Below the pieces are notes generated by a model that saw only the letters and a list, made by a program, of their open reading frames with translations, ran no database searches and was not told where the DNA came from. Below are positions 1 through 64,000 of a stretch of DNA of 64,000 nucleotides, piece by piece. Source of the DNA: Pyropia yezoensis (Eukaryota > Rhodophyta > Bangiophyceae > Bangiales > Bangiaceae); NCBI GenBank assembly GCA_009829735.1, contig CM020618.1:5888882-5952881 (forward strand), given 5' to 3'. A program made the position numbers and the translations under genes. Positions within the stretch are counted from its first letter, which is position 1. Each line of letters begins with the position of its first letter.

Positions 1-850
1 CTGCTGCTGGCAACGCGGCGGGGGTGGCGGCCGCCGCCGCGGCCGCCGCGGCCATCCCCGCCCCGCACACACCGTGGGCGGTGCTGGCGGCCGCCGCCGC
101 CGCGGCAACCGACAGCGCGGGGTGTGCGGCCGCGGCAGCTGTGGCCGCGGCGGCCGACGCGGCCGAGGCCGCCGCCCGCCGCGCCGGCGACTGGCCCGCC
201 GTTGCGGCGGCGGCCGCCGCGGCGGGCCGCCCCGCCGCGGCGGCGGCGGCGGCGGCGGCTGCCGTCCGCGAGGCGCCCGCCGCGCCCCGGCCGTGGGCGG
301 CCGTCGCCGCCCTCCGCCGGGCGGCGGGGGACGGCTCGCCGGCGGCGGTGGCGTCGGAGCTGGAGGCGTGGGAGGAGGCGGACCGGCTGGGGGGTGGGGG
401 GGCGGCCGCCGCGGGCGTTGCCGACGCGGCGGGACGCCTGTGCGCGGCGTTGGTAGCGGCGGGGGAGGCGGTGGGGGGGGGGGGGCGGGGGAAGGGCGGG
501 GGGGGGATCCCGACGACGCGCTCCCGGGGGGGGAGGGGGGGGTTGCCGACCACCCCGCCGCGTACCGTGTGGCGGTGGCTGGCCGCGCCGCGGCGTTCCG
601 CGCGGGCGTCCCGTACTTGGATGGCGGGGGGGTGCTGGCGGCGGGGCCGGGGGTGGAGGGGGGGGTGGAGGGGGTGGGCGGCGCCGCCGCTGACGACGAT
701 GCCGACGCTGGCGGCGACGGCGGCGGGGGCGGGGGGGACGGTGCCGCCGCCACCCGCGACTGGCGGGCGGCCTGCCGGGCGGTACACTGGCGGCCGGGGT
801 GCGGGGAGGCGCGGCGGGCGTTTGTGGCGGCGGCCGCAGCTCGGGGTTAG
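1..850 (+). CDS. Ala-rich protein of unknown function, C-terminal part (5' end outside window)
   Basis: The third reading frame is open from the window edge and encodes an Ala-dominated helical protein with regularly placed Trp, Glu and Arg (for example DWPAVAAAAAAAG and PWAAVAALRRAAG). This resembles degenerate TPR/PPR-type helical repeats, but I cannot assign a family. After the G-rich stretch at about 470-545 the sensible reading moves to another frame, which contains AAFRAGVPYLDGG and TRDWRAACRAVHW and ends in TAG at 848-850. The shift coincides with G homopolymers, so a run-length error is as likely as a real frameshift. The start lies to the left of the window. Function unknown. Confidence 0.45.
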   Translation, partial: CCWQRGGGGGRRRGRRGHPRPAHTVGGAGGRRRRGNRQRGVCGRGSCGRGGRRGRGRRPPRRRLARRCGGGRRGGPPRRGGGGGGGCRPRGARRAPAVGGRRRPPPGGGGRLAGGGGVGAGGVGGGGPAGGWGGGRRGRCRRGGTPVRGVGSGGGGGGGGGAGEGRGGDPDDALPGGEGGVADHPAAYRVAVAGRAAAFRAGVPYLDGGGVLAAGPGVEGGVEGVGGAAADDDADAGGDGGGGGGDGAAATRDWRAACRAVHWRPGCGEARRAFVAAAAARG

Positions 851-1840
851 AGGGGAGTGGGCGAGGGGGGGGGGGCGATGTGGAGGGGGGGGTCGGCACT
901 GTCCAGCACCCGACTGTGTCCTTGTTGTCGGGCGACGATGGTGTTCGCAGGTGCTCCGTCGCGTCTGTACCTACGATTGGTCGGGCGCACGCATCTGCTC
1001 TGTCGTGTCCCTGTCGTCGGTTGGGGCGTACGATCCTTCCCTCACCCCGTCGTTGCCTGTTTTTTTTCGGTCGCTGCCTACGTACGGTATACCAGCCAGA
1101 GCCCGCAGCCCGCCCGCCCCCCGCGCTGCCCTCCCCTCTCCCTATCACTGGGGATTCCGGAAAGTTTTCACCCACGACCCCGACGCGCGGTACGCAGCAG
1201 CGTGACGCGGCGTCGCTGCCCTTCTCCCCCCCACCTCTTCCAATCAACGACGGCGGCGCATCATGTGCATGATGAGCGGCGGGACGTAAAGGGACGAGCA
1301 AGAGGGCGGAAAGAAACAGAGGAATTGCGAGGGAGCGGGCCACCGTTGGTCCTACCAGCGGGCAACGGAAAAGAGCACAGCCACGACACACCCCGGGCGC
1401 ATTCGGAGAGCCTCCCCTCCTCCCCCCGCCCCAGCGTGTACGGCAGGTGCACCGCGGCGACTGCCCACAGGAGCGCCCCCGCCGCACAGTCTTGCGGGCG
1501 CGTACTGAACTGTACAGTAGATAGCACGAGACTTTCGACGTCCAAGAGCGATGACCAGGAGAGACCTGCGGAAGTCATGAGATTGAGCACCATGAATGAA
1601 CACGTGGCTCTTCCACCTAATTAACTGTACTTCCTCAGCGATGCTGTATTCCACGCTGTATTCAAGTCGGGCGATGCGTCGAGTCGGGGGGGAGCGGCCG
1701 AGGACCCCAGGCCACGTGCCGGGCCCCGACGCGTTGCACTGCGATCGCCTTCTCCCGCCCAACCTCCCCCCCCCCCGTCTACGCCCCCTCCTTCTCGTCA
1801 GCGCCGGCGCCCGAGTCAATCGTCTGGTATAGCGCCCGCC
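851..1840. other. Intergenic region upstream of COX6B
   Basis: I see no supported gene here. Overlapping open frames on both strands look like compositional artefacts of GC-rich DNA. The one feature of note is a perfect 10-bp palindrome ACTGTACAGT at 1509-1518. The same TACTGTACAGTA-type word recurs in other intergenic regions of the window. Confidence 0.5.
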
Positions 1841-1917
1841 TCTCGTTTTCTTCCTTCTCGCCTCCTCCTGTTCTCCTCCGTCCTTGTCCCCCCTTCCGGC
1901 CGTGCGCGGCTACCACC
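1841..1917 (+). promoter_or_regulatory. Pyrimidine-rich leader of COX6B
   Basis: Almost continuous C/T (runs of CTTCC, CCTCC and TCCTT) immediately precedes the COX6B start, which sits in a good eukaryotic context (ACCACCATGG). A similar C/T tract precedes the gene at 24044. I read it as a promoter/5'UTR element; no TATA box is visible. Confidence 0.4.
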
Positions 1918-2556
1918 ATGGCGGAAGGCGCGGAGGTGGCGGTGACCGTCCGGACGTCCCCTGTGGACCGGCGGTTCCCGACCACCAACCAGACCAAGCA
2001 CTGCTGGGCCCGGTACCTCGAGTTTCATGCTTGTGCAGCGGCAAAGGATGCGAGCGATCCGGAGTGCGCCAAGTTCAAGCGGTGGTACCGATCGCTGTGC
2101 CCGGAGGAGTGGGTGCGTTTTTGCTCTTCTGCGTTTCCCCCTCCTGCCTGGTTCTCTTGCTTCCTGGGGTTGTGCGCTCTTGTTTTAGTGAGTGATGTGC
2201 TTGTAGTTGCGGGACGGTGTGGGCCCATGTGGTTGCTGGTGTGGTTGCATGTGGGACTGTTGTGGCGCATTTGTAGTGGGCGGTGGGATTGTGTACCTTT
2301 TCTTATTCACAAGCGTTTGGTGAGGTGCTGTTGGTGTGCACTTGCGTTCGGCTGCTTCTTTCGGGACGTGAACAAGAGCTCGGGATACTTACACCTCTTC
2401 CGATACATCCATCGTATGCTTTCCCTGGTCGTTCCTTGCTTGTCCCTCTTCGGTGTCTGCTTGTGCTGCGTCGCTCGGGGTGTGCGTCTCCTGTCTTCCC
2501 AGGTGGAGAAGTGGGATACGCTGCGCGAGGAGGGGCGCTTCCCGGGCCCAGAGTAA
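1918..2556 (+). CDS. COX6B: Cytochrome c oxidase subunit 6B (two exons)
   Basis: Small intermembrane-space subunit of mitochondrial complex IV, which sits at the dimer interface near the cytochrome c docking side. Exon 1 (1918-2112) carries the diagnostic twin-Cys motif. HCWARYLEFHAC gives CX9C and CAKFKRWYRSLC gives CX10C; these form the two disulfides of the helical hairpin after import through the MIA40 pathway. Exon 1 ends in PEEW. Exon 2 (2503-2556) continues with VEKWDTLREEGRFPGPE and a TAA stop, which matches the usual W-(V/I)-x-KWD-E-R-x-x-G-x-F-P-G ending of the family. The joined protein is 82 aa, a normal length. The start ATG lies in ACCACCATGG. This is the most secure gene in the window. 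Confidence 0.93.
   Translation: MAEGAEVAVTVRTSPVDRRFPTTNQTKHCWARYLEFHACAAAKDASDPECAKFKRWYRSLCPEEWVRFCSSAFPPPAWFSCFLGLCALVLVSDVLVVAGRCGPMWLLVWLHVGLLWRICSGRWDCVPFLIHKRLVRCCWCALAFGCFFRDVNKSSGYLHLFRYIHRMLSLVVPCLSLFGVCLCCVARGVRLLSSQVEKWDTLREEGRFPGPE
2113..2502 (+). other. Spliceosomal intron of COX6B
   Basis: A phase-0 intron of 390 bp runs from GTGCGT to TCTTCCCAG. Removing it joins PEEW to VEKWD and restores the conserved COX6B C-terminus, so the boundaries are supported by homology. The intron is T-rich compared with the exons and is the only confident intron I can place. Confidence 0.9.
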
Positions 2557-3125
2557 GGTCCTTTAGCAGACGTGGATTGATCGAGGCCGTGAGCTACGGC
2601 ACGCGTCGAAGAAAAGGTGATGGGGGTACCAGCACCTGTCCCTTTTTTTTTCTTTCTTTGCCCGTTTCCGACCCTCGGCCCCCGGCAGCACTCGCCCGTC
2701 CTCCCTTCACCGAAGGTCCGCATCAACGAGGTGAGCATGGCGTGCGACAGCTATACCCGACCCGCGTTGAGACTAGCCCTAGCTAGAGTTCTGTCTCATT
2801 TAGTTAGGCACGCGGCCGAGGTCCATCTTAACTGGCGCGCATCTTCGAAATCACGGACGCCACTAAGGAAAAGAACAACTGCAGGGAAGAGAGCAGCTCA
2901 CGGACTGTCTCATGACTCTGCTCTTCAGGGTCATCTTCCACCGCGTCAAGGCTGTTGGGTCCAGTTTTTGAGGGCTTCCAAGACTTCTCTGGGGTCTCAC
3001 GGAGACTGGGAGAGAGTTGTCGGCGACTCCTTCGCGCGAGACGGTTGCACTTGGATGCGTTATTAATACCAGTTGAGTCACAAGAGACGGACCACAGAAA
3101 GAGTGCACGAGTCGATTTCTAGTCA
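2557..3125. other. Downstream of COX6B, no gene seen
   Basis: Sequence of mixed composition with no recognisable coding region. It should contain the COX6B 3'UTR, but I could not pin down a polyadenylation signal. Confidence 0.4.
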
Positions 3126-3588
3126 GAGGTGTGATTTAAATCATTTTCCCAGTAGGATGAGTGTGATTAAAATCAACCCATGAATTTGAATCATATGGGG
3201 CGACTTTTTTTTTGAATCAAGTCGTTGCCCCGCAATTATAATTGTAAGAAGAAGATTTTTATTGCCTGCAGTACCTGGTCACTCGACTAGCACGACTCCA
3301 GAGCACGCCTGAAGATCGACTTGCGTCTCTCTACACGTCAGCCTCAGACAGAAGACGACTAACCTGCGCTGCGACGAGCACTTGCTCGCGGGCCGCCCAC
3401 GCTTCCACAACACAGGGGCTGCAGGCCCGCCAGCTGAGAAAGAACCCTTGGGAGGCGTGTTATCCCCCATGGCAAAAAGTATTGCATTTCCGGGCACAGG
3501 GAATGTGATTTGAATCAGAACGCCCTCGACTGTAATGATTTAAATAAGTAGCATCAAGGTGATTTAAACCACATTAAAATCACCTTAT
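3126..3588. repeat. AT-rich element with repeated GATTTAAATC-type words (possible MITE)
   Basis: An island of low GC in very GC-rich DNA. Variants of the palindromic word TGATTTAAATCA recur at about 3131, 3162, 3506, 3534 and 3560. The left edge (GGTGTGATTTAAA) and the right edge (TTAAAATCACCTT, read on the other strand) form a rough terminal inverted repeat of about 13 bp. I found no convincing target-site duplication. A small non-autonomous DNA transposon is the likeliest reading. Confidence 0.35.
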
Positions 3589-4425
3589 ATCTGTTTTCTA
3601 GGATGTGGGAACGTGAAGCGTGGGCCTGTGCATAGATAGCCACTCTGAGAATCGCAGCGTGCTCTTCCTTTGCGCACTCTTCGCTCTCGCACGGGGGTTT
3701 TCCGAGACTCATTCTGATTTTTCTGATAGCCGCAGCACACCTGAGAGTGCGAAGAACCTGTCTCCAGCGAGGAGCTGCAAGCGTACCGCCGGGAAAAATG
3801 TTCATATTCCAGATTTCTGTGTTCTGTTCTGGGGGACCGAGACTGACTCTCTCAGACGGCTCTCCAGCCAATCTGATACGCCACTGGGACCGACTCCTGG
3901 GCCGATGTGCCCCCACAGGCTGGAATCGTCTCTACTTTGATTCACATCTCCGGGGAAACAAGTGGCTCTGCCAATATCTCCCGGTAGAGTGCTCCTGACA
4001 GTGAAAAGAACCATTCTTCTGAGAAGAAATAGTGAGAAACAGTAGTGGTCCTTTCTGGCCCGGCATACGACCACATGACGGGGCTGTCAAGCAGCTAATA
4101 CCTCTATTCAGCCAGTGCGGTACCCGTATTTCTCAGAAAATGACACTTTGTTTTAGTCTCAGGCCACCAGGACATAATTTAGCAAGCAGCAAGACGTGAC
4201 GCCTGACGATAGAACACTAATTTATCTTTGGCTCTTACTTTATCTGGGTTGTGCACCACCACTGAATCGAGCTCCTCGAACGCAAGAAAAAGAGCTGTTT
4301 TTTTTCTAAGTGAATTGAATCTAACAAACGTTCTCGATGGTAAGCTGGTTATGACACTTTTGGTGAACCGTAAACGTGTGCAAACGCTTTAGACAGAAGG
4401 TATGGGGCTACTCATACGGCCCGTA
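3589..4425. other. Gene-free, moderate-GC stretch
   Basis: Only short overlapping open frames with no recognisable product. Composition is clearly lower in GC than the coding parts of the window. No clear repeats beyond the neighbouring element. Confidence 0.4.
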
Positions 4426-4639
4426 TACCATGCACGACCAACGAACATTTTTTGAATCTTGAATCTTGATATCCGCCTTGATACCCCATATGGTACAGCG
4501 TATCCGTCACTGATTGGCACATTCACGTTGAAATATTACTAATTTGCATACAAATATACTGCATGTAGTTAATATTGTTTCTCGGAGTTGAAAGTGACGT
4601 GGCGGTCGGAGACATACCTGGAGCAATAGAAAGCTCCTT

Positions 4640-5316
4640 GAGAAGCACTTTGGGCAGCTGCCAGCCGGCGGCAGCGGCAGCCCCGGTCTGGGAGAAGCCC
4701 GCTGACGGTCACGGTGGCGGCGGCGGCCGCGGTGGTACCAGCGGCGGCGGCCGCCGCGGCGGGACCGGCGGCGATAGCGACGGAGGCGGCAGCAGCGGCG
4801 GCGGCGGCGGCGGCGGCGGCAGCGGTGGCAGCGCCGGGCGGGGAGCCGCCAGCTGGAGTAGCTGGCGGCGGCGGTGTTGGGGCAGCGGCCAGCAAATGGC
4901 CAGCCGACGGCGGCGGCAGCGGCAGGGTGCAGGCAGGGACGAGCCGGCGGAGGCAGCCGCGCCAGTGGCGGCGGCACCGGCGCCGGCGCCGGCGCCGGCG
5001 CCGGGCGAACAGAGACTGGCCCGCGGTGGCGGTGTCCGCGGCGGTGGCGGTGTCCGCGGCGGCGGCGACGGCGGCGGCGGCGGCTGCGGCGGTAGCGGCG
5101 GCAGCGGCGACGGCGGCAGCGGCGGCGGCAGTAGCGGTAGGCGGGAAGCGGCCAGCTGGCGGGGCTGGCGGCGGCGGCCGCGGCGGCGACGGGCAGGCTG
5201 CGGCCAGCCGACGGCCAGCCGGCGGCGGTGGTTGTGGTGGAGGCTGGACAGGGACCAGCAGGCGGCGGCGGTCGCGGCGATAGCCGCGCCGCTGCTGCTG
5301 CCGCTAGCAAGCAAGA

Positions 5317-5352
<36 letters not shown>

Positions 5353-5580
5353 AGCGGCGGCGGCGGTGGCGGCAAGCGGGCGGGCAGCAGCTGGGGGGGC
5401 CTGGCCAGCTTGCTGCAGTGCTGGCGGCGGCCGGCCGGGAGCGGTTGCGGCGGAGGGGCGGCTGCCAGCCGGGGGCGGCAGCGGCCGGGGGCCCGTCGCC
5501 AGCCGGCAGCGGCGGTGGCGGCAGCGGCGGCCTGCGGCGGCTAGTTAGTGGCCTCGGCGGCAGCGGGGGTGGCAGCGCCG
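4640..5580. repeat. GGC/GCN trinucleotide-rich low-complexity tract
   Basis: About 940 bp made almost entirely of GGC, GCG and CAG triplets, with interspersed GCCAGC words. All six frames are open and read as Ala, Arg or Gly runs, which is expected from composition alone. I therefore do not call a gene here. Confidence 0.7.
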
Positions 5581-5871
5581 ATTCGGTGGGCGTCAGGGGT
5601 CACGTCAGTGGTGACAGAGTAGGGAACAGTAGGGGACAATGGTCGACTTGGTGGCGACAGGGTAGGGGTCAGGTGTGTATACAATTGTGTGATGCCTCCC
5701 GAGTTGCTCAGGCAATTACAACATCGGAGGCTTAAGGCCTTCAACTGCATCTCTACAGTTGCAAAAGGCAACAAATCGGCTGGACAAAGCCGTCGACACG
5801 AAAAAATATTCTCAACCGACATGGCACCCGCCCCAGTGCGTGCTAAGCACCGCAATCCATTGGCGAGAGAT

Positions 5872-5928
5872 GGGCGGCTCCTGGCCTGTCGTTAGAGGTG
5901 GTCACTAACGACAGGCCAGCAGCCGCCC
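5872..5928. repeat. Long hairpin (24-bp arms)
   Basis: Arms 5872-5895 and 5905-5928 are complementary over 24 bp with one mismatch. The inner 15 bp (CTGGCCTGTCGTTAG and its complement) match perfectly around a 9-nt loop. No coding region flanks it closely. It could be a folded RNA, an excision scar or a palindromic element end. Confidence 0.6.
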
Positions 5929-6048
5929 GTGGTGGGCGAGGCCCGACTAGGATACCCAATGAGATAATTGGGTTACTAGAATTATCCGGCATCGTTGGTC
6001 GTGCATGGTACATGGGCCACTCATACAGGTCAATGTCCGACTATATGC

Positions 6049-6086
6049 GCTCCACTCATATGGCACCCTGCCATATAAGTGGGAGC
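6049..6086. repeat. Imperfect hairpin
   Basis: GCTCCACTCATATGGCA (6049-6065) pairs with 6069-6086 around a 3-nt loop, with one mismatch and one bulge. It lies next to the right copy of the 19-bp inverted repeat and may be part of the same element end. Confidence 0.4.
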
Positions 6087-7875
6087 TCCGGATCTCATAT
6101 CTGGCGATGAGAGGTCCCACGGCGCGTGCGATAGGCGGTTCGCTTCACAGGAAGCACCTTATTGGTTGATGTCTTGAAAGGCAGGAAGCAGCTGTCAAAT
6201 GTCTTGCACAGGAGAGGGGGCTACAAAGTGCGCAAGGGTGCCATACAAGTGAACATGGACTGTACCAAGCAACTCGAAACCCTTCTGCAGAGCCACCTCG
6301 GTGGGAGTGCAGCGCAAGTCTGCACATGGCGCGCCGGCCACGGTCCTCAGTAGGCAGCTTTTCGACAGAGCGACGCCAGACAGCTCTGATGACATTCATC
6401 TGCGAATCTGATCCGGGATCAGCCGACTTTACAATGCAAGTTCTTCAAAGCAGGCAGTCTCGGTTCGACCGAGCTCGAGTAAATTTAGTGTTGTATCGTC
6501 ATGCGTCACATATCGTGTGCCTGCTGTATGTGAGATGAACCTTTGGTGTCTATTCAACCGCAGTTGAAGATTCCCAAGTCCGCATCTGAGGCTCGGATGC
6601 CATCCACATCGAAAATCCAGATTCAGCCGGCCAATAGAATCTGACCTCTCTCTTAACGTGGATACCTGGTGACGAGCTCTCGACCGATCTTAGCCGCACC
6701 TGTGAACGGCGGCCCGCAGCGCAGCAAGTTCTTGGGGCATCAGCCCATAGAATCCTTGGGATAACACTTTCACCAGGTTTCGATTAGTCGCCTCCCGTCA
6801 CCGTCTCGCCACCTAGAGGCTACCCACATCTGTCTGCCCCCGCACCTGCCCCCTCTCTCACACTGTTCTTTTGGTCCATTCTCGCGCTCTACATCCACTG
6901 GCACCCCAGTCGCCCCCCGCATGACGCATGCAGGGAGGCCCCCTGTATCCCGCCACACCTCCCAGAGCGTGCGCTAGCACGTCCACAAGCGCCACCGCCG
7001 CCATGCCGGCCGCATCGAAGCTCTTGCTGCCTGCTGCACACGGCCGCCCACGCTCCCGCATCGGCCCCTGCCGCACACGATGAAGCCTGAACTGCCGCTT
7101 TCCGTACCGCCCTAGTACTCCTTCAGATTGGTTTCATTGAGTGCAGCGGGCACACCCACGGCCCCGCTCCCCACAAAGCCTCACATATTTTTACATTAAA
7201 AAGCACCCCCCCCCCTCCCCGCGCCTTCACTTTTCTCTCGTCGTTCGCCTCAAGCGATGGAGAGCTGCGCGGGGAAGCCGCACTTTGACGCCGTCATCAA
7301 ACCTCATTCATAAGATGGCACCCCCTCCTCACCCCCTTGGCGTTCGCTCTCCACCTTTGTATGTCTCACCCAAAGTGCTCCTGAAAATCCAAAACCGTGA
7401 CTCATACACACCGCTCTCTCCACCCCATGCTAACAGACACGTGGCGAGTGCAAAAACTTCAAATATTTTGACACTCTCCAGATAGCACAAGAAGCTCTAT
7501 CCAATATTCAAAGCGTCACCAATCAAAATACTAATCTTGTTTGTGCATGGCAGCCAAGCCTCCGATGAATCCATGATCCTCAGTAGCGCCCCCGATTCCG
7601 GCCATGCTTCCCAGAGGACTGCAGCCATCTGATTGGGTGTCCCATCGTTCTCTGCCCTCACCAACCCGAGCAGCCGTAGGGGACATCGCCTTTCGCAACA
7701 ATGGATGAAAATACCGCGCTGAGTTCAGTTCTGTCTTCAGAATGAGCACGTGATGTCGGAGAGTATGAAAAAGAGGCATTGACGACCCGAATTCCGTTTT
7801 AAAAAAAGAAGCCTGGAATTTGGTCAGTGATAATGGACCCTGGATCTTGGTCGGAAACGCGGTTAGCTACGGGCC
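6087..7875. other. Gene-free region
   Basis: Many short open frames on both strands but none with recognisable features, good start context or domain signal. I see no tandem repeats here. Confidence 0.4.
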
Positions 7876-9560
7876 ATGGCGCTGAATGTTCCAGTGTACA
7901 ACTACCGATACCTTCTGCGCAAGCCTGTGTTACTGGGCTTGTATAAAAATAAACTTCTTGGGTTCGCATCAACCAATACCAAGTTCCATGCGCATCGTGG
8001 GAGCAGCAGCAATATTAACCTCCATGCCATGCGCGAGTCGCAATCCTGCGCGTACATATTACCTTCCGGTCTGCCAGGCACTCGCGCACGCCTCGCTGAT
8101 GTGGGACCAGTGTTTGTGAAGCTTCTGCACGTGAGAGTGGCGCGGAACTACTTGTGACGCTTCCACATGTCAGCTTCGCGTCTGACTTGGATACTGCGTA
8201 TGTCGGTAAAGTTCGCATTGCTTGACAACCAATACCTGCTGGATGAAACCTTGTTACTTTGGCTTGCAATGAAATTTTCACGTTGTTCCACAACAGCCAA
8301 TACCATGTTCCTTGCGCATAGTTGGCGCTGCAGAAATATTCACTTGGGAGCAATGTTTGTACAAACGCGTTAAAAAAACGCGCAATCTCTCGCACTGGTT
8401 CAGCCAAACATGTGCGACGACAGCTTTCGAGGGTCTGCATTGAAAATTTTCTCCGCCTTGCTCGACATCTACGGCGTGCATGCTGACCAATGAAACGCTC
8501 CACCCAGCAAACAGCAGCGCCACCGCTGTTGCCATTGGTTGACAAAACACCGACTGTTGCTGTCTTTTCGGTCATCCTGGAAGAGATTCTTTGGTCTCAT
8601 CCCAGGCCCTTGAACAGAAAAGGAAATTCTGCTCGAGGTGTTCATTTTTGTGCTCGAGCAGGGCAAGAATTTGCACAACGAAGCAAGAGATCTTGCCAAA
8701 ATCTAGCTTGTATCTTGACAGGGGAAAAGCAGTGCTGCGCAGGTTTTCTAGGCACTCGCGCACGTCTTTTTTATGTGGGAGCCACGGATGGCACCAATAA
8801 AGTTCCTGAATCAACTTAATACAATTAATCATAGCTTATTCACATAATAATCAGTTGGCACTTTTGCGTTTTTTTCTTAACAACCAATGCCTGCTGGATG
8901 ACTCCTTATTATCCACTTGGCATGCATTGAAAGTTTCGTGTTTTTCCACAATAGCCAATACCATGCTCCATGCTCAGACTTGGAGGAGCAGAAGTGTTCA
9001 ATGGCGTGATCCGCCGTCACGCAGGCCTGAAAGTTGCGTGCTGCACAATCATGTGGGCATGGTTGACGAAGTAGATGTTGATTCACAGCGCACTAGTGAC
9101 CCGCCGTTTGTTGCCAACACGCGACTGGCACACACACAAATGTTGCTTGGTTGCTGTTCGAGTCCGAACAAGCCAAAACTAGGAGATCAGCAGCCCTTCA
9201 GAGCTGACACTCTTCCGGGCCCCGTGTGTCGTATGTCTGGATTCTCCACGATCAGCTTTGATCTCGGTCTCACTTTTGCACAGAAGAACTGGAGCACGTT
9301 TCTGAAGCAGTACGCAAACATTCGAAGTTATCGAAGCACCCGTCTTGGCCATATCTACCAGGAGTCAAGCGTACTCCTAACAAGCGCAGTTGCGCGTAGT
9401 TCGCAAGTTTATAGACGTGGTTGCTCACGTTCTCATCGATCTGAGAGCACTACGCTTGTCCTCCGACGGCGAGGAGGATTGTAATCTTGAACCACGGATG
9501 GCATCAATGAAATGTAGTCGTCAAATTATATTGATACAATGATGAATTAATTGTATTAAT
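7876..9560. repeat. Three degenerate copies of a ~0.7-kb repeat
   Basis: Blocks recur in the same order: a CAACCAATRCCTGCTGGATGA word at about 8226 and 8880, a CCAATACCA(T/A)G word at about 7974, 8299 and 8956, and AGGCACTCGCGCACG at 8076 and 8750 (674 bp apart). A CCACGGATGGCA(C/T)CAAT word lies at about 8782 and 9492 (710 bp apart), followed by an AT-rich tail. Copies start near 7876, 8200 and 8865. I see no coding potential. It is probably an old dispersed or satellite repeat. Confidence 0.55.
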
Positions 9561-12480
9561 CAAAAGCCATCTGGTGGACCGTGTATTGGACAATCAAACC
9601 CGCTTCCCGAAAGATATATACGTCGGGACTGGGCAGAATTCAGGGAATTGTGAGTAAAGGGGCAGCACAATCATTTATCACGATTGAACGCAGCGAGGCT
9701 TGCCGTTATGCAAAACTCATATAGCAGTACCCCCGAGTTGTGTCTCATGGCGACAAGAACAATGTCAGGCGCACAACAGGCCGATGGTATGCGTCAGATG
9801 GCGCACCACTGGCCAATGAGTGCTCCGCGTTAGTGTAGAAACAGTGCGATAAGAGAATTTCACGAGATTTCTGCCCACATCGAAGATGGAGCAGGCATCC
9901 CAGGAACCAGCTGCGACCTCTCCCTGTGCTCTTGAGTGGATCGGGCGGAGATGGAGAGAAATCCTCCGAGATCGTTAGAGAAAATAACAGCTCTCTGACC
10001 GACCAGCGTTCGGTACCAGATCCGCCGCGACTACAGACAATCATCGCCTGATCAAAAGGAAAGCCCCACAGCTGCTATTGGTCCGCTGTGAGCAACCAGC
10101 ATGCGGTTGGCCCATGGCCTCGTTGTCACGCTGTTGCTCTTGTTTCCATGAGACAAAATACGGGGAACTGCAATAGCTTCGTCGCCGAGATGGAAGAACG
10201 CATGTGATGCACAACACAAGGACCTCGACGTGCGAGCGCACTCCCACGGGGTACAGCAGTCTATGGCTGGATACGCGTGGTTGACATGCGGCCGACGTCT
10301 GCAGCCGGGCGGTGGCTACTTCACCCCCCGTCATGACTATCCCTCGACGAGACTGCGAGATACGTCCGCGGCTGCAGGTGCGGCCCCGCCGGCGGTCTGG
10401 CCAACAAAAACCAATGCACTGGCGCGGGGCCGACCGCCTCCGCCCCCCATCTTCGCCCCCGCCGCGACAAGGAGCCATCCTGCAGGACGGTTGCCGTGGA
10501 CACTGCGCAAGAGGAGACGTGGGGCACCTCTCAACGACGAAGTGGCCATCGCTATTAAGCAGCGAGTACTCTTCGACGTCGCTAGGAGCGCTCAGAGGTC
10601 GTTACTTTGTCGCGAACCTATACCTTGAAAACATGTTGTAAGATGTAAAAAATAAATAAAGTGCAGAAAACTAAAGAATTGATCAGTAGATTAACTAAAG
10701 CCGATAACATCTGTCGTTTTTTCCATCCGTGGCTTGAAGTAGAGTCAAGCGCGCAGATGTTTCAAGTACACATTCATCTAGAAAATGTGTTCGATTTGGT
10801 GACTGCCTGGACGTAGTCCACACCAACGGGGTACCGATTCCTCCTGAAGGAGTTGGTTGGGAACCCGGACTATAAACCCTGGAGTCAGAACGGCCAGAAC
10901 GTGAAGCCCCACGCGAAGGTGGAGGTGTCCGGGATGGGGAACACAAGGGTAACGCAAAGTTGGTTTTTGTGAGGGGTAAGCATCGGGCACAGCCCCACGC
11001 GCAGATAACACTTTTTGGCCCGCCGGTTCAGGGGCCGCTGTGGGACCCCGGCATGCGGGCCAACACTCCGTACACTAAACACCCAATCAAAACACTCGGA
11101 ATCCTCCAGCGCATCCCTCCGCGCAAAATACGCTGAGTGGGGAGATCTTACTAAATCTCTGCCAGATTGAGTTGGAGGTAGCCCGCCCAAGATAATTTCC
11201 TTCCACTGGCCAGAGGGCCAATTCCCAGTCGGGCGGGTGTAATCACTCTATCCGATATTATTGTGCACTTCCCCCCATTCATGCCGGCATCCAGCAGGAT
11301 GCCATAGCGTTCCTCTCGTGGCATGGGAATAACGTGTTCTTATGGAAATCCGCATTGCTGAAAGTCTCCAATAATGAAACAAGGCTTTCTCAAACAGCCA
11401 CGGTGTCTTTTGTGTGCTCTTTTCGGAGCCTGTCAGACCCCTTTCGCACTTGCTTTGGTCGAATGCGCCGACAGTGCAGATCCTTGCGGGCATCGGGCAA
11501 TGTCCTTACAGCGCGACACGCAGCCGCGGCCTTCGCCGCGGCAGGCTCTGCTCTGATCTGCCTCATGTCCGGTCGGTATCTCCCTCAAAGTTCGAGACAC
11601 CGCATCAGTTACATATGTCCGGGCCCGGCAGCGTCGCATGTGGCTGTCGGGGCGCTCTCATGAGCACCCTTGTGGCGTGGTACCCAATAGATATGGGGAT
11701 GTACTGCCGGGCCCGGTCGCCCCCAGGGCTTCGCCAGCCCGCTTCTGGGAGGGTCACGACAGATCTATTCGGGCATATACCGTGGCGGCTCGTGCGCTGG
11801 TTCATTGGACCCTCCGGCGGCGTCGGCCGCCGTGACCGTCGATGCGCCCCCATCCCTTCCGTCCGCCCCATCGCCCGCTCCCCGACCGGACCCTGCTCCT
11901 AGACCGACACGCTGCTCTTCGTATCGCAGCCCAGCATAGCCGCTGGCGCCTCGGGGCGGGACTACGCACCAGTCGCGGATCCCTGTCCGTCGTTTCGCTC
12001 GGTGCGTGCAGCCAGGATCCCCTGGCTGCTGTGAGCTGGGCACCTTCCCCTCCTGCGACCACCCCGGCTCCTGGGTGCAGCTCCCCTCGCCCGGTCATTT
12101 CTGTCAGCGTGTGGGCGCTTAGGCGAAAGGTGACGACAAAGGTGGTCGCCGAGCTGGGATTTGTGGTGGGGGTGTGCGGGGCGCCGGCGGCGGCACTAGT
12201 GGCGGCGGCGATATACACGACATCGAAGTGGGCGTAGGGGAGGGCGGCGGGGGCGCGAAAGGGGGGGGGGAGCCGGGGGGAGGTCGCGGCTGCCGCCGCC
12301 CCGCCGCCGCCACCGCCCGGCCCGCCGACGTCCACGTCGCCGCTGCTGTTGCTCTCCTGACGGTCTCTCGGAGGTTGGGGTCGTGACGTAGGCGACCTCG
12401 CACCGCGCTGCAGCCGATGCTGTCTTATCCCGTGTGTTTGACGACGGGGCGCTGCTCCTGTCACCCGTCGATTCGTGAAT
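9561..12480. other. No supported gene
   Basis: Overlapping open frames exist on both strands but none has a recognisable domain. A plus-strand frame ending at 12237 has a hydrophobic stretch (LGFVVGVCGAPAAALVAAAIY), and the minus strand at 11802-12464 is equally open, so neither can be preferred. An AT-rich stretch at 10625-10670 holds TGTAA and AATAAA words and could be a polyadenylation region for an unrecognised plus-strand gene. Confidence 0.35.
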
Positions 12481-12532
12481 CAATGCTGTTCGGAAGTGTA
12501 GCGTTTCGCTGCCACCCTCCCTTTGGGGATCC

Positions 12533-12540
12533 TTATATAA
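12533..12540 (+). promoter_or_regulatory. TATA-box-like sequence
   Basis: TTATATAA stands out in GC-rich surroundings. A basic, Arg-rich open frame (12604-13000) begins about 65 bp downstream, but nothing supports it as a real gene. Treat this as a weak promoter candidate. Confidence 0.25.
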
Positions 12541-13817
12541 CCACGCCGAATCGGATCACACACCGGCAGCGCCACCCACAGTCGCCAAACCCCCGAACAG
12601 CGTGATGGGCAGAAGACGGGAAGGGAGAGAGCGCTCGCGTCGACCCGGCAGCCAAGACAGCGTCCAGTCGACGAATCGGGCGCGGAAAGAGAAGCGCACC
12701 GCGCCGTCGTTGTCGCCGGCAAGATCGGCCGCGTGCGCAGCGTGGCCGGGTGCCAAGGTGGGGCAGGTACAATTCCTATTCTGTCAGGCAGTGGCGGAGG
12801 AAGATGGCGACCGGAACGACAGAGAGGAAGGGATTGCGCTCCGTCGTGCGGCGACGACCCGCCAACACTGCTGCCGCAGCGCAGGACAGGCGCCCCCCCG
12901 AAAACAATCGCCGAGGAGGTGGCGGCGAAAGAGCGGGGATGGGACAGCGGGGCGGCCACAAGAGAAGGTAGGCGCCCGACCAGACGGCTTCCAGGGATAG
13001 TCAGAGGTAAGGGAGGGAAGTAGGGGCGGAGCGGGGTCCGGAGGGAGGTGGCTTCTACCGGGCTAGGTAGTCGGCCACCCCCCCGCAGGTGGAATCTCCG
13101 TGGGGGGCGGTGGCCAACTCGCGGTGTCAGAATGGGCGCGGTGGAGGGCGCGCGAGTATGCATGGGGACCGTGGGGTCAACGACGGTGGGTGGGGCGGAC
13201 TGGTGGAAGACTGGTGAAAGATCGCGCGCTGGGATTCTATGGGAAGGGGGCGGCCAGGGGTCTCTCGTCCCAGGATATGCACAGCCGAACTTCGCGATGC
13301 GTCGGCCTCGGGAAGGCACGGGCACTAAATACGAGGGCCATATGACTAGCGAGTATTCGTCGCGGTTGAGTACACTGTCGCGAGGGCAGGCTCGTGATTC
13401 GACAGCAGATCAGCCAAGGAAACCGCGTAAGAATACGGACGCTTCGCTGCCCACGGGATGAAGACCCGGGTTATTACGCCCGCACGTGAGCGCTTAATGC
13501 GATTATTAGTACTGCCCACATAAAGCCCTATCGGGGAAGTGGGGCAGGTGCGATGCCAGCGGCACGGCGGCTGACACACGCCTGCTAGGATGGTGAACAA
13601 CCATGCATGGGAAGGAGACTACAGGACCAGCGCTCCTCATGGAGCGTGACTACTACCAGCAACTTGTTGTGTAGGGTGCCCCCACCATCCCAGCCGCATC
13701 CCTCGCGGCATTGCTACAAGCGGCAGCGGCGTGCTGCCCACACTCGCCCACCCACGACCCTCCCACACAATCTGCCACTGGCTACTCTGCACCCCCCGCG
13801 TCCCCCTTGAGTCCCCA
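12541..13817. other. Region with unassigned open frames
   Basis: The plus frame 12604-13000 (basic, low complexity) and the minus frame 12480-13325 (Pro/Arg/Ser-rich) overlap. Neither shows a domain or convincing codon pattern. I leave both uncalled. Confidence 0.3.
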
Positions 13818-14760
13818 CTATTGGTCCACCAGGTCCAGAGTCCCCCTACCCTGCACCACCATCGCCGAGTAGCCATCGCCGTCCTCGCCCGGCACATCCG
13901 ATGCGGCAGCACCGCCTTTACCATGAACAGCAACTGCCTCGACAGGAGCGGGTGGGGCCGGACGAGGCGGCGACACACGCGTGGAAGACGTCGCGTCGAG
14001 AAGATGCAGCCGGTTGCGGGCGGCAGCCAGGCGCCAGTACACGCCGTCGAGCCGCACCAGCTCCCGGATCCAGGGCTCCCGGTGGCCCTCATTGATACCG
14101 GCCTGGGAGTTTCCCTGGATCGTCGCTCCCGCGCCCTCGCCTCCGCGGAGCTTGAGGTGTTCACGCACCTTCGTAACCACAAACGCCATGTGGGCCAACA
14201 GGCAAACCATCGTCGGCTCCTCGCTGCCCCGCGTCGGCTCCTCAAAAAGGTCGCTGGCGCCAATGGATGCTACCATGTTCGCCAGCGCCTTCTGCAGCGC
14301 CTCGTGACAGTAGGCCTTTGTAATGAAGCGGTCCCCCTCCGCCAAATGGAGAGCCTCCGTCGGGGACAGAGTCAGCACTGTGCGCTTCTTGCTCTTCTTG
14401 GAAGGCACGTGCTTACCCATGCCCGTACTCACGGTGATCGACGAGATGAACGCCTTCACCGCGGCCTTCCCCGAGCTCGCGTAGAAATGCGAGACCGTGC
14501 GCTTGATGTAGCGATACACGACCAATGTCGAGGGCGCCTTGCTCCCGCGCCGCTTGCGCGCCGGCATGTGCATCAGTAGCCTCTCGTTAGCCTCTTCCGA
14601 GGACACGCCCTGGGACTCCATCATGAGCAAGAAGAGCGCGGCGTGATGCGCATACATGGGTTTGTAAACATCCCAGGCCGACTTGGCGTGACTGAAGTCA
14701 TCCTTGAGCATAGCGAGGAGCTCCGTCTGCGCTATGCGTGCGGCCGATCCAAATAGAGCT
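13818..14760 (-). CDS. Unknown transposon-like protein, 3' exon
   Basis: The frame encodes a normal-looking globular protein (mixed residues, KRRGSKAPSTLVVYRYIKR, DDFSHAKSAWDVYKPMY) and is about 300 aa long to its stop at 13818-13820. It can be extended upstream of the first Met (14711) to an in-frame stop at 14760-14762, so the exon probably starts at an AG acceptor in that stretch. It lies just downstream of another open frame on the same strand (14994-16001). Both lie head-to-head with the plus-strand gene at about 16.1-17.0 kb, a layout common in DNA transposons. I do not recognise the family. Confidence 0.5.
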
Positions 14761-14993
14761 CACGTAGCATGTACAACAGCAAGAAATAGATGCGTTGGCA
14801 CGCGCGCGTCGGTCAGAAAGTTGAGCAGGACAACCCGTGTGGCACACACGCAGACACACAGCGCGCTCCAGACCACCATCACTGCCGTCCGCAAAATGTG
14901 TCTCCAAGCCCCTCGGAAAATGCAGCTCCCGCTCGCCTCGCCACTACGATGGCCTCACGTTGCCCTCATGCCACAGGCCAACTAACCCGCAAG

Positions 14994-16001
14994 TCATCCA
15001 CCCACGCAAACGAGTCCTCTTCCCTCCCCCTCCTGCGGCTGGACAGCTTGTGCTTGAGAGGGGCCGGCGGCGCTCAGACGCTTCGTGATCTCGTCCGCAC
15101 ACTTGCGGAGGCTCTTCAGTGTCGCACGGTCAGCGATGTGTGCCGCCAAGCTCTGCTCCAACAGCAACGCCAGACGGTCCACCTTGGACATGCCGGCAGC
15201 AGTCTGGCGGGCCATGTCGTCAACCTTCCTGCGCTGCTCCGTAAACGCGGCCCGAACCGTCGCAAAGCTGCGCTTTACCATGCCCAACACGTCGCCCATT
15301 CCGAGCTCTCCGTCCTCCCGGTCCGCCCAAGGCGCTGAATCAGCGTTGGCGGGTCCCGCAGGTCGAGACGGAGCAGGAGAGCACGAGTGCCGGACTGCGG
15401 TCGACACGCGTGTCGTCCGACGAGCATTGCGCGGCCGGCGAGCAGACGGCGCTGTGGCGTTCTGAGCCCCTGGGACCGTTGGAACCCGGGAGACTGACTT
15501 GGGACCCGGCTGGCAGCGTTGCGTGGAACCACGCGCTGGCCGAGGATCCCTGCATCGGTGGCCCGGGGCAGTGGCGACACGCCCGGTGCCCTGATTGGTC
15601 ACCCGGAGCGGTGGACTTGCCGGGTTGGGGCATACTGACCTTCGGGTTATTTGTTTGATTTTTCGCATTTGTTTTCCTTGCGTAATTTCGTGTCTTTCCC
15701 CTTTTTCCCACTGAGGTTTTTTCGGGGATTGACATTTGTGTGTGGGGGGATTTCGCTTGCTTTTTGTGTGTTGGCCCGGTGAGCGGCCGGTGCCTTGCTG
15801 GCACTTGGCCCGCTGGGGGTGCCCTCTGGGGGCCTCGTTCTGGGCCCCTGGAGGGGCCAGGGGGGGGAGGTTCTTGAGGGGTGCTCCGGGGTTCTCCCCG
15901 GGGCCATCTTGTAAAATCAACAGTGCTTTCGGTTCCTTCTCCCTCGGGCTTTTGTCCTGTTTACCTTTGCCTCGTATCGTGGCGGGCAAGTGGACCAGCA
16001 A
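14994..16001 (-). CDS. Unknown coiled-coil protein, probable 5' exon of the same gene
   Basis: The N-terminal two thirds is Pro/Arg-rich and may be partly non-coding. The last ~100 residues look real: after MGDVLGMVKRSF (Met at 15299) comes a long amphipathic helix with Leu heptads (VDRLALLLEQSLAAHIADRA) and the stop at 14994-14996. Splicing to the 13818-14760 exon is likely but I could not fix the sites. The true start may be 15299 rather than 16001. Function unknown; a DNA-binding accessory protein of a transposon is one possibility. Confidence 0.4.
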   Translation of the reverse strand: MLVHLPATIRGKGKQDKSPREKEPKALLILQDGPGENPGAPLKNLPPLAPPGAQNEAPRGHPQRAKCQQGTGRSPGQHTKSKRNPPTHKCQSPKKPQWEKGERHEITQGKQMRKIKQITRRSVCPNPASPPLRVTNQGTGRVATAPGHRCRDPRPARGSTQRCQPGPKSVSRVPTVPGAQNATAPSARRPRNARRTTRVSTAVRHSCSPAPSRPAGPANADSAPWADREDGELGMGDVLGMVKRSFATVRAAFTEQRRKVDDMARQTAAGMSKVDRLALLLEQSLAAHIADRATLKSLRKCADEITKRLSAAGPSQAQAVQPQEGEGRGLVCVGG

Positions 16002-17027
16002 GGGCTCTTACCTGTTCCTTCCTGGGCTTCGGACTGTGGTCTCTGTGTGAGTGTTTGTGGTTTGTGGTTTCGGGAACCTGGGTTCCATTACGCTACACTC
16101 CTGGGCCCAGGGCACACGATTAAGCTCCATCGTATCATGAGGCACCTGCGCTCCGAGCTGGAGGTTTGCGGCAACGTATGGGAGGGCGACATAAGCGCTA
16201 TCGAGTCTCTGCACCAGGATTGTAAAAAGATGTACCTGAGGTCGAGCGAGCGCGGCCCGACCTTGGCACGGGAGATGATGCGGGGGGAGCAGGCACAGAA
16301 GGAGATCCTCCGCGGTCTGCCTGTCGACGAGAGCGACGAAGAAGAAGGAACGGACGATGAGGAGCGCGTGGAGGAGCGCGACGCGGTGCAGCTCGCTCAC
16401 GTGGACGACGTGCTTGCTGTCCCGCCTTCGGTGCTGGCAATGAGCGCCCGTGGTGTTCGTACGGCTGTTGGGGACCTGAGCGCACTGCCTCGTCTTCACG
16501 ATCTCCCGCAACGTCTTGAGATGGACTTTGCTGAGTGCGCTGCTGTGACGAAGACGCTCAAGTTTTACGGCAGGTTTGAGTGGGGCGCGGCTACGCGCTT
16601 GCAGTACCTGCGTGCCACCCTGTCGTTGTCGTTTAACGGGAATCCATGGTATGAATACGTGCGCTACCATGGTGATGACGGAGAGGTGCGGTGGGAAGAG
16701 GCCCGCTTGGTGCTTCGCCGTGTTTGTCCTACTCGCCGCGTCTGCTGCGTCGTCGTGCGGCGCATGCGTGTTGCAGCGCCAGACCTGGGATGCGTCTTGA
16801 CGGCCCATGGGAGCCAGCGCTTGGCATGTCAATTTGATACCTCCGACGCAATCTGGCCCGCCTTTAAGGTGCTGGACATTGGGCGGCAAAAGCACCTCGA
16901 GAACATCGTGCCTGACTGGCGAGACCTGGTTGACAGGCACGGGCTGGATGTAATGCCATCCAAGAAGCAGATATCCGCTGCAGAGTATCGTCAAGAGCGC
17001 TTCTTTGTCAACATGTTTTATCCGTAG
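15990..17027 (+). CDS. KDZ-type transposase-like protein, C-terminal exon
   Basis: From about 16109 the frame reads KLHRIMRHLRSELEVCGNVW, followed by EGDISAIESLHQDCKKMY and RSSERGPTLAREMMRGEQ. From memory this block (HRxMRHLxxE, GNxWEGD, ExLHKxCKxMY, KRGPTLxxQMM) belongs to transposase-like proteins of algae, oomycetes and amoebae of the Kyakuja-Dileera-Zisupton kind; I could not check the assignment. An acidic linker (DESDEEEGTDDEER) follows, then a mixed globular tail ending at a TAG at 17025-17027. The catalytic part would lie in exons upstream, which I cannot find, so this copy may be truncated. The 5' boundary is uncertain. Confidence 0.45.
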   Translation: MDQQGLLPVPSWASDCGLCVSVCGLWFREPGFHYATLLGPGHTIKLHRIMRHLRSELEVCGNVWEGDISAIESLHQDCKKMYLRSSERGPTLAREMMRGEQAQKEILRGLPVDESDEEEGTDDEERVEERDAVQLAHVDDVLAVPPSVLAMSARGVRTAVGDLSALPRLHDLPQRLEMDFAECAAVTKTLKFYGRFEWGAATRLQYLRATLSLSFNGNPWYEYVRYHGDDGEVRWEEARLVLRRVCPTRRVCCVVVRRMRVAAPDLGCVLTAHGSQRLACQFDTSDAIWPAFKVLDIGRQKHLENIVPDWRDLVDRHGLDVMPSKKQISAAEYRQERFFVNMFYP

Positions 17028-19410
17028 ACGTCACGGTCTGCGGTCGGTAATCACTGACGCTGTTGGCCGTGCGAGGAGGGGGACCATCCTCAGTGGGGCC
17101 TGCCGCGGTGCTTCTTGGTGGGTTATATGTCGTGTGTAGTTTGGTAGGCATGAGGGTGGCACAACAGCCTTTAAACGGTCACTCTCGTGTGGATTTCAAT
17201 GTCATTGCCATGCACAAAGCGGGTGCACTGCCTGGTATACGTCGCCGCGCCTCCACTCAACGGATGGCCGCAGCCCTCTCTCAGCACTTTCCCACGCTCT
17301 CACCCCCTCCTACTCAGTCGCCGACTCGCTCCCGCGCCCCCCGCCCACGGCATTCCCTGCAACGAAGAGACGAGCCGGCCGCCCCGTGCTAAGGTCGCCG
17401 ACGCTGCCGCTGTCAATAAAGGCATCAGATCCCATTCCTGGGACGCTGCCTCCGTCGCTGCGCTTGATGCGGCCGACATGCAAGCATCTGCATCTGCTGA
17501 CCGAGCTATACAGACCGTGAAGATCGGCTTGCGCCGTACACGCAGCTGCACATGCGGCCGCAGACACATGATCACAAGCCCCTCTCCTGGCACCCCATCC
17601 GCTCTCGCGAAGGCCACGCCTCGTAACCCCCAAGGCGCGTAACAAACCCTCCTGATCCCCACGACAGGAATCGAAGACGAGACGCACAGCCCCGAGGACG
17701 TTCAGGCACCTGGGAGAAGACCATGGCGCACGACATTGGACAGGCGTCCTGATCAGGGCTGCCACCGCCACCAAAGAGCGCCCCCACAGTGCCGCCAGCG
17801 ACCCCGCCATCCTCGTCAACGTCCATTTACAGCTTCCCCCCTCGCTGACGCACCGAGTTGGTGAGCGCGGAACGCCGGCAAGGCAGCCAGCCGGCGCGTC
17901 CACCACCACCTCCAGTAACAATTCTGCAACACCTCAAGGGGCGGCGGCCGTGGCGGCCACGACCGATGCCGCCACCGACCACCGCACTGCAGGCAGTCGC
18001 CTGCGGATGTGACGAGTACAGGCGAGCCCCTGTCACCGCCCCTTCCGCTACGGCGCCGACTGCCACGACAGACCCCGCTGGCCAAAGACGTCGGCGGCGC
18101 CCCGCGCACAGTAGCGCGGACAGGTGTGCGCCGACGAGGGGCCCCCACAGCAGCGACTCCCCGCTGCTGATTGCCTGGAGGCGGGTTCACGAGAAAAAGC
18201 CAAACCACCCCGCCGCAGCCGCCACTGCCGCCGCCACCGCATCCACTTGCACGTCCATCCAGTTGCATCAGCCGCCTGGGTTAGGCGTGGTCCGGCATTT
18301 GTGTACATCATGGACGTCCGTCGGCGCAGCGCCTCCCACCTCTTTCCCTGGCCAAGCAGCTTGACAGATAGGGCCACCGCCGTGGCCATTGGCGCGCTGC
18401 TAATCGTAATCTCATACGTGGTCGTTGTCCCCCCCGCTACCACCGTGACGCCCACCAGCTACGCCACCCGCAAGGGCTAAACGCACAGTCGCGAGGCGCA
18501 GAGCGCCACCAGCCTCATGACGGCAGTATCCAGGCAGTACGACTGCCATGTTTTCATAATTGCCGCCACCTCTCCCGCCAACCAGCGGCATTCACCCGAG
18601 ATGCTTCGGGCAGGGGAGAGCACGGGGCCGCCACGGACGACTGGAACGAAGGACGCGCCGCAGAGCCATGGCGACGAGAGCAGGATCCGCCTGTGCTTGG
18701 TTGGCTTGCGCCTTGTTGCGTTGGCGGATTCAAATGCCGCCGCTGCCGTGGCCGCGTCCCCGGGCTGGTAAGAAGCCACCGTCCGCCTGGCACGGCGCGT
18801 CGCTGCGACGCTGGCCCGTCGTTGCGACGCTGTCTCCGCGGCCGCCCACGCCGAGCAGCAGTTGGCCTTCTTGCGTGGGCAGGCGAGAGCTGCAGCGCCC
18901 CCGTAGGGAACTGCCATGAGGGCAAAGAGAGAGCCCCGCGGCGGAGACACCGCTGCTGGAGCCGCAGCCCGCAGAAGGTGTTGGTGGACGGCAAGCCGCT
19001 CGGGCAAATGTCCGGTTAATAGCCCCCCTTTGTCTCAATAATCCCAAGAGAGCGTTTTTTAGGCTGACGCTGCGTGCGTGTCGAGGGCTCATTGGTCGTA
19101 GGCGGCAGAGGTCTGCAGAAGATCCACCAGAGACACGCAGGACATGAGAGAATGCGAGCGCCTCGCCGAAACCTCGACGCGCGACGACCCCGAGAGCTGG
19201 CCAAGATGACTGACATTTGATTTGGGCAGTCCCGGCTTCAGACCGGTGCACCATGCCTGGCCACCCACATGCTAGTTTTTGCGATTTCACCAGTGCAGCC
19301 ATGTCCAGGGATTAGTGCCAATGTCATTTCCTGTGACGCTGACCCCGTGAGCGAGGGCGGCAAGGGGGTCGCGAGTTTTGGCACCAGGGTCTGCTTCAGC
19401 TTCTACCCTG
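17028..19410. other. Mostly non-coding region
   Basis: Overlapping open frames on both strands without recognisable products. The only segment I single out is a short plus-strand frame with a transmembrane helix (listed separately). No obvious repeats. Confidence 0.35.
18310..18480 (+). CDS. Possible small single-pass membrane protein (56 aa)
   Basis: MDVRRRSASHLFPWPSSLTD is followed by a hydrophobic helix of about 19 residues (ATAVAIGALLIVISYVVVV) and a short polar tail. The frame continues upstream without a better start, so this could also be the last exon of a longer protein. The basic N-terminus and single helix are plausible for a signal-anchor or tail-anchored protein. There is no homology evidence. 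Confidence 0.25.
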   Translation: MDVRRRSASHLFPWPSSLTDRATAVAIGALLIVISYVVVVPPATTVTPTSYATRKG

Positions 19411-19820
19411 AGAAGAGGCCAGGAACCCCCGTAGAACCCGGACGGCCACCTGTGAACCCCAACTTCAGCGGGGGGCCCCAAACCGTCACCTATGAACCCA
19501 AATTTCAGCGGGCCGGGCCAGGGGACAGGCCCGGCCGGATCCGCGCCTCGCTGTGTGCCAAAGCAAATGCGACCTCCTGGTCGCCGTTTTGTCAGGCCCT
19601 GTCTTGACACCAGGGACCCTGAGAAGAGGCCAGGAACCCCCGTGGAACCCGGACGGCCACCTGTGAACCCCAACTTCAGCGGGGGGCCCCAAACCGTCAC
19701 CTATGAACCCAAATTTCAGCGGGCCGGGCCAGGGGACAGGCCCGGCCGGATCCGCGCCTCTCTGTGTGCCAAAGCAAATGCGACCTCCTGGTCGCCTTTT
19801 TGTCAGGCCCTGTCTTGACA
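19411..19820. repeat. Two tandem copies of a 211-bp repeat
   Basis: Copy 1 (19411-19621) and copy 2 (19622 to about 19820) are nearly identical. Each unit contains two diverged ~40-bp subrepeats around CACCTRTGAACCC and TTCAGCGGG, so the unit itself arose by duplication. Open frames through it are repetitive artefacts. Confidence 0.8.
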
Positions 19821-21293
19821 GCGGGGCCCGAAAGTGTCTCAGACACAAAGCACAGGCTGTGAGCCCTCCCAATGATCGGAACCACAAGCGTGCCGGAAGC
19901 ACATCCCGGAAGCACGTTGTGGGGCACAACAGAATTACTCGGACACGAACGAATTAATATAGTTGCAGACACACTCAGACACGCCTGCAGAGTGGTCGGA
20001 AAAGCACTGTGTTTTTCCGCCAACTCTGAAGCACGCCTTGAGCATCCGACCTCCGACCAAGAGAGCAGATGAATGGCTCACAGCTTCTAGCGAAGATGTC
20101 TCCAAATATTTCCAGCCAACGGACGGCGTGCCCTTGCATTGGATGTAGCCTACAATGGGTGGTAAATTTTCCCGGGCGCGCACCACGAACGAACACGTGC
20201 GTGTGCTTTGTGCCTGGCCGTGAAGACCGCCCCGGTGCTCGGACACGAAAACACGGAGTTAACACTGTGTCTCGGCAGACACGTGCACTTTTCTGGCCGC
20301 CGTCGAGACGGGGCCTAAGCAGCAGCATCCATGCGATCCCATTTTGTTTGCGTCGGCAAGCGAGCTGTGGGGGGAGCCACCGCCAACGCCGTCGTGACCC
20401 TTCTCGAGTCCCCGCGGCTGTCGCTGAGGCGGCGCGCGTCGGTATCGATATGTAGTGCGCTTCGGGCGCGCACCCTGCTGGCGGTGCGCCCGGCTCGCCT
20501 CTGCATGCCCTTTTTCTATCCATCCACCACCCGACGGGCTCGCCCTGCCACGGTTCCCGCGTGCCGACGCCGGCCAGTGGCGGCGGCCGTGACACACACG
20601 GCGGGACCACCCCGCGGACGCGCCTCGGCCGATTTTGGCTAGTAGCAGTGTCGGTCAGCTACCGCGGCGGGTGGCGCCTGATGCACGCCATCTCCCTTTC
20701 CCCTCTCACTTCCCCCCCCCTTTCTCTCTACCGCGACGTGGGGGAGCCGGGGAGACCCACCGCGCGGCAAACGGGCGATTGATCGCACTGGGCCCTTGCC
20801 CCCCCCCCCCCTCTTCGCCCCTTTGCTTGCGCTTGCGCCGACAGCTTCTCCGCATTTCGGGTAGGTGGCGCGGCGAGCCGACTGTAGACGGTTGTTTTTG
20901 CTGACGGTCGGCGCGACGGGCCGGATCGGGGGGTGGTTGCCGACGGTCGGCCGGGCGCGGCCGGCGCGCCCCGTCCCTCGCGTTCGAGGGCCCCACCGCT
21001 GGGGCGTGCTGCCGAGGGGCCTGTGTCGTCACCCCCAGTCCTGTGGGGCGGGGCGAGGGGCACATGTAGGGCAAGATGATGGCTGGCGGCGGACAGGATT
21101 GGCCATATCAGTCCGGCTGCGTTTTTCCATCTGTCGCTCCAGGACGGGGTTGAGGTACGCCCGTTCTCTTTGCTTGCGCTCTCGCCGCCGTCTCTGCGGG
21201 CCGTCGCTGCTACTTTTCGCTGAAGCATCGACGCCATTGAGGCGGTCGTCGTGCTGTGTCCGGTCCCTGCGTGGGTCGCCTTTCCTGTGGGAG
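19821..21293. other. Intergenic, upstream of the Hint gene
   Basis: No supported gene. CGGACACGAA words at about 19938 and 20239 and several CACG-rich short inverted repeats suggest old element debris. A C/T-rich tract at about 20690-20740 may be part of the promoter or leader of the gene starting at 21294. Confidence 0.35.
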
Positions 21294-23621
21294 ATGGGGC
21301 GCGGTGACGACGAGTGGGGCGGTCTCCTCCCCGCGTCCACCCCGCCCGTACCGTACAGCTTGCGTCTGCTCCTCCTCGTGTATCTGCCGGCAGCGCTCGT
21401 GTCCGCTGCCGCCACTGCTGTGGACGTGGTGGTCCCCACCGGTACAGCCGTGGGCGTTGTCGTCCGCCCCGTCCCGGTGGCGCCTGTTACGTTTGACGAT
21501 GCCATCCGCTCCTTTGTGCAGACCCCCTCGTTGGTGGGCTTTTCTGGGTGCAAAGTCGACGCGTTCACCCACTTGGCCTACCAAGGCCCATATGATGGTT
21601 ACGCCCGCGTCACCGCGTCGGCCATGACCATGACGGCCGCCGCGGAGACCTGCTCCGCTGGAACCACCCTCCTTGTGCCGTCGGTGCTGCTGGACACCCC
21701 AGCAGACGCAGCTGCTCGGGGCCTGGACGGGGTGGCCGCCGCGCTCGCCGCCCTTGACGATCGCGGTGGCCGGCTGGTGGAGGCTATCCGCCAGTCAGAG
21801 GCGGGGCTGCTCATCGGCTACGAGGCCGCCGGTCGGGTGTGTGGGCTGGACGGGTGGATCCGCCTCGAGGCGGGCACCCTGTTTTTGATTGGCAAGGCCT
21901 CTGGACCGGCGGGGGTGACGCTGTTGGATCTCAACGTCCGCCTCGAGGGGGACCAATCGTTTATTGTGGTCATCGGCGAGCGCGGCGTGTGCCTCTACAC
22001 CGAGCCGCCAAAGCCGACTCAGACGCCGTCGCCAACGCCATCGCGGACGCCTACGCCGACGCCATCTCCATCCCCAACGCCGACGCCGGTACCGTCGCCG
22101 ACACAAACCGCGACGCCGTCACCATCACCCAGCCCAACCCCAAGCGCCACGCCAAGCGCTACGGCCACGCCTACTCTGGAGCCTACCGCGACGCCATCAC
22201 CGAGCGCCACGCCGAGCGCGACGCCGTCACCCTCACCCAGCCCAACCCCAAGCGCCACGCCAAGCGCCACGGCCACGCCTACTCTGGAGCCTACCGCGAC
22301 GCCATCGCAGAGCGCCACGCCGAGCGCGACGCCGTCACCATCACCCAGCCCAACCCCAAGCGCCACGCCAAGCGCCACGACTACGCCTACTCTGGAGCCT
22401 ACCGCGACGCCATCACAGAGCGCCACGCCGAGCGCGACGCCGTCACCATCACCCAGCCCAACCCCAAGCGCCACGCCAAGCGCCACGGCCACGCCTACTC
22501 TGGAGCCTACCGCGACGCCATCACAGAGCGCCACGCCGAGCGCGACGGCAAGTCCGACACTCGAGCCGGCGGCAAGTCCGACATCCGAGCCGACGGCGAG
22601 CGCAACCTCCGAGCCGACGGCATCGGTGACGCCAGAGCCAGTGCCTAGCGCGACCCCGTCTCCGTCTGCGGCGCCCGCTGATGCCCTGCCACCTGGCACG
22701 GAGGCGACTGTGTCGTCGGTCGCCCCAACTGGCGACGCTGGCGCCACCGGGGTCCCATCTGCTGCCCCGTCTGCGGAACCTCCCGCTCCCAATGCCGCAG
22801 TGACGCCGCCGGTGGCGCCAAGTCCAGAGGTGGACCCTGAAGCGACACCTTCCCCGTTCCCTCTTCCTTCTTCTCGCCCCACACCCGCCGCCTCTGCTGG
22901 TTCTGTGGTGGAGCCGGCGGCGGTGCCCACGGCGACCCCTGCTGACGAGCCCGAGGAGGGGTCGGCGTGCTTCCCCGCCTCTGCCACCGTCGAGCTGGCC
23001 GATGGATCTCTCGCAGCAGTCGGTGGGGGCTCCCTTACCGTGGGCACCACCGTTCGGACGTCAGCGTCGACGACCAGCGACGTGTTTGCGTGGTCGCACG
23101 CCACCCCAGGTGGGCTCTACCCGTTTGTTGCCATCACCACCGAGGCGGCTGTCCCAAGTAGCCCTTTCAACTTGACGAGCATGGTCGCCAGCCTGCGGGG
23201 CGCTCCGCTTCTCGTGTCCCCTGGCCACTACGTGTACGTGGGAGGGCGGCTGACCGCAGCGGATGCAGTGGTCGTCGGTGACTCTTTGACAGCCGGTGAC
23301 GGCAAGTCGCTGTTGGTGACTGGCGTAGCGCGGGTGACTGCTGCTGGTCTCTTCAACCCTCATACACTCGACGGTCGGATTGTCATCGACGGCGTGCTGG
23401 TGAGCTGCTACACGAGGGCGGTGCACCCATTGCTTGCCGAGGTGTTGCTGGCTCCCCTCCGTTGGGCCTACCTCGCCGCACGGTGGGCCGGCACGATGGA
23501 GCGTGCGGCCTTGCGGGCGGGGGTGAGGGAACGGGGGAGGTCTTGTACTGCTGCGAGGCTCCCCTCAGTCTCTTCTGTTTCTTTTGCTAGGCAGACGGGC
23601 GCGGAGTCTTGTCGAGTCTGA
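21294..23621 (+). CDS. Secreted Hedgehog-type Hint (Hog) domain protein with Pro/Thr/Ser repeats
   Basis: The protein is 775 aa. I start at ATG 21294 because a hydrophobic secretion signal follows directly ([20 protein letters not shown]). A ~220-residue N-terminal domain of unknown fold comes next. Then comes a ~330-residue mucin-like PTPSPSP/ATPS region, built partly from 36-residue repeats. The C-terminal ~200 residues are a Hint domain: [13 protein letters not shown] supplies the nucleophilic Cys, [12 protein letters not shown] is the TxxH-like block, and [11 protein letters not shown] then APLRWAY match the end of animal Hedgehog autoprocessing domains (GVLASCYA, APFRLAH). In Hedgehogs this domain cleaves itself from the N-terminal part and can transfer a sterol. 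Here cleavage before the Cys would release a glycosylated cell-wall or extracellular protein. No N-terminal Hedge signalling domain is visible. Confidence 0.85.
22113..22544 (+). repeat. Four in-frame 108-bp tandem repeats
   Basis: Units start at 22113, 22221, 22329 and 22437. Each encodes 36 residues of the Pro/Thr/Ser linker of the Hint protein. The units are nearly identical, so they expanded recently and copy number is probably variable between individuals. Confidence 0.9.
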
Positions 23622-23700
23622 ATAGGCGTGATGGAAAGGAAGAGGACTGCCACTGCGTTTCTGGGCCGCCTGTGTGTGTCTCGTGTCGCATGATCAGCGG

Positions 23701-23760
23701 CTGAGAGGGTGCACTCAGAAATCGTCAGTCCCTTGATCCGGTGAGGAGACGCACCGGATC
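23701..23760. terminator. Two hairpins downstream of the Hint gene
   Basis: CTGAG/CTCAG (23701-23718) is followed by a stronger stem GATCCGGTG/CACCGGATC (23735-23743 with 23752-23760, 8-nt loop). They lie in the short gap between two same-strand genes. A role in 3'-end formation is a guess; the structures themselves are clear. Confidence 0.4.
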
Positions 23761-23775
23761 GCTCCTGACGTGAAC

Positions 23776-23998
23776 TCCTCCTCGCTTAAGTTTCCACCTC
23801 CCCACTCCTGCCCTCCTCGGCCGGCTGGCCGTTTTCGTCCCTCGACGCTCTTTCTCTCCCCTCCTCTTTCCCTTTTCTCTCTCCGCCTATTCCCGTCTTT
23901 CCCCTCCTCTGCCCCTCTTCCCCTCGTCTCATTTCCTCTCCCCATCTCTTCGCTACTCTTTACCCCCTATTGCCCTCCTCTCCCGCTCGGCCCCACCA
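23776..23998 (+). promoter_or_regulatory. C/T-rich leader tract
   Basis: More than 200 bp are almost purely pyrimidine (TCTCCCCTCCTC and TTCCCCTCGTCTC runs) just upstream of the gene starting at 24044. The COX6B leader has the same character, which suggests a shared promoter/5'UTR style in this genome. Confidence 0.4.
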
Positions 23999-24043
23999 TC
24001 CTTTTCTGGATTCGCCTGCCGTCCCGCTGGCGCGTCTGGGGTG

Positions 24044-26201
24044 ATGGCGCCCAAGCGCAAGCCCCCCCCCCCCCCTCCCGCTGCTACGTCCTCACCTACG
24101 AGGCGGGCAACGCCGCTGGCCGCACCGCCGCCCACCCGCTGGGGAGTTTCGACACCAAGGCCGCCGCGCTGCGCACTGCTGCTGCCGCCATGACCGACCG
24201 CTGCCCGTGGGGCGCCGCCTGGGCCGCCCCCGCTGGCTTTGACGTCCACATGGCCGCCCGCCGGGCGGCCGATTGCCCCGACGCGGGCACCGTCATCGAC
24301 GTGGTCGACCCGCTGGGCCTGTACAGCCGCGTGCGCATCGCGGTGGTTGAGGGGGGCGGGGGGGGAGGGGCGGGGGAGGGGGGGGGGCGCCAACCCCGCG
24401 CAAGCGGCCGGCGGTGGCAACAGCGACGGTGGTGGCGGGGGAGACGACGGCCGTCTCGGAGCCTGTCAAGAAGGGGGCCGGCGCGGGTGCCAAGGCGGCT
24501 CCGACGCGGCCGTCCAAGGCGGCGGCGGCACCGGCGGCACCGGCGCCGGCCGCCAAGAAAGCAGCTGCGCAGACGGCGCCCCGCGCCGCCCCCGTGCGGG
24601 CGGCCAGGGTGGCAGCGGCGGCGCCGACCAAGAAGAGAGCGGCGGCGGCGCCGTCGACGGCGGCGGCCAAAAAGGCGAAAACGGCCGCGGCTAAGGAGGA
24701 CGCTGCGGGAGCTGCCGCCGCGCGTGTGGTCGTGGCCAAGCCGACGACCGCCAAGATCAAAAAGGGAGCAGCAGCTCCTGCTAAAAAGGCGGCAGCGGCA
24801 CCTGCAAAGAAGGCGGCAGCGGTGCTTGCCGAGAAGGCGGCAGGGGCGCCTGCCAAGAAGGCCGTGGCGAAACCGACAAAGGCAGCTGCCGCCGCGCTGG
24901 CCTCCGCCACATCCACGTCGGCAACGACGGCAGCGGCCAAGAAGACTGCCGCCGTACGTGCCAAGAAGGCCACCACCGCTGCACCCCAGGCGGAACCCAC
25001 GGCTCTGGCGAGAAAGGCCACCACGGCACCAGCCAAGACGGTGGCCGGAGCAGCAGCCAGCAAGACGGCGGGGGGGACTGCCAAGGCCACCGCGGCACCG
25101 GCCAAGACGGTGGCTAGAGCAGCAGGCAACAAGACGGCGGGGGGGACTGCCAAAGCCGCCACGGCGGGGGCGGCGCGCTCAGGCGCGACGGCCGCGACAG
25201 CAGCAGCGGCAAGGGCGGATGCCACCGCCGCCCTCCCCCCCCGGGATGTGTACGTCCTCACCTATGAGGAGGGCAGCCACTACTCTCCACCTCGCACGAC
25301 GGTCGTCGGGGTGGTGGCGACGCGCACCGCTGCGCTGCGCGCCGCCGTGGCTGCCGCCCACGCACGCAGCTGCTTTGGCGATGACTGGACCGACACCGAC
25401 GCGTTTGAAACGCACGCGGTGGCCGCGACGGCGGGTGAAGTGACGGACGGCGCCACGCTGGTGGACGTGGCGGACCAAGAGGGCGACTACTTCCTTGTCC
25501 GCGTCCAGCAGGTGCGGGTGGACGCGGCAGTGTCGCGCCGGGCGCGGCAGGCAGACGCGGCGGTTGGTCCACCGGCCGCCCCGACCGGCACCGTGTACGT
25601 GCTGACGAGGGAGGAGGGGGACTCCTACTCGCCGCCCGTGTCGCGCGTCGTGGCAGTGGTGACGTCACCCGCGGCGGCGGTTGCCGCCGCGGCGGCGGCC
25701 ATGGCCGGCTCCCCCTACGTGGGCGGCTTTTGGGACGACCACGACAGCCGCGCGGAGCGCGTCAAGCCGGCGACGCGGCGCGTACGGGACGGCGGGACGG
25801 TCGCGCGCGCCGACAGCGGCAACGGCGTCTTTGCCCGCGTGTGGGTGCAGGTGTGCACCCCAGCGGGTGCAGCCGCCGCCGCGGCGGCCGGCGCGGCCGC
25901 CGCTGCGGCAGCCGGCGCTGCTGCCACCGGCGTCGCGTCAGCGGGGCGGTCTGGCGGGTGGGCGGCGGCCCCCGCGCCGGGCGCGGCAGCCGCCGTCATG
26001 AACGCGCAGGTGGCGGGGACAACCCCCCCCTTGAGCTCTGGCGCTTCGTCTGCGGCGTCCTCGTCCTCGTCCTCGTCGTCTGGAGCACCCTGGGGGGGGA
26101 TGGGGGGGGGGGGGTGGGGCAAGCAGACCGCCCGCAAGACCACCACCCGGTCACGCCCGCCACCGCGGCGGGTGTCCGAGCCGGGGTGGGACCCGGTGGG
26201 G

Positions 26202-26255
<54 letters not shown>

Positions 26256-26336
26256 GCCGCCGCCGCGGCGGCGCCGGCGGCGCGGGCTCGCGGCGGCGGG
26301 GCGCGCACCAAGCAGACGGCCCGCAAGAGCAGCTAG
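24044..26336 (+). CDS. Histone-H1-like protein with three copies of an unknown domain and a histone H3 tail mimic at its C-terminus
   Basis: The start ATG gives MAPKRKPPPP. A 14-C run (24062-24075) and G runs at about 24353-24388 each shift the frame by one base, so the gene is read in three pieces; run-length error is the likely cause. Domain copy 1 (YVLTYEAG to about 24350) is followed by a long Lys/Ala-rich segment with repeated APAKKAAA units, like the tail of linker histone H1. Domain copies 2 (DVYVLTYEEGSHYSPP) and 3 (TVYVLTREEGDSYSPP) follow, about 95 residues each; I do not recognise this domain. After a poly-Ala linker the last residues are ARTKQTARKSS, identical in ten positions to the start of histone H3. 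An earlier partial copy, KQTARKTT, lies at 26121. The composition implies a DNA-binding chromatin protein in the nucleus; the role of the mimic is inference. Confidence 0.7.
25021..25158 (+). repeat. Two 69-bp in-frame repeats in the Lys/Ala region
   Basis: Tandem units 25021-25089 and 25090-25158 encode 23-residue copies around APAKTVA and KTAGGTAKA. They differ at only a few bases. Such duplications lengthen the basic H1-like tail. Confidence 0.75.
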
Positions 26337-26396
26337 TCGCGCCCGCCGCCGCGGCGGGTTGCCGAGCCCGGGTGGGATCCGGCGGGCCCCACTGAC
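26337..26396 (+). pseudogene. Post-stop remnant of the duplicated tail module
   Basis: Directly after the TAG at 26334-26336, and in the same frame, the sequence reads SRPPPRRVAEPGWDPAGPH and a stop. It copies SRPPPRRVSEPGWDPVG at 26151-26204. A 186-189-bp module (KQTARK plus SRPPPRR) was therefore duplicated, and the second copy now stops right after the H3-like residues. Confidence 0.65.
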
Positions 26397-27673
26397 GCTT
26401 CCCTCCTGCCCAGTGGCGCGGTGCGGAAGGGAGCACCTACGAGACAGATATGGGGGGGGGGGGCGGGGAGATTCGGGGGCGATGGAGGGGGGGGGCGGTG
26501 GGAGAGCGTTTGTGCGTGGCTGTCATCCGTTTGCCCCGCGGCCTACCGTCACAGTGGCGGCGGTGGTGGTCACGCCTGCGTACAGTACACTGGAGAGGAG
26601 GGGGCTGAAGGGCGCCGGACCTTTTTTCCAGGGCGCCGCCGAGTTCATTGACCACCGACAGCCGGGCGGAGGGGTGGGCGGCGCAAGGGTGGGCAAGCCC
26701 GCCGCCGCCTACCGCCAATGGCTCAACGGTGCGGTGCGCTTTGCCCGCCCGCCGGCGGGCGGCGACTGCCCCACGTGGCCGCCACGGCGGCCGCGTTGGT
26801 GGCTGGCCGCCACAACTGCTGTGACACCGGCCGGCACGTCTCTGCCGAGGTCAGGGTGCGGGGGGCGGTGCCGCCGCCGCCGCTGCCAGCGGGGGAGGTC
26901 CGGTCGCCCGCCCGCCCGCCCGCCCGCCCGCCACAGCCCCACTCCTATCCCCGCTCGTTTCTGACGGCCGCCTCCTGAGGGCTGTGTCATGAGCCGCCGC
27001 TGGCTCTGCTGCCGCTGCTGGACGGGCCACGCCCAGCGGGCGGCAGCGAAGAAGAGGGGGGGTGATGGTACGGTACAAAGGCGCCGTGCCCCCCCGCGGG
27101 CTCTCCGAGGAGACCCCCGCCGGTGAGATGCCCACCGCCGGCCAGTCAGGGACCCCCGCCGCTGCCCTTGACGGTAGCCGCACCTCGCCTGTTCGTCACC
27201 GACGCCTGAACCCCGCCCGACCCGCCAGACGCCCCTCCCTCGCCTCCCCCGTGCCACCCACGTGCGCGCCGCACGACGGCGGCGGTGCCGCCGCCGCCGC
27301 CGCCGCCGCCGCCTCGGCCACTGCTACAGCGCTCTCCGCGATGGCCACACCTACCGCCGCCGCCACTCCCGCGGGGGCGACGTTTCCACAGCTTTTACCC
27401 CCCCTTCCCGCCTTGCCGCCTGGGACGGCCTCGCCACCGCCCAGCGCCACTGCGCTTTCCTCAGCCGCCACCGGTAGTACCTTCGCCCCGTCAGGCCCGC
27501 CGCTGCTGCCCGCCGTCGCCGCTGCCGCGGCGGCCGCCACCAGCACGCCCCCCACAACCGGCGCTCCCACTCCCCATGCATGGGCGATGGGGCGGTGTCC
27601 ACTGTGGTGGGTGTGCACGCCCCAGGCCGTCGCTGTTGCGCGGGTCGGGGATCCTCACCGCACCACGACTAAA
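26397..27673. other. Low-complexity GC-rich region, no supported gene
   Basis: Contains poly-G runs (about 26451-26496), a GCC-triplet stretch (27285-27316) and open frames on all strands that read as Ala, Arg or Pro runs. A TACAGTACA word at 26581 is the only motif shared with other intergenic regions. Confidence 0.4.
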
Positions 27674-29426
27674 TCATGCCCCCGCTGCAAAATGATAATC
27701 TGTTCCCTTTCGGGCCAGCCGCTCTGCCGCGTACTCTCCGAGCATGTAGACCGACGCCATGGACCCCGCCGACGGGGTCATGGACGGGATGGCCGACGCT
27801 TCGACGACGTGCAGGCGGCCCACCCCCCGGACGCGGAGCCCCCCGTCGAGGACCCGCCCGACGCCACAGCCGCCCACCATGTGCTGCGTCGTGCCCGTGG
27901 TGGCGCGCACAAACGCGTCGTCGACGGGCGCCCCACCGGCGGGCGCCACGGGGGTCATCCCAAAGGCGGGGGGAAACGCGCGGGTGACGGCCTGGAGGGT
28001 GCGCATGCAGGCGCCGAGCGTCGCCACCTCCCCAGCGTCGGCGAGCAGGTTGGGCGCCACGACGGGCGCCGCCGTCGGGTCGTTGCCCGGCGGCAGCGTC
28101 AGGGTGGCCGTCGACGTGGGGTTGGACAGGCACGCCGAGATGTACTCTCGGCGCCCCGGCGGCGACCGTAGTGGCACAAACCCAAAGACCAGGTACGAGC
28201 CGCTGCCACTGCGCTCGCGGCCCAGCCCGGCGGCGGCCGACGTGCCCAGCACCCCCCCACGGCCCGCCCGCCACTGGGCGAACGCCTCTGGCGAGCGGAG
28301 GAGCGTCACGTTGTTGACCTTGGCGAGAGGCAACCCGCCATACTCTGCGTCCACCTGCCCATACGGGCGGGTCTGCATGCGGGTGCCAACGGGGAGGTCC
28401 ACCGCAACGGGGATGCCCGCCGCCCGCAACGCGCCGGCGGGGCCGACGCCCGAACGGAGGAGCAGCACCGGCGAGCCGTACGGGCCCGCCGCGGAAATGA
28501 CCGCCCGAGTGGCACGGAGGGTGGACCGCCGGCCGCGGCCACCGCCAGGGGGGGACGCCCCCCGGTGGCCGCCCAGGTACTCGACGCCCACCGCCACCAG
28601 GCGGCGGCGGCGGCGGCTCTGGTGGCGGCCGCCGCGGCGGGCGAGGAGCACCCGCGTGACCGTCACGCCCTGCCGCACCTCCAGATTGGCCCCGCATGGC
28701 CCCGCCACCACTGGCGCCACGTACGCGCTGCACGCGTCGGCGCGGCGGCCGGCAGCGTCGGCGGCCAGCCGGTGCACCCACACCCCCTTTTGGGGCTGCC
28801 GCCCGAGTGCCGCTCAATCGTCCACGGTGGGCAGCCCCGCACGGCGGGCGGCGGCCAGCCACTCGTCTGTATAGTCTTGCCACAGTCGCCGGGGCGGGGT
28901 GGCCACCCCCAGCGTCCGCGCCGCGCGGTCATAGTACCGCCCTGCGGTGGAGGCGTTGAGGCCCGTCACCCCCCACCCGCCGACGGGGTCACCGCGCCCC
29001 ACCGGCAGCGTCCATTGGCCCAGGTTGATCAGGCTCGTCCCGCCCAGGGAGGCGCCCGTCAGGAGCAGCAGCCGCCGCCCGTCGACGCCCGCTGACGGGG
29101 CGCCGGTCATGACTTGCGTGAGGGACGGCACTGGCCAGGTGGCGGTGTTGAGCCGCATCGCCCGCACCAGCAGCTCTTCGGTATCGTTGCGGGGGGCGCC
29201 CCGCTCCAGCACTACCACCCGTGCGTGGGGGAGGGCGGTGCACAGGCGGGCGGCGAGGGTGCTCCCGGCCGTGCCGCCGCCGACAATGACAAAGTCGGCC
29301 GCGTCGTCGGCAGGGGGGGGGGGGGGGGGGGGGGGGGGGAGGGCTCGCCGCCGTGACGACGCCGGCGCCAGAGGCAGCGATGAGGAGGGGGAGGAGCGCC
29401 ACCAAGGCCGAGGAGAGGCGAGCCAT
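27674..29426 (-). CDS. GMC-family FAD-dependent oxidoreductase, secreted, with an in-frame TGA
   Basis: A signal peptide (MARLSSALVALLPLLIAASG, start at 29426) and a poly-Pro tract lead into the FAD-binding fingerprint DFVIVGGGTAGSTLAARL. GMC signature 1 (LGGTSLINLGQW) and signature 2 (AAGPYGSPVLLLRSGVGP) are present, as is the C-terminal TQHMVGGCGVG block with the catalytic His. The total of about 584 codons is typical. Two breaks are visible. A 27-G run (29313-29339) separates the signal peptide frame from the domain frame. An in-frame TGA (28814-28816) interrupts the protein about one third of the way in, with good coding on both sides. The usual Asn near the end (S/G-G-N) is replaced (SAGSMAS). 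Substrate unknown; relatives oxidise alcohols or sugars. It may be a young pseudogene. Confidence 0.75.
29313..29339. repeat. 27-nt poly-G tract inside the GMC gene
   Basis: An uninterrupted G run encodes poly-Pro on the minus strand. The tract is a likely assembly-length error or a slippage hotspot, and it explains the frame change after the signal peptide. Confidence 0.8.
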
Positions 29427-30826
29427 CCTCTGGGTACCCGCTGCGGAAATGCACCCGCCGTTCGCGGCTGGGGCCGCACGAGAGGGGGGGGTTCACGGCT
29501 GGAAGCGGTCCGCACCCCGCCCGAGAGAGGCCCAAAAACGCGCACAAGAGGCCCGCGCGGCCGTGGTCCCCGCCCGTCACGCACGGCGGGCATGTCGCGC
29601 ACGACGGGGGGGGGACTGCAGCCACGGGACGCCCTCCTTGGAGGGGCACGTCTTCGACAAATGAGAAAAGGCAAAGCCGAGAGTGTGGCTGGCCAACAAG
29701 ATCCAGCGCAGAGGCGGCGTGACCTCGGGAGCCCTCGTCCCCGACTCGTGGGCGGCGGGCGGGCGCGACCGGGAGGCTGCACCCCGCCATCTAGCTAGCA
29801 CGCAGCAGAATCGAGTGGAGGGGCAACGGCGGCTCAAGGGAGGGGGTCTGTCTGGGCCACGGGGCGGCTGGCCCGTACCTCACATGCCGAGTACAGTACA
29901 GTACTGTACATAGCGGCACACCCAGACCCTCGGAGCACGCGCACCCATCCTGCACTGAAGTGCTGGTGCACCGAAGGGGGAGGCTGCAGCTCCCCACCTT
30001 AAATTCTAGTACCTCCACGTGCCGTCCGGACGAATGGAGAACAGGAAAAAAATGTCTCTCTCTATCTCGCCCGCCCCCCACGGCTCGGGGGTTCCTCCTT
30101 GTACTGTACAGTATACCCTCGATAGAGCGGGCGGGGAGCAGGAGAATGTGCCGTCGCCGCGCCCTCTACCCGCTTCCCCCCACACCCCGCCCTCTCTTCC
30201 CCCCCCCCCCCCCCCCCCGCCGTGGGGGGAGGCCCAGGGTGCCCTCGCTCCCCCCCCCTCCGCTCTCTCAGCCCTCGCTGGGGCCTCTCCTACCGCCTCG
30301 CCGCACCCGTCGCCGGTCCGCGTGCCACAGCGCCACCTCCATGTCAGCCGTCCATGACCTACCAGAGCCCTCCACCTTAGGGAGCACAGGGTCGGCCAAG
30401 CTGCCACGGCTGCACGACCGCGCCGGCCAGGAGCCCCCTGCCTTCCCGCACCCCCCCATTGATGGAAGATGGTCCGCCCGGTAACCCGACACGGCCGCAC
30501 CGCCGTGCTTCCCCTTGACCGCCCCGCTTGCCGTCCGTGTCCAACCCCACAACGACCGCCCACTCGCCGGCCCCCAGCGATAGCACGGCGCCCGCGCCGC
30601 TCGTCGTCCTCCCTCGTTCTCCCGGCATCCTCCCCGTCCAACGACCCGTCCTCTGCGCGGTCCGACTGAAGTCTCTGCTCCAGCCCGCTTGGCGAAAAGT
30701 GGATGGGTCCCCTGGGGTGTGCTTCCGCCAGGGGGAGGGGAAATTTCCCCACAAGGGACAACTACCCCTCCAGCTCGATCAGAGTCCTCGACGCGCCCAG
30801 CGCCCGGAAGTCCTTGTCCTCCGTTC
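29427..30826. other. Intergenic region with palindromic GTACAGTACTGTAC motifs
   Basis: No gene supported. A perfect 14-bp palindrome GTACAGTACTGTAC (29896-29909) lies about 470 bp upstream of the GMC start, and TACTGTACAGTA (30102-30113) lies further upstream. A poly-C tract at about 30200-30218 is also present. The palindromes are candidate regulatory sites. Confidence 0.4.
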
Positions 30827-32560
30827 TCAGCATGCAGCGACAGCGGGGGGCGCCCCCCCCCCAAAAAAACTTCCTCCCATCAGCATACGAACACGCCCGG
30901 GCATGACAGGCGCGCATGCGACGTGGCCCCTTTGATACCGCCGGCTAGCTAGCTGTCCCCGCCGTGTGTCGCTTGCGGAGATGTGCCCAGACGTGGACGG
31001 ATGGACGGGATCGCCGTTCCTGCTGGCTACAGCTGGCGGCTGCGGCGGTGGTGGCGGCTGCGGCGGTGGCGGCCGCGGTGCTTGCTTGAGGGTGTCGATG
31101 TGTACACGGGGGGGGGACGGGCAGGAGATTGACAGCCATGCACGAGAAGTGGACCATACCGCCGCTCCCACCGCTGCCCCCGCGCGTGGGAGGCCTGAGG
31201 GGGCCTTTGCCGCTCGTTGGCGGCGCGTAAACGCCTGCAGCGCGACGGTCTGCGCGTCGCAGCCGTCGCCGACAAAATCAACGTCGCCGTCGCCGCCGCC
31301 GTCGGCCGAGGTCAGCGGCGGCAGCCTGCCCCGCACCGCCGCTTCCCACACCTCGTCTGGGCGAAGCAATCCCCACTCCCCATCATCCTCGACGGCGTTG
31401 CCAACGGCCGCGGCGGCGGCGGCCTCCTGCTCCACCGCGGCGGCCGTCACGCGGGCGCCCCAGGCGGCCTTGGCGGCCGCCACGTCGACGGGCTCGTAGT
31501 AGCGGTCGGCCGTGCGGGTGGTGCCGGAGGCCAGCCGCACCGCATAGTCCACCCACGACCGCGTCAACGCGGTGGCGGGCGCGTCGGGCGGGAGGCCCTC
31601 CTCGGCCAGCGCCGCCGCCCACACCCCGTCGGCGCGCATCTCCGCCTCGGCGGCGGTGGCGTCCCAGACGGGTCCGGTGTAGCGGTGCTTGGGGCCAAGC
31701 GCCAGCCCCGCCGCCACCACAAACCGCAGGAGGGTGTGGTCCGACACGTCATCGCCGTTGCCGCCGTCGCCGGCGTTGCCGCTGCCGCCGCCACCGTCGG
31801 CCGTCGCCGGCGGTCCATACAGCCACTTGCGCAAGACGCGGACGGTGGTCGGGGAGAGGCCTTCCGCACACGTCCTGTCCACCTGCGTGCCGAGCGCCAC
31901 CTCCCGATCTGCGCTCAGGCCTGTAAACGGGGAGTCCTCGTACGAGGACATCAGCATCAGGCGCCACGGCTTGGGGATCGGCGTCGCCGGGAAGACGAGC
32001 TCGTTTGCCATCGAGTAGAATCCCCTCCGCCACGGCGTTGGCGGTGGCAGCGGCCGACAGCGGAGGTCCATAGAGTACTGCGTGCGCCCGCCGACCACGT
32101 AGTGCTGAAAGGAAAAGCACCCGACAAGGCCGACGCCCGTCGGAAGGGCCCGCGGCGACCACAATATGGTACGCACGGTGACGTGGCGAACGTAGCCGTC
32201 GTTTTCCCAGCTAGCGATGGCCTGCTGGGTGAGCGCCGCCAGCAGTGCGTCGGCCGCGGGAGGGGGCACCCCCTCTTCTCGCAGGAGACAGTCCAGGCGG
32301 GGGCAGAAGCGCGCCATCATCTCCCGGCTGCCGGCGTCGGGTACAACATAGTCGTCGTCGTGGTCGTCGTCTTCGCAGTCGTCTTCTTTGCTGTCTCCAT
32401 CGACTGCCTCTCCATCGTCGGCGGCGAGACAGTCGATGCAGAGGGCACGGGTGGCCTCGTAGCGGCGCCACGCCTCCTCGTCATCGTGGAGGGCGCGGAG
32501 GGCAGGCGACGCGGCCAGCGCGGCGGGCGGCACCGCGGCAAGGCCGTACTTGGCGGTCAT
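30827..32560 (-). CDS. Hypothetical protein, ~577 aa
   Basis: I choose the Met at 32560 (MTAKYGLAAVPPAALAAS) because composition becomes protein-like from there. An acidic run (DDCEDDDHDDDYVVPD), a mixed globular middle (RHVTVRTILWSPRALPTGVGLVGCFSFQHY and RKWLYGPPA) and an Ala-rich helical part follow. From about 31150 to the stop the sequence turns into a Pro/Arg-rich tail that may be non-coding, so the true end may be earlier or behind an intron. The paired Leu and Asp/Glu of the N-terminal ~50 residues faintly resemble an F-box, but I would not rely on that. It is the downstream neighbour of the Fanzor gene on the same strand, 640 bp away. No function assigned. Confidence 0.5.
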   Translation of the reverse strand: MTAKYGLAAVPPAALAASPALRALHDDEEAWRRYEATRALCIDCLAADDGEAVDGDSKEDDCEDDDHDDDYVVPDAGSREMMARFCPRLDCLLREEGVPPPAADALLAALTQQAIASWENDGYVRHVTVRTILWSPRALPTGVGLVGCFSFQHYVVGGRTQYSMDLRCRPLPPPTPWRRGFYSMANELVFPATPIPKPWRLMLMSSYEDSPFTGLSADREVALGTQVDRTCAEGLSPTTVRVLRKWLYGPPATADGGGGSGNAGDGGNGDDVSDHTLLRFVVAAGLALGPKHRYTGPVWDATAAEAEMRADGVWAAALAEEGLPPDAPATALTRSWVDYAVRLASGTTRTADRYYEPVDVAAAKAAWGARVTAAAVEQEAAAAAAVGNAVEDDGEWGLLRPDEVWEAAVRGRLPPLTSADGGGDGDVDFVGDGCDAQTVALQAFTRRQRAAKAPSGLPRAGAAVGAAVWSTSRAWLSISCPSPPRVHIDTLKQAPRPPPPQPPPPPQPPAVASRNGDPVHPSTSGHISASDTRRGQLASRRYQRGHVACAPVMPGRVRMLMGGSFFGGGAPPAVAAC

Positions 32561-33201
32561 GCGCAAGCGGGTGGGGGAGGGGGGGGGGGGGTCGGGGCGT
32601 CCACGGCCGCGGAGAGATCCAACTTGGCGCGCTTTGCCTCCACCTGGCCGCCATCCGAGCGAGCGGGCTCCATGAAAGAGTGGGTCGGGAGGTATAGCCG
32701 TAGATGGCCGACTACATCTGCCGCATCCGCGCTGCCAATACAGTTCGGGCGCCAACGGCGCACCCGCATGTCGGCCGATGTCGTCGCCGCCAGCTGCCGG
32801 CCAGCAACGGTACAGTCTTTCTCCATTGTTGGGCACCCTTTGTGGCGACCGTAAGCCCAAAGATTGTAACTTGATTCCGCCCTCTGATTGGTCGGTGACA
32901 ACGATCGAATGCTGACACGCGCGTTGATCGCACCCTAGAGGTCCGTCGACCTGCATTGGTTACTAGACACCGTGCCCAAGAGAGGATGTCACAGCACTGG
33001 AGACCCTCTCAAGGCCGCCTAACTATCGGTTAACCCCTCTGGGAAACATCCGACTCATCCTGGGAAAGGTCCCCGGGAAAAGCCGGCGTCTAACCTACTA
33101 GTGAACGGCCGACAATTACCCATAATTGGCTCGTCGGCGAAAAAGGGGGCGGGTGACGCACCCCGTGGTAGGTGAGGGTCACGGGCAAGATGTGCGCTGT
33201 C
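32561..33201 (-). other. Downstream flank of the Fanzor gene; candidate guide-RNA/element-end region
   Basis: No coding region. In TnpB and Fanzor systems the guide RNA (omega/fRNA) is usually encoded at or just past the 3' end of the nuclease gene, next to the element border. Here that places it in about 32950-33210. The stretch has three spaced TTTCCC words (minus strand) and several short self-complementary segments, but I could not define a convincing fold or element end. Confidence 0.3.
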
Positions 33202-36200
33202 TTAGCGTCTTGCAGTGTCCACCAGACCACGGGGCGCGCCTGTCGCCCCCGTCTCCGCCCGACGTACCCCGTCCATGGCACTGCCGGCCGCCGCTACCTG
33301 TTCCCCACCAGGAGCACCGCGTCGCGTCGTACAGGACGCCGCCGTCGCGTCGCCGTCGACAACCCCCCTACCGCCACCGCCACCGCCACCGCCACCGCCA
33401 CCGCCACCGCCACCGCCACCGCCACCACCACCGTCGAAGACAGTGTCCACTGCAGCGAGTACGGGCCATACATCGACCCGCGCAGTCGCACGGGTGCGAC
33501 GCACAGGCGGGACGGGAACACCACTGGGAGGACGCTTGGTCGTCCAGGCCCACCTCATACCAAACGGGCGCTTGAAAGGCCACACGTTGGTACCCGTGAG
33601 ACGACGAGCGGCCACCCACGCCATGTTGCAGGCCGCAACGTCGTCCCGATTGCGAATCACGGGCGGGTGTGGCGCTGGGTGACCGGGGCCTTGTGGGGCC
33701 GCGAGAGAGCACGTGTAGCAGCCCTTGGCCGCCCACTCGCTCAGCCGCCTCGGGTCGGCATAGACGGCGCGGTCCTCGACGGCACAGGCGGCCAGCGCGG
33801 CCGCGCGCCGCGCCACAGCAGCAGCACGGGCAGTGGCTCGGACGGCCGCCCGGTAGGCGTCGGGGTCTGGCCCTCGGCGCGTCACGTGGGTAGCAGAGGG
33901 GAGGGCCCGCTTTGGCCGCCCCCGACGCGACCCAGCCGCCATCCGCACACGCCGTGTCGACGGCAGAGGGCCGGCCGGCGGCCCATTCAGCTCTCTTGGA
34001 ATCTTGGGGGGGGAGTTGCCCGTCGGGTAGATGAGCACCATCTTGTCGTGACACTCTGAGCACGCCTGGCTGGTGTTGAACTCGTCCTGGTCGACAAACC
34101 AGCACAGCCGTCGGAGGTGGCGGCGGAGCCAGGCCTCCCCCCGGCGCACGCGCGCGGTGCCCATGGCCACGACGACCGCGCCGCCGCCACGGACCTGGCG
34201 AAGAAGGCCGCCGGTCAGGTCCCGCGCCACCGAGGCAGCAAAGCGGCCGCGTTGGATGGCCCTGCGCACACGCGCCGTCCGCAGGTGTCGCGTGGCTTGC
34301 GCGCCAAATCGCTGGCCGTACGCGGCCGTGTCGCGACGGGCGGCCCACTCGAGCGTTGCCTGCAGGTGCTTGCCGTCGTCGCCGGTACGCATCGTGCCGT
34401 GTGCTGCTGCCAAGTCGACGGGTGGTAGGTGGCCAGCGACGCCGCCTCCGTCACCCGCCGCCGCCGCCACCAGTCCCGCCTCAGTACCGCTGCGTGTCCG
34501 CCACTGCTTCCACGCACGGGCCAAAAAGTTACCGCCGCTGGCCTTGCGAAAGTGGGCGGCACTCAGGCTGTAGCGAAGGCCGGGGACGGGTGCCAGTCGA
34601 CGACACCCCTTGCGCCGGGGCAGCGCGTCCACCCGGTCCAGCAGCGGGGCGTTTGGGGTGGTGCTGCTGGCACTGTCGCCCGCCGCGGCAGTGGGGTCCA
34701 CCAGCCACCGTGCCACCTTTTCCGCCTCGTGACGGGGCACAGTCCACCGGGACAGGCGCGAGCGACGCAGCACACGCCGCACCGAGGTGGCGAGCTGGGT
34801 GCGGCGGGCCCGTCGGATGGACGCCTGCGGCCCACGCCGCACGCGCCCGTGGCCACCGCCGGGGCTCGCCGTCTGGTAGGTCCTTGCCTTGGGGGGGCGT
34901 CGTCCCACCCGCCGCCGCCGGAGCCACCGCCGCCGCATCATCGTCGCTCCCCTCGGGTGACGACCGCCGCGCTTGTCGCTTGGAACGGCTCCCCCCTGTC
35001 CCCGCCCCTGCAGCCGGGGCGCCTGCCGCCGCCCGCTTCCTAGACCCCCCTGGTGGGTGGCCCTCGGGCGTGGTTGCGGCTGCCGCCACCCCGTCTTGGA
35101 CGCCCGCCCCACGCAGGAGCGCCACGGCCGCCCGGTTGAGCGCGTCAAAGCCCATGTGGCGGGACCACGCGGCGCGCATCGCGGCTACAGCGGGGCGGGC
35201 TGGGAGGTCTGCCGTCGCAACGCGCTCACCCGGTGCTGCCGACAGTACGGCAGACCGTCCCGGGTCTCCGCCGACCATCTGGAGCCACCGGACGCGCGCC
35301 AACGGCAGGCCAGCCCGCTCGAGCTGCGTCAGTACCCCCGCCCGGAACGCAAAGCCTTTGCCGCCGCGGTCCCGCGCACGTCCACCGCTGTCCAGCTTCT
35401 TGGCCCAGGCCACCGCCCGCGCCTCGGCCTCTGCGGCCGTGTCGGGTCGAGACAGAAAAAACGTTACCGCCACGCCGTCGGTAGACAGCTGGGAGGCGGC
35501 CCGGTTGGCGCGGCCACCGACACCAGCCATGGCGGCCAGCACCACTGCACCGCCCGTTCGCAGCTCTGGCCATGCCCGAAGACTGGGGTGGCCACGCACC
35601 CCCACGCCAGTGGCGACCGAAACTGCCCGCAACAGGGCGAGCATCCTGTCCGGCACCAGCGTGCCGTGACCGTGGAGCACCGCTCGGGCGCCAGGGATGA
35701 GGGCGTACGGGCTCCCCACACCCATATTCAGGACGTGGAGTAGAAACGGCACGTACGCGCACCAGCGGCGCTTCTTCACAGGCGTTTCTGGAAAGAGGCC
35801 CGCCACAGAGGGCGGCATGGCCGCCCGCATGACGGCCACCCGTTGCGCCAGCGCCTGGACTAGGTGCTGGGGGACGCCGTCGAGGCCCCGCCGGCCCGGC
35901 GTTGCCTTGTCCGCGGTCCCCGCGCGGAAGCGCGCGGCCGCCCACCGCGTCAGCCGCCGCTCCGTGTCCCAGGCAGAGCCGCCCGCTGGAGCAGCCGTGG
36001 CAGCGGGGGGGGTGGCCAGCGCGTCCTTGGTCGCCTTGGCGCCCAGCTTGCGACACGCCGCGTCCACACACCTCCCGGCGTGGGTGGCCACGATGGTGGC
36101 GACGGGCTCCCATCGTGCCGTGTTGTTGCTCGCCGGAAGATACCGGTCGCACGCAGCTGCCGTGACGGCCATCACCTGCGTCAGGGCGTAGGAGAGCGCC

Positions 36201-37390
36201 TCTGCCAGCAGCGGGTGGCTCGTCGTCACCACAGAGCGGGCGCGCGCCATCCGCGTGTTGGTCCGCCCCTTGCCACAGCCCGCACACATGGTGCCCGCCT
36301 GCAGGGGACTGCCAGACACACCCTCGCAGCCGCAGGCGTAGGCCAACCACAGCCAGACGGGCGCCCAGTTTGCGGGCACGGCCTCCGTCCAGTCGGCGTC
36401 GTCGGCGGCAGCGTCCGCGACGGTCGACACCAGGCGCCGCAATGCCACGTCGAGGACGCGGAGCATGAGGAAGCGGAGCTTGGTAGCCGCCCCAGAGAGG
36501 TCCTCCAGCTCTGCTTGCAGCGCCGTCTCCACCGCCGCGCGCGTGTCGGCGTCGTCCTTGTCGTCCCCAAACACCGCCCTCGCGAGGACGCCTACCGGCA
36601 CGGTACACGCCCGTGTCTGCCGTCCAGTGCTCTGAAGCGGGTCCTTGCAGTCGGGGTTGACACCGCGGTCGTAGGCCGCTGACACGCCCCCACAGTGCCG
36701 CTGCACCGGGCAGGCGGCGTCCCCGCTGCTGTGGCCCCCTCCCGGGCAGTCGCGACACTTGGACGCGGTCGCCGCCGCCGCCGCCGGGACGGCTGCGGCA
36801 GCGGCGGCGGCAGCGGCAGCGGCTGCCGGCCCTGCACCAGCCGGGGCCTTGTAAGAGCTGACCTTGTGCCCCGGCTCGCCAAATCCGCCACACTTTTGCG
36901 TCCGCCCCTTGCGGGCGGGCGGTGCGTCAGTGGCAGCTTCGCGCCGGGGCAAGCCCGCGGCGGCCACGCCAATCAGCCCAGCGGCCGTCTTGGCGCGTGC
37001 GGCGAGCTCCACCTCGGCCTCGCTTGGCGCCGCCCGACCACCACAGTACACGCTGACCGCCTGTGCCGCGCCTGTGATGGCCGCGACGAGGTCCTCGCCG
37101 GCGCCGTCGAGGGGGCCCGCCGCCTCCTCATCCTTGGACGCCTGCTGCAACTGCGCGACGGCGGCAGACCAGTCGGCCGACGAGGACGCGTCGCCCCCTT
37201 GGGGTGCAGACACGCCCTGCAGGCGGCTCAGGTTGGCGGCGAGCACCGCCCGCTTGAGCGTCACCACGTTGCGTGCGTCTTGAACGTACGCCTGCTCTTG
37301 TGCCGGGTCCCACTCCTCGTCCGAGGTGGTGTCGCCGTCCAGCCCGTCGACGCCAATGTCTTGGTCGCTGCCGTCGTCATCATCGTTCAT
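33202..37390 (-). CDS. Fanzor1-like RNA-guided nuclease (eukaryotic TnpB homologue), one frameshift
   Basis: Start at 37390 (MNDDDDGSDQD); about 1,395 codons. The N-terminal half has a degenerate zinc knuckle (CGGFGEPGHKVSSY), a CCHC knuckle near residue 212 (CRDCPGGGHSSGDAAC) and a Cys pair near 369 (CAGCGKG). The nuclease half shows the split RuvC fold. RuvC-I is GGDPGRSAVL, with Asp at 35264-35266. The active-site Glu appears in FVDQDEFNTSQACSEC (34081-34083), the alternative position described for Fanzors rather than the TnpB one. A zinc ribbon (CSEC then CYTC) follows. RuvC-III is NRDDVAACNMAW, with Asp at 33643-33645. RuvC-I lies in one frame and the rest in another; the switch maps to a 7-base homopolymer at 34891-34897. 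A basic NLS-like patch (SRSKRQARR) precedes it. The protein is longer than most Fanzors. The C-terminus ends in poly-Gly from a microsatellite. Confidence 0.8.
33371..33433. repeat. CCGCCA hexanucleotide microsatellite
   Basis: About ten copies of CCGCCA. On the minus strand it encodes the poly-Gly segment near the C-terminus of the Fanzor-like protein. It lies past the RuvC-III motif, so length changes should not touch the active site. Confidence 0.9.
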
Positions 37391-37403
37391 CGTGAATCCG
37401 GGG

Positions 37404-37404
<1 letters not shown>

Positions 37405-37451
<47 letters not shown>

Positions 37452-37478
37452 GGGGGGGGGGGGGGGGGGGGGGGGGGG
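37405..37478. repeat. Poly-G tract (46 G, A, 27 G) upstream of the Fanzor start
   Basis: A 46-nt G run (37405-37450), a single A and a 27-nt G run lie 15 bp upstream of the Fanzor start codon, so the coding-strand leader would be poly-C. It is the longest homopolymer in the window. It can form G-quadruplexes on the template strand, and its true length is doubtful. Confidence 0.9.
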
Positions 37479-38766
37479 CGGAGGCGGATGAGCGGAATGT
37501 GTGTGTGGGAACGACTGTGAGGATGGTGGGTGGGAGGGATTGTCGACGGTGGTGGCTGACGGGGTTGGCAAAGATGGGGAACCTCGGGGCACCACCTACC
37601 GCCCTATTTATTGTCTGGCAAGGCACCATCCGGGCCGGGGTCCTCACTCGATGCCGTACGCGTGCTGTAGACGCTGGCGATGGGCTGCACGGGCCGTCAG
37701 GAGGCCGGCGGTCCAGGTCCTCCCAACCGCCTCCCGCCCCCCCCCTCCCCCCCCCGCCGCCCGCCCCCCGCCACCCCCCAGCCGACGCTACCTCTCGGGC
37801 TGGGGGCAGAGCGGAGGATGCTCGCACCGCCACGTGCCCCTGTGGGCTGTCTCGTGGCCTTAGCTCGCCGCCCCGGAAATGAAAGGTCCTTCTCATCTCC
37901 GCGGCACCCGTGGCCGACGGTGGCTGCCGTGAGAGTGTCCTGTGGCGCGGCGGCGGCGGCGGTGGCGGTGGTGGGGCTGGCGGTGGTGGTGTGGCGGCGG
38001 CGGTGGTGGTGATGGGGTTGGTGGCCCAATTGCAGACCGCGCACAGACGCTGTGCTCATGGCAGCCGCCATTAGCGCGACGGTGGGTGCGGGACGGAGTG
38101 CACCGCATGCACTGTGGCATTTGAGCCGACTGACACGCCAGCATCCGTGCGGCTCGCCCAACCATGGCGAGCGAGCGCCCCCCCCCCCCCCCCCCACCTC
38201 CCCCCTCCCCCCCCGCTCCCCCCCCCCCCCCCCCCCCCCCCCTCCCGACGGCACGTGTTGGGAGAGTGACCGCCACCGTGCTGTGGGGCAATAGCAACAC
38301 TGCATTTGAACCCACCCTCGGCACTGCCTGCTCGCCACGGTGCATGTGGAGCGGCGTGCCGGGACGCGGGCACCCAGCCTTTTGGTGCTTCCGGTAGGCC
38401 CCGTCCGTTTGCAATGCACTACGAGCACCGTTTGGGAAAAATGTCATCCTGGACGTCTTGGTGGGGGGGGAGGGGGGGGAGTCGTGTACCTCAAACCCAC
38501 CGCCACAGACGGCATTGCCATGCTGCGAGCTCACCGCGCGGTGCATCCAAAATGGCCTGCCACCAGCACACGACACCGCGCGGGCCGCGTGGACCTACGG
38601 CTCTCGTCAGACCCGGGGGGCGCCGAGGGAAGCGACTGACCTGACCTACCTGTGGCTGAACGTGCGGCCGACGGATGAGAGCACCCATCCCCGGACACCC
38701 ACGTCACCGTCCAATTCAACATCATCTCGCGCCGCCGCCCAAATCCCCTCCGCTCCCGTTTGATCC
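37479..38766. other. Gene-free region with poly-C tracts
   Basis: Poly-C tracts (about 38181-38243) and GGT/GGC-rich stretches. No supported coding region on either strand. It should include the promoter of the minus-strand Fanzor gene near 37,500. Confidence 0.4.
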
Positions 38767-39010
38767 GCGTCGGTGTCAGCCGGTGATCGGGCTCCTCGGA
38801 ATTCGAAATTCAATTCGTCCCCCCTCCCCCGCTCGTCGCCCTCTCTTTATGGTTTCCCCGCCACTCCCACCCCGCCCCTCTTGACAAAGACGGCCCTCCC
38901 ACCCTATCTATTTAGCGTCGGTGTCGGCCGGTGATCGGGCTCCTTGGAATTCGAAATTCAATTCGTCCCCCCTCCCCCGCCCCTCGCCCTCTCTTTATGG
39001 TTTCCCCCCC
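38767..39010. repeat. Two direct repeats 148 bp apart
   Basis: The ~100-bp block starting GCGTCGGTGTC at 38767 recurs at 38915 with few differences. Both contain the AT-rich word GAATTCGAAATTCAATTC followed by a C-rich stretch and CTCTCTTTATGG. No coding content. Confidence 0.8.
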
Positions 39011-39798
39011 ACTCCCACCTGACTTTCTTCTGTGAGCGTGCTCGAGCGCATTCGAGTCTGCCCCCAGGGATGTCCTCCTGCCCACCAAAGGGTAGCTATG
39101 CAAGAAAATTATGTGAACCGTGCGAAATGCCCATACCCGGGCTAGAGCGCGTGGCGTTCATCACTAGAGGTGCGCGCGCCCATTGAGGGGTCGATTAGGT
39201 GTCAAATGATCTATGGAGCTTTTAATGGGCGAATGGTGGGTCCTGCGTGTGTCCGAGTCATTTTTGTGACACTGAGTGGTGGGTTTAATGACCCTAATTT
39301 TCATCGCAGACCAAGCCACCACCTGCTGAGCAGTGGCGCGTCACCGCCCTGGTGATGTGCGCCTTGTGGGCTGTTTGAGAGGCAGTGACGCACGAGTGCG
39401 TGTGTGAGTGTTTGAGGGGCAGTGAGGCGTGAGTGAGGCGTGAGAGCAAGTCCCTTGGCGGCAGGAGGGTGCGGGGGGGGGGGGGGGGGGGGCAGGGGGG
39501 GGGGGGGGGGGGGGGGGGCCAAGTCGCTTGGCGGCAGCCCACACCATCGCCGACGAGTCAAACGATCGAATCGACCAGACGACGAGGCCATCACATGTCT
39601 GGAAACGGCACCGCACCCGACTCGTAAATGGTGAACAGGCAAGTTCAACTTCTCGCCCCCCACCACCCCCCTTTCCCTCATAAAAGTAGTCAATTTGCCG
39701 AAAAGAAATTAACAAATACCAAAGCATCAAAATCATGACGCAATCGAAAAACACTTATTCACGCGTCGACATATGCAATCTCGACAAAGATCCGAAGA
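39011..39798. other. Gene-free spacer with poly-G tracts
   Basis: Short repeats of GAGGCGTGAGTG near 39420 and two poly-G tracts (39473-39518 region), followed by an AT-richer stretch at about 39680-39790. No gene seen. Confidence 0.4.
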
Positions 39799-40171
39799 GC
39801 GTTATGTACATAACGCCCCACGGTCCATCTGACAAGCCACGACTCCCAGATTCTCCATTGGCTCACCTGTCGCGTTATGTACATACGCGACACGATCAGC
39901 TCTGGCGAACTATCTCGACAAACATCACTAGAGCGTTATGTACATAACGCGCCACGGTCTGTCTACCGTACCACACCTACCAGATTCTCAAAAAGGCTCA
40001 CCTCACGCGATATGTACATAACGCCACACGGTCAGCCTCGGCAATCTGTCGGGACGATGCCAAGTGCTCGCCAGACGCGTTATGTACATAACGCGACTCG
40101 GTCTGCCTTGACCAAGTCCCGGCCAACATCCGACCATGGAACCTACCCATCTGTTGTGTTATGCACACAAC
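39799..40171. repeat. Array of six palindromes (GCGTTATGTACATAACGC) in a ~134-bp higher-order repeat
   Basis: Palindromic cores start at 39799, 39872, 39933, 40007, 40077 and about 40154, spaced 61-77 bp. Four keep GCGTTATGTACATAACGC or differ by one base; the second and last are more diverged. Each is followed by a (C/A)AC(G)GGTC-like word. The intervening sequences are not random: units 1 and 3 share CCAGATTCTC and GGCTCACCT, and units 2 and 4 share CAGC-TC and GGC-AA words. The true unit is therefore a dimer of about 134 bp. It looks superficially like CRISPR but is a satellite or binding-site array, possibly subterminal transposase-binding sites. Confidence 0.8.
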
Positions 40172-40427
40172 ATGGCGTGACTCAAGACTGGTGGTGGTAC
40201 CATGGGCCACCCCCCCCCCCCCCCCCCCCCAAACCCCCCCCCCCCTTCCCCATCGCCCAACACGAGTGCCTTGCCTTGTGAACCTCCACCAACATGTCAC
40301 GCAACTCAAAACGTCAACTATACCAGTTTTCAACTACACTGGGGAACAACCGGCCACCACATGACCAGCGACACCTTCAAAGCAAAAAAAAGAGGGGGTG
40401 CCGTACAGTCCCACCCCCCCTCCACCC

Positions 40428-40458
<31 letters not shown>

Positions 40459-40532
40459 CATACTCCCGACTAGAAAACCCTGTCGGGAGCCACAATGTTG
40501 ATGTGCTCGCGGCCCGGTCGATCTGGACGGCC
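40172..40532. other. Poly-C-containing spacer
   Basis: Two poly-C tracts (about 40209-40247 and 40431-40457) separate the palindromic array from the 3' end of the helicase-like pseudogene. No gene seen. Confidence 0.5.
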
Positions 40533-43500
40533 TCACCTATGGCGGACGTTGTCCCACCAGCTCTTCCACACACCCCCAGAGCTTGAAAGGTAGTCCATGT
40601 CACCAATCACGTGGAGATGGCTCTGTGCCCGCCACATCATGACGTTCACGCGCCGCTCGTCGGACAAAAAGTCGGTGCTCCCGCCGGGTGGCGCCCCAGG
40701 CTCTGACCGCACGAGGGAGAGTATGACACAGTCCACAGAAGCGCCTTGGCAGCCATCCACGGTGGACACCCTGACGTCGGCACATGGTCTGCGGGGCAGC
40801 CGTCTGCTGTCTCTCACCGACTGCACCATTTCATTCAGCTTGTTCCGCTGCGCCGTGTACGGGGTGATGAGCATCACCTTGAGCTCGGTAGCCCCGCTGG
40901 ACGTCGCCCACGCCAGCAGTAGATCCGTAAGAGCCATCTCGACCAACCGAAGCTCTGCAACGTTGATCAGGCTCTTGTTGTTGGAGGTGGTGGAACCCGA
41001 CTTGTGCGCCCGATCGTTGGCCGGCAGGCGGGAAGTGTCTGTCACTTGCAGCCCTCCAAAGCGAATACGCCGACTTGGATGGTTTAGCCACGCGGGTGTT
41101 CCAAACCCCTCCTCATGGCGGGCCTTGGGCCCGCGCCCGTCCGATCATACGCCAATGTGCCGGTAAAAGACTTCTCGGAGGAGGGACCATAACAGCGGCC
41201 GCATGCGGTACTGCACGGAGAGGATGACGCAAGCGGACAGAAACCTGGCGAGCCGCTCAAAAACGCCTGATGTCATCGGCCGTGTCTCGCCTCTGTACTC
41301 CATGCCGGCGCTCGGCCTCAGCTGGGCATTGTCGCCAACAAGGACAATGCACTTTGTCCGCTCTGCCGGATGACCGTCCTCTTCCTCGTCTGACGAGCCA
41401 CCCGCACGCCCCGCCCGCTTGGCGCGAGCAATGGCGGCGACAGACGCAGGGACGCTTGTTGCCGCACCCTCGTCAATGATAATGGCGTCAAAGCCTTGAC
41501 CCCCCACGAGCGCCCCCGTCGACGTTGACGTTGTTGTGACAATGACGAACGCGCCGCCCACGATGCGCTTGCGGAGCTCCCGTTCCGCACGCTGCTGGCG
41601 ACGCAAGGCAGCCTCCAGGGCTTGCTCCGCATCGGCACATTCCTCGAGGAGGATTTATGACCCACCCGCGCCCGGCTCTGCACCCTGGGCGCGGGAACGA
41701 TCCACACGACGGCCCACATCGGCCACCCGTGCCCTTGCCCGCTCCACCGCGGCTGTCACGGACGGGTAGGCGACAGGAAGGCGCTCGTCCACCACGGCGT
41801 CAATGTGCGTTGTCTTGGCACGGTGGCCATCCGGAGGGGGTTAACCCACACGGAGGAGCGTCACGGCATCGGGTTTCGCGACGCCGTGTCGACTGGCAGC
41901 CCCCGACGGACAAAACAACTCGTGCACTGCGTCCAACAGCTCATCGCGCGCCGTGTTGGTGCGCGACGTCAGCAGGACCCGCCCGTCTGGCAGGGTCCCA
42001 AGTACCATGTCCACCATGGAGACAATGGCGCGTGTCTTGCCCGTCCCGGGGGGGCCCGTCACCAGCTGCACGTCACACTCGTCCGACAACAGCCCCTGGC
42101 GCATTCAATCGACTGCGCGCCACTGGAACTCGTCCAGGTGGGCGTAGCGTGGAGGAGCACTCTGCAGGGGGGGGGGCCCCGGTGCCGGTACAGGTACCAC
42201 CTGCTGTCCCCCGTGCGGAGGCGTTGCGTGGATGGCGAGCGCCCTCTGCATGCCTGGCGGAAGAAGGTCCCAGTGGCCGAGGCCGCCAAACTCGCGGCTG
42301 TCCGACAGGATACTATGAGACAGGGTGACGACCACATTTGCCGTCCGGCGATAGAGCATCCGCCGCACGTCTGAAGGACGCACCGCAAACCACCACCGCC
42401 GGGGGGGACCGGATGCGCCACCGTGGCGCGCCCTGCCGGCGTCATCGTCCTGCTCGTCCAGCCCCGGGCCAGGCGTCTTGTCCACCCACCACTGGCCTGC
42501 CCCCGCGGGCGGTGGGCCACCAACCCCCCCGCCGGGTTGCCCCTCCTTGTCCTCGCAGCGGCCAATAAACACGGCGTCCACGGGGGTGCTGCACGCCGAG
42601 CCGACGGGTTCCGGTACCCAAAAGGCACACAAGTCACCCGGAGTGGCGTCTGTGGGGTCCACTTGACACTCTTCCCCGCGGTCCTTGTGGCGGCGGTGGT
42701 GGCGCCCAGCGGATCCCCCGGTAGGGCGGCCGCCCCCACCGGGGGGACCACCCCGGGGGGCGGGCATACGCACGAGCACGTTGCACATGCGACACGCCCG
42801 CGGGTCGTCCAGGATGGAGCCCCCCACCTGCGGCGACGACAGGGTGATGGGCGCGTCGATGCGAGCCACGCCAAAGCGGGTTCACAATGACGATGTGGTC
42901 ACGCGCCCACTGCGTCCCCCGCCGCCGCCATGGCCCTTGTTGCTCCCTTCGATAGACTGCGCCACCGCCTCTGTACGGCGGGCGGCGAGCTGGCACAAGG
43001 TGGCGACAACGATGGCCTGCCAGTGGCCCCCAGGTCCTCTTGCGTACAACGGGGACGGGCGCAGGTGGGTTTGGACACCCTTCCACCCCGACTCGGACGT
43101 ACAGAGCGTCAGCTGACCGGGCGCCACCCGATCACCATCCGCGCCACACAGTGTGGGAGGACTGGCCTGGCTGGCATCACCCCCCGCCGCCGCCGCCGCC
43201 GCCGCGGGCAGAGGTGCAGCAGTGGGAGACGCGTCCCCCCCACCAGCCGGGGAACCGATACAAGGGCCTCCTACGCCGGCAGTCTCACCTCCAACAACAG
43301 CTGCCCCCGCGTCTGCAACTGCAGGCAAAGCAGGAGAGGGCTCCTCCCCCCGAGCCACTGCCGTGCCCACAGCAGCCACCCCCGCGGTGTTGGTTGCTGC
43401 AGCAGTACCAGGTTCAGCAGGTGCACCTCCGACAACACCCGCGTCGGCCACGGCCGCCGTGCCTGCAGGAGCCCCACCAACGCCAGGAGCACCCACAGCC

Positions 43501-46500
43501 ACAGCATCCACCGCGCCTGTGGCCATACCCGCCGCCGATGGAGCATCGGGAGCAGCAGCGGTAACAGCAACCTCGGGCGTAAAGGGCCCGCCTTGGACGG
43601 CAGCCGTCGCGGAGGAGGTGGCAGCTACCGTCGCGACAGAGGTGGCAGTACGCTGAGCTACTGCCACATGGGCGGCCGCCCCAGTGGCGGAGGGCGTCCG
43701 CCGCTGCCCGACCAGTTGGCCGGCCCGGACCACCCGGGCCACACTGACGACAGTCACGTCATCGTTCTCTGCGTCATTCCAGTCATCGTCGTCGTCAATG
43801 AACACGATGACGTTGCAGGGTTCCGCATTGTAGACAGGGGAAGCTCCCTGCGCAGCCAACACATTGTCTGGGACCGCCACTGCGGGTAGGTAGCACACAA
43901 ACTCGACTTCGCCCCCCGCGTCGTCGCCAATGGAAAAGACGTCTGGGTCACCTGGTGGGCTCGCCCTGTCCACACCGGGCGTTGCGGGTGGCGGTCCATC
44001 GTCCTCGGCTCCTGAGCCGGCACCCGCCCAAGCGGCAGCTGCTGCACCCGCCCCAGCGGCAGCCGCCGCAACCGCACCAGCACCGGCGGCAGCTGCTGCT
44101 GCACCCACACCCGCCTTTGCGTCGTCTGGCACAGCATACCCGCTCAGTACTTCGTCGATGCGCTGACGTAGTCGTACGACCAGGGGGCTGGCTCGCTTGC
44201 CAGGCCTGGCCGGCGGACAGAGCGCACCCTTCAGCGCGTGGAGGGCCCCCGAACAGGTCGTACCACCGATTTTTCCGACCCAGGGCCGCAGGCCCAACGG
44301 TGACGCCAACCAATCCAACGTTGACTGGGCCAACACCCGCCGAGATGCCCACACGCCAACCGCAAGAGGCGTCCGCACCAGGTTATGGACGGCCGCGAAG
44401 TACAACCAGTTGTATAGTGACCGGTCCGCCTCCACGTGCCCGATAAGAACCTCCCAAAGTCACGGGAGTGCCTCCATGCACTCGTTGACAACGGGGGCCA
44501 GGTTTGCCACGTCCATGATATCAAAGTGCGTGCAGAACTGCTTGCGCTCGGAGAGTAGGATGAGGCACGAGACCAAGGCCCTTTGGACGACACCCCGTGT
44601 GCGCTTCACGTCTCGGTGGATGTCCAGCCGCATGAGCAGGTGCAAGACACGGGCGAGCGCTCCGCTCGCCCACAGCTTAACCGACTCGCCGGGTGAGTCC
44701 GCAGTCGGGCGCCCCGCGCCCACGTCCGCCAACACTTGCCGGCTGCTCCGCACAAACGCCGTACATACGGCAAACTGCTGCAGGGGGACACCGTTCCAGG
44801 CACGATCTTCCCCGCGAGCGCGCACCGAGACGTCCAGCAAGTGCAGGGCGTTTTCGATGACGCACAGGGCGTCAAAAGGCCGTGGGGGGCCACCCGACGA
44901 GACACCTGGGGCGGGAGCGCTGGTGGTCTCGCGGGCGGACACAGCGCGCCACCCCTCATCGGACGGGACAGGTGCACACCCATCCAACAGGTCCGTGATG
45001 GACCACGAATCAGCCCCACCGCCCCCCCGCTCACCCACACCGGACAGGCAGCAGATGACCTGCCGGGCGGTCCGTCGGAAGTGTGGACTGGGGGCTACCA
45101 GCCACCCGACGCCAGTGTTTGAAGCCGTCACACTCGCAACACGTGAAAACAGGGCCGCAGCCGGCGCGACAGCAGTACCAGCACCCGGAGAGCCAAGGAC
45201 GGACGAAAACAGCAACGCCTTCATGTCGCATATGACGGTTTTCCATGCGTCTACCTCTTTGAAGGCGACGAAGAAGTCTGTCGGCAACATTGCCAACGAC
45301 CCGGGCATGGACATCAGCAGGGCCACGTCGTCGGGGCTGCCTGCGCATTCCGGGACAAGCTTGCCGTCGCCATGACCCCGCCCCAGGGCGGATAGGCTGC
45401 GGCCAGACTCGACCAAATGCGACCACAGGCGGGTGTGTAGATTCAACGGCTGTGGCTGCGGCACCGCAGCACCTCCCTTGCCCGCCAGCACCGCGCGGTG
45501 GACGATGCTAGTGTCTGCGCTACACGCGCTCAGTAGGAACCTCTGGGCCTCGGGGGGCCAGACACCCATGGACCAGGCGGTGCGAAAAAAGGTCACTTGG
45601 TGCGGCCAGGAGGGAGAATCGGCCAGCGACCCGTGATCGTGCAACAGTTTTGAGCAGGCGGCGCCGACGGCAGCGACCATCTCGCGGCTGAAGTGGGCGA
45701 GCTACGGACCACCCCCACTGCCAGCGTCTGCTGCACGCGCACCTTGCGCGGGAAGCGTCGCCGGCGGCGCGTCCGCCCCAGGTCGACGACCGGCCGCGCG
45801 GGGGGGGGTCAGCGCCAAAAACCGGGGAGACGGCGCCGCAGCCGGACCCGCGGGGCCACCAGGACCACCGGGCGCGGTGAGACGCGCGGCCGGACCCTCG
45901 GGGCCACCAGGACCACCAGGCGCGGTGAGACGCAGCCGCTTTTGCCCCGACCCGCCGGTGATCATCATCCGGGTGGGCGCTGCCGCCACCGCCGCCGCCG
46001 CCCGAAAAGCCAGGTCGTCGATTGCCTTTCTTGCCCGCCACACGTTCGGAACCATGATGGGGATGACAAACATGCCCACGAGTGCCTCGAGGTTGGCGCT
46101 CGGGAGGTTGGCCAAGCCCGGGCCGCGAAGAGCGTGCCTCACAGTGGTTGCCATCTCACGTACCACGACCGGGTCACTCGCGTGCGGCTGGTACAGACGG
46201 GACAGGTGGACAACAGCGGCTTTGGCAACCCGTACACCCGGGTCGCAACGAAGAAGGGCCGACGTGGTCTGGATGACACACAAGGCGTCGGCCTGGGACG
46301 TCGCCTGCTGGCCCATGCGAGCAAAGAGGGTGTCACAAGCATGCACCAGTCCGAGGGCACTCGTCGTGTCACCCCGCGTGGCCATAGCACCCCCCGCCGG
46401 GTCGGTACCAACGGCCGCCGCTCCCGTCACCGCGGACCTCACCACCGGGTGAGTGACGTCCAGCATGGTCTCCACCGGCTCGTCTGCCACTACAGGCGCA

Positions 46501-47264
46501 GACCCGCCCGGTCGCACCGGCACAATCTCGTCGACGTCAACGTCCATCTCCTTCAGCCGCTCCAACGGATCGGCCGCCCGCACTGGTGACCCCATCAGCT
46601 GGGCTATGCCCGACATTTTCACCTCCGCCTCGACCACCGGGTCAGTCTGTGACGCCTCATGCACCAAACCAACCGACTCGGCGACCGGCATCGCAGCCGC
46701 CGACACGGCCGGCGGCTCCGCCGGCGCCACGCCACCCGACGCCGCCGGCCACATGCCCGCCGACACGGCCGACTCGACGGTCGCCGCCACACCCACCGAG
46801 GCTGCCGTGCACTTGCCCGCCGACACCGCCTCCAACGACTCTGCCGGTAGCGCCCCTGCAGCCGAGACCGTCGGCTCCGCCGGCGCCACACCGGCCGGCT
46901 CGGCCACCACGTCTGCCGCGGCCGACGCCACCGACGACACTGCCGGTGGCGCCGCTGCAGCCGAGACCGTCGGCTCCGCCGGCGCCACACCGGCCGGCTC
47001 GGCCACCACGTCTGCCGCGGCCGACGCCAACGCGGCGGGCACCGTACCCGCCGACGCGACTGACTCGACTGCCGACACCGCCACCGCCGACGCGGCAGCC
47101 TGGTCAGCCACCGGTGGCGTGACCGCCATCCCCACCAGCGGACCCACCGGCCTCGTTGCCGCCCCAAAACCCGCAGGCTGGGCCGCCAGACAAAGCAACA
47201 CCACCCAGCCCGCCGCCTTGGCCGCTACCACCTGCGGGGGAAGGGGGGGGGGGGGGGAGGGGGG
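40533..47264 (-). pseudogene. SEN1/senataxin-like SF1 helicase, one open frame with seven stop codons
   Basis: A single minus-strand frame of about 2,240 codons carries a coherent protein. It has an Ala/Pro-rich N-terminus with repeated VAEPAGVAPAEPTVSA units, then a helical region (VVRSA to NECMEALP) that may match the senataxin N-terminal domain, an acidic/Ala-rich linker and a Cys-containing stretch. The helicase core follows: Walker A GPPGTGKT near 42,040, motif Ia VLLTSRTNTARDELL, motif II IIIDEGA, motif III LVGDNAQLRP, YRMRP, motif IV LITPYTAQRN, motif V STVDGCQGA and motif VI RRVNVMMWRAQ. Family members unwind RNA:DNA hybrids. In-frame stops lie at 45702 (TAG), 44460, 42882, 42105 and 41145 (TGA), and 41841 and 41655 (TAA). 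None coincides with a frame change, and conserved sequence continues across them. The 5' end was cut off by the retrotransposon. Motif VI is atypical. Confidence 0.75.
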
Positions 47265-47733
47265 TGTGGCAAAAACCACTAGCACACACGGCACCCAAGT
47301 TGGGGCGGTGTGCTAGGGCTGCCTCCCGTGTCGGGGGAACCGGAAGATGTGCAAGTCGCACACACTCTGTCCCTGTTGTGGGGCAAACCCCCCACGGACA
47401 AACAAGAGGATGGTGTGTGGTCCAACAGTTTCTTGGTCGGGACGGGGACGCAGGGCCAAGCCCCGCTGTCCCTCCCCTTATCCCCCCAGGGTCCACTAAG
47501 AATCTCGCCACTCTGAATCTCCCACCCCAGCACCTGCCCACCGGGCCTCACGAAAATTCAAGACGATAAATGCAGAGAACCCTCAAATCCAAGTTGGATT
47601 TACTACTAAGCTAACTATCCCAAACTGAGGGAATATGGACCCAAATGCAGGGGGAGGAACGGATCAGGCTAGTGGCCTGCCGCCCCTTGCATGGCACGTG
47701 TTGCCCCCCTACCTGGGGGTCAATACTGCCACA
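47265..47733 (-). repeat. LTR (3' LTR of the element)
   Basis: 469 bp, TGTGGC...GCCACA. It contains nested inverted repeats near one end (AGCACAC/GTGTGCT around CCCAAGTTGGGG, 47281-47314) and a 17-bp palindrome AAATCCAAGTTGGATTT (47586-47602). Confidence 0.93.
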
Positions 47734-47746
47734 CTCCCCTCTCCTC
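47734..47746 (-). other. Polypurine tract
   Basis: GAGGAGAGGGGAG on the minus strand abuts the 3' LTR directly. This is the expected position for the primer of plus-strand DNA synthesis. Confidence 0.75.
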
Positions 47747-48071
47747 AGTTCCGACCGACCCGGTCGGCCCTGTGAGGGGGTGCGTAAACGCACGTCTCGG
47801 CGTTGGGGGCGCGACTTGCTGTCCCCCATCGAGTACGTAACACGGATGTGGAGGCGGTCACGTTGACCGCTCCTCTCCTCAAGCTTGCCCACTCGGCAGC
47901 TTGCTCTCCTCAGTTCACACTTCACCATCACCACCACCTCCCCTTCACCTTCCACTGGGCCGCCCCACGCTGGGGAGGCCACCCGTATACCCACGATCCG
48001 AGTCCCCCTCAACTCGAGGCGGGTCTCGTGCTGCGATAGCCAGAGCGTCTCTCCCCAACTTGGGGAGAGCC

Positions 48072-50015
48072 ATGGCGACTCCGGGAGTGGAGACGGACTC
48101 TCTTGACGAGCGCATGGAGGACACCTCCTACGGTGCAGCACCCGCCGGGACTTCCGGCGGGGGCTCCGCGATCGCTCCGGGGGACGGGACTCCCGCGTCG
48201 CCCGGCTTTGGGTTGACGGCGGGGTCTCCCCCGGAGGCGGGACAAGTTGTCCCGCGTGAGGCCTTGGGGCGGTGGTTTTACCCCGCTTGGCCTCTCCATG
48301 AGGAGGGGCTGACTGTTCTTCGCTGTGGCCGACTTGGCGCAGCGATGGGCCGGGTATGGGACCGCCTACGGGAGAAGTATCCCCGTAGGGTCGGGTTCCC
48401 TGCCGGCTTCAGGACGGACCAGTTTGCCTTCCTGGACGATGAGGAGGTTGAAGACGTTCAGCGTGCCAAGGCCATGGTGGACCGCGGGGGAACTATCCCG
48501 GGTCCCGGCGACTTGCCGACCTTCACGTGGGACGCTGTGGCAACTCGCCCACCGTACCTCCACGAGGCCGATCCGCACACTCATCACTTTGATGTGCGGA
48601 TGGAGAAAGACTTCCGGCGAGGTCCCTACTTGGTGATCTCGGTTCAACTTGAGTTTCCTCAACAGTCTGCTGCCAGCAAGGAGCAGTACTATCCGAAGAA
48701 GCCCGAGTGGTGGCCTCAAGTTGAGGTCCCCTACGGGTTCCCGGCGTTGTTGCCACGGTTGCTTGACCACTTCGGCTCCGTCATGTTGACGGCTGGCCCT
48801 GATCACCTGGTGTGGGCCATGTTGGCCACCCAGTGGCTCCTCGAGGTCATGTCGACCTGGGTGTCTTGTGTTCAGCGGCGGGGGATGCTCTGGCGTCTCC
48901 CCCTCCGGCTCATCCAAGGTTTGGAACAGCTCACCCCTCAGCTAGTTGCTGAGGGGTGCTCATCAGGACAACTCACTCTACTTGAGGAGATGCTCCGGCT
49001 CCATAAGTCTATCGAGTGGGAGAGCATTGAGCACAAGTTGCGTCGCCCCACTCGTGGGCCCAAGGACGATGGCGCACTTCGCCAGTTCGTGTGGGTCGCT
49101 CGTGAACTTCACGACGGCCGTGTGGTCCTACGAGAGGGGTTGGGCATCGGGGACTACCCGTATGCCCCGGGGGTGGATCGCCACACTGCGCCACCCCCGG
49201 ACAAGCCCATAGTTATGGCCGTTCCGTCCTATGATGACCATATGACTCAACCCACTGCGGGGGCCCCAAGTCGGGGTCGCAGTTACACCCGGGTACCGCC
49301 ACCTCGGCGGGCCCCTCCGCTTCCTCCTGTTCCTTTCCAACCTCACGGGAACATCCCGATCAGCGTGGCCGTGGAGTCTTCCACCCCGGTGTCCCCCAAC
49401 TTGGGGGCCACCCTCCTGACGGTATACCCCAAGTTGGTGTTGCCGCCCACGCCTCTAACCTCAGAGATGATGATCACCACGTTGGTGCGCACCATTTCCT
49501 GGTTGGCCGCGTCGACCGCAACCCTACAGAGTTCCGAGACTCCTCAACTTGAGGAGCGCGATCGTACTGCACTGGCGACCGCGAATTGCGAGTCGGTGGC
49601 GGAGTTTATGACAGCCGAGTTGGCTCGCATTGGGGCTATTATGCCCCAGCCAGCCCCACTTGGGCGTGGCAAACGTCGCGCGAGCCGGGCATACTCGCCT
49701 CCTCGCCGTCGTCGCCGACGCTCGCGGCGCTCTCCCTCCGTGTCGGAAGACGAGTTGTCTTACTCCGTTTCGGAGTCCTCTACCCCGTCGGAGACGGAGT
49801 CTGTCCAGCGTCTGCGTCGCAAACTTGCGCGCAAGACCAGGCAGAAGAGTGGCCACGGTCGGCGCCACTTGCGCGACCGTGAGGGGCGCGACGGTTCCGA
49901 CTTGGAGCCGCCGCCCCCTCCAACAAGTGGAGACCGTTATCGGCGTGGGTCTCGCCGCTCGCCTCCACGTGAGGGCGAGAGCCGTGGAGTGGGAGAGTCT
50001 AGCATGCGTGCCTAG
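48072..50015 (+). CDS. Antisense-oriented extra ORF of the retrotransposon (647 aa, unknown)
   Basis: The frame runs opposite to gag-pol, between the end of pol and the 3' LTR, and converges on pol with only 45 bp between stops. I start at 48072 because its ATG has a good context (AGCCATGGCG); the frame is open back to 47901. The N-terminus is acidic and Gly/Pro-rich. The middle is a normal globular sequence with many Trp and Leu (PYLVISVQLEFPQ, LLPRLLDHFGSVML, WAMLATQWLLEVMSTW). The C-terminus is Arg/Ser-rich (YSPPRRRRRRSRRSP, then a long RKLARKTRQK helix), as in nuclear RNA-binding proteins. The frame is uninterrupted although pol carries a stop. I do not recognise the family. Extra antisense ORFs are known in some plant LTR elements such as Grande1. 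Confidence 0.75.
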   Translation: MATPGVETDSLDERMEDTSYGAAPAGTSGGGSAIAPGDGTPASPGFGLTAGSPPEAGQVVPREALGRWFYPAWPLHEEGLTVLRCGRLGAAMGRVWDRLREKYPRRVGFPAGFRTDQFAFLDDEEVEDVQRAKAMVDRGGTIPGPGDLPTFTWDAVATRPPYLHEADPHTHHFDVRMEKDFRRGPYLVISVQLEFPQQSAASKEQYYPKKPEWWPQVEVPYGFPALLPRLLDHFGSVMLTAGPDHLVWAMLATQWLLEVMSTWVSCVQRRGMLWRLPLRLIQGLEQLTPQLVAEGCSSGQLTLLEEMLRLHKSIEWESIEHKLRRPTRGPKDDGALRQFVWVARELHDGRVVLREGLGIGDYPYAPGVDRHTAPPPDKPIVMAVPSYDDHMTQPTAGAPSRGRSYTRVPPPRRAPPLPPVPFQPHGNIPISVAVESSTPVSPNLGATLLTVYPKLVLPPTPLTSEMMITTLVRTISWLAASTATLQSSETPQLEERDRTALATANCESVAEFMTAELARIGAIMPQPAPLGRGKRRASRAYSPPRRRRRRSRRSPSVSEDELSYSVSESSTPSETESVQRLRRKLARKTRQKSGHGRRHLRDREGRDGSDLEPPPPPTSGDRYRRGSRRSPPREGESRGVGESSMRA

Positions 50016-50060
50016 TTGGTAGCTGCCTTTGTTGTGAGAGTGTGAGGGTTAGGGCTGTCG

Positions 50061-53000
50061 TTAAAAGCCACTCTGCGTACCACTTCGACTTGAAGCACTC
50101 TCTTGGCACTGTTGCTCGGCCTTCCCTCTTGTTGAGGGAGGGCTGTTAGGGTCTATCTCATTCCGGGCACAGTACGCCAGGACCTTCTCAGCGGGAAGGT
50201 CCTCCACATACTCCCACGTATCATCCTTGGCTTTGTAGCCAAACCAACGCACCCTCAACATGAGGCGGTCAGTGTCTTCATCCCATCCGTGGTCGATGAA
50301 CTTATCGAACACGTACTCCTGCGGGCCCTGTTTGGCCGCAGGCAGTGAGGGGAGGCGCCACGTTTCCAACGCACGCGCCCAAGCTGGGTCGCCTGCAGGC
50401 GGTGGTGCAACTTTGACCACGTCCTGTCCGTTCACTGTGCGGACCCCATCGTCACTTTCGATGGTGAAGCGCCGCCCATCAGTACGAAGGACCTGGTACG
50501 GTCCCTTCGTCTGGAATACCAGCTTACCCCCAGTTGGGGTGTGCGAGTGTACCAGCACCCAGTCACCCTGCTCGGGGACATGTTTAGCATTGCGCACCTT
50601 TTTGTCAAAGGTACGCTTGTAGCGCTTTTGTGCTTTGTCCATCTCAGCCCTGACTTTAGGGATGAAATTTTCAAGCCTAGCGGCGAACTCCGCCTTACTC
50701 TCAGTAGGAGTAGGCGTACTGCCACCATCCTCCCTAGTTGGGAGCGACCGCCGCACGGCAATAGATCGCACGCAACGGGGGGTCCCAAAAGCGAGGGGTA
50801 CTTCCCCTGTAGATGAGTGAACCTGCGAATTGTAGGCAGTAGTAAGGATAGAAATGTATTGGTCCCACGTCTTCACGTGCTCACTCACATAGTGGCGCAG
50901 CTGCCTAACAATAGTTTTGTTGAAGCGCTCCACCTGCCCATTAGTTTGTGGGTGGTAGGGGGTGGCATAGTTTGCCTTAACCCCCAACATATCCAGCACT
51001 CCCTGAAACAGTACAGACGCAAATTGCGGTCCATTGTCCGATAGTGTACTATCTGGGATGCCATACGCGGCAACCCAGTGATCTAGGAAGGCTGACACGA
51101 CCGACATTGCCGTGGTCTCTGCCAGTGGGATCGCTCGCGTAAGTTTCGTGAAGCGGTCACAGATGACCAGGAGGTACTGGTTGCCCTCCTCGGTCACGGG
51201 CAGTGGCCCAAGGATGTCCATCGCCAACGCGGCGAAGGGCTCCTTGGCCGGGAACAATAGCATAGCCGTAGTAGGCCGCCGTTCCATCAGATGATTCTGT
51301 GCACAACTTGTGCAGGCAGCCACCCAACTGTAGATGTCCACCACCATGGACGGCCTGTAGTACCTGGTCCTCAGGGTCTGGTACAGTTTACTAGACCCCA
51401 GGTGTCCACCCGTGGGAGCGTTGTGCTCCCTCTCAAGGATACTGTCCTTGAGGGATGCGGGGACGACAAGTTGTTCGGTCCCCTGGAATACCCCCCTCCT
51501 CATGAGGAGGCCATCGTCTCCCAGAAAGAAACGCGTCTCTACCACTGTATCCAGTATATCCCTCTGCGACTTGCAGAAGGGATCCTCGGCCTGGGCCTTC
51601 ACCACCTCGTCCTGGGACAGGGGCAAGTACTTCTTGTTCCCTGGCGCCTCGGGGTTCAACGCCTGACCCGAGCGCGTGACTACCCCCACGATAAGGATGT
51701 CCTCATCGACTGGGTTAGTGTCCAGCCCCTCGGTAGGTACCCGAGAGAGGCCGTCGGCAAGGGCATGTTGCCTGCCAGGTCGGTATTCAATGTCAAAGTT
51801 GAAGGGTGCCAGTCGCACCCTCCACCGGTTGAGACGAGTGTTCGTACAGTCCGTCTTAAAGATGAACTGCAACGCGCGGTGGTCACAGCGGATGAGGAAC
51901 TTCTCACCCTCCAGGTAGTGACGAAGTGACGTCACCGCCCACACCACTGCGAGTCCTTCCTACTCGGTGACTCCGTAGTTCTTCTCGGCCGAGTTCAGCC
52001 CCTTACTAAAGTATCCCACCGGCAAGTACTCCTTGTCCGGCTGCTGCTGAAGCAACACACAACCAAGTTGGTCGTAGCTAGCGTCCACATCCAGGATGTA
52101 GTGGCCTCCCAACCTGGGAATAGCCAAGATGGGGGGCTTCAGCAGAAGGTCCCGAAGAGTCCCAAAGGATTCCTGCTCCACCCGACTTGGGGGAGGCAGG
52201 TTCTTCGGTAGCGTTGAGCTCACTAGCTCATTCAACGGCTTCGCCACCTTGGCGAAGCCCTTGGTGAAACGTCGGTACACGTTACACATCCCGAGGAAGC
52301 TCCTCATCTGGGTCTGGGTCCGGGGGTACTGAGCCTTACGAATGGCCCTCAAGTTCTTCTCGTTAACACTGAGACGCCCCGGATGGACAGCATGTCCCAA
52401 GTACTCCACCTCTTGAGTAAAGAGGTGGCACTTACTCGCCTTCAGTGACACACCGGCGTCAGCAAGTAGCTTGAACACCTGGCCAAGATGGCCAATGTGT
52501 TCCTCCGGACTTCGGGAGAACACAATGATATCGTCTAGGTACACAAGACAGATCTGCCACCGTACTCCGGCCAGAATCATGTCCATAGCGCGCTGGAAAG
52601 TTGCCGGCGCGTTACACAGACCAAACGGTAGGCGCTTGCACTGGTAGGTACCACAGTGACAGGTAAAGGTAGTTTTATGCCTGTCCTCCGGGGCAATGGG
52701 AATTTGCCAGTACCCCGCGTTACAGTCCAGGGTAGAGAACACGTTTGCCTCCCCCAGAGAGTCCAGACAGTCATCCATCCTAGGTAGGGGATAACTGTCC
52801 TTCACCGTGCTCTCGTTGAGCTTACGGTAGTCGATACAAAACTGGGGGGTCCCATCAACTTTGGGGACGATAACCACGGGACTCGCCCACTCGGCGTTGC
52901 TGGCCTCGATCACATCGAGGGCCTCCATGCGAGCAACTTGCTCCTTAACGAGGGCCCTTGAACGAGGTCCTCCCCTATACGGTTGTTGGCGTATAGGGGG

Positions 53001-54009
53001 TGCACCGGGCTTCAACTCGATCCGGTGTTGGGTGGCTCTCATGAGTCCCAATTGACCATCCCACAACTTGTGATATTGGTCCAAGAGGCGTTCAACTTGA
53101 ACCCTCAACCTGGGGGGGACACCCTCCATGTTCACATGGGGTCGAGGAGAGGCGGCCGACTTGGCTTGATGCTTCTCCTTTCCGGACTTCGGGTCGCTAC
53201 TTGCGCCCGCGTTGAGGGTGACCGCTACTACCGGTCCCTCGTGTTGGTCGATATAGCCGAACTTGGCTCCCGACTTGAAGTACTTGGGCGTCGGGCTCAG
53301 GTTCATCACCTGGATCCTCCACGGGACTCCGGCCCTGGAGTCCATCGTGCCAAGGGCAACATGCACTTGGTGCTTGCGAGCAAGACGGGGGTGAGGGTGC
53401 ACCAACCCGTTCCCCGTAAAATCAGTCACAACATCAACGTGCGCCACCGAGTTGGGGGGCAACGTGACTTTGCGGGCTAAACGCAGGGTAGCAGTAAACC
53501 CTTCCCTCACCGAACAAACAGGCTTCGACTGTGAGACTGTCACAGGAGCCACAGACTTTCCCTTACCAAGGATGAGGATAGTCTCCCCATTCATCAACTT
53601 GACCCAGTACTCAGGGCCACAAATCAAAGGCACTTGTGTAACAACATAAGGGGTACCCAGAAGCAGGGGTACCGATATATTCTCAACTACGCCATAGGTC
53701 ACGTCGACCTCATGGGTCCCCAACCTAGTTGGTAGGGTCACGGCACCAACGATGGGAAGTACCCCACCATTGATGTCAATCATATGGTCAGCTTTGGACC
53801 TCCAGCGTTGGAGCTTCACCTCCTTTGGTAATAGCGACTTGCGTATCAAGGAGGCTCCTGACCCGGTATCAAGTACGATACGGGTACCGCATGCACGGCC
53901 GGGGGCAAGTTGCACCCGTCCAGCCACCTGGAAGTTCTCACCCGTCAGCACCGCGATGACCCGACGTGGGTTTACGTTCTTGGGGAGTCCTACCCGGGTG
54001 GGCGGACTC
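50061..54009 (-). CDS. pol: pol polyprotein (protease-RT-RNase H-integrase-chromodomain) with one in-frame TAG
   Basis: The aspartic protease shows LDTGSGASLI. The reverse transcriptase has FCIDYRKLN, LPFGLCNAPATFQ and the catalytic YLDD at 52530-52541. RNase H starts ILDVDASYDQLGCVLLQ and is interrupted by TAG at 51960-51962, directly after NYGVTE, where conserved sequence continues in the same frame. It then resumes with the DHRALQFIF and RPGRQHALADGLSR blocks. The integrase has an HHCC-type zinc finger (H...H...CTSC) and the DDE core (MDILGPLP, SDNGPQFAS, QVERFNKT). The C-terminal ~55 residues form a chromodomain (VRWFGYKAKDDTWEYVEDLP), which marks a chromovirus and usually steers insertion to methylated-histone chromatin. 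The start is unclear; the frame opens after a stop at about 54012. Confidence 0.92.
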
Positions 54010-54105
54010 CCTTAGGTCGCCGCAGTATCCGGCACGGTTGGTTCGTCCTCCTGGCCCACTTGGCCGAGGCTGCCGTTGTGAGCTTCGGACGACCAGCCCC
54101 AACGG

Positions 54106-56076
54106 TCATTCGTTTCCCGCCGACTTGGCGTCCGAATCTGAGGGCGGGGAGGAAGACGACGAGTCCGAGGACGACGTGTCCGCCTCCTCCGCCGAGGGTG
54201 TGGCGACCGCAACGACCGGTCGAGACCCACCCTCGCGGCGTGAACGTACTTCGTTCGTAGCCGACTTTTTACTCGCATTCCTGACAAGTTGTTGGATGCG
54301 TTTACTCAACTTGGGGTAATCATATGCCCAGTGACCATCGGAGTTGCAGTTCCAACACCGATGGTCCGTTTCGGGAGGGGTCTTCCCAACTGGGGAAGAC
54401 GAAGGGATACCCTGGGAAGTTCCCACGGCGGCTACCACCCTCTGCTTGCGGATTCGGCGTGCCTCTCTCAACTCTCTGGCCTGGCGCGCCTCCTCCCGTT
54501 CCTTGGCCAACTCGGCCTGACGCTCCTGGCGTTGTTCCTCCCGCAACTTGGGGTAGGCCTCGCCTCTGCGATAGGCAAACCTGGCCAGCTCGGCCAGGGT
54601 CGCCCGGGCAGTGTTATGCTCCCGGGTCTCCATCCGGACTGACCAATGGAGTCCCTCCACAAACCGACTCTTCACCACAGCTTGTGGATGAAGAAACCCA
54701 CAAAGATTGTTGAGCTTACGGACTCGCTCCGCAAAAAACAACTCGTCCTCCGCCTTTTCCTGATGGGCTTGCGTAAACTCCTCGACTTGAGAAGCCAACG
54801 CTGCCTCATCAACCATGGCTCTCAACAACCAGTTGACGAGCTCCAAATAGGACGTCACCTCCCCAGCGCCTCCACTTGAGGAGCTGGGCATGACGGACAT
54901 AAGTTCTGTCCGTAGGTCGCCCTTCGTAAACTCCTGTAGCATGTAAAAAGCCATGCCTTCACTTATGGCATTGTCGTCACAGGCTTTTGTGAAACGACGT
55001 AGGAACTCAAAGACACGGAGGGTGGGAGTTCCGTCCCACTCCGCTTTGTGCCCAAAAGAATGAAGTGCATTCTTCTTGGCACGGCCCATGGCTCGGGCCT
55101 GGTCAGGACCATACGCCACCGAGTCGTTGTGGAGGGCGTAGGTCTCACAGTCAAAGATCCTCTGGTAGACCGGGTTGGCTACCTGGATCTTGGGCGGCAC
55201 CTCACGTTGAGGGAACAGCCGCTGTGGCACTGGGGTAAGTTCACCCTCAGTGCCTGTAGTCCGGCGCGGCGCGCTTGGTGTAGCCGCCGGCGTTTCCGGG
55301 GGGAACTCCCCCGTGAAGGGCGTACGCCCCACCGAGTATGGTGTGGCTCCCTCGTTGGGAGTCACAGGTGTCGCCCCCAGTTCGGGGCGACCAGAGATAG
55401 GCGTAAGGGGGGATTCCCCCTGCGCCTGCGGGCTCGAAAGCCCCAATCCGGTCTGGACATTAAGGCCATCTGGCAAACTCGCCACAATCTGATTCAGAAT
55501 AGTATTCGTCATCGTGACCACCAGGTCCGGCAAAGTCTGCCGCAACACATTGGTCGCCTCCCGACGGACAGTTTCCGCGAGGAGTGGATTGACGACTCCA
55601 GTTGAGTCTTGGTCCGCCTCCGGGAGTCCACCTGAGGGGTAACCACGTTCCTCAGGGGTCTCAACCGGGGGCATGGGCGCGAGCCCATCGCCGACCAACG
55701 GAGGTCCACCGTCCTCCGAAAGCCTAGTTGGCGACGACTCCAAGCCAAAGTTGGCTCCAACCCGAGTGGAACCCGCGGGGACAGTCCTCACCCCTTGGGA
55801 CGTTCCCGTTGAGTATACCACACGGTGGCCAGACTTCGGCCCACCCACATCAGAAGTGTCACCCGAGTGAACTCCCGACTGAGTCGGGGTGGCCTGTTGC
55901 CCGCCCGCACTTCCAGTCCTGCTGGCTTGAGGGACCTCTAGTCCCTCTGCGACCCCAGGTAAACCCACCTGTGTCTCACCAGTATTCAAAGGCACTGAAG
56001 TACGTGCGTCACCCGTGTACTCCCCGGACGACGGGGGGTCCGAGCTAGCTATGTTGGCTGACGATCCGTATGACAC
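54106..56076 (-). CDS. gag: gag capsid/nucleocapsid protein (656 aa)
   Basis: A Ser/Gly/Pro-rich N-terminal ~240 residues precedes the capsid-like helical region (DCETYALHNDSVAYGPDQ, then FLRRFTKACDD and WLLRAMVDEAALASQVEEF), which has the retrotransposon gag layout. A Glu/Arg-rich coiled-coil stretch follows. Near the C-terminus is a zinc knuckle CWNCNSDGHWAYDY. The pattern CX2CX4HX4C is met except for the last Cys, which is Tyr (one base change from TGT), so zinc binding may be weakened in this copy. pol lies in a different frame downstream. The protein should assemble particles and package element RNA. Confidence 0.85.
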   Translation of the reverse strand: MSYGSSANIASSDPPSSGEYTGDARTSVPLNTGETQVGLPGVAEGLEVPQASRTGSAGGQQATPTQSGVHSGDTSDVGGPKSGHRVVYSTGTSQGVRTVPAGSTRVGANFGLESSPTRLSEDGGPPLVGDGLAPMPPVETPEERGYPSGGLPEADQDSTGVVNPLLAETVRREATNVLRQTLPDLVVTMTNTILNQIVASLPDGLNVQTGLGLSSPQAQGESPLTPISGRPELGATPVTPNEGATPYSVGRTPFTGEFPPETPAATPSAPRRTTGTEGELTPVPQRLFPQREVPPKIQVANPVYQRIFDCETYALHNDSVAYGPDQARAMGRAKKNALHSFGHKAEWDGTPTLRVFEFLRRFTKACDDNAISEGMAFYMLQEFTKGDLRTELMSVMPSSSSGGAGEVTSYLELVNWLLRAMVDEAALASQVEEFTQAHQEKAEDELFFAERVRKLNNLCGFLHPQAVVKSRFVEGLHWSVRMETREHNTARATLAELARFAYRRGEAYPKLREEQRQERQAELAKEREEARQARELREARRIRKQRVVAAVGTSQGIPSSSPVGKTPPETDHRCWNCNSDGHWAYDYPKLSKRIQQLVRNASKKSATNEVRSRREGGSRPVVAVATPSAEEADTSSSDSSSSSPPSDSDAKSAGNE

Positions 56077-56151
56077 GGTCCAAGACCACCGTTCCTCTGA
56101 GACAGAGGGCCCCCAACACCCGGGTGCACCCGGAGGTAAAGTTTACCTCTG

Positions 56152-56169
56152 ACCCCCGCTGCTCCACCA
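56152..56169 (-). other. Primer binding site
   Basis: Two bases inside the 5' LTR the minus strand reads TGGTGGAGCAGCGGGGGT. The initial TGG pairs with a tRNA CCA end and the rest fits a 3' acceptor/T-arm. I cannot name the tRNA by eye. Confidence 0.6.
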
Positions 56170-56171
56170 AA

Positions 56172-56640
56172 TGTGGCAAAAACCACTAGCACACACGGCA
56201 CCCAAGTTGGGGCGGTGTGCTAGGGCTGCCTCCCGTGTCGGGGGAACCGGAAGAAGTGCAAGTCGCACACACTTTGTCCCTGTTGTGGGGCAAGCCCCCC
56301 GCGGACAAACAAGAGGATGGTGTGTGGTCCAACAGTTTCTTGGTCGGGACGGGGACGCAGGGCCAAGCCCCGCTGTCCCTCCCCTTATCCCCCCAGGGTC
56401 CACTAAGAATCTCGCCACTCAGAATCTCCCACCCCAGCACCTGCCCACCGGGCTACACGAAAATTCAAGACGATAAATGCAGAAAACCCTCAAATCCAAG
56501 TTGGATTTACTACTAAGCTAACTATCCCAAACTGAGGGAATATGGACCCAAATGCAGGGGAAGGAACGGATCAGGCTAGTGGCCTGCCGCCCCTTGCATG
56601 GCACGTGTTGCCCCCCTACCTGGGGGTCAATACTGCCACA
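56172..56640 (-). repeat. LTR (5' LTR of the element)
   Basis: 469 bp, the partner of 47265-47733, with about nine substitutions and no indels between them. The element promoter should lie in this copy, directing transcription leftwards. Confidence 0.93.
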
Positions 56641-58385
56641 GGGGGGATGGGGATGAGGCGAAAAAGGCACGGCAGAGAATCGGCGGCCGTGGGGTGGGGG
56701 CGCGGCTTGGGGGCAGCACACCAGCAGCGGCGGCGGCGCGGCTTGAAAACCCGCGCCGCTGGTGCTGGCGCGACCTGCCCCCTTCCCCCAACAGAGCCGC
56801 CGCGCCCGTGCTCCCCCCCGGCCGGCCGTCGATCCGCCACCCCACCCCTCCCTCACTCTCCCCCCCTCCTCCTCACGCCCCCTCCTCTCCCCCCCCCCCC
56901 CCCCCCACAAACGCACCGGTCCGGCCGCTACAACCGCCACAACTACCACCTCCCGACGCCTTGGCCGCTGCCACCTGCGGGGGGGGAGGGGGTGGGGAAG
57001 GGGGGTGGGGGGGAAGAGGCGAAGCAGGCACGGCAGAGAATCGGCGGCAGTGCGGTGGGGGCGCGGCTTGGGGGCAGCACACCAGCAGCGGCGGCGGCGC
57101 GGCTTGAAAACGCGCGCCGCCGGTGCTGGCGCGACCTGCCCCCCTCCCCCAACAGAGCCGCCGCGCCCGTGCTCCCCCCCGGCCGGCCGTCGATCCGCCA
57201 CCCCGCCCCTCCCACACTCTCCCCCCTCCTCCTTACGCCCCCTCCTCTCCCCCCCCCCGCAACAAACGCACCGGTCCCGCCGCCGCCACCGCCACACAGC
57301 CCGCCGCCTTGGCCGCCGCCACCTGCAAGGGGGGAGGGAGTTGGGGAGGGGGGTGGGGGGGAAGAGGCGAAAAAGGCACGGCAGAGAATCGGCAGCGGTG
57401 GGGTTGGGGGCGCGGCTTGCGGGCAGCACACCAGCAGCGGCGGCGGCGGGGCTTGAAAACCCGCGCCACCGGTGCTGGCGCGACCTGCCCCCATTGCCCA
57501 ACAGAGCCGCCGCGCCCGTGCTCCCCCCCGGCCGGCCGCCGATCTTCCACTTCGCCCCTCCCACACTCTCCCCCCTCCTCCTCACGCCCCCTCCTCACGC
57601 CCCCCCCGCAACAAACGCACCGGTCCCGCCGCCGCCACCGCCGCACAGCCCGCTGCCTTGGCCGATGCCACCTGCGGGGGGGGTTAGGGTGGGGGAGGGG
57701 GGTCGTGGGGAAGGGGCGATTAAGGCACGGCAGAAAATCAGTGGCCGTGGGGTGGGGGCGCGGCTTGGGGGCAGCACACCAGCAGCAGCGGCGGCGCGGC
57801 TTGAAAACCCGCGCCGCTGGTGCTGGCGCGACCTGCCCCCCTCCCCCAACAGAGCCGCCGCGCCCGTGCTCCTCCCCGGCCGGCCGCCGATCCTCCACCC
57901 CCCCCCTTTCACACTCTCCCCCCTCCTCCTCACGCCCCCTCCTCACGCCCTCCCCGGAACGAACGCACCGGTCCCGCCGCCGCCACCGCCACACAGCCCG
58001 CCACCTTGGCCGCTGCCACTTGCGGGGGGGGAGGGGGTAGGGGAGGGGGGTGGGGGGGAAGAGGCGAAAAAGGCACGGCAAAGAATCGGCGGTCGTGGGG
58101 TGGGGGCGCGGCTTGGGGGCAGCACACCAGCAGCGGCGGCGGCGCGGCTTGAAAACGCGCGCCGCCGGTGCTGGCGCGACCTGCCCCCCTCCCCCAACAG
58201 AGCCGCCGCGCCCGTGCTCCCCCCCGGCCGGCCGTCGATCCGCCACCCCACCCCTCCCACACTCTCCCCCCCTCCTCCTCACGCCCCCTCCTATCCCCCC
58301 CCCCCCTGACAACAAACGCACCGGTCCGGCTGCTACAACCGCCACACAGCCCGCCGCCTTGGCCCCTGCCACCTGCGGGGGGGGG
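56641..58385. repeat. Tandem array of a ~350-bp GC-rich unit (five copies)
   Basis: The word AGGCACGGCAGA(G/A)AATC(G/A)G marks units starting near 56665, 57026, 57374, 57723 and 58070, giving periods of 361, 348, 349 and 347 bp. Each unit contains GGGGGCAGCACACCAGCAGC, a GCTTGAAAAC word, a poly-C stretch and CCTTGGCCGCYGCCACCTGC. A partial unit remains left of the retrotransposon (about 47200-47264), so the element inserted into this array. All frames are open and Pro/Arg-rich, which reflects composition. The array borders the 5' end of the helicase-like pseudogene. Confidence 0.9.
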
Positions 58386-58409
58386 GGGGGTGGGGGAGGG
58401 GGAAGGGAG

Positions 58410-58535
58410 GGGGCGCGGCACACCGTGGAGAGGGTGGTCGGGAATGGGGGAGAGGGCGCGGCACAACCGGGAAAGGGAGAGGTGGGGGAAGGGAAGCGGC
58501 GCGGCACACCGTGGAGAGGGCGGTGGGGAGTGGGG
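58410..58535. repeat. Short minisatellite, ~45 bp x 3
   Basis: Three imperfect copies of GGCGCGGCACACCGTGGAGA followed by G-rich sequence, the middle one more diverged. Directly follows the 350-bp array. Confidence 0.65.
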
Positions 58536-58680
58536 GCCGCGCGTGCACGCATGCGCGCGTGCATGCCCGTGAGTGCACGCGCACGGTCCGCGCACACGCA
58601 TGAGCGAGGGCGCGGTAGGGCGTTCGCGCGCATGCGCGCATGCATTCGCGCGCCTACGCCCGCGAGACGTGCGCCCCGGG
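58536..58680. repeat. Alternating purine-pyrimidine tract (Z-DNA prone)
   Basis: Long stretches of alternating CG, CA and TG dinucleotides, for example GCGCGTGCACGCATGCGCGC and CGCGCATGCGCGCATGCATT. No coding evidence. Such tracts can adopt Z-DNA. Confidence 0.55.
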
Positions 58681-58800
58681 AAACTACGATTTTTGTCCCG
58701 ACGATTTTTGTCCTGCGTATTACACACTGGTAGTGTGCGGAAAAGCCACAAGACTTTTCAGCACATCCCTTAGCGATCGTCGCTTCCAAGATCAGAGTGA

Positions 58801-58878
58801 GGGGCGGTTCATTCGGAGGGGGTGGTTCATTATATAGGAGGGGCGATTCATTAGGAGGGGGCGGTTCCTTTAGAGGGG
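58801..58878. repeat. ~20-bp minisatellite, four copies
   Basis: Imperfect repeats of GGGGCGGTTCATTNGGAG, followed by a poly-G tract. No gene content. Confidence 0.65.
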
Positions 58879-59739
58879 GGGGGGGGGGGGGAGGGGAGGG
58901 TTCGTGGCAAGGGTGTGAGCTGTGGGCCCACAATGGAGAATCGTTCGTAAGATCGACAGACGGCTAAATCGTAGAGCAAACTCCGTGTGCGCGGACATCT
59001 GAAAAAGCGCGGAGTTTGTGTAACCCCTACTCCAATCGATCAATAGACTGGGAAACGCGGTGTATCCGGTATTATGCATATAGACCGCCGTCGGTTGTCA
59101 CAGGAAGTGACAATAAGACTACTCGCCGGACAAGCCTGCAGAATCAAAACCTCATAGACTACCGGAATTTCGTCCTGGCATAGACCGCCGGACACATGCC
59201 GGGACTCACCCGTGGCTATTTAGCATGGAACTAAAGGCAGCCAAAATATCGCTTTGTTCTGATTCGCATTTCCTGTGACGGCCCTGAGACGTCAAGCCCG
59301 TGCTCGCGCAGCCATTTCGAGCAGGCGGCGCCGACAGCAGCGTGTATGCACCGACCAGACCGTCCGACACGGAGCATTCCTGGCCCGGTGGCCTGTCGGC
59401 GGTAAGTGGACGATTTATTCTTTCGTTGCGCTTGGGCGGCTACGACCCCCTGCGCGTACATGCAGCATTTGCCAGGTGGGCGGGAGCGGCCCCCGGGACG
59501 TTCTTGGCCGCGGCCACCACTGGTGGCGGCGACAGCAGGGGCGCTTCAAGTTCAAGGGCCCGTAGCCGCCGCCGCCACGGGTGCGCGGCGACCGCAGGGG
59601 TGTCTGAAGGTGGGCAGGCGGGTAGTGATGGGCGCACTGCTGCCGCTGGCTCGTGTGCGACTGGCAAACGTTGCCTGGACGCGCCGTTTGCCGGTGTGAG
59701 GTCGTCGGTGGCGGCGGTGGCGGGCCCTGCTACGCAGAC
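58879..59739. other. Intergenic region with element debris
   Basis: Contains repeated CATAGACCGCCG words (about 59079 and 59179), a small hairpin TTGTCAC/GTGACAA (59094-59112) and the helicase-gene fragment listed separately. No intact gene. Confidence 0.4.
59275..59345 (-). pseudogene. Fragment of a second SEN1-like helicase gene copy
   Basis: The minus strand reads AAVGAACSKWLREHG, close to AAVGAACSKLLHDHG at about 45640-45675 in the helicase-like gene. The DNA GAGCAGGCGGCGCCGAC is shared. Only ~25 codons match, so this is a broken copy and shows that the gene exists in more than one copy. Confidence 0.5.
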
Positions 59740-60795
59740 ATGCCTCGGCACCCTGCGCGCCGCGTCTCGGCCGCCAAGGCCCGGCTGGCCGTCGCGCGTG
59801 ATGTGCACCCAGATGTACTCCGCACTGTCCTTGACGTTGCCGATGAAGCTGTGGCGTCTTTTCGGCGCCTGGCACTCGAGGCCCATAGCGAGGCAGACGG
59901 CGGCAGTGGGGCAGGACCGGCAAGGACCAGAAGTAAAGTCGAACTGAGGAACCCGGGACGGCTGGACCTGTCGACGGCCGTCAAGGACGCCGTGCTAAAT
60001 TTCATGCGGCGCGTGTCTACGACGCGCGGGAAACGGGCGCCATCCGATTGGGCCGGCAAGGGGGGCGCGGCAGGTGAGCGCGCCATCGACTCCGCGGCGG
60101 CCGCACCGGGCGGAGGAATGGGTGCGGCGGCGGCGCAGCCGCCCCCGCGCTATGATGCCGCCATTGACGACGACGTGGAGGAGGGGGCAGGTGGGGCGGG
60201 CGCCGCACCCGACGAGTCACTCCTTACCAGCAACAAAGACGTGCTGGCGCGCATCGGTTTTTTCGAACTGGACACTGGGGCTGGGGGGGCCGCCGAACAG
60301 GATGGCCAGGCGGGCAGATTGACCAAGAGGCAGCTCCTCCGTCGCAGACTTACGGGCGCGCGCCGTGGGGTGATGGAGGACCTCAACCGCCGGGTGGCAG
60401 AGCAAGCCGCACTCGTACAGCACCTGCTGCAGACGACCAACAATCTGGCCGCGCTGTTGCGTACTGACGTGCCCAACGTGGTGTTCACTGGCGGACCATC
60501 CACGGAGGTAGGTCCCGTGCGCGTGTCCCGGGAGTCCGACCCCCCCACTCCTCACGTCACTGAGGCGCTGAGCATCTTGGCCGGGATGTCGGAGAGGCTC
60601 CTCGAATCCTCGAGGAATCTACAAACGATGTCCGACGACTTGGCACACAGAGGCGCCGGAACGAGGAGCTCCGCGACGCACTCGCGCGTGCAGGCGCTGC
60701 ACCGCAGCGGGGCGACGACGACGACTCCCTTGAGTGGTCGGATGACTCCGGTGGGGGCGGGTGCGGGGGCGGATTGGGTGGGGGTGGGGGTTTGA
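59740..60795 (+). CDS. Unknown protein with C-terminal helical/coiled-coil region (351 aa)
   Basis: Start ATG 59740 (MPRHPARRVSAAKARLA). The N-terminal part is helical and basic (DVLRTVLDVADEAVASFRRLALEA and STAVKDAVLNFMRRVSTTRGKR), followed by an Ala/Gly/Asp linker. A block with SLLTSNKDVLARIGFFELD and TKRQLLRRRLTGARRGVMED comes next, then long helices rich in Leu and Gln (RRVAEQAALVQHLLQTTNNL and EALSILAGMSERLLESSRNL). The layout recalls the coiled-coil protein at 15 kb, but I see no clear alignment. It converges on the methyltransferase-SET gene. No family recognised. Confidence 0.55.
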   Translation: MPRHPARRVSAAKARLAVARDVHPDVLRTVLDVADEAVASFRRLALEAHSEADGGSGAGPARTRSKVELRNPGRLDLSTAVKDAVLNFMRRVSTTRGKRAPSDWAGKGGAAGERAIDSAAAAPGGGMGAAAAQPPPRYDAAIDDDVEEGAGGAGAAPDESLLTSNKDVLARIGFFELDTGAGGAAEQDGQAGRLTKRQLLRRRLTGARRGVMEDLNRRVAEQAALVQHLLQTTNNLAALLRTDVPNVVFTGGPSTEVGPVRVSRESDPPTPHVTEALSILAGMSERLLESSRNLQTMSDDLAHRGAGTRSSATHSRVQALHRSGATTTTPLSGRMTPVGAGAGADWVGVGV

Positions 60796-61064
60796 ACCAG
60801 CAGGCAGGGCCGGAGCCTGGCCGCCGTTGGCAGGGAGCCACAGCCACCGGCTGGCTGGCGTCAGCTTTGTATTGTCTCTCTGTTGTTTTCTTCTTCATCC
60901 TGGCTTTTCTTCGTAGCTTTTCTCCGTGCGTATGCGTGGCTGATGTTCACACGTTTCCCTCCCCCACCTGCGTGTCTGCAAGACCACCCCCCGCCCCCCC
61001 CCCCCCCCCCCCCCCCCCCCCCGCCAAAGTGCGAACGAAAAAAGGGCACACCCCACCCCACTCT
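60796..61064. other. Short spacer between convergent genes
   Basis: A T-rich stretch (60865-60930) and a poly-C tract (about 60990-61022) lie between the two stop codons. They are likely 3'UTR sequence of both genes. Confidence 0.5.
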
Positions 61065-64000
61065 TCACCCGCTCATGGGGGCAAACGTGTGGGGTGTCGA
61101 GTGGCTCAGGAGCACGCCCGCCCCACTTGCCCGGCCGCGTCGCTCCCAGTCGGCCGAAGAAAAGACATTGTCCGGCCCGTAATCCGCAACGAGCTCCTCA
61201 CCAACGGCAATGTCCCTCAGCGCGATGACCACCATCATGTCGGGCCTGACAAAGTGTGCAGGCGTCAGCCGTACCGGCTGCGCGTCGTCGACATTGGCGA
61301 CGATGACCACGTTTGGTCGCACCAGCCAGACATCTCCCCGGTCGCCACGTCTGCCGCCGGCGCCGCCTCGTCTCCCATCACTGTCCGCGGGCCCGGCGCC
61401 CGTCTGGGCCAATGTCGCTTCGGCATCAACCGGGGACGTTGCCCGTCCGTCATTGACATAGTCCGTCACACACAGTGGTGACGGTACGATAAACAGAGAT
61501 GTCGGCACGCCCCTGCACCCAGCCAATGTTCCGGTACCGATGTCAGCAGCAGGGCCGCCGCCGCCGTGGTTGTGGCCTTTTTGGTTGTGTCGCTTTCGCA
61601 TTGTGCGACCACCCCCCCCCCCTTCTTCGCCATCGTCCCGACGGCGGCGGTGGTGGCGAGGGCGAACGTCAGCGTGCTCCTGGTTACCCGGCCCACCCCC
61701 CCCGACGTCCGCCTCTACCGCGTCATTCGGGCCATCTACGTCCAGTTCGTCAAACACCACTTCCATCGCGCGCTCCGAAAACTCCCGCGCCGTGGGGCCG
61801 TGGGCACCCAGCACAGAAGCGGCATAGCGCGGCGTCTTGACCCGCTGCTTTGTAAGGTCAGCGTACACAATGGCCCCCCAAAAAGGTCCAATCGCGTCCT
61901 GTCGTTTGAACGGGCGCAACGCAAAGACGCCACGACCGGCCGTCCCACCCGCCAAGCGGCTTTGGGCAACGTACAGCCCCAGGTGCGCGGCCGACACGTG
62001 CAGCGCGACCTCCGCGTCCTCCACGGCGAGGCCGCACTGGTACGGGCGCGGCCAGCTCCCGACGCCAACGCCTTCCAGGAGGGCCACCTCGACACCCACA
62101 TCTGCCCCAGGTCGCGGCAGCCCGGGCGTCTGTGCCACGCGGCCCACCCGTTCAGCGTCTGCTTGCATGGCCCACCGCCCGGCAAAGTATCGCACCAGCT
62201 CCAACGACAAGGCAGAATGGCAGGGCAGCCCGGGGGGGGGCTCCCAGACAGCAGCATCATCTCCCATGACAGACGAGGGTGGGTTGATCATCAGCTCAAT
62301 CTCCTCCCCGACAGCAGCACCACTACCGCCTCGACCCTCGCTGCCGGTCTCCCCCACCGCCCCTGCTGCTGTTGTAGCTGTAGCAGCAGCGACCGACGCG
62401 GCTTCGATTGTCCGTGCGGCCGCAATGACATCGGATGCGACGACCCCCGAGCTTTCGTAGCCCCCCACCAGCACCTGGTTGACAAATTCTCGACGCAGAC
62501 GAGCCCGACTCGCGTCCTTGACAACAGCATCCGAGTCGCAGCTGATGACCAAACGGTGCTGGCCCAGGACGGCCCGTATGCACGCTGCCGCCGTCACACA
62601 CGTCCCCGCAAACGTGTCCAGTACGATGTCCCCGGGAGGGGAAAACCGCACTATGAGCTCGAAAATGAGGGCAAGACACTTTTGCTCTGGTCGTATCCAT
62701 TGCCGCGACCCGTCCCGCCATCGAAGCACCACGTCCTTAAAGTGTGGCGGTCTCACATTGTCAATGACATTGTCGTGTGCCAGGAACCGCAACGGCACAG
62801 CGTTCCAAGTACGGTAGTTGACCATGGCGTAGCACTCTTCCCGGGACACCCCAGCGCGCGTGGCGTGGACAACAAACTCGACCTTGTTGGACAGGTTGGT
62901 CGTGCTCTGCCGCAGCGAGTTCACCGCGTGTGCGTCCTTGATCGCCACCAGCGGGTGGCCGTCCACTCGAAACGCCGACAGGCTCTTCCTCCCCACCGGG
63001 TCCATATCCTTGAGCGCCTTGAGCGTGTCCATCCACGGACCCAGCTGACCCGCAGAGCAAAAAATGAGCACATGGCCGCCAGGGCGGACATCGGTCTGGA
63101 ACAACCGGGCGGCACGCTGCATGTCGTCAGAGGTAAACACGTCATGTGCAGACTGTTAAAGGCTCCTGTCCGCCCGAATGTTGTACGGAGGATCACAGAG
63201 CACCGGCTGTACCGAAGAACTAATAAAGGGAGGGAGGGTGTGCTCGCCTGTCGGTGTAGAGGGTGTCGTCGCCCCCCCCCCGCCGCTACCGTCCCCGAGG
63301 ATGCCACGCGCTCCGCCACCACCCCTGCGACGAGACGCGTTGGACGGCGTCGCCACTTTTGTGGCATGTGCCGAGAGCAAGTCATCAAACCCACAAGCGT
63401 AGGTCGCACATACCTGGCCCATGGCATCATCCAGCACACCCCAGGCTTCCCCCAGGTCAGCCTGCGGAGCATCACCGGGGCCGTCGGGCCGCTGAGGCTG
63501 CTGACACGGCCGGTCCTGCCGGCCATCCCCACACAGCAACGCCGCCCCTCGGCCAATTGACAGCCCGGATCGACACCCTGCCACCACCTGCTGCCCCGCC
63601 ATCAAGCCAGCCACTCTGCAGTCAGCACGAAACGCCAACTCAATCGTTCTGGCGGAAGATGCACAACAGTCGGGCGCAGGTGACAGCCCCCGACGAGCGA
63701 CGGTAAAGCCGTCGCCCACGCAGGCGCCGTAACCCCGCGGCCAGCGGGGGGGGGGCTTATAAACGCAGTCAGCCCCGCCAAGACGCTGCGCAGTACTCTA
63801 GGCACATTGCCAGACAGGCGGTCCCAATCTGGGTGCCTGTAGTCCTCCACGGTCAAGAAGCCCACGACCTTGCGCTGCTTACGACGCCGCTGTCCTGTGT
63901 GGGATGCGTCGTCACCGTCGCCCGCAGGGGTCGCGGCGCTCGCGTCCCCTCGACCTCCGCGGCCCAGCAGGCCGCGCGTCACCGTAATACCCAGGCCGTA
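61065..64000 (-). pseudogene. DNA methyltransferase fused to a SET domain, interrupted by a stop; 5' end outside window
   Basis: The minus-strand protein enters from the right edge. The methyltransferase is of the N6-adenine/N4-cytosine beta class. Catalytic motif IV DPPY lies at 63183-63194 (VLCDPPYNIRAD), GGHVLIFCSAGQ follows, and the SAM-binding motif LDTFAGT lies near 62,610 after PEQKCLALIFELIVRFSPPG. DPPY is most typical of adenine methylation. The C-terminal ~300 residues look like a SET domain: GRGVFALRP near 61,920, then VNDGR, PNVVIVANVDD and the terminal GEELVADYG near 61,160. SET domains methylate protein lysines, mostly on histones. A TAA at 63156-63158, eleven codons after DPPY, splits the frame without a shift. 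A 10-G run at 63746-63755 shifts the frame upstream. Both may be defects of this copy or assembly errors. Confidence 0.7.

Follow-up and report, generated by a model that had tools for sequence, protein, structure and literature searches.

The gene and its features

The window analysed here is a stretch of 64,000 nucleotides from the red alga Pyropia yezoensis; on its forward strand it contains an open frame of 661 codons, stop to stop (24351-26336). This frame ends with ARTKQTARKSS (26301-26333), followed by TAG (26334-26336). The first ten residues of the peptide are identical to residues 1-10 of histone H3 as encoded by four H3 genes of the same genome (C1 at 2.075, 2.083, 39.753 and 39.861 Mb). 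A second KQTARK, not preceded by ART, lies exactly 189 bp upstream in the same frame (26121-26138). The initial annotation had reported both the C-terminal match to H3 and the upstream copy, and both are present. The genome examined comprises 107.48 Mb in 11 contigs, three of which are large (43.6, 34.3 and 29.4 Mb); the report on the published assembly describes PacBio sequencing, 65% GC and three chromosome scaffolds of 29.4, 34.3 and 43.6 Mbp (PMC7423979). The gene has the following features.

24044..24078, forward strand: putative start MAPKRK..., with the ATG at 24044, then a 14-C homopolymer (24062-24075) with a frame break
24079..24357, forward strand: domain copy 1, CYVLTYEAGN...RVRIAVVEGG, not in frame with the rest of the gene; 35-38% identity to copy 2
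about 24414..25225, forward strand: Lys/Ala-rich arm; limits drawn by eye, likeness to linker-histone tails in composition only
25239..25532, forward strand: domain copy 2, predicted alpha/beta fold
25590..25868, forward strand: domain copy 3; 38-40% identity to copy 2
25869..26120, forward strand: Ala/Ser/Gly-rich linker, containing runs of eight G (26092-26099) and thirteen G (26102-26114)
26121..26201, forward strand: motif repeat copy 1, KQTARKTTTRSRPPPRRVSEPGWDPVG
26202..26300, forward strand: linker between the motif repeat copies, GCC-repeat poly-Ala and Arg/Gly
26301..26333, forward strand: motif ARTKQTARKSS, first ten residues equal to H3 1-10
26334..26336, forward strand: TAG stop; the aligned codon of copy 1 is CGG (Arg)
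26337..26387, forward strand: remainder of motif repeat copy 2, beyond the stop and still in frame, SRPPPRRVAEPGWDPAG (repeat D9, 81%)

The C-terminal peptide of the 661-codon frame, which carries the motif, reads GGARTKQTARKSS. There is no histone fold C-terminal to the motif; the 661-residue frame contains no Pfam family and the sequence downstream is unlike H3. Measured against the H3 genes of its own genome, ARTKQTARKS is a match to the H3 tail in a protein that is not H3.

A ~95-residue domain in three copies and an H1-like Lys/Ala-rich segment had also been attributed to the protein. All three domain copies are present; the first lies outside the 661-codon frame. The Lys/Ala-rich segment (24414-25225) is present as well, but its likeness to H1 is compositional. 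A long Lys/Ala-rich arm is common to linker histone H1 (PF00538) and the algal protein; they differ in the globular domain. The 661-residue frame has no Pfam match at E <= 1, and the globular (winged-helix) domain of PF00538 was not found in this frame or in the two related proteins, P0001 and P0002. A separate canonical linker histone is encoded at C1:17363907-17364092.

The MAPKRK start, domain 1 and the remainder of the protein are in three different frames. The frame breaks at the 14-C homopolymer and again after domain copy 1, in a G-rich stretch with G runs at 24358-24365 and 24378-24387. A paralogue of the same architecture (C1:14320096-14322606) is encoded in one frame; both it and P0001 read the start region as MAPKRKAPHPTHRPRYCLTYEAG without a break. 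Since the paralogue is unbroken at these sites, homopolymer lengths in the gene appear to be either wrong in the assembly or truly altered. Runs of eight and thirteen G also directly precede the motif repeat, so the continuity of frame from domain 3 into the tail depends solely on the assembly.

Domain copy 2 is predicted to adopt an alpha/beta fold (mean pLDDT 94.5, pTM 0.85, from a 7-sequence alignment). Nothing convincing was found for it in Pfam, NCBIfam, PHROGs, PDB sequence or PDB fold searches; a weak PDB sequence match was 8z11 PsaR (E 0.052). A similar predicted fold is seen in small phage and giant-virus proteins of unknown function in BFVD (probability 0.98-1.00 and query TM ~0.4-0.6 in the best ten rows). 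These proteins differ in sequence (10-18% identity in the same rows, none at E <= 0.001) and none of the best ten rows names a function. Single-domain relatives are encoded at C3:14989347, 15061435, 11159920 and 11294742 (L030, L031, L032 and L035). L030 and L031 have identical match scores and each has an in-frame TGA, in L031 by the match only; they may be decaying copies.

Other open frames lie on either side of the gene in the window. Upstream, a 918-codon open frame (20865-23621, forward strand) combines long Pro/Thr/Ser-rich repeats with a Hint module (PF01079, E 1.2e-15). Downstream, frames on the reverse strand (27674-29794) resemble by eye an FAD-dependent GMC oxidoreductase split over several frames.

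Relatives of the gene and the repeat behind the stop

The protein searches returned two proteins only, P0001 and P0002; two of these searches scored only the ~8,000 candidates with the most shared words, so orthologues may be missed. P0001 represents the paralogue in other assemblies and lacks the motif. In the genome examined, the paralogue aligns up to ...GGWG and ends with CSSSSGGQCWGATHY, again without the motif; no KQTARK-like match was seen when its 3' end and the flank were read in three sense frames. P0002 (281 residues, 75-77% identity) comes from one 1183-base contig and is the sole orthologue found. Its sequence aligns with domains 2 and 3 and with the linker up to ...PWGG, where it ends, either through a stop codon or because the contig runs out; this point precedes the first KQTARK by six residues and ARTKQTARKSS by 66. 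The initial annotation had proposed conservation in homologues as a check and had taken homologues lacking the motif as evidence against it. This evidence is found in the paralogue; the orthologue stops upstream of the site.

Searches beyond these proteins gave no relatives. There was no match in plasmids ('near' mode), and 592 stretches in prokaryote contigs and 45 in viral contigs fitted the pattern, none of which was confirmed.

The repeat does not end with the motif. Copy 1 is laid out as KQTARK-TTTR-SRPPPRRVSEPGWDPVG (26121-26201) and copy 2 as KQTARK-SS-stop-SRPPPRRVAEPGWDPAG (26310-26387); the continuation past the stop was overlooked in the first reading of the sequence. Because the repeat runs on in frame behind TAG, the C-terminal position of the motif may be recent, and the layout suggests that the motif was formerly internal.

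Differences between the copies are mostly silent. Over the 69 bases of KQTARK and the part behind the stop, a comparison that leaves out the gapped middle codons, there are nine differences and two of them change an amino acid (P 0.002-0.003). When nine changes were placed at random in 20,000 trials, 5.9 codons were altered on average, and two or fewer in 0.2-0.3% of trials. Within KQTARK the single difference is silent; in the part behind the stop alone, two of eight differences change an amino acid (P 0.012). The result is weaker with other choices of codons. If the two Thr/Ser codons are added, the count is four amino-acid changes in 11 differences (P 0.025); including the Arg/stop codon too, which brings in all of the gapped middle codons, makes it five in 13 (P 0.028). 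Given this coding-type change (P 0.002 to 0.03 by the codons counted), the frame of the motif was probably translated, including the part that is now behind the stop; the numbers are small.

When the 30-residue repeat was used to query the genome, significance was reached only at this locus; of four matches at E <= 10, two were the copies described here and the others had E values of 1.0 and 1.8. A module shared by several genes was rejected on this basis.

The motif in the genome and candidate H3-tail machinery

In an order-2 Markov model of the window, ARTKQTARKS is expected 9e-8 times in the window and 1.5e-4 times per genome in six frames. From the composition of the protein itself, with the last 74 residues left out, 7.5e-9 occurrences are expected. 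For KQTARK by itself, the genome-wide expectation is 2.2. These expectations treat the motif as fixed beforehand. Other motifs in other windows could have been noticed, so the effective odds against chance are weaker than those computed. Given a motif taken in advance, a match by chance is unlikely; the H3-like tail is a real, non-random observation.

A degenerate KQTARK pattern matched 19 times in the whole genome, as tallied by eye: in the four H3 genes, twice in this gene, in 11 copies of one repeated element, at one unrelated site and at one KQTASK. The copies of the repeated element read LKQTARK(E/K)RT. Outside the four H3 genes, ARTKQTARKS was found in this gene only. At the DNA level the motif agrees with the four H3 genes at 23-25 of 30 bases; random synonymous recoding gives 24.6 +/- 1.7. 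A recently copied fragment of an H3 gene is unsupported, since the agreement is at the level of random recoding and the sequence downstream is unlike H3.

Proteins that could act on an H3 tail are encoded in the genome, which has 36 SET-domain matches. A Pfam scan covered eight of the nine strongest SET loci (L053-L060) and the weaker L062. AWS was found in L054 and L057, CXC in L056 and a sub-threshold FYRN in L055 (22.8 vs 24 bits); the other five gave SET alone. One of the five, L053, ends by eye like SET1-type proteins. We take AWS, CXC and FYRN together with SET to point to K36-, K27- and K4-type enzymes, respectively. Pre-SET gave no match at E <= 1 in the genome; the controls were likewise without a match.

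Open frames with a chromodomain are abundant in the genome. The best 150 of 2351 chromodomain candidates were scored and all 150 were over the cut-off. Twelve loci were fetched, nine of which were read in the right orientation; by eye, five of these nine (L043, L047, L049, L050 and L051) resemble retroelement integrases. Chromo-shadow gave no match over the cut-off in the genome. The genome scan thus gives no positive support to an animal-type circuit of K9 readers and writers, although an HP1 gene may lie among the lower-ranked chromodomain candidates. K4-type machinery would be at least as good a candidate as K9-type, and K4-type writers have the better support. Many H3K4 readers of the PHD type require a free N-terminus. 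The WIN pocket of WDR5 also takes Ala-Arg motifs that are internal, which makes binding of GGARTKQT to a WDR5-like protein conceivable.

Some of the SET matches and the repeated element recur together. Five of the 36 SET matches (L062, L063, L066, L067 and L070) are weak ones in 268-aa frames, located at C1:12708538, 12713073 and 41528219 and at C2:30763443 and 31120917. A SET-type frame lies within ~17 kb of an LKQTARK(E/K)RT copy at four places (copies at C1:12722440, C1:41511878, C2:6076581 and C2:31111573); one of these frames, at C2:6091288, has 293 aa. This recurrence suggests a mobile element that carries a SET-domain gene.

Possible mimicry of the H3 tail

Histone mimicry in general is established. 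EHMT1/2 substrates such as WIZ and LIG1 have a shorter match to H3 than the algal protein has. In influenza A H3N2, the C-terminal ARSK of NS1 is recognised by PAF1C and Chd1 (PMC10208167). As in the algal protein, residues resembling the H3 N-terminus are located at the C-terminus of an unrelated protein; the viral match has four residues and reported binding, whereas the algal one has ten identical residues in a cellular protein and putative binding. Non-histone proteins with a K9-like ARK core include WIZ and LIG1, which are methylated by EHMT1/2 via histone mimicry (PMC10611923), and ADNP, where ARKS matters for localisation (PMC3022755). ADNP matches H3 only at ARKS, while the algal match extends back to H3 residue 1, K4 site included. 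ADNP is also a caution for claims based on a motif, as the methylated form of its ARKS peptide failed to bind HP1 (PMC3022755). Such claims are open to dispute: in the nucleus, SARS-CoV-2 ORF8 was reported not to work as a histone mimic (PMC10833455). Among titles and abstract openings on histone mimicry and Pyropia chromatin, a set outside which most subscription journals lie, no report of an algal H3-tail mimic motif was found.

Functional mimicry of the H3 tail, specific to this lineage and carried on a basic protein, is plausible, if with somewhat less than an even chance. The gene product would be a basic protein of a small family, with three alpha/beta domains and a Lys/Ala-rich arm; it is probably nuclear, and the arm would bind nucleic acid. 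One of the two paralogues of this architecture carries, as assembled, a low-complexity, internally duplicated C-terminal extension with the H3 1-10 peptide. This peptide would act as a short linear motif within a flexible tail, accepted in place of H3 by proteins that act on the H3 tail. Candidate partners are a lysine methyltransferase, of the SET1/ATX K4 type or another, an acetyltransferase, or any reader able to bind a site that is internal or C-terminal. Once modified and bound, the tail could tether such proteins to the chromatin occupied by the arm, or divert them from it. The exact identity over ten residues, the constraint on the repeat copies, the Lys/Ala-rich arm, the SET proteins and the influenza precedent count in favour of mimicry. 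The motif-free paralogue, the end of P0002, the weaker P values with other codon choices and the upstream homopolymers count against it.

An incidental peptide is about as likely as mimicry, and it too falls a little short of an even chance. A translated tail rich in Ala, Arg, Lys and Thr, driven by GC and prone to slippage, would have spelled the H3 peptide by accident and then been duplicated, with no link to H3 machinery. This is consistent with the absence of the motif from the paralogue and with the low complexity of the tail (GCC repeats, poly-Ala, poly-Ser and G runs). The coding-type pattern is not confined to KQTARK but extends into the part behind the stop; because SRPPPRRVxEPGWDP is also constrained, selection need not concern likeness to H3. 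In addition, many motifs in many windows could catch the eye, which weakens the genome-wide expectation of 1.5e-4. Composition alone nevertheless gives only 7.5e-9 for the 10-mer in the protein, and the two copies of KQTARK differ by a single silent change. It is also possible, at a somewhat lower likelihood, that the stop is a recent truncation or an error, in which case the motif would be internal, within a ~30-residue module that occurs twice, KQTARK...SRPPPRRVxEPGWDP, and any function would belong to the whole module. The 17 codons by which copy 2 continues in frame after TAG, with two of eight differences changing an amino acid (P 0.012), point in this direction; the small numbers, and a copy 1 without ART before KQTARK, do not. 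A truncated module is compatible with either mimicry or an accidental match, and its likelihood overlaps with theirs and with that of a tail outside the protein.

That the tail is not part of the protein at all is unlikely. It would then be out of frame with the domains, due to a wrong or polymorphic length of the G runs at 26092-26114 or to decay of the gene. The frame already breaks at the 14-C homopolymer (24062-24075) and in the G-rich stretch (24358-24387), where the paralogue stays in one frame; the published assembly derives from PacBio sequencing (PMC7423979), and the alignments of both relatives end at or just past the G runs. Coding-type change in the tail's own frame (P 0.002 to 0.03 by the codons counted) argues against this explanation. 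As assembled, moreover, the tail is in frame with domains 2 and 3, which align to P0002 up to the G run.

The strongest form of mimicry is also the most doubtful. Here the multicellular red alga would carry, on the tail of a Lys/Ala-rich chromatin protein, a full replica of H3 1-10 that offers K4-like and K9-like sites without a free N-terminus. Histone-modifying enzymes would write on it; the result would be a movable, nucleosome-independent H3 tail that tethers or titrates them.

H3 antibodies serve for ChIP in Pyropia yezoensis (PMC10181236). Even if the peptide is incidental, provided that it is translated, antibodies against the H3 N-terminal peptide could cross-react with the algal protein. 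If the mimicry is real, the match to the H3 tail would be unusually long for a cellular protein. It would separate, in nature, the sequence of H3 from its free N-terminus, and would test which readers of H3 need the free end.
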